48,038 nt of DNA from Cyclobacteriaceae bacterium (GTDB taxonomy: Bacteria > Bacteroidota > Bacteroidia > Cytophagales > Cyclobacteriaceae): NCBI GenBank assembly GCA_023151255.1, contig JAKLJG010000015.1, forward strand, positions 1 to 48,038, written 5' to 3'. A program made the translations under genes and the position numbers. Positions 1 to 48,038 of this stretch are shown one piece after another. Numbering within the stretch: position 1 is the first letter of the stretch; every line of letters starts with the position of its first letter. The notes under the pieces are model-generated. The model was not told the DNA's origin. It was given only the letters and a program-made list of their open reading frames with translations, and ran no database searches.

Positions 1-1
1 G

Positions 2-451
2 ATAAGGCCCGGGTTTTTTGTTCCTGAAACCAAAAAAATTGATTCGTTGCTGAAGGATTTCCAGGAAAAGCATGTGCATATGGCTATTGTGGTGGATGAG
101 TATGGGGGGACCTCCGGCCTGATTACGCTTGAAGATGTAATTGAGGAAATTATTGGGGAGATAAACGATGAGTTTGACGAGGCCGGTCAGAAATTTCAAC
201 GGTTAGACGAGCTAAACTTTATCTTTGAAGGACGAATTACCCTTCATGACTTTTGTAAGGCCCTGGATATACCTGCCGATACATTTGATGATGTACGCGG
301 AGAAAGTGAATCACTGGGCGGGCTAATCCTTGAATTAAACGAAGGGTTTCCTGCAGTGGGCGATCGCATTGCGTATCGCCAGTTTACCTTCACTGTTGAA
401 TCGCTTGATAAAAAGCGAATCAGGCGGGTGCGCGTAACCATATCGGAATAG
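2..451 (+). CDS. gldE: GldE, C-terminal part (CBS / CorC-HlyC domain membrane protein)
   Basis: The frame is open from the left edge, so this is the 3' end of a gene that starts outside the window. The visible ~149 residues hold the end of the second CBS domain (the [21 protein letters not shown] region is typical) followed by a CorC/HlyC transporter-associated domain (residues ~65-145), which ends in [11 protein letters not shown]. In the family, an N-terminal DUF21 membrane domain precedes these. CorC-type proteins are linked to cation efflux; in gliding Bacteroidota the gldE copy sits next to gldD and its overexpression can rescue some gldD mutants. The assignment to GldE rather than a generic CorC rests on the directly downstream gldD, 4 nt away. 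Confidence 0.88.
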
Positions 452-455
452 CCAC

Positions 456-1046
456 ATGACCATCACAAAAATCTCATTGGTACTGTGCATGATTTGCCTC
501 GTTACCGGCTGCCAGCGCGAATTCCTGCCAAAACCCATCGGCTACAACCGCCTTGTGATGCCTGACCCTGAGTACCTTCCGCTACCCGATTCGCTGCCGT
601 ACTCATTTGAATATTCCCGTCATGCCCGGCTGCTGGCCGATACTTCGGGTTTCAGTGAACGGTACTGGATTGAACTGTATTATCCTCTTTTAAAATCAAA
701 TATTCATATCACCTACAAGCCTATTCAAAACAGCGAGCAACTGCTGAAAGAGTTTGTAAACGATGCCTACACGTTAGCGGCCAAACACCAGATAAAAGCC
801 TACGCCATTGATGAGGTGATTGTAAAAACACCTTCGGGCAAAACCGCGGTGGTGGTAGAGTTACAGGGCGAAGTGCCCAGCCAGATGCAGTTTACCATTA
901 CCGATTCTACCCGAAATTTTCTACGCGGTGCGCTTTACTTCAACACCAAAGTGCACAACGATTCACTGAAGCCGGCCATTGAGTATATGAAAAAAGATAT
1001 TATGCATTTGATTAATACCTTCGCCTGGAAACCTGTTAAAAAGTAA
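456..1046 (+). CDS. gldD: GldD, gliding motility lipoprotein
   Basis: A 196-aa lipoprotein. The N-terminus is a lipoprotein signal peptide with lipobox VTGC (Cys19), so the mature protein should be anchored in a membrane, facing the periplasm. The body matches the GldD family as I know it (PKPxGYNRLxxPDPEY-like start, then YSRHARLL and a Tyr-rich ELYYPLL region). GldD is one of the proteins required for gliding in Flavobacterium johnsoniae; its biochemical role is not settled. ATG 456 lies 4 nt after the gldE stop, and the stop codon abuts the ATG of the next gene, so the three genes are probably one transcript. Confidence 0.9.
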
Positions 1047-2201
1047 ATGTTTACATCCAAACGCAACAAGTTTACTTTACCGCCCGCCATTGTATACCTC
1101 AACTGCGCCTATATGTCGCCCCTGCTGAAAAGCGTGGAGAAGGTCGGTATCCGAGCGATTCGGAAAAAGAGAAATCCGGCAATGATAACGGTTGATGATT
1201 TTTTCACAGACACTGAATTGCTGCGTGCTGCATACGCTCAGCTCATCAATGCACCGGAGCCAAGGCGCATCGTTATTATACCCTCCGTTTCATATGGAAT
1301 GGCCAATGTGGTTAAAAACCTGCCGATCAAACGCGGTGAACATATTATTGTAGCCTCCGAACAATTTCCCAGCAATTATTACCCCTGGAAAAGCTTATGC
1401 GATGACACGGGTGCAGAGATAACCGTTGTATCACCCCCTGATGGGTTTGTTAATCGTGGCAAACAATGGAATGAACGCATCCTTGAAACCATCAACAACA
1501 AAACAAAAGCAGTGGCCATTGGCCATGTGCATTGGGCTGACGGTACCCGTTTTGATTTGGAGGCCATCCGCAAACGTACCAGAGAGGTTGGCGCATTGCT
1601 GATAATTGATGGAACCCAATCGGTAGGCGCGCTGCCATTTGATGTGCAAACTATCCAGCCCGATGCGCTTATTTGTGCCGGCTACAAGTGGCTGCTCGGC
1701 CCGTACTCTATCGGCCTGGCTTACTATGGAGAATTTTTTGACAATGGTAAGCCGGTGGAAGAAAACTGGATAAACCGCAGTGCCAGTGAAGATTTTGCCG
1801 GGCTTGTGAATTACAAAGACACCTACCAGCCGGGATCACTCCGCTATGAAGTTGGAGAACACAGTAATTTCATTCTGGTGCCCATGCTGCTAAAGGCCAT
1901 TCAGCAACTCAATAACTGGAAGCCTGACAGAATACAGGAATACTGCAGCCAGCTAAGCGCTCCCGCTATCGATTCGCTAAAGCACCTGGGTTACCGGATT
2001 GAAGATGCGAACTGGCGGGGCGGCCACCTGTTTGGCATTCGATTACCGGATACGGTGGCCATGGAAAAAGTTAAACAAGCGCTCCTGAAAAACAAGGTGT
2101 TTGTTTCGTACCGGGGCAATGCCATCCGGGTGGCTCCGAATGTTTATAATACCGATAATGACTTACGTAAACTGGTCAGGGTTTTAACAAAGTTCAGATA
2201 G
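1047..2201 (+). CDS. Class V aminotransferase / cysteine desulfurase-like PLP enzyme
   Basis: A 384-aa fold-type I PLP enzyme. The Schiff-base lysine is seen in the CAGYKWLLGPY motif (Lys214). The PLP-pyridine aspartate is in LLIIDGTQSVGA (Asp188), with a conserved His in the GHVHWADGTRFDL segment. The order of motifs is that of the class V group (SufS/IscS, kynureninase, isopenicillin-N epimerase-like). No catalytic Cys loop of SufS/IscS is evident, so a desulfurase role is not supported; the isopenicillin-N-epimerase-like subgroup fits better. The ATG abuts the gldD TAA, which suggests translational coupling, but a link to gliding is only positional. The 3' end overlaps the convergent 2H phosphoesterase gene by 8 nt. 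Confidence 0.85.
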   Translation: MFTSKRNKFTLPPAIVYLNCAYMSPLLKSVEKVGIRAIRKKRNPAMITVDDFFTDTELLRAAYAQLINAPEPRRIVIIPSVSYGMANVVKNLPIKRGEHIIVASEQFPSNYYPWKSLCDDTGAEITVVSPPDGFVNRGKQWNERILETINNKTKAVAIGHVHWADGTRFDLEAIRKRTREVGALLIIDGTQSVGALPFDVQTIQPDALICAGYKWLLGPYSIGLAYYGEFFDNGKPVEENWINRSASEDFAGLVNYKDTYQPGSLRYEVGEHSNFILVPMLLKAIQQLNNWKPDRIQEYCSQLSAPAIDSLKHLGYRIEDANWRGGHLFGIRLPDTVAMEKVKQALLKNKVFVSYRGNAIRVAPNVYNTDNDLRKLVRVLTKFR

Positions 2202-2763
2202 ACTGGCCCAGGTCAAACTCCTGAAAGACTTCCCAGATTTTTCCGTTATGCTTTAGCAAAGCAATTTGCTTCGCTAAAAATTCACCACCGAACGGTTTAT
2301 TCTTAAACTCCTCCCACGCCATTTTAAAGGCTGTCTTTTTTAAATCGCGGAAAGCCAGTGTTACGTGTGGATGAAACGGATTGTCTTTGTGTGTGGCATT
2401 GAACAGGTTCAGCACTACTCTACAAAACCGTGAAAGTTTCTTATGCAAATTTTCCAGCGGTTCTGATTTTTGGATATCAATAAATAGTACACGCGGTGGA
2501 AAACACCCGAAGTTTTGAAAATGAATCTGAACAGGAGAACAAGCCGAAAAAAAATCACTCAGTTTGTCGGTAAGGACTTTCTCCTTTCCAGGCCGCCACT
2601 GAAACGGCATGTGCAGGGTAATGTGGGGCGGAGAATTAAGTGAAGCCCTGCTATTGTACTGGTTACTGAAATGAACTTTTAACTCCTGCGCTAATTCATG
2701 GTAGGGCTCGGGCAGTATAATTGCTATGAAATAAAGGGCTGTGCTTGTCTAATTCTTTTCCAT
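2194..2763 (-). pseudogene. 2H phosphoesterase (2'-5' RNA ligase / YjcG-like) with in-frame amber codon near the start
   Basis: Translating the minus strand upstream of the first internal ATG (2610) gives a clear family N-terminus (LYFIAIILPEPYHELA) and the first 2H motif, HITL, near 2617-2625. The second motif, HVTL, lies near 2355-2370. Two HxT/S motifs are the signature of 2H phosphoesterases, which act on cyclic phosphodiester or RNA ends. The frame has no ATG, GTG or TTG between a TAG at 2749-2751 and the first motif. The only sensible start is ATG 2763, giving M-E-K-N-stop-T-S-T-A-L-Y-F. Either codon 5 has mutated to amber, or there is a base error or a non-standard start. Starting at 2610 would delete the first catalytic motif. 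The rest of the frame is intact to the stop at 2194. Confidence 0.75.
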
Positions 2764-2879
2764 CAACTCTTCAAAAACAAGATTTCGTTGTCTCAGGAGG
2801 AACTAAAATATACCACAAAAATCACATTGCTCTCCAACTCTTCTGCGGCTAATTTGGCCAGTATTAAACCCAAAATGAC

Positions 2880-3573
2880 ATGAGATACACTATGTTGACC
2901 TGGGCAATGGTAATAGGTTTTGCCATTTCCTGCAGTGATGATGAGGAGAAACCATACCAATGCACAGACTGCGCACTTACACCAGAAGCCGTGGCTGCGA
3001 ACGACAATTCCGGTAAAGGAATTTACAAAGGACTTGTTGTTGGTTCCAGCGGCACAATTAAGTTCAACATTGCCAATAGCGGATCTACGATTGATCTTAA
3101 TTCTTGACGGTGTTACCATTCCGCTGACGACTACAGCAACCTACGATATTGCCAATGGCTTTGAGGGCTACTTTACCAACTCTACCAGCAGTGTATCCAT
3201 TGGATTTTACGTAACTGCCGATGGTTTGGATTATGCCGTATTTGATCTTGAGATTGACGGACATCCAGATGCCATGATTGAAGTGGTTAAAGAACTTTCA
3301 ACTGCTTTGGTTAAAGTGTTCGAAGGAACCTACTCCGGTGACGGAAATGGCGCATTCAATATGCTTGCTAAGGGAAGTGAATGGGAAGTTCTGATTGATG
3401 AGGGATACCTTTTTTCAGGCGCTATAGATGAAGGCGGTAATTTATCCTGTGATTTTGATGATTGCGAGTTCATAGAAGTTACGGGCAAAATCATTGGCGA
3501 TACCGCTTCCGGTAATTGGAGTTCAAATTTCGATGACGATAACGGAAAGTGGAAAGCTGAACGAACCCTATAG
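2880..3573 (+). pseudogene. Small exported lipoprotein, frameshifted
   Basis: The first frame (from ATG 2880, or ATG 2892) encodes a lipoprotein signal with lipobox AISC followed by an acidic stretch, and stops at a TGA at 3105-3107 after ~75 residues. The sequence continues without interruption in the +1 frame from about 3100 to the stop at 3573, with an Asp/Gly/Thr-rich, beta-strand-like composition (about 155 residues). Removing one base near 3095-3100 joins STIDL to ILDGVTIPL in a natural way, so this is one gene of ~230 codons with a one-base insertion. Whether it is a true mutation or a sequence error cannot be told here. No domain was recognised. It ends 5 nt from the convergent peptidase gene. 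Confidence 0.7.
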
Positions 3574-3578
3574 CTGTT

Positions 3579-5741
3579 CTACAGTTTTTCCAGGATGAAG
3601 TCCGTCATCATGGTGTACAGGTGGTGCCGCCTTTTGGCACCTCGTACTCCATGCGGGTCATCCGGATAGTAGAATGACCTGAATTGCTTGCCGGCATTGA
3701 TGAGGGCATCCTGTAAGGCCACGGAGTTTTGAAAGTGTACATTATCGTCACCCGTTCCGTGAATGAGCAGAAAATGCCCCTGGAGCCTGTCGGCATATTT
3801 TATGGGCGAGTTGTCATCGTAGCCGCTGGCATTGTCTTTCGGCAATTGCATGTAGCGCTCGGTATAAATGTTATCGTAGTACCGCCAGTTGGTAACCGGT
3901 GCCCCGGCAATACCCAGTTTATACACGCCTGCTCCTTTTGTCATTACCAGCGATGCCATGAATCCGCCATAACTCCATCCGTAAATGCCCAGGCGCGAGC
4001 CATCCACATAGGGCAATGAAGCGAGGTATTTTCCGCCAGCCAGTAAATCCTCCAGTTCCAGCTTGCCCATTTCTTTATAGGTTTGCTTTACAAACTTTTC
4101 TCCGCGGTAGCCCGACCCGCGGGTATCCAGCGTAACCACCAGGTAGCCCTTTTGAACAAGTAATTGGCCCCAGGTATCCGGGCCGTATGCCTGGCGCACA
4201 CTGGGTGCACGCGGGCCGCTGTACTGAAATACCATAACGGGGTATTTTTTTGATGGATCAAAATCGCGCGGCTTCATTATGGTTGCATCCAGTTGGGTTA
4301 TGCCATCAGCCGATGGATAGGTAAAGAACTCCCGGCCTACAAGTCCGTATTCTTCCGCGCGTTTGCTGAGCGCCTCATTGGTCTCAATCACTTTCACCTG
4401 CTTGTTTCCTTTTACCTGAAACAAGGTTACCTGCAGTGGCTGCGAAGCGCTGGTAAAGTAATCAAGGTAGTATTGGTAGTCGGTGCTGAGATTGATGGTG
4501 TGCGTACCTGGCACCGAAGTTAAAGCCGTTTTCTTCTTGCCGTCATAGCTGATGGCAAAGAGCTGTCGGCCAAGGTGACCTCCTTCTGTAGAGATGTAGT
4601 ACAGCGTCTTTGACTTTTCATCGGCACCCAGAAATTCAGTTACTTCCCAATCGCCCCGGGTAATCTGGTTAACCGGTTTGCCGTCAATCGTGTAGAGGTA
4701 CAGGTGCTTGTACCCGCTTTGCTCGCTGGAGTGAACAAAATGCTTTCCATCATTCAGGTAGGTAAGATCATCGCAATAGTCGATATCAATATACTTATCG
4801 TTTTTTTCGGTTAGCACTACTTTGCTTGTTCCTGTACTTGCATCGGCATGAAGTATATCGAGCACATTCTGGAGGCGGCTTAACCTGCGGATAGAAAGGG
4901 TGTTTGGGTTGGTTGTCCATTTAACCCGAGGAATATAAATATCGGTTTCACTACCGATGTCGGCTTTTATTTTTTTGCCGGATGCCAAATCATAAATCCA
5001 TATCTCAACCACTGAATTAGCTTCACCGGCTTTGGGATATTTAAACACGTAGTCTTCCGGGTACAGTGCACCTTTATTCCACTTTTGCATGGTGTATTGC
5101 CTCACGTTCGATTCATCGAAGCGATGGTAGGCCAGTTTCTTCCCATCGGGCGACCAGTAGAATGCTTTGGCGAAACTAAATTCCTCTTCATACACCCAGT
5201 CGGTGCTGCCGTTAATGATGTGGTTAAACTTCCCGTCATCGGTAACCTGTACTTCCTTCATGCTTGAAAGGTTAACATAAAACAGGTTGTTGCCGCGCAC
5301 AAAAGCCACGTTGGCTGCATCGGGCGAAAGGGCGGCATACGATTGCTTGCCGTTTGGCGATAACTTTTGTACTGTTTTAGTTGCTAAATCATAGATGTAA
5401 TATTCGGCTTTGAAGGATCTTCTGTAAATACCTTCGCGTTCCGTCATCAGCAAAAGTTTTTTCTCATCGCTGCTGAATTCATAATCCTGAATAGAAATTT
5501 TCGGTGTGAGTGCATCACCATCGCAAAGCATTTCCTCGGCCTGGCCGGTGGTTATGTTAATCCTGACAATCTTATTTCCATCCTGAGAAGAATAATACTT
5601 GCCATCTTTCATCCAGTTAATACCATACACCGAGCGTGTGGCAAACGTGTTTCGGAGGGTAAAGTCATCAACGGTGATTTGTTTTTGAGCGCTAATAGCA
5701 AGCGACTGAAGTATGAGCAGGGCTGTGATTAATTGTTTCAT
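3579..5741 (-). CDS. Dipeptidyl-peptidase IV-type serine peptidase (family S9B)
   Basis: A 720-aa exported peptidase with an N-terminal signal peptide (cleavage near SAQ, residue 19). Residues ~40-480 form the S9 beta-propeller. The propeller carries the DWVYEEEF motif, whose Glu pair binds the substrate amino terminus in DPP-IV. The C-terminal alpha/beta-hydrolase has the nucleophile motif GWSYGG (Ser590), Asp665 in GTGDDNVHFQ and His697 in DDPHG, the full triad with DPP-IV spacing. The expected activity is release of X-Pro or X-Ala dipeptides (or tripeptides) from peptide amino ends in the periplasm or outer membrane. Length and motif order are normal, and the gene appears to be transcribed alone. 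Confidence 0.93.
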   Translation of the reverse strand: MKQLITALLILQSLAISAQKQITVDDFTLRNTFATRSVYGINWMKDGKYYSSQDGNKIVRINITTGQAEEMLCDGDALTPKISIQDYEFSSDEKKLLLMTEREGIYRRSFKAEYYIYDLATKTVQKLSPNGKQSYAALSPDAANVAFVRGNNLFYVNLSSMKEVQVTDDGKFNHIINGSTDWVYEEEFSFAKAFYWSPDGKKLAYHRFDESNVRQYTMQKWNKGALYPEDYVFKYPKAGEANSVVEIWIYDLASGKKIKADIGSETDIYIPRVKWTTNPNTLSIRRLSRLQNVLDILHADASTGTSKVVLTEKNDKYIDIDYCDDLTYLNDGKHFVHSSEQSGYKHLYLYTIDGKPVNQITRGDWEVTEFLGADEKSKTLYYISTEGGHLGRQLFAISYDGKKKTALTSVPGTHTINLSTDYQYYLDYFTSASQPLQVTLFQVKGNKQVKVIETNEALSKRAEEYGLVGREFFTYPSADGITQLDATIMKPRDFDPSKKYPVMVFQYSGPRAPSVRQAYGPDTWGQLLVQKGYLVVTLDTRGSGYRGEKFVKQTYKEMGKLELEDLLAGGKYLASLPYVDGSRLGIYGWSYGGFMASLVMTKGAGVYKLGIAGAPVTNWRYYDNIYTERYMQLPKDNASGYDDNSPIKYADRLQGHFLLIHGTGDDNVHFQNSVALQDALINAGKQFRSFYYPDDPHGVRGAKRRHHLYTMMTDFILEKL

Positions 5742-5897
5742 CCGTTAGAGGTTTAATTCTGTCTTCAAATTTTGCATTAAAAAAATTGAAATAGCAATTC
5801 AAAGGTACAGGCGGGTAAATTACCGGACGAACCGTATTGCCAATTTGCTCAACCTTGGTTACAAACAAACTGGTGTGGCAAGGAAAGATTCAATAAA

Positions 5898-5905
5898 TAC
5901 ATTTG
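5898..5905 (+). promoter_or_regulatory. Possible -7 element for the DUF1801 gene
   Basis: TACATTTG matches the Bacteroidota -7 consensus TAnnTTTG and lies 43 nt before the ATG at 5949. No convincing TTG -33 element is at the right distance, so this is a weak call. Confidence 0.3.
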
Positions 5906-5948
5906 ACTGTTAGCCAGGAGAACACACGTTCTTACTACTTTTAGTTCC

Positions 5949-6362
5949 ATGAAACCCGAAAAACAGTCTGTTGATGAGATCATTACTGATTTACCCATAC
6001 ATGAACAGGTAATCGTGAAACGGCTTCGTTTACTTATTCTGGAATGCCTGCCTTACGCCAGGGAAAAGAACAACTACGGTGTGCCATTTTATACACGCAA
6101 CCGCATGATCTGTTTCATCTGGCCGCCCAGCGTGTATTGGGGACCAAAAAAACAAGACTATGCTAACAAGGGTGTGACACTTGGATTCTGCCAGGGAAAT
6201 TTAATGGCCAATGAAAACAATGTGCTAAAGGCAGAAGGACGCAAGCAAGTCTTTTGCATGTATTTTAAATCCCCGAATGATATTGATGAAAAAGTAATCC
6301 GGTCTCTGTTGTTCGAGGCTGGACTCATTGATGATGGATTCTCGAAAAAAAGAAAGGCTTAA
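5949..6362 (+). CDS. DUF1801 (YdhG-like) family protein
   Basis: A 137-aa soluble protein. It shows the DUF1801 layout: an N-terminal helix pair (ITDLPIHEQVIVKRLRLLIL), the CLPYAREKNNYGVPFY segment where the family has its E-x-x-x-YG-x-P-x-Y core, then alternating strands (MICFIWP, GVTLGFCQG) and a C-terminal helix. The fold is related to frataxin-like YdhG proteins. No enzymatic activity is established, and some members are discussed in connection with iron. It is transcribed alone and overlaps the convergent DUF2911 gene by 4 nt at the stop codons. Confidence 0.8.
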   Translation: MKPEKQSVDEIITDLPIHEQVIVKRLRLLILECLPYAREKNNYGVPFYTRNRMICFIWPPSVYWGPKKQDYANKGVTLGFCQGNLMANENNVLKAEGRKQVFCMYFKSPNDIDEKVIRSLLFEAGLIDDGFSKKRKA

Positions 6363-6913
6363 TATTCAATTGGCACAGCCACCACGATTTGATCCCACAG
6401 TAAAATCATTTCCACCTCCTCGCCCATTTTTTCAAACTGAATAGTAAACTGCTCAAATACGCGTTCCTGCTTCACGGCATGAACAGGAACGGAGAGTACA
6501 TCAAGTGCCGGATCGCGGTTGGCTTCCATCTTGCTGTTAACGCCCCACTGCCCGTATTCTGAGTTAAAAATAACCGTCCAGGTTACCGAGTCGGGTATCG
6601 TCCACAGGCTGTACTTGCCGGCTGGCAATTTTTTTCCTTCAATGGTTAAGGCTTTGTTGGTTTCAAATACAGTAGCCTCGTTGGCACCGGTGCGCCATAC
6701 CTTGCCATACGGTACCAACGCCCCGAAAATTTCACGGCCTTTTTTATATGGGCGATTGTATAGCACCCGCAAGCGCAACCCATTTTCTTCAAAAACCACT
6801 TCCTGCTCCGGACTAAACGATTTGGTGTGTTTGTAACGGATGTACTGAACCGTGAGCACCAGCGCAATAATGAGCACCGCGCCCACAGCCGAAAAGATCA
6901 GAAATTTCTTCAT
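6359..6913 (-). CDS. DUF2911 membrane-anchored protein
   Basis: A 184-aa protein with one N-terminal membrane anchor (FLIFSAVGAVLIIALVLTV, residues ~3-21) and a periplasmic DUF2911 domain. Diagnostic segments are YGKVWRTGANEAT, LPAGKYSLWTIP and WTVIFNSEYGQWG. The frame is open to 7021, but those 36 extra codons precede the obvious MKKF start and membrane helix, so ATG 6913 was chosen. DUF2911 proteins are common in Bacteroidota and of unknown function. Neighbours do not suggest a role. Confidence 0.85.
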   Translation of the reverse strand: MKKFLIFSAVGAVLIIALVLTVQYIRYKHTKSFSPEQEVVFEENGLRLRVLYNRPYKKGREIFGALVPYGKVWRTGANEATVFETNKALTIEGKKLPAGKYSLWTIPDSVTWTVIFNSEYGQWGVNSKMEANRDPALDVLSVPVHAVKQERVFEQFTIQFEKMGEEVEMILLWDQIVVAVPIEY

Positions 6914-7032
6914 AGAATAGGGTTGTTTTGAGGGATGAACCCGGTTACTAAGCTTAAAAACAATTTCCAATTCTGCTATAAAAATTATCCCGTCAGGGCT
7001 ATTTTTACAGCGCACAACCAATTTTCGCAGCT

Positions 7033-7152
7033 ATGGATGCATCCTGGACTCCCTTTTACGTAGTTATTGCCTTGTTTGTTCTGGCCATTATCTCGCCCTG
7101 GGTTTTCCCAAATAAAATGGTGAGCAAAGACGAGCACGACAACAAGTACTAA
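7033..7152 (+). CDS. 39-aa single-pass membrane peptide
   Basis: ATG 7033 to TAA 7152 encodes 39 residues: a short outer segment (MDASWTPF), one hydrophobic helix (YVVIALFVLAIISPWVF, ~17 residues) and a charged, Lys/Asp/His-rich tail ending in DNKY. The composition (positive-after, Pro-Trp at the helix end) is that of a real small membrane protein rather than chance. It sits 15 nt upstream of the LOG-family gene in the same direction, so the two may be cotranscribed. A possible -7 element, TATTTTTA, lies about 30 nt upstream. I do not recognise the family; small subunits of respiratory complexes have this shape, but nothing here proves that. Confidence 0.6.
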   Translation: MDASWTPFYVVIALFVLAIISPWVFPNKMVSKDEHDNKY

Positions 7153-7167
7153 CAGCAACCCATCCTT

Positions 7168-7704
7168 ATGAACATTGCCGTTTTCTGCGGCTCAGCCACG
7201 GGTAATAATTCCGTTTATGCTGATGCAGCGCGAGAACTGGGCATGTTACTGGCACAGCGCAACCATACCTTGGTTTATGGCGGGGGCAACATCGGGCTGA
7301 TGGGCATTTTGGCTGATGCCGTATTAAGCCAACATGGAAAAGTTATAGGGGTAATTCCCGGATTTCTATTCGAAAAAGAAGTGGGCCATACCGGCCTCAG
7401 CCAACTTGAGATTGTTGGCGGTATGCACGAACGCAAAAAGCGCATGGCCGACCTGGCGCACGCTGTTATTATGATGCCGGGAGGTTGGGGTACACTGGAT
7501 GAAACAGCCGAAATTTTAACGTGGCGACAATTGGGCCTTATTAACCTTCCGGTTGGTATTCTCAACATTAACTCATTTTATAACCCGCTGCTAGAGCAAC
7601 TCCAGCGCATGACAAATGAGGGCTTTCTAAAACCCGTTTACCTCAATTCCGTTATCATTGAAAATTCACCGGCCAGGCTGCTCGATCGGTTAAGCCTTCT
7701 GTAA
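7168..7704 (+). CDS. LOG family protein (nucleoside 5'-monophosphate phosphoribohydrolase-like)
   Basis: A 178-aa Rossmann-like protein with the LOG signature PGGWGTLDE (residues 104-112), the preceding MHERK (86-90), and the N-terminal VFCGSATGNN and YGGGNIGLMG nucleotide-binding segments. LOG proteins cleave cytokinin nucleoside monophosphates to the free base in plants and some bacteria; in most bacteria the physiological substrate is an AMP-like nucleotide. Length is typical. It was often annotated as lysine decarboxylase, which the motif does not support. It lies 15 nt after the 39-aa peptide gene. Confidence 0.92.
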   Translation: MNIAVFCGSATGNNSVYADAARELGMLLAQRNHTLVYGGGNIGLMGILADAVLSQHGKVIGVIPGFLFEKEVGHTGLSQLEIVGGMHERKKRMADLAHAVIMMPGGWGTLDETAEILTWRQLGLINLPVGILNINSFYNPLLEQLQRMTNEGFLKPVYLNSVIIENSPARLLDRLSLL

Positions 7705-7744
7705 AAGAAGGGCTTTAAATTAATTACCTTGTCGTTGAAACGAC

Positions 7745-8980
7745 ATGAAAAAAATTTTATTCGCTTCGCTTTTAATCGGGGTATGTATTCGGTTTGCCTC
7801 CGCACAAAATCTCGGTTTCACTATCGCTGACGGTAGGCAGCGCGTGGATATACCCATCGAAGTAGTAAACAACCTGATTGTTGTTCCGGTCATTCTCAAC
7901 GAGACCCTGCCACTGAAGTTTATTGTTGACACCGGTGTTCGCACGGCCATCCTCACCCAAAAGGCTTTTTCGGATATTCTTCAACTGGAATACAGCCGTA
8001 AGTATTCCATATCAGGTGCCGGAGGCGAAAAGGTTATTGACGCCTACGTAACCAATAATGTTTCCCTGCGGCTGCCCGGGGTAGAAGGGCGGGGTCATGC
8101 CCTGCTGGTGCTTGAAGAAGATTACCTGGAACTGCGCAATTTTCTTGGTACCGATGTTCATGGAATTCTCGGGTATGAATTGTTCAGCCGGTTCATTGTT
8201 AAGTTTGACTATCAAAAGAAAATCATGACATTAATGCTGCCGCAGAAATTCAAACCGGGTCGCAAGTACACACCTATACCCATCCGCATTCAGGACACCA
8301 AACCCTACCTGCTGGCGCCCATCAGTATTGATGAAGGCCACACATTAAATGCAAAATTGCTGGTGGATACAGGGGCCAGCCATGGCTTAATGCTTGAACC
8401 CGAATCGGACGACCGCATCCGGTTGCCAGAAAAAACCGTCAGCGGCACCATTGGGCGGGGGCTTGGGGGGCCCATCTCCGGAAAAATCGGCCGCATTGAA
8501 TCGATTGAATTAGGAGGCCGCATATTGCGCAAAGTGCTGGTTAACTTCCCCGACAGCAACAGTTATTTTGCCGATTCGCTGTACATCGAACGCGTTGACC
8601 GCAACGGTACACTGGGCGGTGAAATACTCAGCCGCTTCCAGGTAATTATCAACTTTCCGCAGGAGAAAATTTACCTGAAGCCCAACAGCGAGTTTAACAA
8701 ACAATTTTACTTTAACCTGAGCGGCATCAGTATTCGGGCAAAGGGATCATCACTCAGCGCTTTTGAAGTATCCGAAGTACGGCCGCAATCGGTTGGTGAA
8801 CGTGCCGGTGTATTGCCGGGCGATAATATTATTGCCATTAATAACATACCAGCCCGCGAAATGAAGTTGAACCAGATTAATGCCTTATTCAATTCCAAAC
8901 CCGGTCGAAAATTAAGACTGGAAATTGACCGGAGCGGTACAAAGAAAATTATTAACCTGGTGCTCGAAAACCAGATTTAA
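7745..8980 (+). CDS. Exported two-lobed retropepsin-like aspartic protease with PDZ domain
   Basis: A 411-aa protein with a signal peptide (cleavage near ASA-Q, residue 20). It has two aspartyl motifs in one chain: VDTG with Asp62 and VDTG with Asp208, each followed by hydrophobic-hydrophobic-Gly/Leu stretches (ILGYELF, LGGEILSRF) as in retropepsin halves. A C-terminal PDZ domain (about residues 315-405) has the GERAGVLPGDNIIAIN core. The expected place is the periplasm or outer membrane. Retropepsins normally dimerise; here the two halves are fused in a pepsin-like arrangement. Its stop overlaps the convergent receiver-like gene by 4 nt. Confidence 0.88.
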   Translation: MKKILFASLLIGVCIRFASAQNLGFTIADGRQRVDIPIEVVNNLIVVPVILNETLPLKFIVDTGVRTAILTQKAFSDILQLEYSRKYSISGAGGEKVIDAYVTNNVSLRLPGVEGRGHALLVLEEDYLELRNFLGTDVHGILGYELFSRFIVKFDYQKKIMTLMLPQKFKPGRKYTPIPIRIQDTKPYLLAPISIDEGHTLNAKLLVDTGASHGLMLEPESDDRIRLPEKTVSGTIGRGLGGPISGKIGRIESIELGGRILRKVLVNFPDSNSYFADSLYIERVDRNGTLGGEILSRFQVIINFPQEKIYLKPNSEFNKQFYFNLSGISIRAKGSSLSAFEVSEVRPQSVGERAGVLPGDNIIAINNIPAREMKLNQINALFNSKPGRKLRLEIDRSGTKKIINLVLENQI

Positions 8981-9453
8981 CGAAACAGTTTAAGTAATTC
9001 GCGCCTGCGCTTGTTGTAGGCCTCCGCAAGGTATTGCCGGGTTCTTCTGAGTTTTAATGAATTCCTGAGTGAGTTGTACAGAGCCTCTCCGGTAAGATTT
9101 TTCTTTAAAACATAATCAGCTATATCGTTAGTTGGCAGGGCCTCTTCAAAATTGGAGTTTTTCAAAACCGTAATCGGAACGTCTTTAGTTTTTCTGTTTG
9201 TTGAAAGCGTGGCCACGGTTTCGCTTAACTCCTGCCTGCCGATGTTATCATCTATCAGAATAAAATTCGGGCGAAACCGCAACAGCCGTTGCCAGATGCT
9301 TTTCAGGTCAAAGGCAATTTCGGCCATTATGCGGTGGCCCGGCACACGTTGCAACAACTCGCGCATTTTACTCAATTCAATGGGATTGTTGCCCACCAGC
9401 AGTACATTTACTGCCTGCTCCGATTTAGACGCAGTTTTAATTTTTGTTTCCAT
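8977..9453 (-). CDS. Stand-alone receiver-like (CheY-fold) protein, degenerate
   Basis: A 158-aa protein. Residues ~15-125 follow the receiver pattern: strand VNVLLV, strand NFILIDD with the phospho-acceptor position (Asp68 or Asp69), strand VPITVLK with the switch Thr, and DYVLKKNL with the conserved Lys. The acidic pair normally following the first strand is replaced by Gly-Asn-Asn (21-23), so Mg2+ binding and phosphorylation are doubtful. A basic C-terminal tail (~30 residues, Arg/Lys-rich) follows and no DNA-binding domain is present. No histidine kinase is adjacent. It is an inferred phosphorylation-independent or weakly phosphorylated partner protein. Confidence 0.72.
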   Translation of the reverse strand: METKIKTASKSEQAVNVLLVGNNPIELSKMRELLQRVPGHRIMAEIAFDLKSIWQRLLRFRPNFILIDDNIGRQELSETVATLSTNRKTKDVPITVLKNSNFEEALPTNDIADYVLKKNLTGEALYNSLRNSLKLRRTRQYLAEAYNKRRRELLKLFR

Positions 9454-9567
9454 AAGCCAACTGTAGAATAAACATACGAATAACGAAAAAGGTTACCCGT
9501 ACCGCGTGTCTTTTTTATTACCTTTTCTAAAAAAATATAACCAACTCAAGTAATCCTTTAAACAAAT

Positions 9568-10680
9568 TTGAAACAGGTTGCAATTATTGGCGGGGGTTTA
9601 GGAGGGTTAATTGCTGCAATCAGGCTGGCGAAAGCAGGTATGCCGGTAGTGTTGTTTGAAAAAAAAACGTACCCGTTTCACCGCGTTTGCGGTGAGTATG
9701 TGTCGAACGAAACCCTGCCTTTTCTTAAACACAACGGACTCTTCCCTGAAAAATTTGAACCGCCCTCTGTTTCCAGGTTCCAGTTGAGTGCAATAAATGG
9801 AAAAAGCGCTTTTCTTCCGCTCGATTTGGGTGGTTTTGGTATCAGCCGGTACGCTTTTGATCATTTTCTTTCACAGCAAGCACGCGCAGCAGGGGTACAA
9901 GTTGCAGAAAATTGTGAAGTGAGCCGGGTTCAATTCAATCAAGACCGGTTTGTTATTCAGGCAAATGACCATACACTTGAAGCAGACGTTGTAGTTGGCG
10001 CTTTCGGTAAACGCTCGCGGCTGGATGTTCAGCTTAACCGTGGCTTCATAATGAAACGTTCACCTTACGTGGGTATTAAGTATCACATCAAAACCAATCA
10101 CCCCGATGATCTGATTGCGTTGCATAACTTTAACGGAGGGTACCTGGGCATCAGCAATGTTGAGGCTGGCAAAACCAATTTGTGTTATTTGGTACACCGC
10201 AACCTGCTTAAACACTACCATACCATTCCGGCTCTTGAAGAAAATGTGTTGTTCAAAAATCCACATATCAAAAACATTTATGCCAACTCAACTTTTCTCT
10301 TTGAAAAGCCGGAAGTGATCAACGAGTTTTCGTTTGCTCCGAAAGAGCCTGTTTACAACCACCTGCTAATGGTAGGCGATTCAGCCGGCATGATTACGCC
10401 CCTGTGCGGTAACGGCATGGCCATGGCCATCCATGCAGCCAAACTGGCTACCGATTTGGTGCTGCAACAAGTTACCGAAAAACAACCCAGGAAGTGGCTG
10501 GAAAAAAGTTATCAGTATGCCTGGAAAAAAAAATTTGCCGGTAGGCTGCGGTATGGCCGGTGGGTGCAGCATTACCTTTTCGGCAGTCATCTGTCATCCG
10601 ATTTGGCTATCCGCCTGGCACTTTACCTTCGCCCTATAGCACGGTTAATGATTAAACAATCGCACGGAGAGCCTTTTTAG
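9568..10680 (+). CDS. FAD-dependent oxidoreductase (geranylgeranyl-reductase / hydroxylase-like)
   Basis: A 370-aa flavoprotein with an N-terminal dinucleotide-binding motif GGGLGG (residues 8-13) and Glu31 at the end of the second strand. The family motif after it reads HRVCGEYVSNETLPFL. The second FAD motif, MVGDSAGMITPLCGNGMAMA (about residues 268-287), is the usual GD-x-A-G-x-x-x-P-x-x-G-x-G of this group. Start: an in-frame TAA lies at 9559-9561, so the TTG at 9568 is the only reasonable start. In context (PKS and methyltransferase nearby) it probably hydroxylates or reduces an aromatic or polyprenyl product, like the flavoprotein SrsC. The exact reaction is not decidable from sequence. 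Confidence 0.85.
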   Translation: MKQVAIIGGGLGGLIAAIRLAKAGMPVVLFEKKTYPFHRVCGEYVSNETLPFLKHNGLFPEKFEPPSVSRFQLSAINGKSAFLPLDLGGFGISRYAFDHFLSQQARAAGVQVAENCEVSRVQFNQDRFVIQANDHTLEADVVVGAFGKRSRLDVQLNRGFIMKRSPYVGIKYHIKTNHPDDLIALHNFNGGYLGISNVEAGKTNLCYLVHRNLLKHYHTIPALEENVLFKNPHIKNIYANSTFLFEKPEVINEFSFAPKEPVYNHLLMVGDSAGMITPLCGNGMAMAIHAAKLATDLVLQQVTEKQPRKWLEKSYQYAWKKKFAGRLRYGRWVQHYLFGSHLSSDLAIRLALYLRPIARLMIKQSHGEPF

Positions 10681-11561
10681 AATGCCGCCAATACATGGGT
10701 TGAATCCAAAAACAGGTAAATAAAAAATCCGTTCAGGCAGGTGGCTGATATAAAATTCATCAGCATGGTGTTGGCGTAATCGGCTTTTGATGCGTCTGTC
10801 CGTACCCGAAAAAACCAGTAACCAAAAAACAGCAGAACTGGCACCATGGACACCAAAAACAACAGGGCATACTTCAGTTGAAAGAAGCTGATGAATAAAA
10901 AAACAAAACCGCCAACGGCCAGCGTAAAGATGATTGCTGTAAAATAAAAGGTACTTTTTATTCCAAGGCGCAGGCTCATCGAAATGTCACCCCGCTTTAA
11001 GTCTTCCTCGTGCTGGTACACCTGGGTTAGAGGATAACTACCCCAAAGCATCACACTGGTTAGCATGGCTGGCGTTAAAACACCCGGACGAAAGGCCTGC
11101 TCAAATGTAAAATCATTGAGCCCGACATAGCACGCCAGAAATGTGAAAAAACCCTGGAAGAAACCGGTAATCAGCCAGCCGCCAACCGGGTATTTCTTTA
11201 ATCGGGTTATGGGATGGCTGTATGCTTTGGAGGCTAACCCGTAAATGAAAACCATACCGGCAAAAGCAGTGTTAATTTTTACAAACGCCAGCAGGATGGC
11301 CGCAACATCAAACAGCAGTGAAATAAAGTACAGGCTTTTGTTTACCGGTGGCGGCTTTTTAAGCCCGCCAATACTTTTTTCATCGCGGTCGAAGTAACTA
11401 TTGTACCCATTGCTTGCCGGATAAAGAAAAAAATGAAGAATGATAAACACCCACAGCAGCCTGTCCTGATTAAGGTTCGGTGCAAAACTGAGGCTGAATA
11501 AATAGATCGGTAGCAGAAAGTACGAAAACGGAATGCGCAAGTGTAAGAGAGACGACAACAT
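10677..11561 (-). CDS. UbiA-family prenyltransferase-like membrane protein
   Basis: A 294-aa protein with about eight or nine hydrophobic helices. The first Asp-rich motif of UbiA enzymes is seen as NSYFDRDEKSIGG (Asn54, Asp58, Asp60). The second appears as YQHEEDLKRGDISMSLRLG (around residues 185-205). These bind the Mg2+-diphosphate of the prenyl donor. Length is typical. The frame extends to TTG 11582, but ATG 11561 (MLSSLLHLRIPF) matches the family beginning better. The gene is divergent from the PKS and converges with the flavoprotein (4-nt overlap), so it is likely to prenylate the PKS product or modify a related quinone. Confidence 0.85.
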   Translation of the reverse strand: MLSSLLHLRIPFSYFLLPIYLFSLSFAPNLNQDRLLWVFIILHFFLYPASNGYNSYFDRDEKSIGGLKKPPPVNKSLYFISLLFDVAAILLAFVKINTAFAGMVFIYGLASKAYSHPITRLKKYPVGGWLITGFFQGFFTFLACYVGLNDFTFEQAFRPGVLTPAMLTSVMLWGSYPLTQVYQHEEDLKRGDISMSLRLGIKSTFYFTAIIFTLAVGGFVFLFISFFQLKYALLFLVSMVPVLLFFGYWFFRVRTDASKADYANTMLMNFISATCLNGFFIYLFLDSTHVLAAF

Positions 11562-11612
11562 GGTAAGCGGGTTACGAACCAAAATAGATTATTTTACGGT
11601 ATTATTGAAAGC

Positions 11613-12707
11613 ATGAGTTTTATAACAGCCATCGGCACGGCCGTACCCGAAAACCGGTTTAGCCAAGAGGCGATTGCCAGCTTTATGGCCAGGGCGATGA
11701 GCTTGAATCGTGAAGACAGTCGAAAACTACGAACCATTTTCAAATCAAGTGGTATTGACTGGCGTCATTCGGTGCTTAGCGATTACGGCAAGACAGAAAA
11801 TTTTTCGTTCTTCACCGACTCATTCGATCCGTTTCCCTCCACTGAAGCCCGCCTGGCAATATATCGTAAAAGTGCACTGGCGCTCAGTGTAAAGGCAGTT
11901 GCCGATTGCATAAAGGATGCCTCGTTCGACTATCGATCCGTTACGCATCTGATTGTGGTGAGTTGTACCGGCATGTATGCCCCCGGGTTGGACATCGACC
12001 TGGTAAAGCAATTTGGTTTACGTGAGAATATTAACCGGCTTTGCATCAACTTCATGGGTTGTTATGCTGCCTTTAATGCGCTTAAAGCGGCCCATGCCTT
12101 TTGTGCAAGCGAGCCGGATGCACGTGTGCTGATTGTATGCACCGAAACCTGCAGCCTGCACTTTCAAAAGGAACCAACCGAAGATAACCTGTTGGCCAAT
12201 GCCCTGTTTGCCGATGGTGCCGCAGCACTATTGGTTGAGAGCAGACCGCAACCAGGTTTAAATTTTCAGCCCGAAGCATTTCATAATGCCCTTGCGTACA
12301 ATGGAACAGAACACATGGCCTGGAGCATTGGTAACATGGGTTTTGAGATGAAACTCTCCAGCTACGTACCCGATATTATTAAAAATGGAATCAGGGGTTT
12401 GACAGAACAATTGCTTTCGCATTTACAAAAGCACCTTACGGAGATAACCTACTTTGCTATTCACCCGGGCGGAAAACGTATCCTTGAAGTAATTGAAACC
12501 CAACTGGACATACCGGCTAACCAAAACCACCATGCCTATCAGGTTCTTAAGCACTACGGAAACATGTCATCTCCAACTGTATTATTTGTTTTAAAAAGGA
12601 TTTATGATCAATTGACGCAGGCCGATGACGGCAACCGTGTTTTGAGTTTTGCCTTCGGTCCGGGCCTGACCATGGAAAGCATGTTATTGAAGGTTGTGAA
12701 AGCATGA
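11613..12707 (+). CDS. Type III polyketide synthase (chalcone/stilbene synthase family)
   Basis: A 364-aa thiolase-fold enzyme. The catalytic triad is readable: Cys150 in INFMGCYAAFNAL, His284 in YFAIHPGGKRILE and Asn317 in KHYGNMSSPTVLFVL. A GFGPG-like loop (SFAFGPGLTMESML) closes the protein. The family condenses an acyl-CoA starter with malonyl-CoA to alkylresorcinols, alkylpyrones or phloroglucinols. It has no adjacent acyl carrier, which fits type III enzymes. The stop overlaps the ATG of the methyltransferase by 4 nt (ATGA), so the two are coupled. Specificity cannot be assigned. Confidence 0.93.
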   Translation: MSFITAIGTAVPENRFSQEAIASFMARAMSLNREDSRKLRTIFKSSGIDWRHSVLSDYGKTENFSFFTDSFDPFPSTEARLAIYRKSALALSVKAVADCIKDASFDYRSVTHLIVVSCTGMYAPGLDIDLVKQFGLRENINRLCINFMGCYAAFNALKAAHAFCASEPDARVLIVCTETCSLHFQKEPTEDNLLANALFADGAAALLVESRPQPGLNFQPEAFHNALAYNGTEHMAWSIGNMGFEMKLSSYVPDIIKNGIRGLTEQLLSHLQKHLTEITYFAIHPGGKRILEVIETQLDIPANQNHHAYQVLKHYGNMSSPTVLFVLKRIYDQLTQADDGNRVLSFAFGPGLTMESMLLKVVKA

Positions 12708-13423
12708 GCCGGTTTTCAGTACGATCGAATACACCGGAAATCATGGATGATCTCGCCTGCTCAGGCGAAGTAGTTCATCAAACCCTTCGTGAACTGGAGT
12801 TTATCAATAAATGGCTGGGGGGCAACGCTATCACATTTAGTGGTGTTGACACGCTGCTAAAAGGCCGGGAGCAGGCCGCTGTCCACATTGCCGACCTTGG
12901 CTGCGGCAGCGGGGAAATGCTGAAGTTGATTTCGCAACGGCTGCAATCAAAAGGAATCAAACCAATTTTAACCGGTATTGATGCGAACCCGAACATTATT
13001 GAATATGCAAAAAAAAATTGCGCGGGCTTTTCAGGCATACACCTGGCAACCGAAAATATTCTGGCAGCGGAGTTTCAGCAAAGGAAGTTTGATATTATCG
13101 TGGCCACCCTGTTCTTTCATCATTTTACTTCGGCCCAACTCATCGACATTCTGAAACAACTAAAAAAGCAGGCTGATGTTGGTATCGTCATCAATGATCT
13201 GCACCGGCATCCGCTGGCGTTTTACTCCATTAAACTGTTGACGAAACTATTCTCAAAATCCGGTATGGTTAAGTACGATGCACCCCTTTCGGTATTGCGC
13301 GGCTTTACCCGTAACGAACTGGTGGGTATTTTAAAAGGAGCCGGTATAACCAGGTTTACCCTTCGCTGGAAGTGGGCCTTCCGCTGGCAGGTTATTATCC
13401 CTGCCACCGGCAGTCCGGGATAA
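12704..13423 (+). CDS. Class I SAM-dependent methyltransferase, PKS-linked
   Basis: A 239-aa Rossmann methyltransferase. SAM motif I is IADLGCGSGE (residues ~62-71). Motif II ends in LTGIDANPNIIEYAKK, and a motif-IV-like strand reads FDIIVATLFFHHFT. The C-terminal half is hydrophobic and basic. The 4-nt ATGA overlap with the type III PKS implies joint translation and function, probably O- or C-methylation of the phenolic product, as SrsB methylates alkylresorcinol. SrsB-type and Bacillus BpsB enzymes belong to a different (membrane, isoprenylcysteine-like) family, so this is an analogous rather than homologous partner. Confidence 0.88.
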   Translation: MSRFSVRSNTPEIMDDLACSGEVVHQTLRELEFINKWLGGNAITFSGVDTLLKGREQAAVHIADLGCGSGEMLKLISQRLQSKGIKPILTGIDANPNIIEYAKKNCAGFSGIHLATENILAAEFQQRKFDIIVATLFFHHFTSAQLIDILKQLKKQADVGIVINDLHRHPLAFYSIKLLTKLFSKSGMVKYDAPLSVLRGFTRNELVGILKGAGITRFTLRWKWAFRWQVIIPATGSPG

Positions 13424-13482
13424 ACAACAATTCTCTGGCACAATTTTTCGTATTTTGGAGGCATATCATCAATACTAATTTT

Positions 13483-14037
13483 ATGAAATCGGCTAAAATC
13501 ACCTCGTTCGCTATACTGGCCCTCCTGCTTGCCGCTTGTTCTTCGGGGATTCTGGGTAAAAAAGTTAAAGAACCCTTTCAGGGAAATGCCTATGAATCAA
13601 ATAACCGCTTCTGGCGCGGAACGGGCAAAGGCTCCAGTTCGCAGGATAACATCGCCCGCAGCAAAGCCGACCTGGACGCGAAGGCTCAACTGGCCGGGCA
13701 GGTTAATACTACCATGAAGCAGGTAGCCGACCAGTATCTTTCGGATACCGGCAACGAACGCGCTGCTGATGTGGCCGATAAATTTCAAAGCCTTGTAAGG
13801 CAGGTGATGAATACGGATATCTCCGACCTGCGCAAGATTGGCGAAGAGAAATACTATAACGAAAAGACAAAAGAATACACCGTATTCATGGCGTACGAAA
13901 TAAAGAAAAACGCCATGCTGCGGTTTATGAAACGGCAGGCCAAAGTTGACCAGACCATTAACGAGCGTCAGCGCGACCTCATTGAAAAAATTATTGATGA
14001 AGAACTAAAGAAGGCTGACGCTGCCGATAAGGATTGA
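13483..14037 (+). CDS. LPP20-like lipoprotein
   Basis: A 184-aa lipoprotein: signal peptide ending in lipobox LAAC (Cys19), then a mostly helical, charged mature domain with the pattern of the LPP20 family (FWRGTGKGSSSQDNIARSKA, then a long helix with ADVADKF, and KEYTVFMAYEIKK near residue 140). The C-terminus is a charged helix. The open frame runs upstream to 13372, but those codons overlap the methyltransferase; ATG 13483 starts an obvious signal peptide. LPP20-type proteins are envelope lipoproteins of poorly known role. Confidence 0.72.
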   Translation: MKSAKITSFAILALLLAACSSGILGKKVKEPFQGNAYESNNRFWRGTGKGSSSQDNIARSKADLDAKAQLAGQVNTTMKQVADQYLSDTGNERAADVADKFQSLVRQVMNTDISDLRKIGEEKYYNEKTKEYTVFMAYEIKKNAMLRFMKRQAKVDQTINERQRDLIEKIIDEELKKADAADKD

Positions 14038-14073
14038 CCAATCAGACTGACTGTAATCCGGATAGTTTATTGA

Positions 14074-14772
14074 TTAATTGTCTGCAAGTGATTTCATCAT
14101 CCTGATTTGCTGCTCGGTATATTTTTTACGACCGATTTCTGTTGAGCTTGTTTCTACCGATAAGAAATTATGCGGCAGGCTATTGACATCCATACGGTAG
14201 AACATTATGTCAAAAACTCCTTTCTTATCCGCTATTTCTGTATTGTTTACCACTTCCTTATACTGAATAATAATCGGAACAGAGAATCGTGTTATCTCAT
14301 GCCAGGTCCATCCTTTTTCTGCATCAATAGCCACTGCGTTTACTTCTGTAATTGAATGTTCGCGCCCGCTAAATACTTTCTTCAAATTTTGATTAACGTA
14401 GTTGGTAAGCGCTTCTGAAGATGGAGAAGGAATGCCCTCGTACTCATTGGATGTGGTATAGAACTTTTTATAAGTATACTTGCCTCCCAGTACATTATAC
14501 CGGGCAAGTCCTTTAACAACCACAACGGCATTTGGTGCGCCACTTATATTGGCTTTACGCTTAATAACTACTCCACGATCCCAATACCAGGCCTGATCCC
14601 CGCTGTGCCAATACTGTTCACCCGTTTTACCTTTTGTGCATGTTGCTTCAATAAGTCCGTCCTTATTCTTCACGCAATCGGCAATAACCTGGCTATCGCT
14701 AGGCTGCGCATGTACTGATCCGGCCATAATCACAATGAATGCTGCCAGAATGGGGTTAAGCAAACGTGTCAT
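14074..14772 (-). CDS. Exported protein of unknown function
   Basis: A 232-aa protein with a clear signal peptide (MTRLLNPILAAFIVIMAG, cleavage near VHAQ, residue 23). The mature part is beta-rich. It has repeated aromatic motifs (EQYWHSGDQAWYWDRG) and, near the end, a segment about Val-Glu-Thr and a Lys-Lys-Tyr-Thr motif. I do not recognise a family. It lies between an LPP20-like lipoprotein (convergent) and an exported amidohydrolase (same strand, 87 nt upstream). A periplasmic role is supported only by the signal peptide. Confidence 0.65.
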   Translation of the reverse strand: MTRLLNPILAAFIVIMAGSVHAQPSDSQVIADCVKNKDGLIEATCTKGKTGEQYWHSGDQAWYWDRGVVIKRKANISGAPNAVVVVKGLARYNVLGGKYTYKKFYTTSNEYEGIPSPSSEALTNYVNQNLKKVFSGREHSITEVNAVAIDAEKGWTWHEITRFSVPIIIQYKEVVNNTEIADKKGVFDIMFYRMDVNSLPHNFLSVETSSTEIGRKKYTEQQIRMMKSLADN

Positions 14773-14859
14773 ATTTCTGGGTTTTTAAATGCTCAATGAA
14801 CGACATATTAAAGTTAACCTGTATTCAATGAGAATGTCAAGTGCTGGAAGGGGATGCTT

Positions 14860-16110
14860 TTAACGAAACATCACACCATCTTTCATAACAAACTCTATCT
14901 TTCTCAGATCCGAAATATTCTTTGACGGATCACCTTTCACTGCCACCAAATCGGCCAGCAGCCCTGCCCGGATACTTCCAATTTCGTTTTCCATGTGTAA
15001 GGCCTTGGCATTTACCACGGTTGCCGCTTTGAGTATTTCTATTGGCTTCATGCCGTACTCGGCCATCAATTCCATTTCGTACACATTTTCACCGTGATGA
15101 TAAACACCTACATCACCGCCCATGCCGATGGTTACCCCGGCATCGAGCGCGATTTTAAAACTCCGCTTCTTTTGTTGTACCAATGCCGGTTCCGGATCTT
15201 TTCCTTTCCTCCATCCGCGGTATTGTTGGATGGCGTCAACCGCACCAAGGGTGGCGTAATAGGTTACATTGTGTTGTTTCATCAGCTGCGCAATCTCTTC
15301 ATCCAGGTAGTCGCCATGCTCAATGGTTTCGGCTCCGGCCAATATAGCGCGTCTCATCGCCTCGGTTGATTTGGCATGGCACACCAGGTACCGGCCGCTG
15401 CTGCGCGTAACTTCATTAACCAGTTTCAGTTCATCCAGCGTAAATGACGGACGGTCTTCTCCCTTCGTTCCCCACCGGTAATCGGCATATACTTTTATAA
15501 AGTCAGCGCCCTTGCCAATCTGGTCGCGCACCACGCGGATCAGGTCATTGCCATCGGCCGGTTCAGCGCCAAGCATAATCTTTGAATCATCATCATAGCC
15601 CTTCGGACCGTACGAACCGGTAGAGACTATCGCTCTCCCGGCAACAATCATTCGGGGACCGGGGATGATTCCTTCATTAATCGCCCGCTTCAATGCCACA
15701 TCGGCATAGCCTGCACCTTCGGTACCGAGGTCGCGCACCGTAGTAAATCCGGCCATGAGTGTATTCTTTGCGTGAACCGTTGCCCGCGCTGTGCGATAGG
15801 CATCGGTTTCCTTCAGCACCTGTGTATCCCAATCGGTAATATTGTATGGATAAAGAAACAAATGCGAGTGCCCTTCAATGAGTCCGGGAAGCAGGGTGCA
15901 TCCGGTTAATTTCAGAACCGTTGCTTCTTTGGGGGGCTTAATCTGGGCGGCAGGTCCGGTCGCTGAAATTTTATTTCCAACCACAACCACAACCCAGCCT
16001 TCGTGCATTTGTGTACCATCAAAGACCCGGTCGGGTTGCAGGTAGTAGCTGCTCTGACTAAATAGTTGTGCGGATGTAAACAGTATTAATAGAGGCAGTG
16101 TGTTTTTCAT
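14860..16110 (-). CDS. Exported metal-dependent amidohydrolase (imidazolonepropionase-like)
   Basis: A 416-aa enzyme with a signal peptide (MKNTLPLLILFTSAQLFSQ). The amidohydrolase-superfamily metal motif HSH is at His81/His83 (GLIEGHSHLF). A likely bridging Lys sits in DFIKVYADYRWG, a His in LVCHAKSTEA, a second metal His in ETIEHGDYLDEE, and the catalytic Asp in IGMGGDVGVYHHGEN. The C-terminal part returns to the N-terminal beta-sandwich (VNAKALHMENEIGSIRAG, LADLVAVKGDP). The substrate is unknown; dipeptidase/prolidase-like members share this subfamily. It is divergent from a propeller gene 21 nt away (see findings). Confidence 0.88.
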   Translation of the reverse strand: MKNTLPLLILFTSAQLFSQSSYYLQPDRVFDGTQMHEGWVVVVVGNKISATGPAAQIKPPKEATVLKLTGCTLLPGLIEGHSHLFLYPYNITDWDTQVLKETDAYRTARATVHAKNTLMAGFTTVRDLGTEGAGYADVALKRAINEGIIPGPRMIVAGRAIVSTGSYGPKGYDDDSKIMLGAEPADGNDLIRVVRDQIGKGADFIKVYADYRWGTKGEDRPSFTLDELKLVNEVTRSSGRYLVCHAKSTEAMRRAILAGAETIEHGDYLDEEIAQLMKQHNVTYYATLGAVDAIQQYRGWRKGKDPEPALVQQKKRSFKIALDAGVTIGMGGDVGVYHHGENVYEMELMAEYGMKPIEILKAATVVNAKALHMENEIGSIRAGLLADLVAVKGDPSKNISDLRKIEFVMKDGVMFR

Positions 16111-16131
16111 GAAGAAAAGTTAGTTTTATTT

Positions 16132-17013
16132 ATGATTAAATCCACCATGAAAAACTTACTGCTGCTTTCATTTTACCTGATTGTACTGCCTGCATTGAGT
16201 CAGCAACCGCCCGGCACCGACATTTACCTGTTTGATTGGAATAAGAAAAAAGGAACAATTGTACTGGGCAATCCTGTAAATATTACCGCCCGCCCGGGCT
16301 ACGACAACCAGCCGTATTTCCATCCGGATAAACCGTTGCTATACTACGCTTCGGCCGATGTTACCGGCCGTACGGATATTCTGGAATACAATTATGAAAC
16401 TGGCATTACCCGAAAACTTACCGAAACACCTGAACGCGAGTACTCGCCTACGGTAACGCCCGACAAAAAATTTATCTCTTGCATCATTCAGCGCGACAAC
16501 GGTGCGCAGGATTTGGGCAAATACCCAATTGAAGGCGGAGAGCCCGTTGTGTTAATCAACAACCTTACCGTTGGTTACCACGCATGGATGGATAACAAGC
16601 GTGTGCTGACATTTATTTTACCGCAACCATTTACGTTACAACTGGTTGATGTGGAAACCGGTAAGGCCACTATCCTGGCCGAAAACATCGGCCGGTCATT
16701 ACACAAAATTCCAAAACAAGAGGCCATGAGCTTTGCTCAGCAACAGCCGGATAAAACCTGGATAATTAAAAAACTAAACTCCAACAACCTTTCCGTAACA
16801 GATCTGGCCGTGCTAACCACTGAAAAAGAGCCCCTGCTAACGTGGGCTCCAGATGGTACTTTACTACGCAGCATGGAAATGGAGATTTATTTTATGAAGC
16901 CTGGCAAGAATAACACTTGGAATAAAGTTGAGATTCAAAAGGCGTTATCGGGTATTTCAAGGATGGCGGTAAACCCGCAAGGCAACAAGATAGCAATTGT
17001 GGTTAGTGAGTGA
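16132..17013 (+). CDS. Exported TolB/DPP-like beta-propeller protein
   Basis: A ~290-aa protein with a signal peptide (MKNLLLLSFYLIVLPALS, cleavage after SQ). PD40/TolB-type strands recur: NQPYFHPDKPLLYYAS with a Thr-Asp-Ile strand after, EYSPTVTPDKKFISCI, and a GNKIAIVVSE end. Two ATGs (16132 and 16147) are possible; 16147 places the signal peptide directly at the start. It is divergent from the amidohydrolase 14860-16110 and might share its promoter region. Propeller proteins of this type act as ligand- or protein-binding modules; no catalytic residues were noticed. Confidence 0.78.
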   Translation: MIKSTMKNLLLLSFYLIVLPALSQQPPGTDIYLFDWNKKKGTIVLGNPVNITARPGYDNQPYFHPDKPLLYYASADVTGRTDILEYNYETGITRKLTETPEREYSPTVTPDKKFISCIIQRDNGAQDLGKYPIEGGEPVVLINNLTVGYHAWMDNKRVLTFILPQPFTLQLVDVETGKATILAENIGRSLHKIPKQEAMSFAQQQPDKTWIIKKLNSNNLSVTDLAVLTTEKEPLLTWAPDGTLLRSMEMEIYFMKPGKNNTWNKVEIQKALSGISRMAVNPQGNKIAIVVSE

Positions 17014-17026
17014 TCGGCTATCTTTA
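16997..17026 (+). promoter_or_regulatory. Possible promoter of the deoxynucleoside kinase gene
   Basis: TTG at 16997-16999 and TATCTTTA at 17019-17026 (7 of 8 to TAnnTTTG) are 19 nt apart, as in Bacteroidota promoters. They overlap the 3' end of the preceding gene and give a short leader before ATG 17044. Confidence 0.4.
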
Positions 17027-17043
17027 ACGCTTGCTTAAACTAA

Positions 17044-17673
17044 ATGAACCAACTCAAACATATCGCCATATGCGGAAACATCGGGTGCGGTAAAACCAGC
17101 CTGGTAGAAAAACTGAGTAAACACTACGGGTGGACGCCCCTGTACGAATCGGTTGACAAAAACCCCTACCTGCGCGATTTCTATAACGACATGACGCGCT
17201 GGGCTTTTCACCTGCAAATCTATTTTCTCAACAGTCGCTTCCGGCAGGTAAATGAAATACGTACCAACAAAAAAACCACCATTCAGGATCGCACCATTTA
17301 CGAAGACGCCTACATCTTTGCGGCCAACCTGCACGCCAGCGGCCATATTAACGACCGCGACTACCAGAGCTACCTCGATATTTTTAATTCGATGATAAAC
17401 TTTGTGCCGCCACCCGACCTGTTGATTTATTTGCGTTCCGACATCCCCAAACTGGTACGGCAAATTCAGAAACGCGGACGCGATTTTGAATACGCCATGC
17501 GACTTGATTACCTCAAAAACCTGAATGAATACTACGAAAAATGGATAAGCAACTACAAACTGGGCAGGCTGCTCATCATCAATACAAATGACCTGGATTT
17601 TGTTGAACGCATTGACGACTTTGCCGTTATTGTAAGTCGGGTTGACCTTGAATTGAATAACTTATTCACCTGA
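17044..17673 (+). CDS. Deoxynucleoside kinase (dGK/dAK type)
   Basis: A 209-aa P-loop kinase. Walker A is GNIGCGKT (residues 11-18). The substrate-binding DR motif is DRTIYEDAYIFA (Asp82-Arg83, with Glu87). The LID is rich in Arg (IQKRGRDFEYAMRLDYLKNLN), and EYYEKW follows. These features are those of the deoxyadenosine/deoxyguanosine kinase family, which phosphorylates deoxynucleosides for salvage in the cytoplasm. Length is typical. No partner gene lies beside it. Confidence 0.93.
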   Translation: MNQLKHIAICGNIGCGKTSLVEKLSKHYGWTPLYESVDKNPYLRDFYNDMTRWAFHLQIYFLNSRFRQVNEIRTNKKTTIQDRTIYEDAYIFAANLHASGHINDRDYQSYLDIFNSMINFVPPPDLLIYLRSDIPKLVRQIQKRGRDFEYAMRLDYLKNLNEYYEKWISNYKLGRLLIINTNDLDFVERIDDFAVIVSRVDLELNNLFT

Positions 17674-17745
17674 AATAACCATTCCTGTAACATCCGGCCA
17701 ATCATCTCGTTAATCAGAGCATCTTCATAATAAATTCAAACAGCT

Positions 17746-20700
17746 ATGAAATACCTCCTGCCCATACTCCTCAGCCTGATCATTCACGAACGCGCTTCGG
17801 CACAGGATGAAAAGAAGGAACCAATAGCAGATTCCGTAAAAAAAGAAAAACCAAAAAAGAAGAAAGATCTTCCGCTTGAAGCGGCTCGCAAGATAAAAAT
17901 CAAGAGCAACGAAGGCTCCTGGATGTCACTCGATGTGAGCCCCGATGGAAAAACCATTGTGTTTGATCTGCTGGGCGATTTGTACTTGCTGCCAATAACC
18001 GGTGGTAAAGCGCAACCCTTTATGAAAGGCATGGCCTTCGACTCGCACCCGCGCTTTAGCCCCGATGGCAAAAACATTCTCTTCATTTCTGACCGCAGCG
18101 GAGGTGAAAATGTATGGTACTTCTCACTCGATAAAAAAGATTCAACACAGGTAACCAAAGGCAATAACGACAACTACCAGTCGGCCGAGTGGACACCCGA
18201 TGGGCAATATATCGTTACCAGCAAGGGCCGGTTAAATCTGAAGCTGTGGCTGTACCATAAAGATGGTGGAGGTGGTGCACAACTCATCAGCCGGCCCGAC
18301 AACCTGAAAGTAATTGAACCGGCCTTCGGAAAAGACGAGCGGTATATCTGGTACGCACAACGCAACGGTGGCTGGAATTACAACGCCATGATGCCGCAAA
18401 TTCAATTAGGCGTGTATGATCGCGAGCGCGGTGAAACCGAACTAAAAACCTCACGGTACGGTTCAGCCTTTACGCCAACTTTATCGCCCGATGGCAAATG
18501 GCTGGTTTATGGCAGCCGCTATAATGAACACACAGGTCTGGTGCTTCGCAACCTGGACAGTGGTGAAGAGCGGTGGCTGGCCTACCCTGTACAGCGCGAT
18601 GAGCAGGAGTCTATCGGCACGCTGGGTATGCTGCCGGCCATGTCGTTCACGCCCGACAGCAAAGAACTGGTTGCTTCGTATGGCGGCAAACTCTGGCGTA
18701 TCCCTGTTGGCGGTGGCAGCGCCATTGAAATTCCTTTTGAGATTGACACCGAAGTAGAACTGGGTCCGCAACTGGATTTTAAATATCCGGTTACAGACGA
18801 TCCCACATTTGTTGTTACACAAATCCGCGACCCACAGGTTTCGCCAGATGGCAAGCGAGTTGCCTTTACTGCGTTAAACCGGCTTTACATTATGGACTTA
18901 CCCAATGGCACACCCAAACGTGTAAGCGCTTTTAATTTCACTGAAGCACAACCGGTATGGAGTCCGGATGGTAATCAACTGGCTTGGGTAAGCTGGGAAG
19001 GAAACGGTGGACACATTTATAAGTACAACTACAAAGCCAAAGCCCCGGCAGTTCAGAAACTTACCACAGCACCGGCACTTTACAGCAACTTGTCGTGGTC
19101 GTACAAAAACAACCGCCTGGTGTTTGAGGTGTCGCCTCCGCAGTACTTCAAAGATCAGGATGGACCTGCCGGATTTGCCGAACGCAGTATCGGCTGGATT
19201 TCGGCTGATGGCGGAATGGTAACGATTGTTGATAAGGCACGCGGAAGGCATACCCCGCACTTTACCAGAAATGACGACCGCATTTATCTGTCGCATGGCC
19301 AAAAAGGATTAGTATCCATCCGGTGGGATGGTACTGATGAAAAGGGACACGTTAAAGTTACCGGTATCACCACCTTCGGCATGTCAGCCAAACACCATTG
19401 TATGATGGTGGAGAGTGAACAGGAGCCAACACCGCAGCCTTCGCCCGCAGCCGTTATTCTGATGGCCCCGGAAGGGGATAAGGCGCTGGCGCAAATCAAC
19501 AACGAAGTATACGTGGTTACAGTGCCTAAAACCGGTGGCGAAACTCCAACCATTTCTGTTGCTGATGCAGCCAGTGCGCAATTCCCGTCACGTAAACTAA
19601 CTAAACTTGGTGGTGAATTTCCCTCGTGGGGAAGTTCCGGTAAAGTGGTGCACTGGTCATTGGGTAATGCCTTGTTTTCATTCAACCTTGATTCAGCCCA
19701 GGCCAAAGAACTTGAGTTGAAGAAGAAAAAAGCGGAAGAAGAAAAATTGAAAGAGCAGGGAAAAGGCGAACACAAAAAGGAAAATGACAAGCCCGAAAAA
19801 AATGGCGATAAAAAAGAAGAGAACAAAGACGAAGGGTATAAGCCGGCTGAAGTGCGCATTAAGGTAAACGTGCCGCGCGATATCCCAAAATCGAAAGTGC
19901 TGTTGCAGAATGCCCGCATCATTACCATGAAAGGCAATGAAATTATTGAAAATGGCGATCTGCTCATTGACAACAACCGGATAAAACAAGTTGGGCCTGC
20001 CGGCTCCATCAGTGTGGATGGCACCGTACAAAAACTGGATATGCGAGGCAAAACTATTATCCCCGGCTTTGTTGACACCCACTCACACATGTGGCCGGCA
20101 TGGGGTATCCACAAAAGTGAAATCTGGATGTACCTGGCCAACCTTGCTTACGGAGTAACTACCACGCGTGATCCGCAAACCGCTACAACCGATGTGCTAA
20201 CGTATGCCGATATGGTTGAGGCCGGGCAGATACTGGGACCCCGTGTTTACTCTACCGGGCCGGGTGTTGGCTTCTGGGCTTACAATATTAAAGATGCCGA
20301 CCAGGCCAAGGATATTTTAAAGCAATACTCCGATTACTATAACACCAAGTATATTAAAATGTATTTGGTAGGAAACCGCCAACAACGCCAGTGGGTTATC
20401 CAGGCCGCGCATGAACAAAAACTAATGCCTACCACCGAAGGCGGGCTCAACATTAAATTGAACATGACACAGATTATTGACGGCTATCCGGGTCATGAAC
20501 ATGCGTTTCCGGTTTATCCGTTGTATAAAGATTTCACCACCTTCGTGGCGGAATCAGGAACTACGTATACACCAACGTTGCTGGTAGCCTATGGCGGGCC
20601 ATTTGCCGAAAACTACTATTGGGCAACCGAGAATCCGACTAAAGATGAAAAGCTGAACCGCTTTACACACAAAACCGAACTCGACTCAAAGACAAGACGG

Positions 20701-21141
20701 GTTAACAGCTGGTTTATTTACGAAGAGCACGTATTCCCCGATCATGGAAAGTTTGTAAAGGATCTTGTTGAAGCAGGCGGCAAAGCAGGTGTTGGTTCGC
20801 ATGGCGAGATGCAGGGCATCGGGTTTCACTGGGAGTTATGGTCTATGGCATCGGGCGGCTTATCCAACCACGATGCGTTAAAGGTAGCTACCATTCATGG
20901 CGCAAAAGGATTGGGTTTGGATGGCGACCTGGGCAGCATTGAGGCCGGCAAACTTGCCGACCTGATTATTCTTGATAAAAATCCGCTGGAGAATATACGC
21001 AACACCAACACCATCAGTAAAGTGGTAAAGAATGGCCGGATATACGATGGCAACACGCTTGAGGAAACCCTCACCGGCAAGCAAAAACCCACTTTTGAGT
21101 GGCAACAGAAAAAGCCGGAAAACGTGCCGGGTATCCGCTAA
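17746..21141 (+). CDS. Fusion of TolB-like propeller and metal-dependent amidohydrolase
   Basis: An 1131-aa exported protein. A short signal peptide (MKYLLPILLSLIIHERASAQ) is followed by a Lys/Glu-rich segment, then PD40/TolB propeller repeats over about residues 50-640 (LDVSPDGKTIVF, HPRFSPDGKNILFISD, TPTLSPDGKWLVY). A highly charged Lys/Glu linker covers about residues 650-700. The amidohydrolase domain follows with HSH at His779/His781 (FVDTHSHMWP). Later motifs include GHEHAFPVYP, a Gly-Ser-His-Gly-Glu stretch in VGSHGEMQGIG, and LADLIILDKNPLENI. It is likely periplasmic; the substrate is unknown. A strong hairpin terminator follows. Confidence 0.92.
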   Translation: MKYLLPILLSLIIHERASAQDEKKEPIADSVKKEKPKKKKDLPLEAARKIKIKSNEGSWMSLDVSPDGKTIVFDLLGDLYLLPITGGKAQPFMKGMAFDSHPRFSPDGKNILFISDRSGGENVWYFSLDKKDSTQVTKGNNDNYQSAEWTPDGQYIVTSKGRLNLKLWLYHKDGGGGAQLISRPDNLKVIEPAFGKDERYIWYAQRNGGWNYNAMMPQIQLGVYDRERGETELKTSRYGSAFTPTLSPDGKWLVYGSRYNEHTGLVLRNLDSGEERWLAYPVQRDEQESIGTLGMLPAMSFTPDSKELVASYGGKLWRIPVGGGSAIEIPFEIDTEVELGPQLDFKYPVTDDPTFVVTQIRDPQVSPDGKRVAFTALNRLYIMDLPNGTPKRVSAFNFTEAQPVWSPDGNQLAWVSWEGNGGHIYKYNYKAKAPAVQKLTTAPALYSNLSWSYKNNRLVFEVSPPQYFKDQDGPAGFAERSIGWISADGGMVTIVDKARGRHTPHFTRNDDRIYLSHGQKGLVSIRWDGTDEKGHVKVTGITTFGMSAKHHCMMVESEQEPTPQPSPAAVILMAPEGDKALAQINNEVYVVTVPKTGGETPTISVADAASAQFPSRKLTKLGGEFPSWGSSGKVVHWSLGNALFSFNLDSAQAKELELKKKKAEEEKLKEQGKGEHKKENDKPEKNGDKKEENKDEGYKPAEVRIKVNVPRDIPKSKVLLQNARIITMKGNEIIENGDLLIDNNRIKQVGPAGSISVDGTVQKLDMRGKTIIPGFVDTHSHMWPAWGIHKSEIWMYLANLAYGVTTTRDPQTATTDVLTYADMVEAGQILGPRVYSTGPGVGFWAYNIKDADQAKDILKQYSDYYNTKYIKMYLVGNRQQRQWVIQAAHEQKLMPTTEGGLNIKLNMTQIIDGYPGHEHAFPVYPLYKDFTTFVAESGTTYTPTLLVAYGGPFAENYYWATENPTKDEKLNRFTHKTELDSKTRRVNSWFIYEEHVFPDHGKFVKDLVEAGGKAGVGSHGEMQGIGFHWELWSMASGGLSNHDALKVATIHGAKGLGLDGDLGSIEAGKLADLIILDKNPLENIRNTNTISKVVKNGRIYDGNTLEETLTGKQKPTFEWQQKKPENVPGIR

Positions 21142-21143
21142 TC

Positions 21144-21180
21144 AAAAATCCCTGCACCAGGTGCCGGGGTTTTTATTTTC
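21144..21180 (+). terminator. Rho-independent terminator after the propeller-amidohydrolase gene
   Basis: Stem AAAAATCCCTGCAC, loop CAG, then GTGCCGGGGTTTTT with one mismatch and one wobble, followed by a T-rich run. It begins 3 nt after the stop codon. Confidence 0.75.
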
Positions 21181-21207
21181 TGCTTATAAGTTCGTTACAT
21201 TCGCTTT

Positions 21208-21729
21208 GTGAAACGCTGGGGCGCCATTCTGTTTCTGTCTCTTCTCGCATTAAACTTTGCGGGCATTTATTTCTATTTCGCCTTCAGGTTAATGCACATC
21301 AGGAACGAAATGCGGGCGGCATTAAAAACCATGCCTGAGGAGCGCCTGACTAAACTGGTTTTAACAGAATCGGACTTCTTCCGCTCAAAGGTTGAAGAAC
21401 ACGAAATAAAAATTGATGGTAGAATGTATGACATCGCCCGTCTTCAATATGCCGGTGGAAAGGTAATCGTTTGGTGTCTTCATGATGAAGCGGAGGATAA
21501 CCTGCTCGCTTTTCTTGATGCAGTTTCAAACCGTGCGCATCAGGACTCAACCCCAGTTCCGCAATCTATACTGCAGTTTCTTTCCCTTACCTTTTTGGTG
21601 CCTGAATTTCAGTTACCACTTTCATACACGGCTGCTGCAAAAACAGAAACAACCTATCGCCTACCGGTGTACTCTATACTCGTACCAATTCAAAGCCCAC
21701 CACCACGCGCTAAATATTTCTTCACCTAG
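21208..21729 (+). CDS. Small membrane-anchored protein upstream of TonB receptor
   Basis: A 173-aa protein starting at GTG 21208, with an N-terminal hydrophobic segment (WGAILFLSLLALNFAGIYFYFAF) and a charged extracytoplasmic domain that includes KLVLTESDFFRSKVEEHEIK and HDEAEDNLLAFLDAV. The C-terminal third is Pro/Tyr-rich. It ends 57 nt before the receptor gene, in the same direction, so it is likely cotranscribed. I do not recognise the family. Its position suggests an accessory role in uptake, which is an inference from the neighbourhood. Confidence 0.65.
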   Translation: MKRWGAILFLSLLALNFAGIYFYFAFRLMHIRNEMRAALKTMPEERLTKLVLTESDFFRSKVEEHEIKIDGRMYDIARLQYAGGKVIVWCLHDEAEDNLLAFLDAVSNRAHQDSTPVPQSILQFLSLTFLVPEFQLPLSYTAAAKTETTYRLPVYSILVPIQSPPPRAKYFFT

Positions 21730-21786
21730 TAAGATCAGCAGCAATTTCTTGCTGATAAATTTTCCATTCATTAATCCAATTATCGA

Positions 21787-24009
21787 ATGAGGCACATCAG
21801 TACCCTTTTGGTGTTGATGTTGGTTTACTTCTTTCCTGTTTATGCGCAGGAACAAAATGATACAACCTACATCAATCCGAAAAATTTTATTCTTGACGAA
21901 ACGGTTATTTCGGCAAGCCGGTGGGAGCAGAATATCCGGGAGGTTCCTAACCGCATTGCAAAAATCAGCGCGGCTACTATTCAGTTTCAAAATCCGCAAA
22001 CCGCGGCTGATCTGTTGGGCGCATCGAACCAGGTGTTTATTCAGAAGAGCCAACTTGGCGGAGGCAGCCCGATGATCCGCGGATTTGCTACCAGCCGTGT
22101 ATTGCTGGTAATTGATGGCGTGCGGATGAACAACGCAATCTTCCGGAGCGGCAACGTGCAAAACGTTATCTCGCTGGATGCAAGCACCATTGACGAATCG
22201 GAGGTAATCTTTGGTCCGGGCTCGGTTATCTATGGCAGCGATGCCATTGGCGGGGTGATGGACTTTCACACGTTAACACCCCGGTTTTCTGAAAACGGGA
22301 AACTCCGGTATAACGCGAACGCTTTCAGCCGGTATTCATCAGCCAACAACGAAGCTACCAACCACCTTAACTTTACCCTTGGTTCTAAGAGGTGGTCGTG
22401 GGTGGCGGCTTATACCCGCTCCAATTATGACGATTTACTTATGGGCAGCAAGGGGCCGGAGGAATACCTACGGCCTGACTTTCAACGAAGAGTAAACAAC
22501 ACCGACTCTGTTTTTGTGAATAGCAATCCAAGGCTTCAGGTACCTACCGGGTACAGTCAGGAAAACATTTTGCAAAAACTGGCCTTCCGCCCGCTTGCCA
22601 ACTTAACCCTGATGTACGCTTTTCATTACTCCGGAACATCGGACGTACCCCGGTACGACAGGCTGCTGGTAAAACGATCAAACGGAGATTTTGCATCGGC
22701 CGAGTGGTATTATGGTCCGCAAAAATGGCAGATGCACCAACTGCAGGTATCAGCAGATGAGCCTACAGCTATTTGGGACCACGCCCGATTTACGGTGGCT
22801 TACCAGGATTATAACGAAAGCCGCCACACCCGAAACTTTGGTTCCTCAAACCGCACCAATCGGTTTGAAAATGTGAAGGCCATTTCGGTTAATGCCGATA
22901 TCGATAAAGACCTGTCTGACCGGACGAAGCTTTTCTATGGGCTTGAGTATGTAGACAATAAAGTGGGTTCAACGGCCTTTCGTGAAAACATCAACAATGG
23001 CACTGTCTCCACCGCCACCACCCGCTACCCGGATGGTTCAACCTGGCAATCCATTGCCGGGTATGCCAGTGTCCGCTACAACCTCAGCGATCAATTTCTG
23101 CTGAACGGAAGTGCACGGGTAACCAACGTTCAAACCGAGGCACTGTTCGATACGACCTTGTTTGATTTTCCATTCGTTTCCGCCAGCCTGAACAACACTT
23201 CGCTTAACGGTAGTGTGGGGCTGGTGTATAATCCTAATCCGGATTGGAAGTTTTATACCAATCTATCCTCCGGCTTCCGCGCTCCCAATGTTGATGACAT
23301 CGGCAAGGTGTTCGATTCACAGCCCGGTAGCGTGGTGGTTCCCAATCCAAACCTTGAGCCGGAGTTGGCCTATAATTCGGAAATCGGAGCGACTGGTCGC
23401 ATCGGAGCAGTAGAAGTGGATGTTGCCGCTTATTATACAATCATTGATAATGCCATAGCCCGTGCCACGGATACGTTTAACGGGGCCGATAGCATCGTTT
23501 TTGATGGTGTGTTAAGTGCTGTACTCTCCCAGCAGAATATCAGCTCAGTAAAAGTAGCCGGGTTTCAGGTTGGCTTGCGTTGGAACATTGCGCGATACTG
23601 GTTGCTAACGTCTCATCTCAATTATCAAAAAGGTAAAGAAACCTATCCGGGCAGTAGCGAAACCTATTCGCCTACCCACGTTGCGCCCTTGTTTGGCGCT
23701 ACGCATTTGGTTTTTACCCGGCATGATTTGCGGGTTGACTTGTACTCGGTTTACAATGGCAAGATCAGCTACGATAACCTTGCATTATCCGAAAGGGCCG
23801 ATGCACACCTGTATGCGAAGGATGCCAATGGCAATCCGTACGCACCTTCATGGTGGACTTTGAACCTGAAGACTTCATTTCAGGCGGCAACCTATTTAAC
23901 TGTGGATGCCGGTATTGAAAACCTGCTCGACAAGCGTTACCGCCCGTATGCTTCAGGCATATCGGCACCCGGCCGCAATGCAATTATTACCTTACGGCTT
24001 AAAATTTAA
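21787..24009 (+). CDS. TonB-dependent outer-membrane receptor, heme/hemophore-type
   Basis: A 740-aa receptor with a signal peptide (cleavage near VYAQ), a TonB-box-like region (ETVISASRWEQ), a plug domain (about residues 45-160, with GFATSRVLLVIDGVRMNN and GPGSVIYGSDAIGGVM) and a C-terminal beta-barrel ending in RNAIITLRLKI. The FRAP box (497-500) and NPNL box (520-523) of heme receptors are both present, but no His lies between them, where heme receptors usually carry a ligand His. The barrel ends IENLLDKRYRPYASG, as usual. It is probably a heme, siderophore or metal-complex importer; substrate unproven. The PepSY gene follows. Confidence 0.92.
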   Translation: MRHISTLLVLMLVYFFPVYAQEQNDTTYINPKNFILDETVISASRWEQNIREVPNRIAKISAATIQFQNPQTAADLLGASNQVFIQKSQLGGGSPMIRGFATSRVLLVIDGVRMNNAIFRSGNVQNVISLDASTIDESEVIFGPGSVIYGSDAIGGVMDFHTLTPRFSENGKLRYNANAFSRYSSANNEATNHLNFTLGSKRWSWVAAYTRSNYDDLLMGSKGPEEYLRPDFQRRVNNTDSVFVNSNPRLQVPTGYSQENILQKLAFRPLANLTLMYAFHYSGTSDVPRYDRLLVKRSNGDFASAEWYYGPQKWQMHQLQVSADEPTAIWDHARFTVAYQDYNESRHTRNFGSSNRTNRFENVKAISVNADIDKDLSDRTKLFYGLEYVDNKVGSTAFRENINNGTVSTATTRYPDGSTWQSIAGYASVRYNLSDQFLLNGSARVTNVQTEALFDTTLFDFPFVSASLNNTSLNGSVGLVYNPNPDWKFYTNLSSGFRAPNVDDIGKVFDSQPGSVVVPNPNLEPELAYNSEIGATGRIGAVEVDVAAYYTIIDNAIARATDTFNGADSIVFDGVLSAVLSQQNISSVKVAGFQVGLRWNIARYWLLTSHLNYQKGKETYPGSSETYSPTHVAPLFGATHLVFTRHDLRVDLYSVYNGKISYDNLALSERADAHLYAKDANGNPYAPSWWTLNLKTSFQAATYLTVDAGIENLLDKRYRPYASGISAPGRNAIITLRLKI

Positions 24010-24018
24010 AAACCTCCG

Positions 24019-24047
24019 GACCTGTCAGGTTAAAAACCTGACAGGTC
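24019..24047. repeat. Perfect 13-bp palindrome between receptor and PepSY genes
   Basis: GACCTGTCAGGTT, a 3-nt loop AAA, and its exact reverse complement. It lies 10 nt after the receptor stop and 12 nt before the PepSY ATG. No T-run follows on the plus strand, so it is not a typical terminator. It may be a dispersed intergenic palindrome, a REP-like element, or a processing or attenuation site. Confidence 0.7.
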
Positions 24048-24059
24048 TTAGAAAAAAAG

Positions 24060-24635
24060 ATGAACGAAAACAAAAACATTGTCCGCCTCACCCGCTTCTA
24101 CCGGAAAATCCATAAGTGGATTGGTATGTTTCTTTTTATCTTCTTTTTCTTCATTTCGGTTACCGGACTGTTGCTGGGCTGGAAAAAGCACTCCGGTGGA
24201 TTAATCCTTCCGAAAACTGAGAAGGGTATTTCTACAAATATGAAAGACTGGCTTTCGTACGATAGCCTACATACCATCGCCATCAACGCCTTGCACGATT
24301 CATTTCCGGAAAATCTTTCTCCGGTACTGGATCGGATTGACGCCCGTCCTGATAAAGGCATTGTAAAATTTGTATTCAAAAATCATTATACTGAAATTCA
24401 ACTGGACTGTACAACCGGCAAAGTACTTGCAGTTAATATTCGTACATCCGATATCATTGAGCAAATTCATGACGGGTCAATACTTGATGTTGCTTTCAAC
24501 ACCAGCGATGGGCAAATTAAACTGGGTTACACTACCCTTACCGGAATAAGCCTGTTGCTGCTAACCGTTACCGGATTTTTCTTGTGGTATAATCCCATCC
24601 TGATAAGGAATAAAAAAGAAAAAAATCAGGCCTGA
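24060..24635 (+). CDS. PepSY-associated membrane protein
   Basis: A 191-aa protein with two membrane helices: residues ~19-42 (WIGMFLFIFFFFISVTGLLL, preceded by the RKIHKW signature typical of PepSY_TM proteins) and ~160-180 (GISLLLLTVTGFFLWYNP). Between them is a PepSY-like periplasmic region of about 120 residues. PepSY_TM proteins accompany TonB receptors for siderophores and heme, where ferric-ion reduction has been proposed. It overlaps the convergent GH3 gene by 10 nt at the 3' end. Confidence 0.85.
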   Translation: MNENKNIVRLTRFYRKIHKWIGMFLFIFFFFISVTGLLLGWKKHSGGLILPKTEKGISTNMKDWLSYDSLHTIAINALHDSFPENLSPVLDRIDARPDKGIVKFVFKNHYTEIQLDCTTGKVLAVNIRTSDIIEQIHDGSILDVAFNTSDGQIKLGYTTLTGISLLLLTVTGFFLWYNPILIRNKKEKNQA

Positions 24636-26146
24636 ATCATGGCCAGAATATCCTCCACATATTCACGGCTGTTTGCAAGCCTGGGCACTTTATTTTGCCC
24701 GCCCAGTTTTCCTCGCTTCTTCATCCAATTGTAAAATGTACCTGGCTCTGCGCTGTGAACTTTTGGGGCCACTAACGCCAAATCGTGCGAGCGCTTGGCA
24801 TCGTAATCGCTGTTGATTTGGCGCAGCGTTGCGTCAAGCACGCGGGTAAATTCGTAAAGATCAGCAGGTTTAACCTTAAATTCAATAATCCACTCATGCC
24901 CGCCTTTTTTGTGGGCATCCAAAAACACGGGTGCCGCAGTATAATTATCAATAATAGCCCCGGTGGCTTCGCAGGCTTTGGTGATTGCTACATCGGCATT
25001 GTCAACAATAACCTCTTCGCCAAACGCATTGATGAAGTGCTTGGTTCTGCCTGAAATTTTGATCCGGTAGGGTGAAAGTGATGTAAACTTAACCGTATCG
25101 CCAATGTTGTAACGCCACAGGCCGGCATTGGTGGTGATAACCATTGCGTAATTTTTTCCAATTTCAACATCGCGTAATGGAATAACTTTTTGTTCATTGC
25201 TTTCAGTTTCACTCATTCGAATGAACTCATAATAAATTCCATAGTCGAGCATCAGCAGCATTTCGTCTGAATTGCTTCGATCCTGAATACCGAAAAATCC
25301 TTCGCTTGCATTGTAGATCTCCCAGTACACCATGTTCGGATTTGGTATGAGGTCTTGAAACAGTTTGCGATAGGGTTTGAACGAAACGGCACCGTGAAAA
25401 AATGCCTCCAGGTTAGGCCACACTTCCATGATGTTTTTCTTTCCGGTTAATTCAACTATGCGCTGAATGAGCAGAATCGTCCAGGTGGGTACACCGGCTA
25501 TGTTGGTCACGTTTTCAACCGAAGTTTCCCGGGCCAGCTTTTCAATTTTTTCCTCCCAATTACTCATCAAGGCTGTTTCAAGCCTGGGTGTGCGGATGAA
25601 CTCAGCCCATACTGGCAGGTTTTGCATGATAACGGCTGAGACATCGCCATAGTAGGACGATGCCGTAGGATCGTTTTCGTTTACCTGGTGGCTGCCGCCT
25701 ACAGCCAGCCCCTTCCCATCAAAGATCTTTGTATTCGGATTATTGTTCACGTAAATGGATAGCATATCCTTGCCTCCCTTAAAATGACAATCCTCCAAGG
25801 CTTCGTAAGAAACGGGGATAAACTTGCTTCGTGCGTTGGTGGTACCAGAAGATTTTGAGAACCATTTAATCTCGGTAGGCCAAAGCAGGTACTGCTCTCC
25901 GCGCATCAGCCGTTCGATATAGGGGTATAGCTGTTCGTATGTATGAACCGGAACCCGTTGCCTGTACTGCTCGTCATTTTCAATGCTGGCAAAATCATAG
26001 GTTTTTCCAAACTCGGTTGACTTGCCTGCCTGTATCAGTTTTTTAAAAAGTTCTTCCTGCACTTCGTGTGGGTATTTCATAAAAAGCTCCATTTGGTGAA
26101 TGCGCTTTTTCATTACCCAGGTGAGGATTGAATTAAGCAGGCCCAT
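24626..26146 (-). CDS. GH3-family acyl-adenylating enzyme
   Basis: A 506-aa protein of the GH3 group (ANL superfamily), which in plants conjugates amino acids to auxin or jasmonate through an acyl-adenylate. Visible motifs are the phosphate-binding loop SSGTTNARSKFIPV, YNASEGFFGIQ, LWRYNIGDTVKF and the C-terminal-domain strand FINAFGEEVIVDN. The frame reaches 26326, but it overlaps lptB there; ATG 26146 (MGLLNSILTWVMKKR) has a TATATTTG promoter element just upstream and is preferred. The bacterial substrate is unknown. It is downstream of lptB in the same direction. Confidence 0.9.
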   Translation of the reverse strand: MGLLNSILTWVMKKRIHQMELFMKYPHEVQEELFKKLIQAGKSTEFGKTYDFASIENDEQYRQRVPVHTYEQLYPYIERLMRGEQYLLWPTEIKWFSKSSGTTNARSKFIPVSYEALEDCHFKGGKDMLSIYVNNNPNTKIFDGKGLAVGGSHQVNENDPTASSYYGDVSAVIMQNLPVWAEFIRTPRLETALMSNWEEKIEKLARETSVENVTNIAGVPTWTILLIQRIVELTGKKNIMEVWPNLEAFFHGAVSFKPYRKLFQDLIPNPNMVYWEIYNASEGFFGIQDRSNSDEMLLMLDYGIYYEFIRMSETESNEQKVIPLRDVEIGKNYAMVITTNAGLWRYNIGDTVKFTSLSPYRIKISGRTKHFINAFGEEVIVDNADVAITKACEATGAIIDNYTAAPVFLDAHKKGGHEWIIEFKVKPADLYEFTRVLDATLRQINSDYDAKRSHDLALVAPKVHSAEPGTFYNWMKKRGKLGGQNKVPRLANSREYVEDILAMIQA

Positions 26147-26163
26147 AGGTTTAGGATGAACCC

Positions 26164-26171
26164 CAAATATA
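26164..26171 (-). promoter_or_regulatory. -7 promoter element for the GH3 gene
   Basis: TATATTTG on the minus strand matches TAnnTTTG exactly and lies 17 nt before the start codon at 26146. No clear -33 TTG was seen, so the call is moderate. Confidence 0.4.
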
Positions 26172-26198
26172 AAGAAAGCGGAATTGGTTAGGGAGTAC

Positions 26199-26951
26199 CT
26201 ACTGGTTATCGGGCAGAGTAACCTTGGCCCTGCGCAGTTCAAAGTTTTGCCCAAGGTACACTTTGCGGACCTGCGGATCGTTTGCCAAATCATGGGCAGT
26301 ACCTGATTTAAACAACTTACCGTCAACCATCAGGTACGCCCTGTCGGTTATAGAAAGCGTTTCATCCACGTTGTGATCGGTAATAAGAATGCCGATGTTT
26401 TTGTTTTTTAGTTTTGCTACAATCGACTGAATTTCTTCAACGGCAATCGGGTCAACTCCGGCAAAGGGTTCATCCAGTAATACAAATTTTGGATCAACAG
26501 CCAGTGCACGGGCAATTTCGGTACGCCTGCGTTCACCGCCCGAAAGTGACATGCCCAGGCTTTTGCGCACTTTGTGTAAACTGAATTCATTAATCAGTTC
26601 ATCTACTTTTTCTTTTTGCTGCTGCCGGGTTGTATTGCGCATTTCGAGTACGGCCATAATATTTTCTTCCACCGTTAGTTTCCTGAAAACGGAAGCTTCC
26701 TGGGCAAGGTAGCCAATGCCTTTACGGGCACGCTGGTACATAGGAAGAGGTGTGATCTCTTCCGAGTCGAGAAAGATTTTTCCTTCATTGGGTTTTATCA
26801 GGCCCACAATCATATAGAAGGAAGTTGTTTTACCGGCACCATTGGGGCCCAGTAACCCAACAATTTCGCCTTGAGCAACCTCAACGGAAACATGATCAAC
26901 CACGGTGCGGGTTTTATACTTTTTAACAAGGTTCTCTGCTCGTAATACCAT
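26199..26951 (-). CDS. lptB: LptB-like ABC transporter ATPase (LPS transport)
   Basis: A 250-aa ABC ATPase. Walker A is GPNGAGKTT (residues 35-43), the Q-loop region [28 protein letters not shown] is close to LptB, the signature is LSGGERRR, Walker B is [11 protein letters not shown], and the H-loop is ITDHNVDE. Starting at ATG 26951 gives the family beginning [13 protein letters not shown]; a TTG at 26960 adds only three residues. LptB energises LPS extraction from the inner membrane with LptFG, which are not in this window. It starts 5 nt after the recJ stop, so it is cotranscribed with recJ. Confidence 0.93.
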
Positions 26952-26956
26952 AGTAA

Positions 26957-28660
26957 TCAATCAAATTTAACGTCCTTTATCCGCAACTGGATGCTGGCGT
27001 TTCCATTATATATATTCTCTTCAACGGTAAAAGCCATGTTGAATCTTTCGCCTGTTGCCAGCCGGTTATAATGGTCGGCCAAATCAAATGCAACAGCCTG
27101 CAGGATGTTGTCGTTGCCATCCTGCTTTGCCAGGAATCGCAGGTGCCGATCCTTATAATTTGTCAGCGCGTTGAACACAAACACATTTCGTGCCTCAAAT
27201 ACAGGCTTGTGGTTACCCGGTCCGAATGGTGCCATTTGTTTTAAGATGTTCAAGAAGCGCGGAGTAATCGCATCAAACTTAACAGGAACATCAATTTCAA
27301 TAATTGGTGATAACTGGTCATTTGTAATCTGGCTGCTAACCACTTCCTCAAAACGTTGCCGGAACGCTTCAAGGTTTTGTTTTTCCAGGGTAAGGCCGGC
27401 TGCGTATTTATGGCCTCCGAATTTTTCAAGCAGATCGCTGCACTGTTCAATAGCCCGGTATAAATCAAATCCATTCACGCTGCGGGCTGACCCGGTTATT
27501 TTGCCATTCGATTCAGTAAGGATAACTGTTGGCCGGTAGAATTTTTCGATGCAACGTGCAGCCACGATACCGATAACACCTTTGTGCCAGGATTCTTTAA
27601 ACAATACAGTTGAATACCCAGTACGATAGGTTTCATTTTCTTCAATCATCGCCAGTGCCTCTTCGGTAATGCTTAAATCAAATTCTCTGCGCAAATCATT
27701 TTTACTGTCAACATATTGAGCGCGTTCAGCAGCCTGGGCATCGGTTTTGGCAATAAGTAGTTCAACAGCTGCACTGGCGTGCGCCACGCGGCCTGCTGCA
27801 TTGATACGCGGCCCCAGTGTAAATACAATTGAAGAGACGTCAAGTTCGTGCTTTGGCGAGGATACCTCTTTCAGGGCTTTTAGTCCCGGCAACGGGTTTT
27901 CATTTAGCTTCTTTATTCCGTAATAAGAGAGAATGCGGTTTTCTCCTGTAATCGGCACAATGTCGGAGGCGATACTAACAGCCACCAGATCCAGGTATTG
28001 GAACACTTTTTTTTCATCACCATATCGCCTGGCAAAGGCCTGAATAAGCTTAAAGCCTAATCCGCAACCGCTAAGTTCCTTGAAGGGGTAGTTACAATCG
28101 TTACGCTTGGGGTCGAGTACAGCTATTGCATGAGGAATGTTTTCATCCGGCAGGTGGTGATCGCAGATAATAAAATCAATACCCCTGTTATTAGCCAACA
28201 ACACCATGTCCTCCGCTTTGATGCCGCAATCCAGGGCAATAATCAGTGTAAAATTGTTTTCACCGGCATATTCAACTCCTGCCCTGGAGATACCATATCC
28301 TTCTTTGTTGCGATCAGGAATGTAGATTTCGCAGCGCGTATAAAATTCACTCAAGTAGTTATATACCAGCGCCACTGCGGTGGTGCCATCCACATCGTAG
28401 TCACCATAGATTAGGATTTTTTCATTGGCATCAATGGCTTTTCTCAGGCGACCAACAGCCTGATCCATATCGCGCATTAAAAACGGATCGGGCAGGGCTT
28501 CAAGGGAAGGTCGAAAAAAATCTTTTGCCTCCTGCACCGTGCTGATGCCCCGCTGCAATAAAATGGTTGTGAGGTAGGGATTAAGATTTAAGGCCCTGCC
28601 AAGGGACTGAATATCGGCTTGCGAAGGGATTTGTTTGTATTGCCAGCGTTTCTCTACCAT
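26957..28660 (-). CDS. recJ: Single-stranded-DNA-specific 5'-3' exonuclease RecJ
   Basis: A 567-aa DHH-family nuclease. The metal motifs are [11 protein letters not shown] (residues ~85-95) and CDHHLPDE with DHH at 167-169, plus IALDCGIK between them. The DHHA1 domain lies near [27 protein letters not shown], and a C-terminal OB-fold domain follows ([18 protein letters not shown] onwards). It acts in DNA repair and recombination (RecF pathway, mismatch repair). Length is typical. The upstream collagen-like gene stops with TAA abutting this ATG, and lptB follows, giving a three-gene operon. Confidence 0.95.
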
Positions 28661-29449
28661 TTAATTGGTTTGAAATGTTACGGTACCGTCTTTTCCACGC
28701 ACTCCGCTTGTGCCCTCCATACCGGGCAGGCCGTCTTTTCCGTTCCTGCGTGATGGCCCCAACCCCGCTGAACCCGGATTACCACGCTTACCAACCAAGC
28801 CAGGTACGCCTCCATAATTTTTAATAATGAGTTTAGAACCGACCCACTCTTTAATTGTAAGTGCCTGAGGGGACTGAATGAGTAGATTGCCGCCATTGCC
28901 CCCATCACCACCCCGGCCGCCATTACCACCATTGCCTCCGTTGCCTCCGTTGCAGTGAACTGTTCCTGGACTGCCATCTCCGCCCGCACCACCATTACCC
29001 CCGTTACCGCCCCGGCCTCCGGTAAGGATGATGCTGAGTTGGCCATTGATGATTAGTTTATCAAAATATAAATACAGGTTAGTTCCATTAACACCGGTAA
29101 GTCCCGGGGTGCCCATTGTTCCGTCTGTTGCATTCTTGCAAGGACCGGAAGCAACTGTTCCTGGTCTTCCATTTCGCCCGTTGGCACCGTTGGCTCCATT
29201 ACCCATAATGCTGGTGGCCCTGCCGGCAATGATAACTTTTGAACGTATATAATTTTCAGCCCGCAACGGATTAAGCATAATCGTGGAAGAATCCATCAGG
29301 ATGAGCGTATCGGCTACGATGATATCGGATTGTGAATCGATTTTGAATACTTCGCGTGGCCGGATAACTAGTTTTTCTGATCGTATCTGTCCAAATGCTG
29401 CGCAAGGCCACCAAATACACACCAGCACCGCAATCATCCGCGTTTTCAT
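28661..29449 (-). CDS. Exported collagen-like Gly-rich protein
   Basis: A 262-aa protein with a signal peptide (MKTRMIAVLVCIWWPCAAFGQ). About residues 30-80 are beta-rich (EVFKIDSQSDIIVADTLILMDSS). From ~85 the chain has Gly-x-y repeats: GANGANGRNGRPG, then a dense Gly-Gly-Asn block near residues 140-190 (GGNGGNGGAGGDG), then more mixed repeats to the end (GLVGKRGNPGSAGLG). Collagen-like bacterial proteins form surface or extracellular fibres; the strand-rich N-terminal part may be the folded head. The stop codon abuts recJ. Its expression with recJ/lptB is curious and not explained. Confidence 0.8.
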   Translation of the reverse strand: MKTRMIAVLVCIWWPCAAFGQIRSEKLVIRPREVFKIDSQSDIIVADTLILMDSSTIMLNPLRAENYIRSKVIIAGRATSIMGNGANGANGRNGRPGTVASGPCKNATDGTMGTPGLTGVNGTNLYLYFDKLIINGQLSIILTGGRGGNGGNGGAGGDGSPGTVHCNGGNGGNGGNGGRGGDGGNGGNLLIQSPQALTIKEWVGSKLIIKNYGGVPGLVGKRGNPGSAGLGPSRRNGKDGLPGMEGTSGVRGKDGTVTFQTN

Positions 29450-29480
29450 TTAGCAAACCTGCACAATAACCGGCATTCTT

Positions 29481-29515
29481 AAAAATAAAAAAGCAGCACC
29501 AACCGGTGCTGCTTT
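29481..29515 (-). terminator. Rho-independent terminator of the SPOR-like gene
   Basis: On the minus strand, an 11-bp perfect stem (AAAGCAGCACC / GGTGCTGCTTT) with a 4-nt loop, followed by a U-rich run (forward A-run 29481-29489). It lies 20 nt after the stop at 29536. Confidence 0.85.
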
Positions 29516-29535
29516 GCTGTGTTGACAAGTATTGA

Positions 29536-30168
29536 CTATTCCGTGCCTTGCTTCTTTTCAGCGGTTACGTTTTCAAGCACTTCTTTAATTTCGGTACGCT
29601 GGCCGTCTTTGTAAGGCACAATCCAGGCATCTTTAACGCCCATTTCGCGCATGTATTTTTTAAACTGATCGGCTTCCCAGTAATCGCGGAAGATGCCGAT
29701 AGTTACGCGTTGTGGTTCATTTTCGCGCACTTCGCCTCCAAAATTCGGATTGTTATCGAAGTATTTTGACAAATCTTTGTTCTTAAAAGCACCCACCTGC
29801 ACCTTAAATACCACACCTTTCGAAAAATCCATTGGGTTGATAACCGGAGATTCTTTCAACTGGGCAAGTTCAGCACGGGCAGCGGTTAATTGGCCACGCA
29901 TCTGCGACAACTGGTCTTCCAGTTCAGCAATACGGGCATCTTTGTTGCTCATGGCGCTTTGCATTTCTGAAATTCTTCGGTTTAATGCCGCAACCTGGTT
30001 ATCGGCATTTTGTTTATCTTCCGTTAACTGCTTCAGGTTAGCGGGTTGCTTAGCGTATTCCTTGGCTTTTTTCTTCCACTCTTTCTTTTCCTGCTTGGAA
30101 AGCTGGGCGAAAGTTGGTGTGCCCGCAAAAAGTAAAGCCAGACAGAAAAGTAATGTTAATTTTTTCAT
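29536..30168 (-). CDS. Exported coiled-coil protein with SPOR-like C-terminal domain
   Basis: A 210-aa exported protein. The signal peptide is MKKLTLLFCLALLFAGTPTFAQ, and then a Lys-rich helix (KEWKKKAKEYAKQP) leads into a coiled coil with the heptad-like MQSAMSNKDARIAELEDQLS and QLTAARAELAQLK (residues ~60-115). The last ~75 residues resemble a SPOR domain: KVQVGAFKNKDLSKYF, QRVTIGIFRDYWEADQFKK, and AWIVPYKDGQR. SPOR domains bind denuded glycan strands of peptidoglycan at division sites. The frame runs to 30261, but ATG 30168 is the obvious signal-peptide start. A strong terminator follows. Confidence 0.8.
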   Translation of the reverse strand: MKKLTLLFCLALLFAGTPTFAQLSKQEKKEWKKKAKEYAKQPANLKQLTEDKQNADNQVAALNRRISEMQSAMSNKDARIAELEDQLSQMRGQLTAARAELAQLKESPVINPMDFSKGVVFKVQVGAFKNKDLSKYFDNNPNFGGEVRENEPQRVTIGIFRDYWEADQFKKYMREMGVKDAWIVPYKDGQRTEIKEVLENVTAEKKQGTE

Positions 30169-30224
30169 TGTCAGGAGTTTAAAAAGTTTATTAAAAGTAC
30201 GAAATATTTTCAATTTCCTATGTT

Positions 30225-31619
30225 TCAGAGGTTTCCCACCATTTTTTCTGGCCGCACCCACTGGTCGAACTGTTCGGATGTAACCAACCCCAGTTCAATG
30301 GCTGCTTCCCGCAGGGTTTTATTTTCTTTATGGGCCTTCTTGGCAATTTTGGCTGCGTTTTCATAGCCAATGTGTGGATTGAGTGCGGTAACCAGCATCA
30401 ACGAGTTTTCCATGTGTCTTTTGATGATGGCATGATTTGGTTCAATGCCTTCAGCACATTTAGCGTTAAATGATACGCACGCATCACCAATGAGTCGTGC
30501 CGACTGCAGCACATTGGCTGCGATTACGGGCTTAAAAACATTCAGCTCAAAATGCCCGGTGGCTCCACCCACCGACACCGCTACATCATTGCCGATGACC
30601 TGGGCACACACCATGGTTAAGGCTTCGGGCTGTGTGGGGTTTACCTTGCCCGGCATGATTGATGAACCGGGCTCATTATCGGGAATGATGATTTCGCCAA
30701 TGCCTGAGCGCGGGCCGGAACTTAGCATGCGGATGTCGTTGGCAATTTTCATTAGCGCAACGGCAGCCCGTTTTAATGCCCCCGACAACTCAACCATGGC
30801 ATCGTGCGCGGCCAGTGCTTCGAATTTATTGGGTGCCGTTACAAAAGGATAACCGGTTAGTTCGGCAATTTTCTTTGCTACCAGCACATCGTATCCTTTG
30901 GGTGCATTGAGGCCAGTGCCCACGGCTGTACCACCCAGCGCTAGTTCCCTTACCATTTCCAGCGCATTCTTAATGGCCCTGCAACTGTTTTCTAGTTGTT
31001 GCACATATCCGGAAAACTCCTGGCCAAGTGTTAGTGGTGTAGCATCCATAAAGTGGGTACGACCAGTTTTAACAATGGTGTTGTATTCTTTTGATTTCCG
31101 GGCCAATGTTTCTTTTAGTTTCTGAATGCCCGGCAGCGTTACCTCAACAACCAGTTTGTACGCGGCAATGTGCATGGCTGTGGGAAACGTGTCGTTCGAG
31201 GACTGGGATTTGTTTACGTCATCGTTGGGATGAAGCACTTTCTTTTCATCGGTTAGCCTTCCTCCGCTGAGAACATGTGCCCGGTAGGCAATGACCTCGT
31301 TTACGTTCATGTTGCTTTGTGTGCCCGAACCAGTTTGCCAGATAACCAATGGAAACTCGCCATCCAGTTTACCAGCCAATATCTCATCACAAACTTTTCC
31401 AATCAAATCCCTCTTCTCAGCCGGCAACACGCCCAGTTCATGGTTGGCCATGGCGGCTGCCTTTTTCAGGTAAGCAAAAGCATAGATAATTTCTTTGGGC
31501 ATGCTGCCTTCATGACCGATTTTAAAATTGTTACGCGAGCGTTCAGTTTGTGCGCCCCAGTATTTATCGGCCGGCACCTGTACCTCGCCCATGGTGTCCT
31601 TTTCAATGCGGTAGTTCAT
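30225..31619 (-). CDS. fumC: Fumarate hydratase, class II
   Basis: A 464-aa enzyme of the fumarase/aspartase superfamily. The signature [16 protein letters not shown] is present (about residues 317-333), with [14 protein letters not shown] (near 138-150), [20 protein letters not shown] and the N-terminal [21 protein letters not shown]. Residues and length match FumC rather than aspartase or argininosuccinate lyase. It hydrates fumarate to malate in the citric acid cycle and needs no Fe-S cluster. It is transcribed alone or with the SPOR-like gene 56 nt downstream; a -7 promoter element lies upstream. Confidence 0.95.
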
Positions 31620-31638
31620 TTTATACAGCAGTTTTTGT

Positions 31639-31646
31639 CAAAGGTA
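31639..31646 (-). promoter_or_regulatory. -7 promoter element for fumC
   Basis: TACCTTTG on the minus strand matches TAnnTTTG exactly and is 19 nt before the start codon at 31619. A TTG sits 15 nt further upstream, slightly close for a -33 site. Confidence 0.45.
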
Positions 31647-31654
31647 GGAAAACG

Positions 31655-31688
31655 TCAAAAACAAAAATGCCGGATCTGACCCGGCATT
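31655..31688 (-). terminator. Rho-independent terminator of the PorE-like gene
   Basis: On the minus strand, an 8-bp perfect stem (AATGCCGG / CCGGCATT, 7-nt loop) is followed by a T-rich run. It begins 4 nt after the stop at 31693. Confidence 0.8.
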
Positions 31689-31692
31689 CAAC

Positions 31693-33684
31693 TTAATATC
31701 CGTCTTTTTTCCGGAAATATTTGTCCTCATCAAATTCATCTTCAAGCGACTTGGGGATGACACCTATCTCAAGAATTTTAAATTCTGTTCTGCGGTTTTT
31801 CTGACGACCGGCCGGGTTATCAGTGCCATCCGGATTGGTGTTGCGGGCAATCGGCCGCGATTCTCCGTAACCCTTTGCCACGAGGCGGTCGTTGGCAATA
31901 CCCCGCTTTACCAGGTAGTTCACAGCCGACTCGGCACGTTTCTGCGACAGCCACATGTTGTATTCTTCGGTGTCAACACTATCAGTATGTGAACTTAACT
32001 CGATCTTAATCTCCGGGTTATCCACCAACAATTGCACGAGTTTGTCCAACTCGCGTGCGGCATCCGGCCGGATATCAAATTTGTTGAAATCGTAATAGAT
32101 GTTTTCGAGCACAAAAATTTTATTAATCTCAATCTTATCGAGCACCACAATAGTATCGAATGTGATGTTGGTAATCAATTCGGTTAGTGTTTTCGGATCA
32201 ACCGACTTTCCTTTTGTGGTGTATTCCTGACGCTTTACCAGGTAGCCTTCGGTTTCGCCCACCAGGTTGTAATCTTCATTATCATAAACGCGGAACAAAA
32301 ACTTGCCGTCATTGCCGGTAACATAATCCTGCATCAAATCACCTTTTGCATCAAGCAGGCTTACTTTGGTGTTTGGAAGAATCTGGAGTTTGCCTTCCTT
32401 ATCGGGTGTGTAGGTTACTCCGGCCAGGTAATAATTGATTACCCGCAAGTCTGGATCTTCATTAACGAAGGTGTAAATATCATCATCGCCTTTACCGCCT
32501 TCACGGTTGGAGGTGAAGAAGCCGCGATCAGGACGGAACAGGAATATCCCAAAATCATCGCCTGTTGAGTTGACCGGCTCACCCAGGTTTTCTACGGTTG
32601 TAACACCTGCTGATCGTTTTACCACAAAAAGGTCAAGACCTCCATAGCCCGGGTGACCGTCCGAAGCCAGGTACAGTTTACCATCATCGGCCACATAGGG
32701 AAACATTTCATTACCGGGCGTATTGATTTCGGGGCCGAGGTTGCGCACCCGCGAAAATCGACCGCGTGAATCAATTTGTGCGGCATACAAATCCGTGCCG
32801 CCATAACCGCCTTTTCGGTTCGAAGCAAAGTACAAGGTGCGCCCATCCGGACTGAAGGCCGGAGTGGAGTCCCAGAATTCCGGGGTGTTAACACCTCCGG
32901 TAATCACCTGCGGCTCCGACCAAACACCATTTCTAAAACGCGAAATGTAGAGGTCGACATCTTCTGCTCCTTTTTTCTTCCCGGTATTGCCTTTGGCAAA
33001 TACCATGGTGCGGCCATCGGGAGTAAAGGCTATGCATCCATCATTTACATTTTCAGTGTTGATCCCTGCAGGCAAGGGTGCCAAAGTGGACACATCCACA
33101 TTGGCCCCGCGACTGGCCACTTTATACAAGTTGGTGAATGGCGTTCCGGTAGCTGCGTAAAGTTTTCCGTTACCGCGCGATGAGGTGAAGTAAAGCTCAT
33201 TGTTTAAGTACACCGGATTGTATTCACTGTGTTGCGTGTTTAATGCCTCCAGGTTCTTTATCCGGTAATAGTTGGGTTTCTCGCGTAATTTTTCCAGATA
33301 GCCCAAACCGTTTAATTCAATATTTGCCCTGTCTTTAAGTTTTTCATTTGACGTACGGGCTATCAATTCTTCGAGTTGCTTGCGGGCATCATTGTATTTT
33401 GAGTTAGCCTTAAGCGCCTGTGCGTAATAAAATTGGACGGAGTCTTTATCAATTCCACGACCGCCTGCCTTGGCATAATACGGTTCGGCCTCCTTTAACC
33501 GATTGGAGAGCCTGTAAGCCTCAGCAATGAAGTAGTTTGCCTTTCCCTGATCTTTCGGCTTTGCCGATTGAAGTGTGTTGATGGTGTATTGATACTCTCC
33601 ACGCTGAAAAGATTTAATGGCTTTCTTTTCAGGGCTGCAGGAGGCCACCAGGCCGGCAATACTTAGAAGAATAAAAAACCGCAT
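31693..33684 (-). CDS. PorE-like OmpA-family lipoprotein (TPR, PD40 propeller, carboxypeptidase-regulatory-like, OmpA)
   Basis: A 663-aa lipoprotein with lipobox VASC (Cys16 from ATG 33684; the longer frame begins at a TTG). Domain order: TPR-like helices (~20-130, NYFIAEAYRLSNRLKEAEPYY), a PD40/WD40-like propeller (~150-390, GCIAFTPDGRTMVFAKG, STPAFSPDGRTLYFASNR), a carboxypeptidase-regulatory-like sandwich (~410-490) and a C-terminal OmpA domain (~530-640, IYYDFNKFDIRPDAARELDK, SSHTDSVDTEEYN, KGYGESRPI). This is the domain order of PorE, a peptidoglycan-linked type 9 secretion component. Several paralogs exist in Bacteroidota, so orthology is not certain. Confidence 0.85.
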   Translation of the reverse strand: MRFFILLSIAGLVASCSPEKKAIKSFQRGEYQYTINTLQSAKPKDQGKANYFIAEAYRLSNRLKEAEPYYAKAGGRGIDKDSVQFYYAQALKANSKYNDARKQLEELIARTSNEKLKDRANIELNGLGYLEKLREKPNYYRIKNLEALNTQHSEYNPVYLNNELYFTSSRGNGKLYAATGTPFTNLYKVASRGANVDVSTLAPLPAGINTENVNDGCIAFTPDGRTMVFAKGNTGKKKGAEDVDLYISRFRNGVWSEPQVITGGVNTPEFWDSTPAFSPDGRTLYFASNRKGGYGGTDLYAAQIDSRGRFSRVRNLGPEINTPGNEMFPYVADDGKLYLASDGHPGYGGLDLFVVKRSAGVTTVENLGEPVNSTGDDFGIFLFRPDRGFFTSNREGGKGDDDIYTFVNEDPDLRVINYYLAGVTYTPDKEGKLQILPNTKVSLLDAKGDLMQDYVTGNDGKFLFRVYDNEDYNLVGETEGYLVKRQEYTTKGKSVDPKTLTELITNITFDTIVVLDKIEINKIFVLENIYYDFNKFDIRPDAARELDKLVQLLVDNPEIKIELSSHTDSVDTEEYNMWLSQKRAESAVNYLVKRGIANDRLVAKGYGESRPIARNTNPDGTDNPAGRQKNRRTEFKILEIGVIPKSLEDEFDEDKYFRKKDGY

Positions 33685-33734
33685 CTGTTCCAATCAATCA
33701 CTAAAACTACAAAAGAAACCGGTTTTTACTGACA

Positions 33735-34232
33735 TCAGGCCGGCACCCGGTTCAGGTATTTTTTAAGCCACGTTTTACCGGCAGGCATAATAAACCGGGC
33801 TCTAAAATCGGCCATTGTGTTTACGGTTATATCAAAGACCAACGTATCGGCATTCCATTTATTTTCTGCCAGTAAAGATTGAAGTTCTTTAACCGGAACA
33901 GTGTAAGGGGTTTCGTTCTGTAAAAACGTTATTACCATCCTGTTAAAAAGCCCTAAAGAAAAAAACTCATCTAATTGGCGGATAAGTCGGGCTGACTCAT
34001 CGATAGAGCACCCGCTGGGCGCCTGCACGCGTTCATCGGCAGCAAGCACAATAAACCGATCGTGTAAAACCTTAAACGATCCGTGCACAGGGTTGCCATG
34101 CGTGCTCCAACCTTCGATGAATGTGTGAAGCTTGCTGTTAATCGTTGCTATTTCCCTGGCATTTAATTGTCTCTCGGCCTGGTAAATCCAGAGCTTGGCG
34201 GTTTCCGGTAGTTGATCAAAAGCAATGAACAT
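33735..34232 (-). CDS. Conserved Bacteroidota protein of unknown function, Fe-S operon-linked
   Basis: A 165-aa soluble protein. I believe it belongs to a family common in Bacteroidota and often labelled ABC transporter ATPase, but no Walker motifs are present, so that label is not supported. Notable is a Cys75 in a PSGCSIDES motif followed by a helix (RLIRQLDEFFSLGLFNRM). The third gene of a minus-strand operon, it starts 15 nt after the CCG-domain gene stops. It is likely functionally linked to the electron-transfer pair, perhaps through the Cys; this is inference. Confidence 0.7.
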   Translation of the reverse strand: MFIAFDQLPETAKLWIYQAERQLNAREIATINSKLHTFIEGWSTHGNPVHGSFKVLHDRFIVLAADERVQAPSGCSIDESARLIRQLDEFFSLGLFNRMVITFLQNETPYTVPVKELQSLLAENKWNADTLVFDITVNTMADFRARFIMPAGKTWLKKYLNRVPA

Positions 34233-34247
34233 TTTCTATCCGATTTC

Positions 34248-35033
34248 TTAAGTTAAACCCTGCGCTTCGGCAATTAGTTCGGCCAAATCTTTAACGCGCA
34301 CCTCAACTTCTTTCTCCTTCGCTTTAACACCATCGGTAAGCATAGTCATACAGAAGGGACAGGCAACGGCTATAGTCCCTGCACCGGTTTGAAGGGCTTC
34401 CTCCGCCCGCTCGATATTAATTTCCTTCTTACCCTTTTCGGCATCTTTAAACATTTGCGCTCCTCCCGCTCCGCAACACAACCCGGTTGTGCGGCAACGC
34501 TTCATTTCAACCAGGTCGGCATCCAGCGCTTCGAGTACTGCACGCGGGGCTTCATAAATGTTATTTGCCCGGCCAAGGTAGCAGGAATCGTGGTACGTAA
34601 TCTTCTTACCCTTGAAGGAACTCCCTCCCGACAGTTTTATTCGACCCTCATTGATTAATTGCTGCAAAAAAGTGGCGTGGTGAATTACTTCGTACGTGCC
34701 ACCCAGTTCAGGATATTCATTCTTCAATGTGTTAAAACAATGCGGACAGGCGGTTACAATTTTCTTCACTCCGTAGCCGTTCAGCACCTGAATGTTATTC
34801 ATGGCCTGCATCTGAAAAAGAAATTCGTTGCCGGCCCTGCGGGCCGGATCGCCCGTGCAGGTTTCTTCTGTGCCCAGGACAGCGAATTTTACTCCAATTG
34901 CATTCAAAATTTTTACAAAGGCTTTGGTAACCCGCTTGTACCGATCGTCATACGATCCGGCACAGCCAACCCAAAAAAGTATTTCGGGCGATTCGCCTTT
35001 TGGGGTTAATTCGGCCAATGTGGGTACGTTCAT
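34248..35033 (-). CDS. CCG-domain Fe-S protein (HdrB / LutA / GlcF-like)
   Basis: A 261-aa cytoplasmic protein with two cysteine-rich CCG domains. The first has Cys24, Cys59 and Cys96/Cys99 (WVGCAGSYDD, TACPHCFN). The second has Cys151, Cys186-Cys187 and Cys225/Cys228 (DSCYLG, LCCGAGGAQM, ACPFCMT). These domains bind the non-cubane or [4Fe-4S] clusters of heterodisulfide-reductase and lactate-utilisation proteins. It starts 18 nt after the membrane ferredoxin gene and precedes the Cys75 protein, so the three are one operon. The redox partner is not shown by the sequence. Confidence 0.88.
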   Translation of the reverse strand: MNVPTLAELTPKGESPEILFWVGCAGSYDDRYKRVTKAFVKILNAIGVKFAVLGTEETCTGDPARRAGNEFLFQMQAMNNIQVLNGYGVKKIVTACPHCFNTLKNEYPELGGTYEVIHHATFLQQLINEGRIKLSGGSSFKGKKITYHDSCYLGRANNIYEAPRAVLEALDADLVEMKRCRTTGLCCGAGGAQMFKDAEKGKKEINIERAEEALQTGAGTIAVACPFCMTMLTDGVKAKEKEVEVRVKDLAELIAEAQGLT

Positions 35034-35051
35034 CTCACTTTAAATTTTACG

Positions 35052-36353
35052 TTATGCATCTTTAGCCCAGTTAAACCGGTCGGCCGCTGAAAACTTCCAC
35101 GGGGCAAAGTTGGTTTCGATGTTTTGAAACATGGCGTTCCATGAAGGGGGCGAGCCCGATTCTTCCATGGCTACATATCGCCTGAGTTCCAGAATAATTT
35201 CAAGCGGATTAATCAGAACAGGGCAGGCCTCCACACACGCGTTACAACTGGTGCAGGCGTTGATTTCTTCCTTGGTGATATAGTCGCCTAAAAGCGATTT
35301 GCCGTCATTCAATCCGGGGCCGCCTTTCGCCACACTGCGTCCAACTTCTTCCATGCGGTCGCGTGTATCCATCATAATCTTACGAGGCGACAGTTTTTTT
35401 CCGGTAAGGTTGGCCGGGCACTCCGAGGTACAACGGCCACATTCGGTACACGCATACGCAGCGATAAGGTTTGTTTGCGACAGATCATTAACATCTTTCG
35501 CGCCAAACCGGCCCGGCTCAGCCGGAGTTGTTACCCCCTGTGTAAGTCCAAGCATGGATTTCACTTCGCTGGTAACCACCGGCATGTTATTGATATGGCC
35601 CTTAGGTTCCAGCTTAGCATAGTACGTATTCAGAAAAGCCATGAAGATATGAAGGTGCTTTGAGAAGGTAATGTAAACTGCAAAGCCAAGGATACCGATA
35701 ATGTGAAACCACCATGCGAAGCGCTCAATGACGATTAAGGCAGGAGTTTCTGCACTTTGAAAGAGGGGCATCAGAAAACTACTGAAATAAAGCGAGCCGG
35801 TTGTTGGGTAATGGTCATCGCGGATTTGCAAAAGTTGGTCGGCAGCATTCATGGTGAGAATGGCGAGCATCAGCACAATTTCAGTAACCAGAATCAGGTT
35901 TGCATCCAGGCGGGGCCAGCTTGTCATTTCAGCCGACCAGAAACGCGGGAGTTTCAATACATTTCTGCGTATAAGAAAGAACACGCAGGCCAGTAATACG
36001 GCAACTGCAAGAAATTCAAATAGGTTCATCAGTACGGTGTAGATACTGCCCAAGTAAGGAGCAAAAATCCGGTGAGTACCAAAAAGCCCGTCAATAATAA
36101 ATTCCAGCACCTCCAGGTTAATTACCAGAAAGCCTGCATAAATAATAAAGTGAAGTACAGCCGGAACAAACCGCTTGAACATTTTCTTCTGTCCGAAGGC
36201 TACCAGCAACACATTTTTAAATCGTTCAGACACCCGATCGGTTTTTCCGATAGGCTTCCCCAATCGGATGTTATTGCGCAGTTGTAACGCCCGCTTTCGG
36301 ATAATAAATCCGAAGAAGGCCAAGGCAAAAATGAAAAGCACCTGCTGGATCAT
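35052..36353 (-). CDS. Membrane-bound ferredoxin (HdrC/NarI-like fusion)
   Basis: A 433-aa protein with about six N-terminal hydrophobic segments over residues ~1-265 (VLFIFALAFFGFIIRK, FIIYAGFLVINLEVLEFII, FLAVAVLLACVFFLIR). Two [4Fe-4S] ferredoxin motifs follow, CTECGRCTSECP (about residue 300) and CTSCNACVEACP (about residue 370). The membrane part may bind heme b or quinone as in NarI/HdrE; possible His ligands lie in the helices. It is the first gene of the operon and probably transfers electrons between quinone and the CCG protein. No partner dehydrogenase is in this window. Confidence 0.88.
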   Translation of the reverse strand: MIQQVLFIFALAFFGFIIRKRALQLRNNIRLGKPIGKTDRVSERFKNVLLVAFGQKKMFKRFVPAVLHFIIYAGFLVINLEVLEFIIDGLFGTHRIFAPYLGSIYTVLMNLFEFLAVAVLLACVFFLIRRNVLKLPRFWSAEMTSWPRLDANLILVTEIVLMLAILTMNAADQLLQIRDDHYPTTGSLYFSSFLMPLFQSAETPALIVIERFAWWFHIIGILGFAVYITFSKHLHIFMAFLNTYYAKLEPKGHINNMPVVTSEVKSMLGLTQGVTTPAEPGRFGAKDVNDLSQTNLIAAYACTECGRCTSECPANLTGKKLSPRKIMMDTRDRMEEVGRSVAKGGPGLNDGKSLLGDYITKEEINACTSCNACVEACPVLINPLEIILELRRYVAMEESGSPPSWNAMFQNIETNFAPWKFSAADRFNWAKDA

Positions 36354-36401
36354 GATGTAAATAAATTGATTATGGTGGCAATCTCAAAAAATAACGCCCT
36401 T

Positions 36402-36432
36402 TTGGCACCGATTATAAATTTACATACTTTTG
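36402..36432 (+). promoter_or_regulatory. Bacteroidota-type promoter of tRNA-Phe
   Basis: TTG at 36402-36404 (in CTTTTGG) and TACTTTTG at 36425-36432, which fits TAnnTTTG, with a 20-nt spacer. Transcription would start ~30 nt before the tRNA at 36467. Good match to both elements. Confidence 0.7.
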
Positions 36433-36466
36433 TGCCCCTCATGCCGGTTTTTGGCAGGAGTTTTCC

Positions 36467-36539
36467 GGTGACGTAGCTCAGTTGGTAGAGCAAAGGACTG
36501 AAAATCCTTGTGTCGGGGGTTCAATTCCCTCCGTCACCA
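36467..36539 (+). tRNA. tRNA-Phe (anticodon GAA)
   Basis: A 73-nt tRNA that folds fully by hand: acceptor GGTGACG with CGTCACC; D-stem GCTC/GAGC; anticodon stem AAGGA/TCCTT with loop CTGAAAA, so GAA is the anticodon (36500-36502); T-stem GGGGG/CCCTC with a GT wobble and loop TTCAATT. The discriminator is A. CCA is not encoded, as is usual in Bacteroidota. It is flanked by its own promoter and a hairpin terminator. Confidence 0.97.
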
Positions 36540-36545
36540 CAAATT

Positions 36546-36577
36546 AAATGCTGGTCTGTGACCGGCATTTTGTGTTT
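36546..36577 (+). terminator. Hairpin terminator after tRNA-Phe
   Basis: Stem AAATGCTGGT / ACCGGCATTT (10 bp with one G-T wobble), 5-nt loop CTGTG, followed by TGTGTTT. It lies 7 nt after the tRNA and ends 3 nt before the GTG start of the GIY-YIG gene. Confidence 0.7.
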
Positions 36578-36579
36578 CC

Positions 36580-36870
36580 GTGGAATACTACGTTTACATC
36601 CTCCAAAGTCAGCTTAACCTGTCGTTCTACAAAGGGCACACAGACGATCTTAACCGCAGAGTAGCTGAACACAATGCCGGGAACGTGGCTTACTCTAAAA
36701 AGTTCAAGCCCTGGAACCTCGTTTGGTTTACTGCTAAACCAACTAAAAATCAAGCATTGGCTCTTGAAATGAAACTCAAAAATCTTTCACGCAATCGCCT
36801 CATTGACTTCATCAATAAGTATCCCGTTGATTCGCATTCTCCTATCTCCGTCATACCTTCCAAAAAGTAA
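36580..36870 (+). CDS. GIY-YIG nuclease-superfamily protein
   Basis: A 96-aa protein of the small GIY-YIG type. The N-terminal signature reads YYVYILQS then FYKGHTDDLNRRVAEHN (residues ~3-32), with a C-terminal helix holding the conserved Glu (LALEMKLKN) and Arg. It starts at GTG 36580. Stand-alone members are widespread in Bacteroidota and are not shown to be active nucleases in every case. It lies directly behind a tRNA; with the promoter upstream being that of the tRNA, expression may depend on read-through of the hairpin. Confidence 0.85.
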   Translation: MEYYVYILQSQLNLSFYKGHTDDLNRRVAEHNAGNVAYSKKFKPWNLVWFTAKPTKNQALALEMKLKNLSRNRLIDFINKYPVDSHSPISVIPSKK

Positions 36871-36923
36871 AACTTTTGCAAATAATCAACACCATTGTTT
36901 AATAATCGTTACTTTGGTTCTGC

Positions 36924-38318
36924 ATGCGGTTTGAAGGCCTTGAAAATGAAATTATTGCGCGCACAGGCGCTACCTATTTTGCTGAAATGCTGATTGGAAT
37001 TATCCTGGCGGCAACATTTTATTATTTCAGCAAAATATACAATCGACACTACCTTTCGACCTGGGCTTATAGTTGGTTGTTCTATTCACTTGCCGCGTTT
37101 TCGTTGGGCTTTGGGTCGTGGTACGGATACTCACGAATGGATGCAATCAGACTGACAAGCACCTACATTACGCAGGTTGGCAATTTTCTTCACGTAGCCT
37201 TCCTGTTAGTAGGATTGCTTGAATACATTCGCAGTAAAAGGATTAAAAGAGTTCACTTACTATTAATCTTGTTCCTGTCGTTAATCCTGAGTTTTACTCT
37301 TGTATGGGCTTATCGTGAATCGACTAACGATGAAGAAGTTCTGCTCCGCTATTTTCTCCGGGTTGGTGTTCGGTATGTTGTGGTTGCAGCTGGCTTCCTG
37401 GCGGCAGGCATTCTTGCGCTTCGCAGCAACCTTTTTCTGCAGGGTATTGGCCGCAGAATTTTTACGGTTTCATTCTTTCTCTATGCTTTAACCTACAGTT
37501 ATTATTTTTCAGTAGCCCTTGCCAATTTCGCGGGGAAGAATTTCGTATTTCCATTCTTCTTTGGCATGATCGAAATGGTCGTTATCAGCGCAACCGGCCT
37601 GGGCATGGTTATCTGGTTGCTTGAAGATGAGCGCGAACGCCTCAATAAAATAAACAAGGAACTCGACAGCTTTCTCTATAGTACTTCGCACGATTTGCGC
37701 TCGCCCATTGCCTCCATTCTGGGCATCACCAACATCGCCAGGCTGGAACTTAAAGAGGAAACCGCGAAAAGATATATGGAAATGATTGAAAACCGGGTGA
37801 AGCGGCTTGATCTGGTCATCAGCGATATTCTGAAACTTTCGCGCAGCAAAAAAATTGAATTGAAAATTGAACGGATTGATTTTAACTTCTTACTAAAAGA
37901 TGTTATCGCTGATGTAAAATTCAATGAAAACGCCCCAGCAATACGGCTTGACTATACTGAAAACACAGCCAACATATTCCAATCGGATTACCAGCAGATG
38001 AAGATTGTTCTCGGTAACCTCATCGCCAACGCTGTAAAGTATCATGATGTAAGCAAACCCGATCCGCTGATACGGGTTCAATTTGAACGCCATGGTCGCA
38101 GCGTTAAAGTAGTCGTTGAGGATAACGGACAGGGTATCAGACCAGAGGCTCTTCCGAAAATCTTCGATATGTTTTATCGTGCAAGTACAACCTCAGAAGG
38201 CACCGGGCTTGGACTGTATATTGTACAGGAAGCGCTTTCGAAAATTGGCGGATCCATTAACGTAAAATCGGAACCCGGAAGAGGAAGTACTTTTACTGTT
38301 GTTCTTAACGATGCCTGA
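36924..38318 (+). CDS. Orphan membrane sensor histidine kinase
   Basis: A 464-aa kinase with about seven N-terminal membrane helices (residues ~18-232, e.g. MLIGIILAATFYYFSKI, VAFLLVGLLEYI, MVVISATGLGMVIWLL) and no extracellular domain of note. A short linker leads to the HisKA helix with the H-box HDLRSPIAS (His256). The HATPase_c domain follows: N-box IVLGNLIANAVKYHD, G1 VVVEDNGQGIRPEALPKIF, and G2 STTSEGTGLGLYIVQEAL. No response regulator is adjacent. Membrane-embedded sensing is inferred from the layout. The nearest receiver-like protein (8977-9453) is far off and degenerate. Confidence 0.92.
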   Translation: MRFEGLENEIIARTGATYFAEMLIGIILAATFYYFSKIYNRHYLSTWAYSWLFYSLAAFSLGFGSWYGYSRMDAIRLTSTYITQVGNFLHVAFLLVGLLEYIRSKRIKRVHLLLILFLSLILSFTLVWAYRESTNDEEVLLRYFLRVGVRYVVVAAGFLAAGILALRSNLFLQGIGRRIFTVSFFLYALTYSYYFSVALANFAGKNFVFPFFFGMIEMVVISATGLGMVIWLLEDERERLNKINKELDSFLYSTSHDLRSPIASILGITNIARLELKEETAKRYMEMIENRVKRLDLVISDILKLSRSKKIELKIERIDFNFLLKDVIADVKFNENAPAIRLDYTENTANIFQSDYQQMKIVLGNLIANAVKYHDVSKPDPLIRVQFERHGRSVKVVVEDNGQGIRPEALPKIFDMFYRASTTSEGTGLGLYIVQEALSKIGGSINVKSEPGRGSTFTVVLNDA

Positions 38319-38319
38319 T

Positions 38320-39369
38320 TTATTTAAAATGCTTCAGGCGAACAACTTCATCGGCCTTTAAAAATCGCCACGCACCTCTTGGCAAATCCTTTTTATCCAA
38401 ACCGGCATAAACGGTGCGATCGAGCTTAATTACTTCATAGCCCAATGCTTCGAAGATTCTGCGCACTACCCGGTTCCATCCTATGTGAAGTTCCAAGCCA
38501 ATAGTTTTGCCATCGGGCGAGACGATGGCCAAATCATCAACCATGGCCCTCCCCTCTTCCAAAGGCACTCCCTCAAGAATTTTTTGAAAGTCAGCTTTGG
38601 TTAACGGCTTATCCAGTTCAACCTTGTAAATCTTTTTTATATTATATGACGGATGGGATAACTTCTCGGCCAGGTCACCATCGTTGGTCAGTAGTAATAA
38701 ACCTGTGGTATTGCGGTCAAGCCTGCCAACCGGGTACACGCGTTCTTTAACAGCATTGCCAATGATGTGCAATACGGTATTGCGTTCCTGCGGGTCACGG
38801 GTCGTTGTTAAAAATCCTTTTGGTTTATTCATTAATATATAAACAGGCCTTTCCGCGCGCAGCACCTTGTCTTCGTACCGCACTTCATCACCGGGGTTTA
38901 CTTTGTAGCCCATCTCGGTTATTACCTTTCCGTTTACCGAGATAAGCCCCATAGCTATCAGGTTATCGGCCTCGCGCCTCGAACACACTCCGCTGTTGGC
39001 AATGAATTTGTTGAGCCGGATTTTTTCATCCGGACTCCGTGCCTGTGTTTTTTTTTCTGATAATTTCCCTGCTGATTTTTTTCTGTCAATCCTTCTGTTA
39101 AAAAAGCTATGCTTTTCTCTTTTTGTATCACTTCGTTTGGTAATAGTTTCATTGCCAGTTTGCGTGAGGCGGGTGCCGGCTGATGTTTTCTTTGTCCGCT
39201 TATCTTTTACTCCTTCAGAACGGTGCGATGATGTATTGGCCGGCTTGCGCCAGGGTTTACCTGGTCGCTCATCAGCACCTTTAAAACTTTTGGGTGATTT
39301 ACCGCGGCCACTTGAGTTACGGCCGGATCTTCCATCACGCGAACGGCCGGTTGACTTAGGCCTGGACAT
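38320..39369 (-). CDS. rRNA pseudouridine synthase (RluB/RsuA family) with basic N-terminal extension
   Basis: A 349-aa protein. Residues 1-115 are a low-complexity basic extension rich in Arg, Lys, Ser and Gly (RSRDGRSGRNSSGRGKSPKS). The S4 RNA-binding domain then begins at ~117 (IRLNKFIANSGVCSRREAD). The catalytic domain carries the family motif GRLDRNTTGLLLLTNDG with Asp218. RluB modifies 23S rRNA position 2605 and RsuA 16S position 516; these two cannot be separated by eye, but the C-terminal end fits the RluB/RluE/RluF group better. It overlaps scpB by 14 nt. Confidence 0.88.
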   Translation of the reverse strand: MSRPKSTGRSRDGRSGRNSSGRGKSPKSFKGADERPGKPWRKPANTSSHRSEGVKDKRTKKTSAGTRLTQTGNETITKRSDTKREKHSFFNRRIDRKKSAGKLSEKKTQARSPDEKIRLNKFIANSGVCSRREADNLIAMGLISVNGKVITEMGYKVNPGDEVRYEDKVLRAERPVYILMNKPKGFLTTTRDPQERNTVLHIIGNAVKERVYPVGRLDRNTTGLLLLTNDGDLAEKLSHPSYNIKKIYKVELDKPLTKADFQKILEGVPLEEGRAMVDDLAIVSPDGKTIGLELHIGWNRVVRRIFEALGYEVIKLDRTVYAGLDKKDLPRGAWRFLKADEVVRLKHFK

Positions 39370-39940
39370 CGGGCTCTTTTAAATCAGGGTTCTCGCCAAT
39401 GGTATTGATCTCACCGGAGAAATCTTTTGGTGTCGGCAGGTCGGATAAGTCGTTAATGCCAAAGTACTCCATAAATTTCTGTGTAGTGCCGTACAGTAGT
39501 GGCCGGCCAACCGTATCAGCCTTACCGGTGATTTCCACCAGTCCCTTATCCAGCAATTTCTGGATGGCATAATCGCAGTTAACACCGCGAATAGTTTCCA
39601 CTTCCGGTTTTGAAATAGGTTGGCGGTAGGCAATAATGGCAAGTGTTTCCATAGCGGATACCGACAACCGTTTTTTGGATTGCTGCTTGAGTAAGATGCC
39701 TATGCTGGCCTGGTAAGCCGGCTTGGTAAGAAATTGGTAGCCACCGGCACTCCGGTTCAGTTGAAATGAAAACTCGTCCGATTGAAATTTTTCATCAAGC
39801 CTTTTTATGGCGTTAACAATATCTTCTTCCGGAACATCGGCATTAAACATTTCGGAAAGGCACACCCGTATATCGGCCAGTTTAATTGGCGTAGGCGAAC
39901 AGAAAATTAATGCTTCAATATGGTTTTGCAGAAAATCCAC
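39356..39940 (-). CDS. scpB: Segregation and condensation protein B
   Basis: A 194-aa protein with two winged-helix modules: residues ~1-80 (LQNHIEALIFCSPTPIKLAD) and ~95-160 (LSVSAMETLAIIAYRQPISK, GVNCDYAIQKLLDKGLVEITGKADTVGRPLLYGT). These are standard ScpB motifs. ScpB with ScpA and Smc forms the chromosome-condensation complex; scpA is not in this window. The start is GTG 39940, 1 nt after the DksA-like stop codon, and the 3' end overlaps the pseudouridine-synthase gene by 14 nt. One operon, probably driven from the dksA-like promoter. Confidence 0.93.
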   Translation of the reverse strand: MDFLQNHIEALIFCSPTPIKLADIRVCLSEMFNADVPEEDIVNAIKRLDEKFQSDEFSFQLNRSAGGYQFLTKPAYQASIGILLKQQSKKRLSVSAMETLAIIAYRQPISKPEVETIRGVNCDYAIQKLLDKGLVEITGKADTVGRPLLYGTTQKFMEYFGINDLSDLPTPKDFSGEINTIGENPDLKEPDVQA

Positions 39941-39941
39941 C

Positions 39942-40571
39942 TTACTCGGTTTGCATCATTTTCGCCTCGATGGATTGCGTGGTGTGAGGCACCGCAATTA
40001 ATCGCTCCTTCGGAATCAGTTTGCCGGTAACCGAGCAGATACCATACGTTCCATTCTTAATGCGCACCAAAGCATTCTCCAGATTGGTAATGTATTTCTG
40101 CTGACGGGCGGCCAGTTGACTCAGGTTTTCTTTCTCAGCTGTTTCTGCTCCGTCTTCGAGTACTTTGGTATTCCCTCCTGATGTGGCATCGGTACCCTCA
40201 TCATTGTTACGGTTAAGGGTTTCTTTCAGAATACGGTACTCGCTTCGCGCCTTTTCCAGTTTCTCGTTAATCAGGTTTTCAAATTCCTTTAACTCTTCAT
40301 CCGAATAACGCGTCTTATCCTCCGGAGTTGAACTTTTAGCCGGTTTATGTGCAATGGGGCGCTGGGTTAAGGGCGGAAATATATTGAGATTTGGCCCGGC
40401 TGTTTTAACCTGACTTTTTTCTGCTTTGCGTGAAGCAGCTGGCCTGGCCGCTGCTTTTTTGGGTGCAGATTTGGCAACCGCCTTTTTGGCTTTGGGTGCT
40501 GCTTTTTTCGCTTTTGGTTTTGCCTTAGCAGTTTTTTTGGCTGCTTTTGCGGTTTTCTTTGTTTTTGCCAT
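39942..40571 (-). CDS. TraR/DksA-like protein with Lys/Ala-rich tail
   Basis: A 209-aa protein. Residues 1-55 are a Lys/Ala/Pro histone-H1-like tail (AKKTAKAKPKAKKAAPKAKK). A long helical hairpin follows (RYSDEELKEFENLINEKLEK; ENLSQLAARQQKYITNLENA), as in the DksA coiled coil. The zinc-finger region GTYGICSVTGKLIPKERL keeps only one Cys (Cys179); the other positions are Thr182 and Pro-His-Thr-Thr (195-198), so no zinc site is expected. The usual DksA Asp pair at the tip is not obvious. A strong SD (AGGAGGGG) and a promoter precede ATG 40571. A role at RNA polymerase is inferred. Confidence 0.85.
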   Translation of the reverse strand: MAKTKKTAKAAKKTAKAKPKAKKAAPKAKKAVAKSAPKKAAARPAASRKAEKSQVKTAGPNLNIFPPLTQRPIAHKPAKSSTPEDKTRYSDEELKEFENLINEKLEKARSEYRILKETLNRNNDEGTDATSGGNTKVLEDGAETAEKENLSQLAARQQKYITNLENALVRIKNGTYGICSVTGKLIPKERLIAVPHTTQSIEAKMMQTE

Positions 40572-40594
40572 ACTCCCCTCCTTTAAAAGTTGCG

Positions 40595-40622
40595 CAAAAA
40601 TACGTGGACGGTACTGAAACAA
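40595..40622 (-). promoter_or_regulatory. Promoter of the dksA-like / scpB / pseudouridine-synthase operon
   Basis: On the minus strand: TTG (forward CAA 40620-40622), a 17-nt spacer, then TATTTTTG (forward CAAAAATA 40595-40602), which fits TAnnTTTG. It is followed by a strong purine-rich SD just before ATG 40571, giving a short leader. Confidence 0.55.
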
Positions 40623-40664
40623 AAAATAAAGCGATATTAATTGCCATAAACTCCCCGGCCTTAA

Positions 40665-42833
40665 ATGTTAAGACGCATGCGCACGCTTAGTGTTGTTTCT
40701 ATCTTCTTTATTACCATTTCCTGTTCTGTTTCTACTACCGAACTTGATCGGTGGAAACAACAGGCAGCGCGGGTTACCATTGTCCGTGACGATTTTGGTG
40801 TACCTCACATTTATGGAAAAACCGATGCCGATGCCGTGTTCGGCTTATTATACGCACAATGCGAGGATGATTTTAAACGCATTGAACGCAACTACACCTG
40901 GGCTATTGGCCGGCTTGCCGAAGTGGAAGGTGAAAGCGCGCTTTACAGCGATTTACGCGCTAACCTGTTTATGACAACCGATGAGGCTATCGTTCAGTAT
41001 GAGCAAAGTCCGGAGTGGTTAAAAAAATTATGCCAGGCTTTTGCTGATGGCATCAATTACTATTTGTACACCCATCCTGAAGTAAAACCAAAGCTGCTTA
41101 CCCGCTTTGAGCCCTGGATGCCTTTTTACTTTAGCGAAGGTTCTATTGGTGGAAATATTGAATCCATCTCAACCACAGCTATTCGTGCCTTTTATGAAAA
41201 GCAACCAATAACATACGCACCCGCTATGACTTTAGCCGATGAGCCTCAGGGCTCCAACGGCTTTGCTATTTCCGGAAAACTAACGGAATCCGGAAAGGCC
41301 ATGCTGCTTATCAATCCGCATACCTCATTCTACTTCCGTGGCGAAGTGCACGTGGTGAGCGAAGAAGGATTGAATGCCTATGGTGCGGTAACCTGGGGAC
41401 AGTTTTTTGTTTACCAGGGATTTAATGAGAATACAGGATGGATGCACACCAGTTCAGCTACCGATGTAATGGATGAGTTCGTAGAAACCATTGTTGAAGA
41501 AAATGGTAAACGATTCTATAAATATGGAAATGAACTACGCCCGGTAGTTGAAAAGAGCGTGACGCTCAAGTATGCAGCCGGAGATTCGCTCAAAGAAAAA
41601 AAATTCATTGTTTATCGCACCCACCATGGCCCGATTACCCACACGGTTGACGGCAAATGGACAGCCACCGCCATGAACTGGCAGCCCGCTAAAGCGCTTG
41701 AACAATCCTTTATGCGCACCAAAACAAAATCGCTTGAGGAATTTAAGCGGGTTATGGACCTGCGCACCAACTCATCAAACAATACTGTGTATGCTGATGC
41801 GGACGGAAACATTGCTTTCTTTCAGGGTAATTTCATCCCCAAACGCGACACAACCTTTAACTATTCAAAACCAGTTGACGGCAGCAACCCGGCAACCGAC
41901 TGGCAGGGGTTGCATGAGGTTACCGAAACCATCCAGGTAATAAATCCCGGCAACGGATGGATACAAAATTGTAACTCTACACCTTTCACATCGGCAGCAG
42001 GGTATAGCCCGAAGAAGAAGGATTATCCTTATTACATGGCTACCGAGCCTGAAAACTTCCGGGGAGTACACGCTATAAAAGTGTTAACCGATCGCTCAGG
42101 TTACACCTTAGATAAGTTGATTGAAACAGCTCACGATCCTTACTTGCCCGCGTTCGAAAAACTTATTCCGGGTTTGGTTGAGGCCTTCGATAAATCGGGG
42201 AAAAAATATGGCTCACTAAAACCAGCTATCGAGGTACTGCGCACCTGGGACAAAACCGTTTCGAAAGAATCGGTGGGCATGACGTTGGCTCATTTTTACA
42301 TAACCGTATACCTGCAAAAGGGGCCCCGCCCCGAAGGCTTTAATTTTATGGAACGGATAAATTTTTTCGGAACAGAAACAAACCACGAAGAACGCTTACA
42401 GATTTTTGCAGAAGTCATTAAAAAACTCACCGATGATTTTGGTGCCTGGAATATTGCGTGGGGCGAGGTAAATCGTTTCCAGCGGTTAACCGGAGACATC
42501 CAGCAGCAGTTTGATGATGCCAAACCAAGCATTGCCGTTGGCTTTGCCTCCGGCAACTGGGGCGCATTGGCCTCTTTTGGTGCGAGGGGCGCTACCAATA
42601 CCAAAAAAATTTATGGTTCGTACGGGAACAGTTTTGTTGCCGTAGTAGAGTTTGGCGATAAGGTTCGCGCTAAAAGCATATTGGCGGGCGGGCAAAGCAG
42701 TGACCCCGCCTCACCACATTTTATTGACCAGGCGCAACGTTATGCGGATGTAAAATTTAAAGACGTTGCTTTTTATAAAGAAGATGTTGAACAACGGGCC
42801 TTGCAAACCTATCAACCCGGAAGAAAACAATAA
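40665..42833 (+). CDS. Penicillin acylase-family Ntn hydrolase (lipoprotein)
   Basis: A 722-aa exported protein with lipobox ISC (Cys20 from ATG 40665, or Cys16 from ATG 40677). An alpha-chain-like N-terminal part has the family pattern VPHIYGKTDADAVFGLLYAQCEDD. The new N-terminal nucleophile follows autocatalytic cleavage at GSNGFAISG (Ser197). Beta-chain segments include GAVTWGQFFVYQGFNENTGWMHTSS and GSNPATDWQG. The family hydrolyses amide-linked acyl groups, among them penicillins and acyl-homoserine lactones. Quorum-quenching activity is possible but not shown. It is followed by the DUF885 gene after 5 nt. Confidence 0.9.
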   Translation: MLRRMRTLSVVSIFFITISCSVSTTELDRWKQQAARVTIVRDDFGVPHIYGKTDADAVFGLLYAQCEDDFKRIERNYTWAIGRLAEVEGESALYSDLRANLFMTTDEAIVQYEQSPEWLKKLCQAFADGINYYLYTHPEVKPKLLTRFEPWMPFYFSEGSIGGNIESISTTAIRAFYEKQPITYAPAMTLADEPQGSNGFAISGKLTESGKAMLLINPHTSFYFRGEVHVVSEEGLNAYGAVTWGQFFVYQGFNENTGWMHTSSATDVMDEFVETIVEENGKRFYKYGNELRPVVEKSVTLKYAAGDSLKEKKFIVYRTHHGPITHTVDGKWTATAMNWQPAKALEQSFMRTKTKSLEEFKRVMDLRTNSSNNTVYADADGNIAFFQGNFIPKRDTTFNYSKPVDGSNPATDWQGLHEVTETIQVINPGNGWIQNCNSTPFTSAAGYSPKKKDYPYYMATEPENFRGVHAIKVLTDRSGYTLDKLIETAHDPYLPAFEKLIPGLVEAFDKSGKKYGSLKPAIEVLRTWDKTVSKESVGMTLAHFYITVYLQKGPRPEGFNFMERINFFGTETNHEERLQIFAEVIKKLTDDFGAWNIAWGEVNRFQRLTGDIQQQFDDAKPSIAVGFASGNWGALASFGARGATNTKKIYGSYGNSFVAVVEFGDKVRAKSILAGGQSSDPASPHFIDQAQRYADVKFKDVAFYKEDVEQRALQTYQPGRKQ

Positions 42834-42838
42834 CGAGT

Positions 42839-44548
42839 ATGAAAAAGATTATCTGCATTATCTCCATGTTGGTTGCTGCTATCGGCATAAGCGCACAGTC
42901 CAACCTGCTGCTGCAAACCAGCGAAGTGCACAACCTGCTGGTTCATTACGAAGCCGATCGCGGAAGCCTGTACCGGTTTTATACCATCATCAACTCGCCC
43001 GAACGCAGGGAGCGTCTTAAAACGTTTTACACCGACTACCTGAACCGGCTGCAGCAACTCCCGTTCGAGAATCTTTCTCAAGGGGGCAAAGTAGATTACC
43101 TGTTGTTTAAGCGCGATCTGCAGGAAGCGCTGTATCAATTGTCGGTTGAAGAGCGTGAATACAACCAGGTGAAACGGTATGTAACGATGGCCGATCCGCT
43201 GTACGACATTGAGAAGAAACGCAGGCGGGGTATTAGCCTGAACAGCGAAGAGGTTGCCGGACAACTGAACGAGATCCAAAAGAAAATAAACGAGGCCATT
43301 AAAAAACTCGCACAAGAACCAAGCTTTACACCCGAACTGGCCGAGCGTGCCGAGCAAACCGTGCGGGGTCAAAAAGCCGCCCTGCGCAGCGTGTATAATT
43401 TTTACAACGGCTACGATCCGTTGTTCTCCTGGTGGGTTGAAAAACCCTACCAGTTGCTTGATACCGCATTGGGCACCTATGCCGCACAGTTGAAGAAGAA
43501 AATCGATCCTACCAAATTGCCGAAAGATGACGGCAGCGGCATTATCGGCAACCCCATTGGCCGCGATGAAATCATCCGGCAGTTGCGCTATGAAATGATG
43601 CCTTATACACCGGAAGAACTGATTGACATTGCCAACAAAGAATTTGCCTGGTGCGATTACGAAATGCTGAAAGCCAGCAATGAAATGGGGTTTGGCAACG
43701 ACTGGAAAAAAGCGCTGGAAAAAGTGAAACAAAGTTTTGTGCCTCCGGGAAAGCAGCCAGAAGCTATGGTTGATTTGTACAATCAGTCTATGGATTTTAT
43801 CCGTAAGAACGATTTGATTACCATACCGCCCTTGGCGGAAGAAACCTGGCGCACCCGCATGATACCCCCCCAGCAACAATTAGTGAGCCCTTTCTTCTTG
43901 GGCGGGGAATTATTTCAAATCTCCTACCCCACCAACACCATGAACCATGATGATAAGTTAATGAGTATGCGGGGTAACAACCCGCACTTCTCGCGGGCCA
44001 CCGTACATCATGAACTCATTGCCGGACACCACCTGCAGCAGTTTATGAACAACCGCAACAAAGCCTACCGCAATTTCCGCACGGCCTTCTGGACGGAGGG
44101 CTGGGCCCTTTACTGGGAAATGATTTTATGGGACATGAACTTTCCGCGCAATGCCGAAGATCGCATCGGCATGTTGTTTTGGCGTATGCACCGCTGCGCA
44201 CGCATCATTTTTTCACTCAACTACCACATGGGCAAGTGGACACCGCAACAGTGCATTGATTTTCTGGTTGACCGTGTTGGTCACGAACGCGCCAATGCCG
44301 AAGGCGAAGTACGAAGGTCGTTCACCGGCCGGTACGGCCCGCTCTACCAGTTAGCCTATATGATGGGCGCGCTACAATTTTATTCGCTCAAGAAAGAATT
44401 GGTTGACAGCGGCAAAATGACTTACAAACAATTTCACGATGCCGTAATGAGCGAAAACAGCATGCCGGTAGAAATGGTGCGGGCCATATTAACGAATCAA
44501 AAACTGACTAAAGATTTTACCACCCAGTGGCGGTTTTATGGAAAATAG
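42839..44548 (+). CDS. DUF885 family exported metallopeptidase-like protein
   Basis: A 569-aa protein with a signal peptide (MKKIICIISMLVAAIGISAQ). It is mostly helical. The zinc-binding-like motif is HHELIAGHH (His390-His398; H-E-x-x-x-G-H), with a downstream Glu in AFWTEGWALYWE as the likely third ligand. Other family segments are VGHERANAEGEVRRSF and QLAYMMGALQFYSLK. DUF885 is related to M3-like helical peptidases; substrates are unknown. It lies 5 nt downstream of the acylase-type gene, so the two are probably one operon. The 3' end faces the lamin-tail gene 3 nt away. Confidence 0.9.
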   Translation: MKKIICIISMLVAAIGISAQSNLLLQTSEVHNLLVHYEADRGSLYRFYTIINSPERRERLKTFYTDYLNRLQQLPFENLSQGGKVDYLLFKRDLQEALYQLSVEEREYNQVKRYVTMADPLYDIEKKRRRGISLNSEEVAGQLNEIQKKINEAIKKLAQEPSFTPELAERAEQTVRGQKAALRSVYNFYNGYDPLFSWWVEKPYQLLDTALGTYAAQLKKKIDPTKLPKDDGSGIIGNPIGRDEIIRQLRYEMMPYTPEELIDIANKEFAWCDYEMLKASNEMGFGNDWKKALEKVKQSFVPPGKQPEAMVDLYNQSMDFIRKNDLITIPPLAEETWRTRMIPPQQQLVSPFFLGGELFQISYPTNTMNHDDKLMSMRGNNPHFSRATVHHELIAGHHLQQFMNNRNKAYRNFRTAFWTEGWALYWEMILWDMNFPRNAEDRIGMLFWRMHRCARIIFSLNYHMGKWTPQQCIDFLVDRVGHERANAEGEVRRSFTGRYGPLYQLAYMMGALQFYSLKKELVDSGKMTYKQFHDAVMSENSMPVEMVRAILTNQKLTKDFTTQWRFYGK

Positions 44549-44551
44549 AAA

Positions 44552-46864
44552 CTAATAACGGGCGGCAATCACAACCCGCTTTCTGAAAGTTTCTACGGCA
44601 CCAGAGGAATCAAAAACCTCAAACCATACTACGTAATACCCGGGGCGGGCTTTGATGCCGTCATAGCGGTCGCCATCCCACCGGTAAAAACCTTCGGTGG
44701 CCAGTGTTTCGTTGTTGGCAATCTGTTTGATTTCCCTTCCCTGCTGGTCGAGGATTTTAATATTGGCGACTCTACCCCCCTGATCAAACCGATACCGGAT
44801 CTCGGTAAAATCGGGTTGACCGTAAAGCGGAACAAACAACTCAGGTTCGATTTTCACCTCACCCGTAATAACAGGAGTAGCTGCTGAATTTGAATTCGGC
44901 AAACCGGGCGTGGCAAAGCCTGCTACCGATGCAGCCGATTTCCAGTTGTTCGCATCATTGGTGGGACTGCTCATGTGAATCCGCTCCAGCGACACGCCTT
45001 CCTTATCGCGAAGAAATACTGAATGATAATCGCGTGAGTATCGAAAGTTATCGAGTACAATTAAATTTTCATTGACTACACTAACTGTTCCTTCATTATC
45101 CGGAAACGAAGGCAGGGTATTTACTTTTACAATCATGCCCGATTCTGCTTTCGGATAGTGCGAAAGGATAGTAAACGGGTCGGCAGTAAATGCCATGATC
45201 TCCTGTGGCGCTAAAAGCAGATCATCTGTTGTAATAGTTTCCGGGTTTGTAGCCACACCATTTTCAAAATTGCCAATCGCGAAGTTTCTCAGGTTAATAT
45301 ATTTCTGCGAGCGATTAACGACCTCCAAAAAATCAACCCCGAAGGGTTTTGGATTAAAAAGAATTTCATTGATTACGATATCAAGCGGTTCTGCCGGTTC
45401 AGGCAAACCAAAATTTACGGTATTAAAGTTTTGCTGAATTGGATTACCTGCACAATCATAAATGTTGCTGACTGTTATCGAATAAGTTTGCTGTGGCTGC
45501 ACAGTTGCAGTTAAATCGAGCAGAACTTCACGAAGCGTGGACGATGCAAACGAAACAGTGGTAACAGTAATTGATGGTGTGAGCAAGAAATTTTCAGCAG
45601 CAGGTAAGGTGCTCTCCAGTTTTTCATCAAACCGTAATTTCAGCTGGGCTACGCCTACCGGAATAGCCGAAAGCAATTTCGGGCCGGTCAGGTCGGGTTT
45701 GTTCGCCTTCACAGAATTTTGTTGCCCGGGCGTTCCCCCGGAAGCATGTTCCGAAGCCACCCAGTTTTCTTCTTCGGCACAAATGTTTTCGGGGTCAATT
45801 AACTCAAGCGACCATCCGCCTTGTTTCTTATCATCACTTTTGTACCAGGTATCGGTGTAATTTACTTCATCAATTAGGTTATCCATGGCATCGCGAAGCC
45901 GGATGATATCTCCGCTATTATTTAGTGTTGGGAAATTCGAAACACCAAGGGTAGGCCCAATTGGTGCATAAGCCGATGCTGAGGATGTGGATGTAATTAT
46001 CACATAGGCTGCCGGTGCAAGAGTATAGCTTGGCAGCGTAGCGGTTGATGATGGATCGGAAAGCTTCCAGCCTGCCAGATTAATGGGGTTACTGCTTCGG
46101 TTAAACAACTCCACAAACTCGGCTTCGGGCAAGCCAATTACCGGGTTGGGATCAGGAAAAAGTTCTGTAATAATTACGTCTTTGAAATCTGATGGTGGAG
46201 GAGGGGTGTATGGATCGCCTGTAACAATGAAGTCATCGAAATAAAAGTGCGAAGAACGCGTGGAGGTGTAGCTGCAATAAATTCCAAAATACATAGATGC
46301 CGGGTGCGCCACATCATTTACGTTGCCTTCTGAAATAAAGGTGCCTGTCATTCCTGCATCCGAAAACAATTCCCAGTTGCCGTTATCATCCCGTGTTACC
46401 TTTACTCGTATTACCACCGGATCGGCATTTACCCGTCCATCCAATCCATCAATAATTTTTGTGCGCGTGGTTCCGGTTTGGCGGTACAGGCTTACCTCAT
46501 CCGGGGTATCGCCAATAAGAACAAAATACCCGTTAAGTGCTGCGGAAAGATCGCTTTGCGTGGAGGAAAGATATACGCGTGCAAAGTTGCTGGAAGACGG
46601 ATTAAAGTTAAGTTGGACGGAGAACTCCCACACTGAAGTATTAATGGCTGAACTCGCTGTTACCAGGTAGGCGATATCGGCCACGGCCGGTGCCTGAAGC
46701 CGAAGCCGCCCGCCATCAATTATAAACTTGGTATCCATTCCCATCCACGCAGGATTAGCCGTAAAATCCCCATCCGAAAAATTGTCGGTAAACTGGGCAA
46801 TACAGGATGTAGAGCACAAAAGAAAAATCAATACACCTACGCCTCCCCCCTTGAGGGGGGACAA
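44552..46864 (-). CDS. Secreted lamin-tail domain protein with FlgD-Ig-like C-terminal region
   Basis: A large exported protein (770 aa from TTG 46864). The signal peptide is VGVLIFLLCSTSCIAQ. Two lamin-tail domains are clear: near residues 230-390 (ELFPDPNPVIGLPEAEFVEL) and 520-660 (INEILFNPKPFGVDFLEVVN). Between them is an SbsA-type Ig-like domain (LKLRFDEKLESTLPAAENF). The C-terminus is FlgD-Ig-like (GFYRWDGDRYDG, RPGYYVVWFEVFDSSG). The start is unclear: codons upstream are a palindromic repeat (46845-46871), and an alternative TTG at 46831 gives a 12-residue leader. The open frame to 47224 is spurious. Confidence 0.8.
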   Translation of the reverse strand: MSPLKGGGVGVLIFLLCSTSCIAQFTDNFSDGDFTANPAWMGMDTKFIIDGGRLRLQAPAVADIAYLVTASSAINTSVWEFSVQLNFNPSSSNFARVYLSSTQSDLSAALNGYFVLIGDTPDEVSLYRQTGTTRTKIIDGLDGRVNADPVVIRVKVTRDDNGNWELFSDAGMTGTFISEGNVNDVAHPASMYFGIYCSYTSTRSSHFYFDDFIVTGDPYTPPPPSDFKDVIITELFPDPNPVIGLPEAEFVELFNRSSNPINLAGWKLSDPSSTATLPSYTLAPAAYVIITSTSSASAYAPIGPTLGVSNFPTLNNSGDIIRLRDAMDNLIDEVNYTDTWYKSDDKKQGGWSLELIDPENICAEEENWVASEHASGGTPGQQNSVKANKPDLTGPKLLSAIPVGVAQLKLRFDEKLESTLPAAENFLLTPSITVTTVSFASSTLREVLLDLTATVQPQQTYSITVSNIYDCAGNPIQQNFNTVNFGLPEPAEPLDIVINEILFNPKPFGVDFLEVVNRSQKYINLRNFAIGNFENGVATNPETITTDDLLLAPQEIMAFTADPFTILSHYPKAESGMIVKVNTLPSFPDNEGTVSVVNENLIVLDNFRYSRDYHSVFLRDKEGVSLERIHMSSPTNDANNWKSAASVAGFATPGLPNSNSAATPVITGEVKIEPELFVPLYGQPDFTEIRYRFDQGGRVANIKILDQQGREIKQIANNETLATEGFYRWDGDRYDGIKARPGYYVVWFEVFDSSGAVETFRKRVVIAARY

Positions 46865-46871
46865 AGGGGGG
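46845..46871. repeat. GC-rich palindromic repeat at the start of the lamin-tail gene
   Basis: A run CCCCCC, TTGA, GGGGGG, ACAAA, GGGGGG, in which the C6 can pair with either G6 run. It sits across the probable start of the lamin-tail gene and is unlike its neighbours in composition. It resembles dispersed C/G-run palindromes I associate with Bacteroidota genomes; copy number in this genome is unknown. Confidence 0.6.
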
Positions 46872-46921
46872 TGTTGATCATTATCATGAACAACGGATAT
46901 CACCACTATTACCAAAAATAC

Positions 46922-46929
46922 TATTTTTG
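46922..46929 (+). promoter_or_regulatory. Possible -7 element for asd
   Basis: TATTTTTG matches TAnnTTTG and lies 75 nt before ATG 47004. No TTG was found at the usual -33 distance, so this is weak. Confidence 0.35.
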
Positions 46930-47003
46930 CGCGGCCGTTCGGGAAACCGGCCGGCTCTGCAGTTGTATTGCCCGCAAGGGCTTTAATCAGAATGCCAAGA
47001 GAA

Positions 47004-47996
47004 ATGAAATTAGCCGTTGTGGGGGCCACCGGTTTGGTTGGCCAGGAAATCCTGAAAGTACTTGACGAACGAAACTTTCCTTTTGATGAGATGTATTTGG
47101 TAGCCTCCGATAAATCGGTAGGCCAACCCATTGCCTTCAAGGGAAAATCGTACGAAATCAAAAGTATTGATGAGGTGTGCAAGCTCGCACCCGACATCGC
47201 CATTTTTTCGGCAGGCGGAAACACCTCTCTGGAGTGGGCGCCCCGTTATGCCGAGATGGGCACCATTGTTATTGATAACTCCTCGGCCTGGCGCATGGAT
47301 CCGACCAAGAAATTGATTGTGCCGGAAATCAACGGCCATGAATTAACCATTGATGACCGCATCATTGCCAACCCGAATTGCTCCACCATTCAAATGGTGA
47401 TGGTGCTGGCCCCGCTTCATGTAAAATACAAGTTAAAGCGCGTGGTGGTATCAACGTATCAGTCTGTTACCGGCACAGGCAAAGATGCCGTTCAGCAATT
47501 AATGAATGAACGTGCCAATGTAAAAGGAACCAAAGTTTATCCGCACGCCATTGATATGAACGCTCTACCGCATATCGATGTATTTCTCGACAACGGGTAT
47601 ACCAAGGAGGAAATGAAAATGGTCAATGAAACCCGCAAGATTCTGGGTGACCAAACCATTGGCGTTACATCAACCACGGTGCGCGTTCCTACTATGGGCG
47701 GTCATGCCGAAGCCGTGAATGCCGAATTTTATCACGACTTTGCCTGCAGCGAAATCCGGTCCATCCTGGCCAACACCCCGGGCGTTATCGTACAAGACGA
47801 CCCGAAAAATAATATCTACCCGATGCCCATCAACGCCAAGGGCCGCGATGAAGTGTTCGTTGGTCGCATCCGCAGGGATGAATCACAACCCAACACCGTA
47901 AACCTGTGGATTGTTGCTGATAACCTGCGCAAAGGCGCTGCAACCAATGCCGTACAGATTGCCGAGTTTATGTTAGAGAAAAGCTTGGTATATTAA
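47004..47996 (+). CDS. asd: Aspartate-semialdehyde dehydrogenase
   Basis: A 330-aa dehydrogenase. The NADP-binding motif is GATGLVGQEIL (residues 7-17). The catalytic Cys is in IANPNCSTIQM (Cys126), and the substrate-binding GGHAEAVNAEF holds His234. SVTGTGKDAVQQL is the usual motif after the catalytic site. It reduces aspartyl-phosphate to the semialdehyde for lysine, threonine and methionine synthesis and cell-wall diaminopimelate. The open frame starts at a TTG 36 nt upstream, but ATG 47004 gives the family beginning MKLAVVGATG. Only 42 nt remain after the stop. Confidence 0.96.
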   Translation: MKLAVVGATGLVGQEILKVLDERNFPFDEMYLVASDKSVGQPIAFKGKSYEIKSIDEVCKLAPDIAIFSAGGNTSLEWAPRYAEMGTIVIDNSSAWRMDPTKKLIVPEINGHELTIDDRIIANPNCSTIQMVMVLAPLHVKYKLKRVVVSTYQSVTGTGKDAVQQLMNERANVKGTKVYPHAIDMNALPHIDVFLDNGYTKEEMKMVNETRKILGDQTIGVTSTTVRVPTMGGHAEAVNAEFYHDFACSEIRSILANTPGVIVQDDPKNNIYPMPINAKGRDEVFVGRIRRDESQPNTVNLWIVADNLRKGAATNAVQIAEFMLEKSLVY

Positions 47997-48038
47997 TTTC
48001 CATTTCACGCTATAATAACACAAGCCGGAGCCATCCGG

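Follow-up and report, generated by a model that had tools for sequence, protein, structure and literature searches.

Within 3.9 kb of the genome of a Cyclobacteriaceae bacterium lie genes for a type III polyketide synthase (PKS), a methyltransferase (MT), an FAD-dependent enzyme, and a UbiA-superfamily membrane protein. This arrangement raises the question of whether the four genes serve one pathway and, if so, what that pathway makes. The initial annotation suggested a prenylated phenolic lipid. Here, we analyzed the locus in its window (the whole stretch of 48,038 nucleotides from contig JAKLJG010000015.1) and in related genomes, and we consider it reasonably probable that the four genes work in a single pathway whose product is a phenolic membrane lipid.

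Gene layout at the locus

An open reading frame check of the window confirmed all four genes between positions 9568 and 13423, as the initial annotation had described (Table 1), and each has Pfam matches over cut-off. Their GC contents (0.446 to 0.478) are near the window value of 0.465. The set is not one operon. Two 4-nt overlaps had been pointed out, and both exist; however, the one between the FAD and UbiA genes joins convergent genes tail to tail on opposite strands and is therefore no sign of cotranscription, which leaves the PKS-MT overlap as the sole operon-type overlap among the four genes. UbiA and PKS are transcribed divergently, and the gap between them widens to 51 bp if UbiA begins at an in-frame ATG at residue 8, its likelier start.

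Table 1. Coordinates of the four genes and of features within and between them
Feature	Position	Strand	Details
FAD-dependent enzyme	9568-10680	+	370 aa
UbiA-superfamily membrane protein	10677-11582	-	301 aa as called; likelier ATG start at 11561
UbiA second motif YPLTQVYQHEEDLKRGD	10986-11036	-	Residues 183-199; Q190xxxD194 replaces usual DxxxD
UbiA first motif NSYFDRDEKSIGG	11364-11402	-	Residues 61-73; usual form NDxxDxxxD
UbiA/PKS divergent gap	11583-11612	.	30 bp; presumed shared promoter region, from coordinates
Type III PKS	11613-12707	+	364 aa; Cys150 at 12060-12062, His284 at 12462-12464, Asn317 at 12561-12563
Class I SAM methyltransferase (MT)	12704-13423	+	239 aa; ATGA overlap with PKS

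Co-occurrence and gene order in relatives

A search for the same four genes across Cytophagales, which had been recommended as a check, covered 98 relatives in addition to the window's own genome (99 in total). The genes are conserved as a set: 70 genomes contain all four, 19 contain none, and 10 hold a mixture. Counted singly, PKS occurs in 79 genomes, UbiA in 76, a strong FAD homologue in 78, and MT in 74, and every genome with the FAD homologue also has PKS. The presence of UbiA agrees with that of PKS in 96 of the 99 genomes, as UbiA is found in 76/79 genomes with PKS and in 0/20 without it. Moreover, this agreement does not depend on proximity. Although 56 of the 76 UbiA-PKS pairs lie within 6 kb, the remaining 20 do not; seven of these are on one contig at distances of 53 kb to 3.5 Mb, and 13 are on different contigs. 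Of the 73 genomes having both PKS and MT, 63 place the two within 6 kb of each other. This near all-or-none co-occurrence, even where the genes are unlinked, indicates that they behave as one pathway, and computation thus supports a functional unit in Cytophagales whose four members are usually acquired or lost as a set.

There are exceptions. Three genomes have PKS, FAD, and MT but no UbiA (G020, G048, and G088), although the PKSs of G020 and G088 show only 31 to 32% identity and a stop occurs once within the G020 match; MT is missing from six PKS genomes. Such UbiA-less and MT-less genomes suggest that the end product is not the same in every member. In a phylum sample of 296 genomes, all 21 with a UbiA match above 250 bits have a PKS match of at least 439 bits (7 of the 21 are also within the 99), but the converse fails, as evidenced by some genomes (G188, G280, and G373) with PKS above 439 bits and a UbiA match that is only diverged or partial.

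The order and strands of FAD, UbiA, PKS, and MT seen in the window recur in 56 of the 80 best named-contig loci, a count made up of 55 loci and one (L082) whose PKS match comes in two consecutive pieces. Other families carry the genes on one strand as UbiA-PKS-MT-FAD (L161, L164, L166, and L167). Family f42, which is outside the window's class, combines the PKS-MT-FAD trio with a UbiA that shares the motif type but is diverged and unlinked to the trio (in the two genomes examined), and there UbiA and PKS co-occur less strictly.

With all four genes in 70 of 99 genomes and none in 19, the set resembles a core lipid trait more closely than it does a sporadic antibiotic cluster. The joint gain and loss of the genes points to a widespread Cytophagales membrane lipid that has apparently not yet been isolated.

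The UbiA protein and the question of its donor

The UbiA protein belongs to its superfamily by Pfam (PF01040, 64.8 bits versus a cut-off of 34.2) and by fold, as evidenced by an AF2 model (pLDDT of 93.8) whose best PDB match is AfUbiA (4tq3; E value of 1.7e-5). It forms a distinct clade and is probably a prenyltransferase. A role in menaquinone or heme synthesis, which had been named as an outcome that would undermine the proposal, was rejected: the protein is neither MenA nor CtaB, matches solely the BchG model of NCBIfam (28 bits, below cut-off), and shares its genome with separate MenA and heme o synthase (CtaB) genes, both over cut-off, and with a third UbiA gene.

Compared with AfUbiA, MenA, and chlorophyll synthase, the protein retains the Asn/Asp of motif 1, the catalytic Tyr-Ser pair, and the last Asp of motif 2 but has Ser for the Asp after Asn and Gln in place of the first DxxxD Asp. 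Across 113 sequences, N61, D65, Q190, and D194 are invariant and S62 occurs in 112, whereas the third motif-1 Asp of the superfamily is lost (Asp at position 69 in 2/113). While 73 of these sequences came from a scan with two peptide patterns containing parts of both motifs, the Gln variant is also present in 40/40 sequences from outside that scan.

Because the aspartate motif is altered, prenyl transfer is only probable. The protein might instead use another phosphorylated donor, or act as a membrane scaffold or carrier of the PKS product, a reading that we regard as rather unlikely. It fits the fixed Gln and near-fixed Ser, as well as the finding that no NCBIfam prenyltransferase model scores over cut-off. 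Also, the superfamily includes a phosphoribosyltransferase, according to the excerpted text of PMC10994848, albeit one that is a weaker structural match (8j8j). Nevertheless, the positions matching AfUbiA Asn68, Asp72, Tyr139, Ser140, and Asp202 are all fixed, as are Arg16 and Lys129, tentatively matched to AfUbiA Arg22 and Lys146; these numbers were assigned via motif spacing and alignment to MenA and chlorophyll synthase rather than by structural superposition. Such conservation would be predicted if the metal and diphosphate site is functional, and chlorophyll synthase likewise aligns a non-Asp residue at the Gln position. Whatever its donor, the clade offers a natural experiment on which UbiA metal-site residues are indispensable, since an Asp that E. 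coli MenA requires is replaced by Gln in 113/113 aligned sequences of the clade.

The FAD enzyme and the methyltransferase

MT matches Pfam Methyltransf_31/25 over cut-off and is a class I SAM enzyme. The FAD enzyme matches FAD_binding_3 over cut-off, and its best NCBIfam models are TIGR02032 (geranylgeranyl [GG] reductase superfamily; 100.7 bits, below the 158.8 cut-off) and QhpG (87.3 bits). Its AF2 model (pLDDT of 91.2) has halogenases, 3-hydroxybenzoate 6-hydroxylase, and the GG reductase-like 3oz2 among its nearest folds. We interpret it as a GG reductase/QhpG/halogenase-like flavoprotein that is probably a ring hydroxylase or oxidase of the polyketide. Its top family model, though below cut-off, is a reductase family, and we count this against our interpretation.

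Indeed, the enzyme could be of the GG reductase type and saturate a prenyl chain added by UbiA, yielding a reduced-prenyl alkylphenol. The family score and the 3oz2 match are compatible with this idea, and the actinobacterial agq product reportedly bears a dihydrogeranyl group, going by the title of a 2011 paper by Awakawa cited in PMC4044012. We nonetheless think it unlikely. FAD homologues accompany PKS and MT in lineages without this UbiA; the TIGR02032 score does not reach its cut-off; and the segment YxWxFP, which we take to be characteristic of GG reductases, reads GYxGIS at the corresponding position. On a Hymenobacter plasmid, another FAD homologue is encoded next to an aromatic isonitrile synthase. 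For a related planctomycete trio, the excerpted text of PMC10896814 leaves the role of the FAD enzyme open.

The PKS and its predicted ring type

The PKS is a type III enzyme (Chal_sti_synt_N, 110.2 bits, and Chal_sti_synt_C, 87.5 bits; Pfam cut-off of 27). Cys150, His284, and Asn317 stand exactly where the initial annotation placed them, and the triad is invariant in 20 aligned PKS rows. Its best solved relatives are Steely1 and Pks18, a long-chain alkylpyrone synthase. By alignment, PKS Trp237 occupies a site that has been discussed for ArsB and ArsC with respect to resorcinol versus pyrone formation (PMC6274091, in excerpt); the ArsC chain was absent among the best 60 of 102, 98, and 101 alignment rows. 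Since the pyrone synthase Pks11 also has Trp at the aligned place, resorcinol versus pyrone is not readable from the PKS sequence.

Pks18 keeps in play the idea that the PKS makes an alkylpyrone that its partner enzymes decorate, as a methyl ether with an oxidized side chain. This seems quite improbable to us, as the aromatic acceptors of UbiA-type enzymes are usually phenols. The PKSs of characterized PKS-MT-FAD trios, in planctomycetes and cyanobacteria, are also described as alkylresorcinol makers in PMC10896814 and PMC8086630.

Flanking genes as controls

Two flanking genes provided a control for conserved chromosomal order. The receiver-domain gene at 8977 to 9453 is present in 29/79 PKS genomes and 4/20 PKS-lacking genomes (54 mismatches; Fisher, 0.19), and it was rejected as a pathway member because its presence does not track PKS. 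The protease/PDZ gene at 7745 to 8980 follows PKS loosely (68/79 versus 8/20; 19 mismatches; Fisher, 6.6e-5) and was set aside. The notion that the four genes adjoin merely by shared chromosomal order and serve different pathways, UbiA acting to make quinone or heme, draws on the conserved order of the genes flanking the cluster, seen at many loci within the family, and on the weak association of the protease/PDZ gene with PKS, but we reject it as hardly credible given that co-occurrence persists with genes far apart, that UbiA shows only 3 mismatches with PKS, and that MenA and CtaB are separate genes.

Proposed pathway and product

We propose that the PKS would condense malonyl-CoA with an acyl starter of long chain and would fold the result into a phenol of the alkylresorcinol type; both the length of the chain and the type of ring are conjectural. 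MT, by analogy with the trio, would methylate a ring carbon or hydroxyl. The FAD enzyme may oxidize the ring to a (methoxy)hydroquinone or quinone. Within the membrane, the UbiA-clade protein would use a prenyl diphosphate to prenylate the phenol. Methylation, oxidation, and prenylation may come in any order. The most likely product is thus an alkylresorcinol that is methylated, oxidized on the ring, and putatively prenylated, similar to what agq of Actinoplanes makes. As for the prenylated phenolic lipid first suggested, co-occurrence bears out the single pathway, while the altered UbiA motif makes its prenylation only probable.

More speculatively, and with small odds in our estimation, the product could be a Cytophagales-wide two-tailed lipid quinone or hydroquinone, with an alkyl tail from the PKS and a prenyl tail from a UbiA with a new type of active site, in which Gln takes the place of an Asp that binds metal. 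Such a lipid would work alongside menaquinone in an additional redox or stress role.

No product for the four-gene set was found in open-licence papers, nor did any such paper combine all four gene terms, in agreement with the initial remark that no characterized Bacteroidota product was known. The occurrence of the genes in cultured strains gives a direct genetic handle on a probable new Bacteroidota membrane phenol or quinone; cultured, nonpathogenic carriers of this UbiA include Chryseolinea serpens (L108), Belliella pelovolcani (L136), and Fulvivirga kasyanovii (L091).

Comparison with known systems

The PKS-MT-FAD trio occurs without UbiA on plasmids of Psychrobacter, Deinococcus, Paludisphaera, Methylobacterium, and Roseomonas. 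Profiles of the Cytophagales proteins find the three together in six loci (L170, L175, L176, L177, L178, and L181), although for Deinococcus the FAD protein matches only weakly (39 bits); the plasmid search with UbiA gave no match. By sequence comparison, then, PKS-MT-FAD is a cross-phylum trio, and the UbiA clade is a Bacteroidota addition.

SrsB of Streptomyces griseus is an isoprenylcysteine-methyltransferase-like membrane enzyme, whereas the MT of the window belongs to the class I SAM enzymes, and we know of no prenyltransferase in srsABC. The initial likening to srsABC holds insofar as the PKS products are oxidized to alkylquinones there (PMC10896814, in excerpt), but closer analogues are the hierridin/planctomycete trio and agq.

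First, the cyanobacterial hidABC genes (hierridin) and a planctomycete MT-oxidoreductase-PKS operon likewise combine a type III PKS, a SAM MT, and an FAD oxidoreductase. For the planctomycete plasmid trio (Paludisphaera, L177), profiles establish homology with each of the three window proteins (334, 112, and 105 bits), while hid is likened by description only. Gene order differs, and the excerpted texts describe no UbiA in these trios but do mention a prenyltransferase in one Raphidiopsis cluster (PMC10896814 and PMC8086630).

Second, in the agq system of Actinoplanes missouriensis, which makes alkyl-O-dihydrogeranyl-methoxyhydroquinones, a type III PKS alkylresorcinol is prenylated and hydroxylated (PMC10896814, in excerpt), and agq is cited among membrane prenyltransferase systems (PMC4044012, in excerpt). 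This likeness is by paper description only; agq belongs to a different phylum, and the Gln-variant motif marks the window's UbiA. Third, the loseolamycin (los) stretch of Micromonospora endolithica, as tabulated in PMC7587189, places a UbiA family prenyltransferase, a methyltransferase, and a type III PKS close together and is reported to yield alkylresorcinols, but it has an acyl-CoA dehydrogenase where the window has the FAD enzyme. What is already known is the PKS-MT-FAD trio and the alkylresorcinols of its characterized relatives; what is new is a Gln-variant UbiA clade joined to that trio in Bacteroidota.

Gene organization

As the initial annotation had claimed, the genes for the FAD enzyme, the UbiA-superfamily protein (UbiA), the type III polyketide synthase (PKS), and the SAM methyltransferase (MT) fit within 3.9 kb of the window, and all are full-length. 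Of the two overlaps it had described, that between PKS and MT is a shared ATGA; that between the FAD enzyme and UbiA is present too, but it runs tail to tail, while UbiA and PKS are divergent. The proposed PKS triad of Cys150, His284, and Asn317 was confirmed and is invariant in 20 aligned homologues. The base composition of the four genes resembles that of the window, and so recent transfer is not suggested.

Positions of the four genes and of a flanking gene in the window
Feature	Position	Strand	Remark
Receiver-domain-like gene	8977-9453	-	no Pfam match; weak NarL match
FAD enzyme	9568-10680	+	full-length
UbiA-superfamily membrane protein	10677-11582	-	full-length
Type III PKS	11613-12707	+	full-length
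SAM methyltransferase	12704-13423	+	full-length

Co-occurrence in related genomes

The four genes, which had been taken as one set from their packing, are conserved together; they are more than chance neighbors and are best read as one pathway. Each protein or its profile was used to search the window's genome and 98 relatives, 99 genomes in all, counting strong matches only. PKS was found in 79 genomes, the FAD enzyme in 78, UbiA in 76, and MT in 74; the complete set occurs in 70, none of it in 19, and a mixture in 10. UbiA is present in 76/79 genomes with PKS and in 0/20 without it. Because the genomes are related, Fisher values for such co-occurrence are not true probabilities, but the PKS-lacking genomes include seven genera from the family to which the window belongs. 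The PKS genomes without UbiA are G048, G020, and G088, and the PKSs of the latter two have diverged (32% identity with one stop inside the match, and 31% identity, respectively). The FAD enzyme is missing from a single PKS genome (G074), and MT from six (G028, G041, G046, G064, G070, and G074). MT occurs without PKS in one genome, where the methyltransferase (G078:C14:75913-76599; 231 bits), possibly a remnant, has no strong PKS, UbiA, or FAD match to accompany it.

Two flanking genes served as controls. A receiver-domain gene was found in 29/79 PKS genomes versus 4/20 others (Fisher, 0.19), and a protease/PDZ gene was found in 68/79 versus 8/20 (Fisher, 6.6e-5). Mismatches with PKS number 3 for UbiA versus 54 and 19 for these genes, respectively; the protease/PDZ gene is also associated with PKS, but far less tightly than UbiA. 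In the window's family, many loci have the receiver-domain-like gene next to that for the FAD enzyme, yet it is not tied to PKS.

Among the 76 genomes with both genes, PKS and UbiA lie within 6 kb of each other in 56, share a contig at a distance of 53 kb to 3.5 Mb in 7, and are on separate contigs in 13. Because the pairing holds at such distances, the coupling is independent of linkage. All four genes lie within 8 kb in 42 of the 70 genomes with the complete set.

Distribution and gene order

A contig scan with the UbiA profile returned at least 586 relatives among at least 594 pattern matches. The best 80 loci, which were kept, come from taxa that include Cyclobacteriaceae, Flammeovirgaceae, Cytophagales, Fulvivirga, Algoriphagus, Belliella, Marivirga, Roseivirga, Chryseolinea, and others. 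The order FAD(+) UbiA(-) PKS(+) MT(+) is seen in 55 of these 80, plus one locus with a split PKS match; the other layouts are UbiA(-) PKS(+) MT(+) (15 loci), UbiA(+) FAD(-) (5), UbiA alone (3), and FAD UbiA PKS (1). Some of the loci are truncated where their contig ends. The split match (L082:2017-3095, query 1-305/311-361) has a counterpart in a sampled genome (G010:C368:15731-16809, query 1-307/308-361), each in two consecutive pieces, a possible frame shift or assembly error. Loci in other families (L161, L164, L166, L167, L071, and L072) have the same-direction order UbiA-PKS-MT-FAD.

Across 296 genomes sampled from the phylum, UbiA scored >250 bits in 21, 7 of which are also among the 99, and all 21 have PKS at ≥439 bits. 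The reverse does not hold: a type III PKS is present in many of these genomes that lack the window-type UbiA, and in G188, G280, and G373, PKS exceeds 439 bits beside only a diverged or partial UbiA match. The window-type UbiA therefore marks a sub-lineage of the pathway.

A trio of PKS, MT, and FAD enzyme without UbiA crosses phyla. Searching plasmids with the PKS returned 159 records, and of eight examined around their PKS match, five (from Psychrobacter, Deinococcus radiodurans, Paludisphaera, Methylobacterium, and Roseomonas) carry the trio, with 36-48% PKS identity. Cytophagales profiles match every protein of these trios, the weakest being the Deinococcus FAD enzyme (39 bits). No FAD partner is annotated in the examined stretch of the other three (Azospirillum and two Streptomyces; PKS, 24-27% identity); a class I methyltransferase adjoins PKS on one of them, and the Azospirillum plasmid has an isoprenylcysteine-type methyltransferase. 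A UbiA search of plasmids gave no match.

Predicted functions

UbiA could belong to menaquinone or heme synthesis, a possibility raised at the outset. However, those functions have their own genes: three other UbiA genes in the window's genome exceed curated cut-offs (heme o synthase, DHNA polyprenyltransferase, and PRK12872 prenyltransferase), while the window UbiA reaches no curated prenyltransferase or heme-synthase cut-off. Its AF2 model (pLDDT, 93.8) best matches AfUbiA with GPP and Mg. In AfUbiA, Mg is bound by N68, D72, D198, and D202, with Y139/S140 at the cleaved bond (PMC4106721). Across 113 UbiA sequences, 73 of which came via a scan whose patterns include parts of both motifs, the matching Asn, both Asp, Tyr, and Ser residues are each present in 113, Gln replaces D198 in 113/113, and Ser directly follows the first-motif Asn in 112. 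The other 40, found by PKS neighborhood or profile, have Gln in 40/40 and Ser in 39/40. The window UbiA is fairly likely to be a working prenyltransferase with an altered second metal site. The Gln-type signature also marks two diverged UbiA proteins (L155 and L157) of f42, a family outside the window's class; this second group (~30% identity) is unlinked to that family's PKS-MT-FAD trio (L156 and L158).

The nearest solved chains to the window PKS are Steely1 and Pks18. Pks18 Thr144, Ala148, and Cys205 align with its Thr119, Ala123, and Cys180; the first two line the Pks18 tunnel. Cys205 is among the listed Pks18 tunnel residues, as are Asn208 and Ala209, whose counterparts, His183 and Phe184, depart from the small-residue pattern (PMC6274091). 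Taken together, a long acyl starter is suggested. Trp237 of the window PKS has a counterpart in the pyrone synthase Pks11, and the product may be a resorcinol or a pyrone.

The FAD enzyme (model pLDDT, 91.2) has among its nearest folds flavin halogenases, 3-hydroxybenzoate 6-hydroxylase, a GGR-like protein, and UbiH. Since it accompanies PKS-MT where UbiA is absent (G020, G048, G088, and the plasmid trios), the polyketide is its most likely substrate. A homologue on a Hymenobacter sp. DG01 plasmid (L180:4869-6053; 398 bits) adjoins an L-Tyr/L-Trp isonitrile synthase and a TauD/TfdA dioxygenase; this neighborhood suggests re-use of the flavoenzyme in an aromatic isonitrile pathway and also suits an aromatic substrate. 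A close homologue on a 602-kb Bernardetia plasmid (L179:4875-6092; 492 bits) lies near an IS5 transposase, with no PKS or MT adjoining.

Comparison with known systems

The initial annotation knew of no characterized Bacteroidota product for the four-gene set, and our search of the open-licence literature agrees, finding none. Type III PKS clusters are listed for Marivirga (PMC11225308), Reichenbachiella (PMC10752948), and Fulvivirga kasyanovii (PMC12565237), with no product given in the available sections of these reports. The PKSs of planctomycete trios are reported to yield alkylresorcinols when expressed heterologously; one of the methyltransferases there probably methylates carbon, and the FAD enzyme is given no settled role. 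The hid trio of cyanobacteria is reported to produce methylated hierridins (PMC10896814; PMC8086630). The Micromonospora loseolamycin region has an annotated UbiA near PKS (PMC7587189). The closest functional precedent is the agq cluster of Actinoplanes missouriensis (PMC10896814; PMC4044012; PMC9967187), and agq-like prenylated methoxyhydroquinone lipids would be the best analogy for the product.
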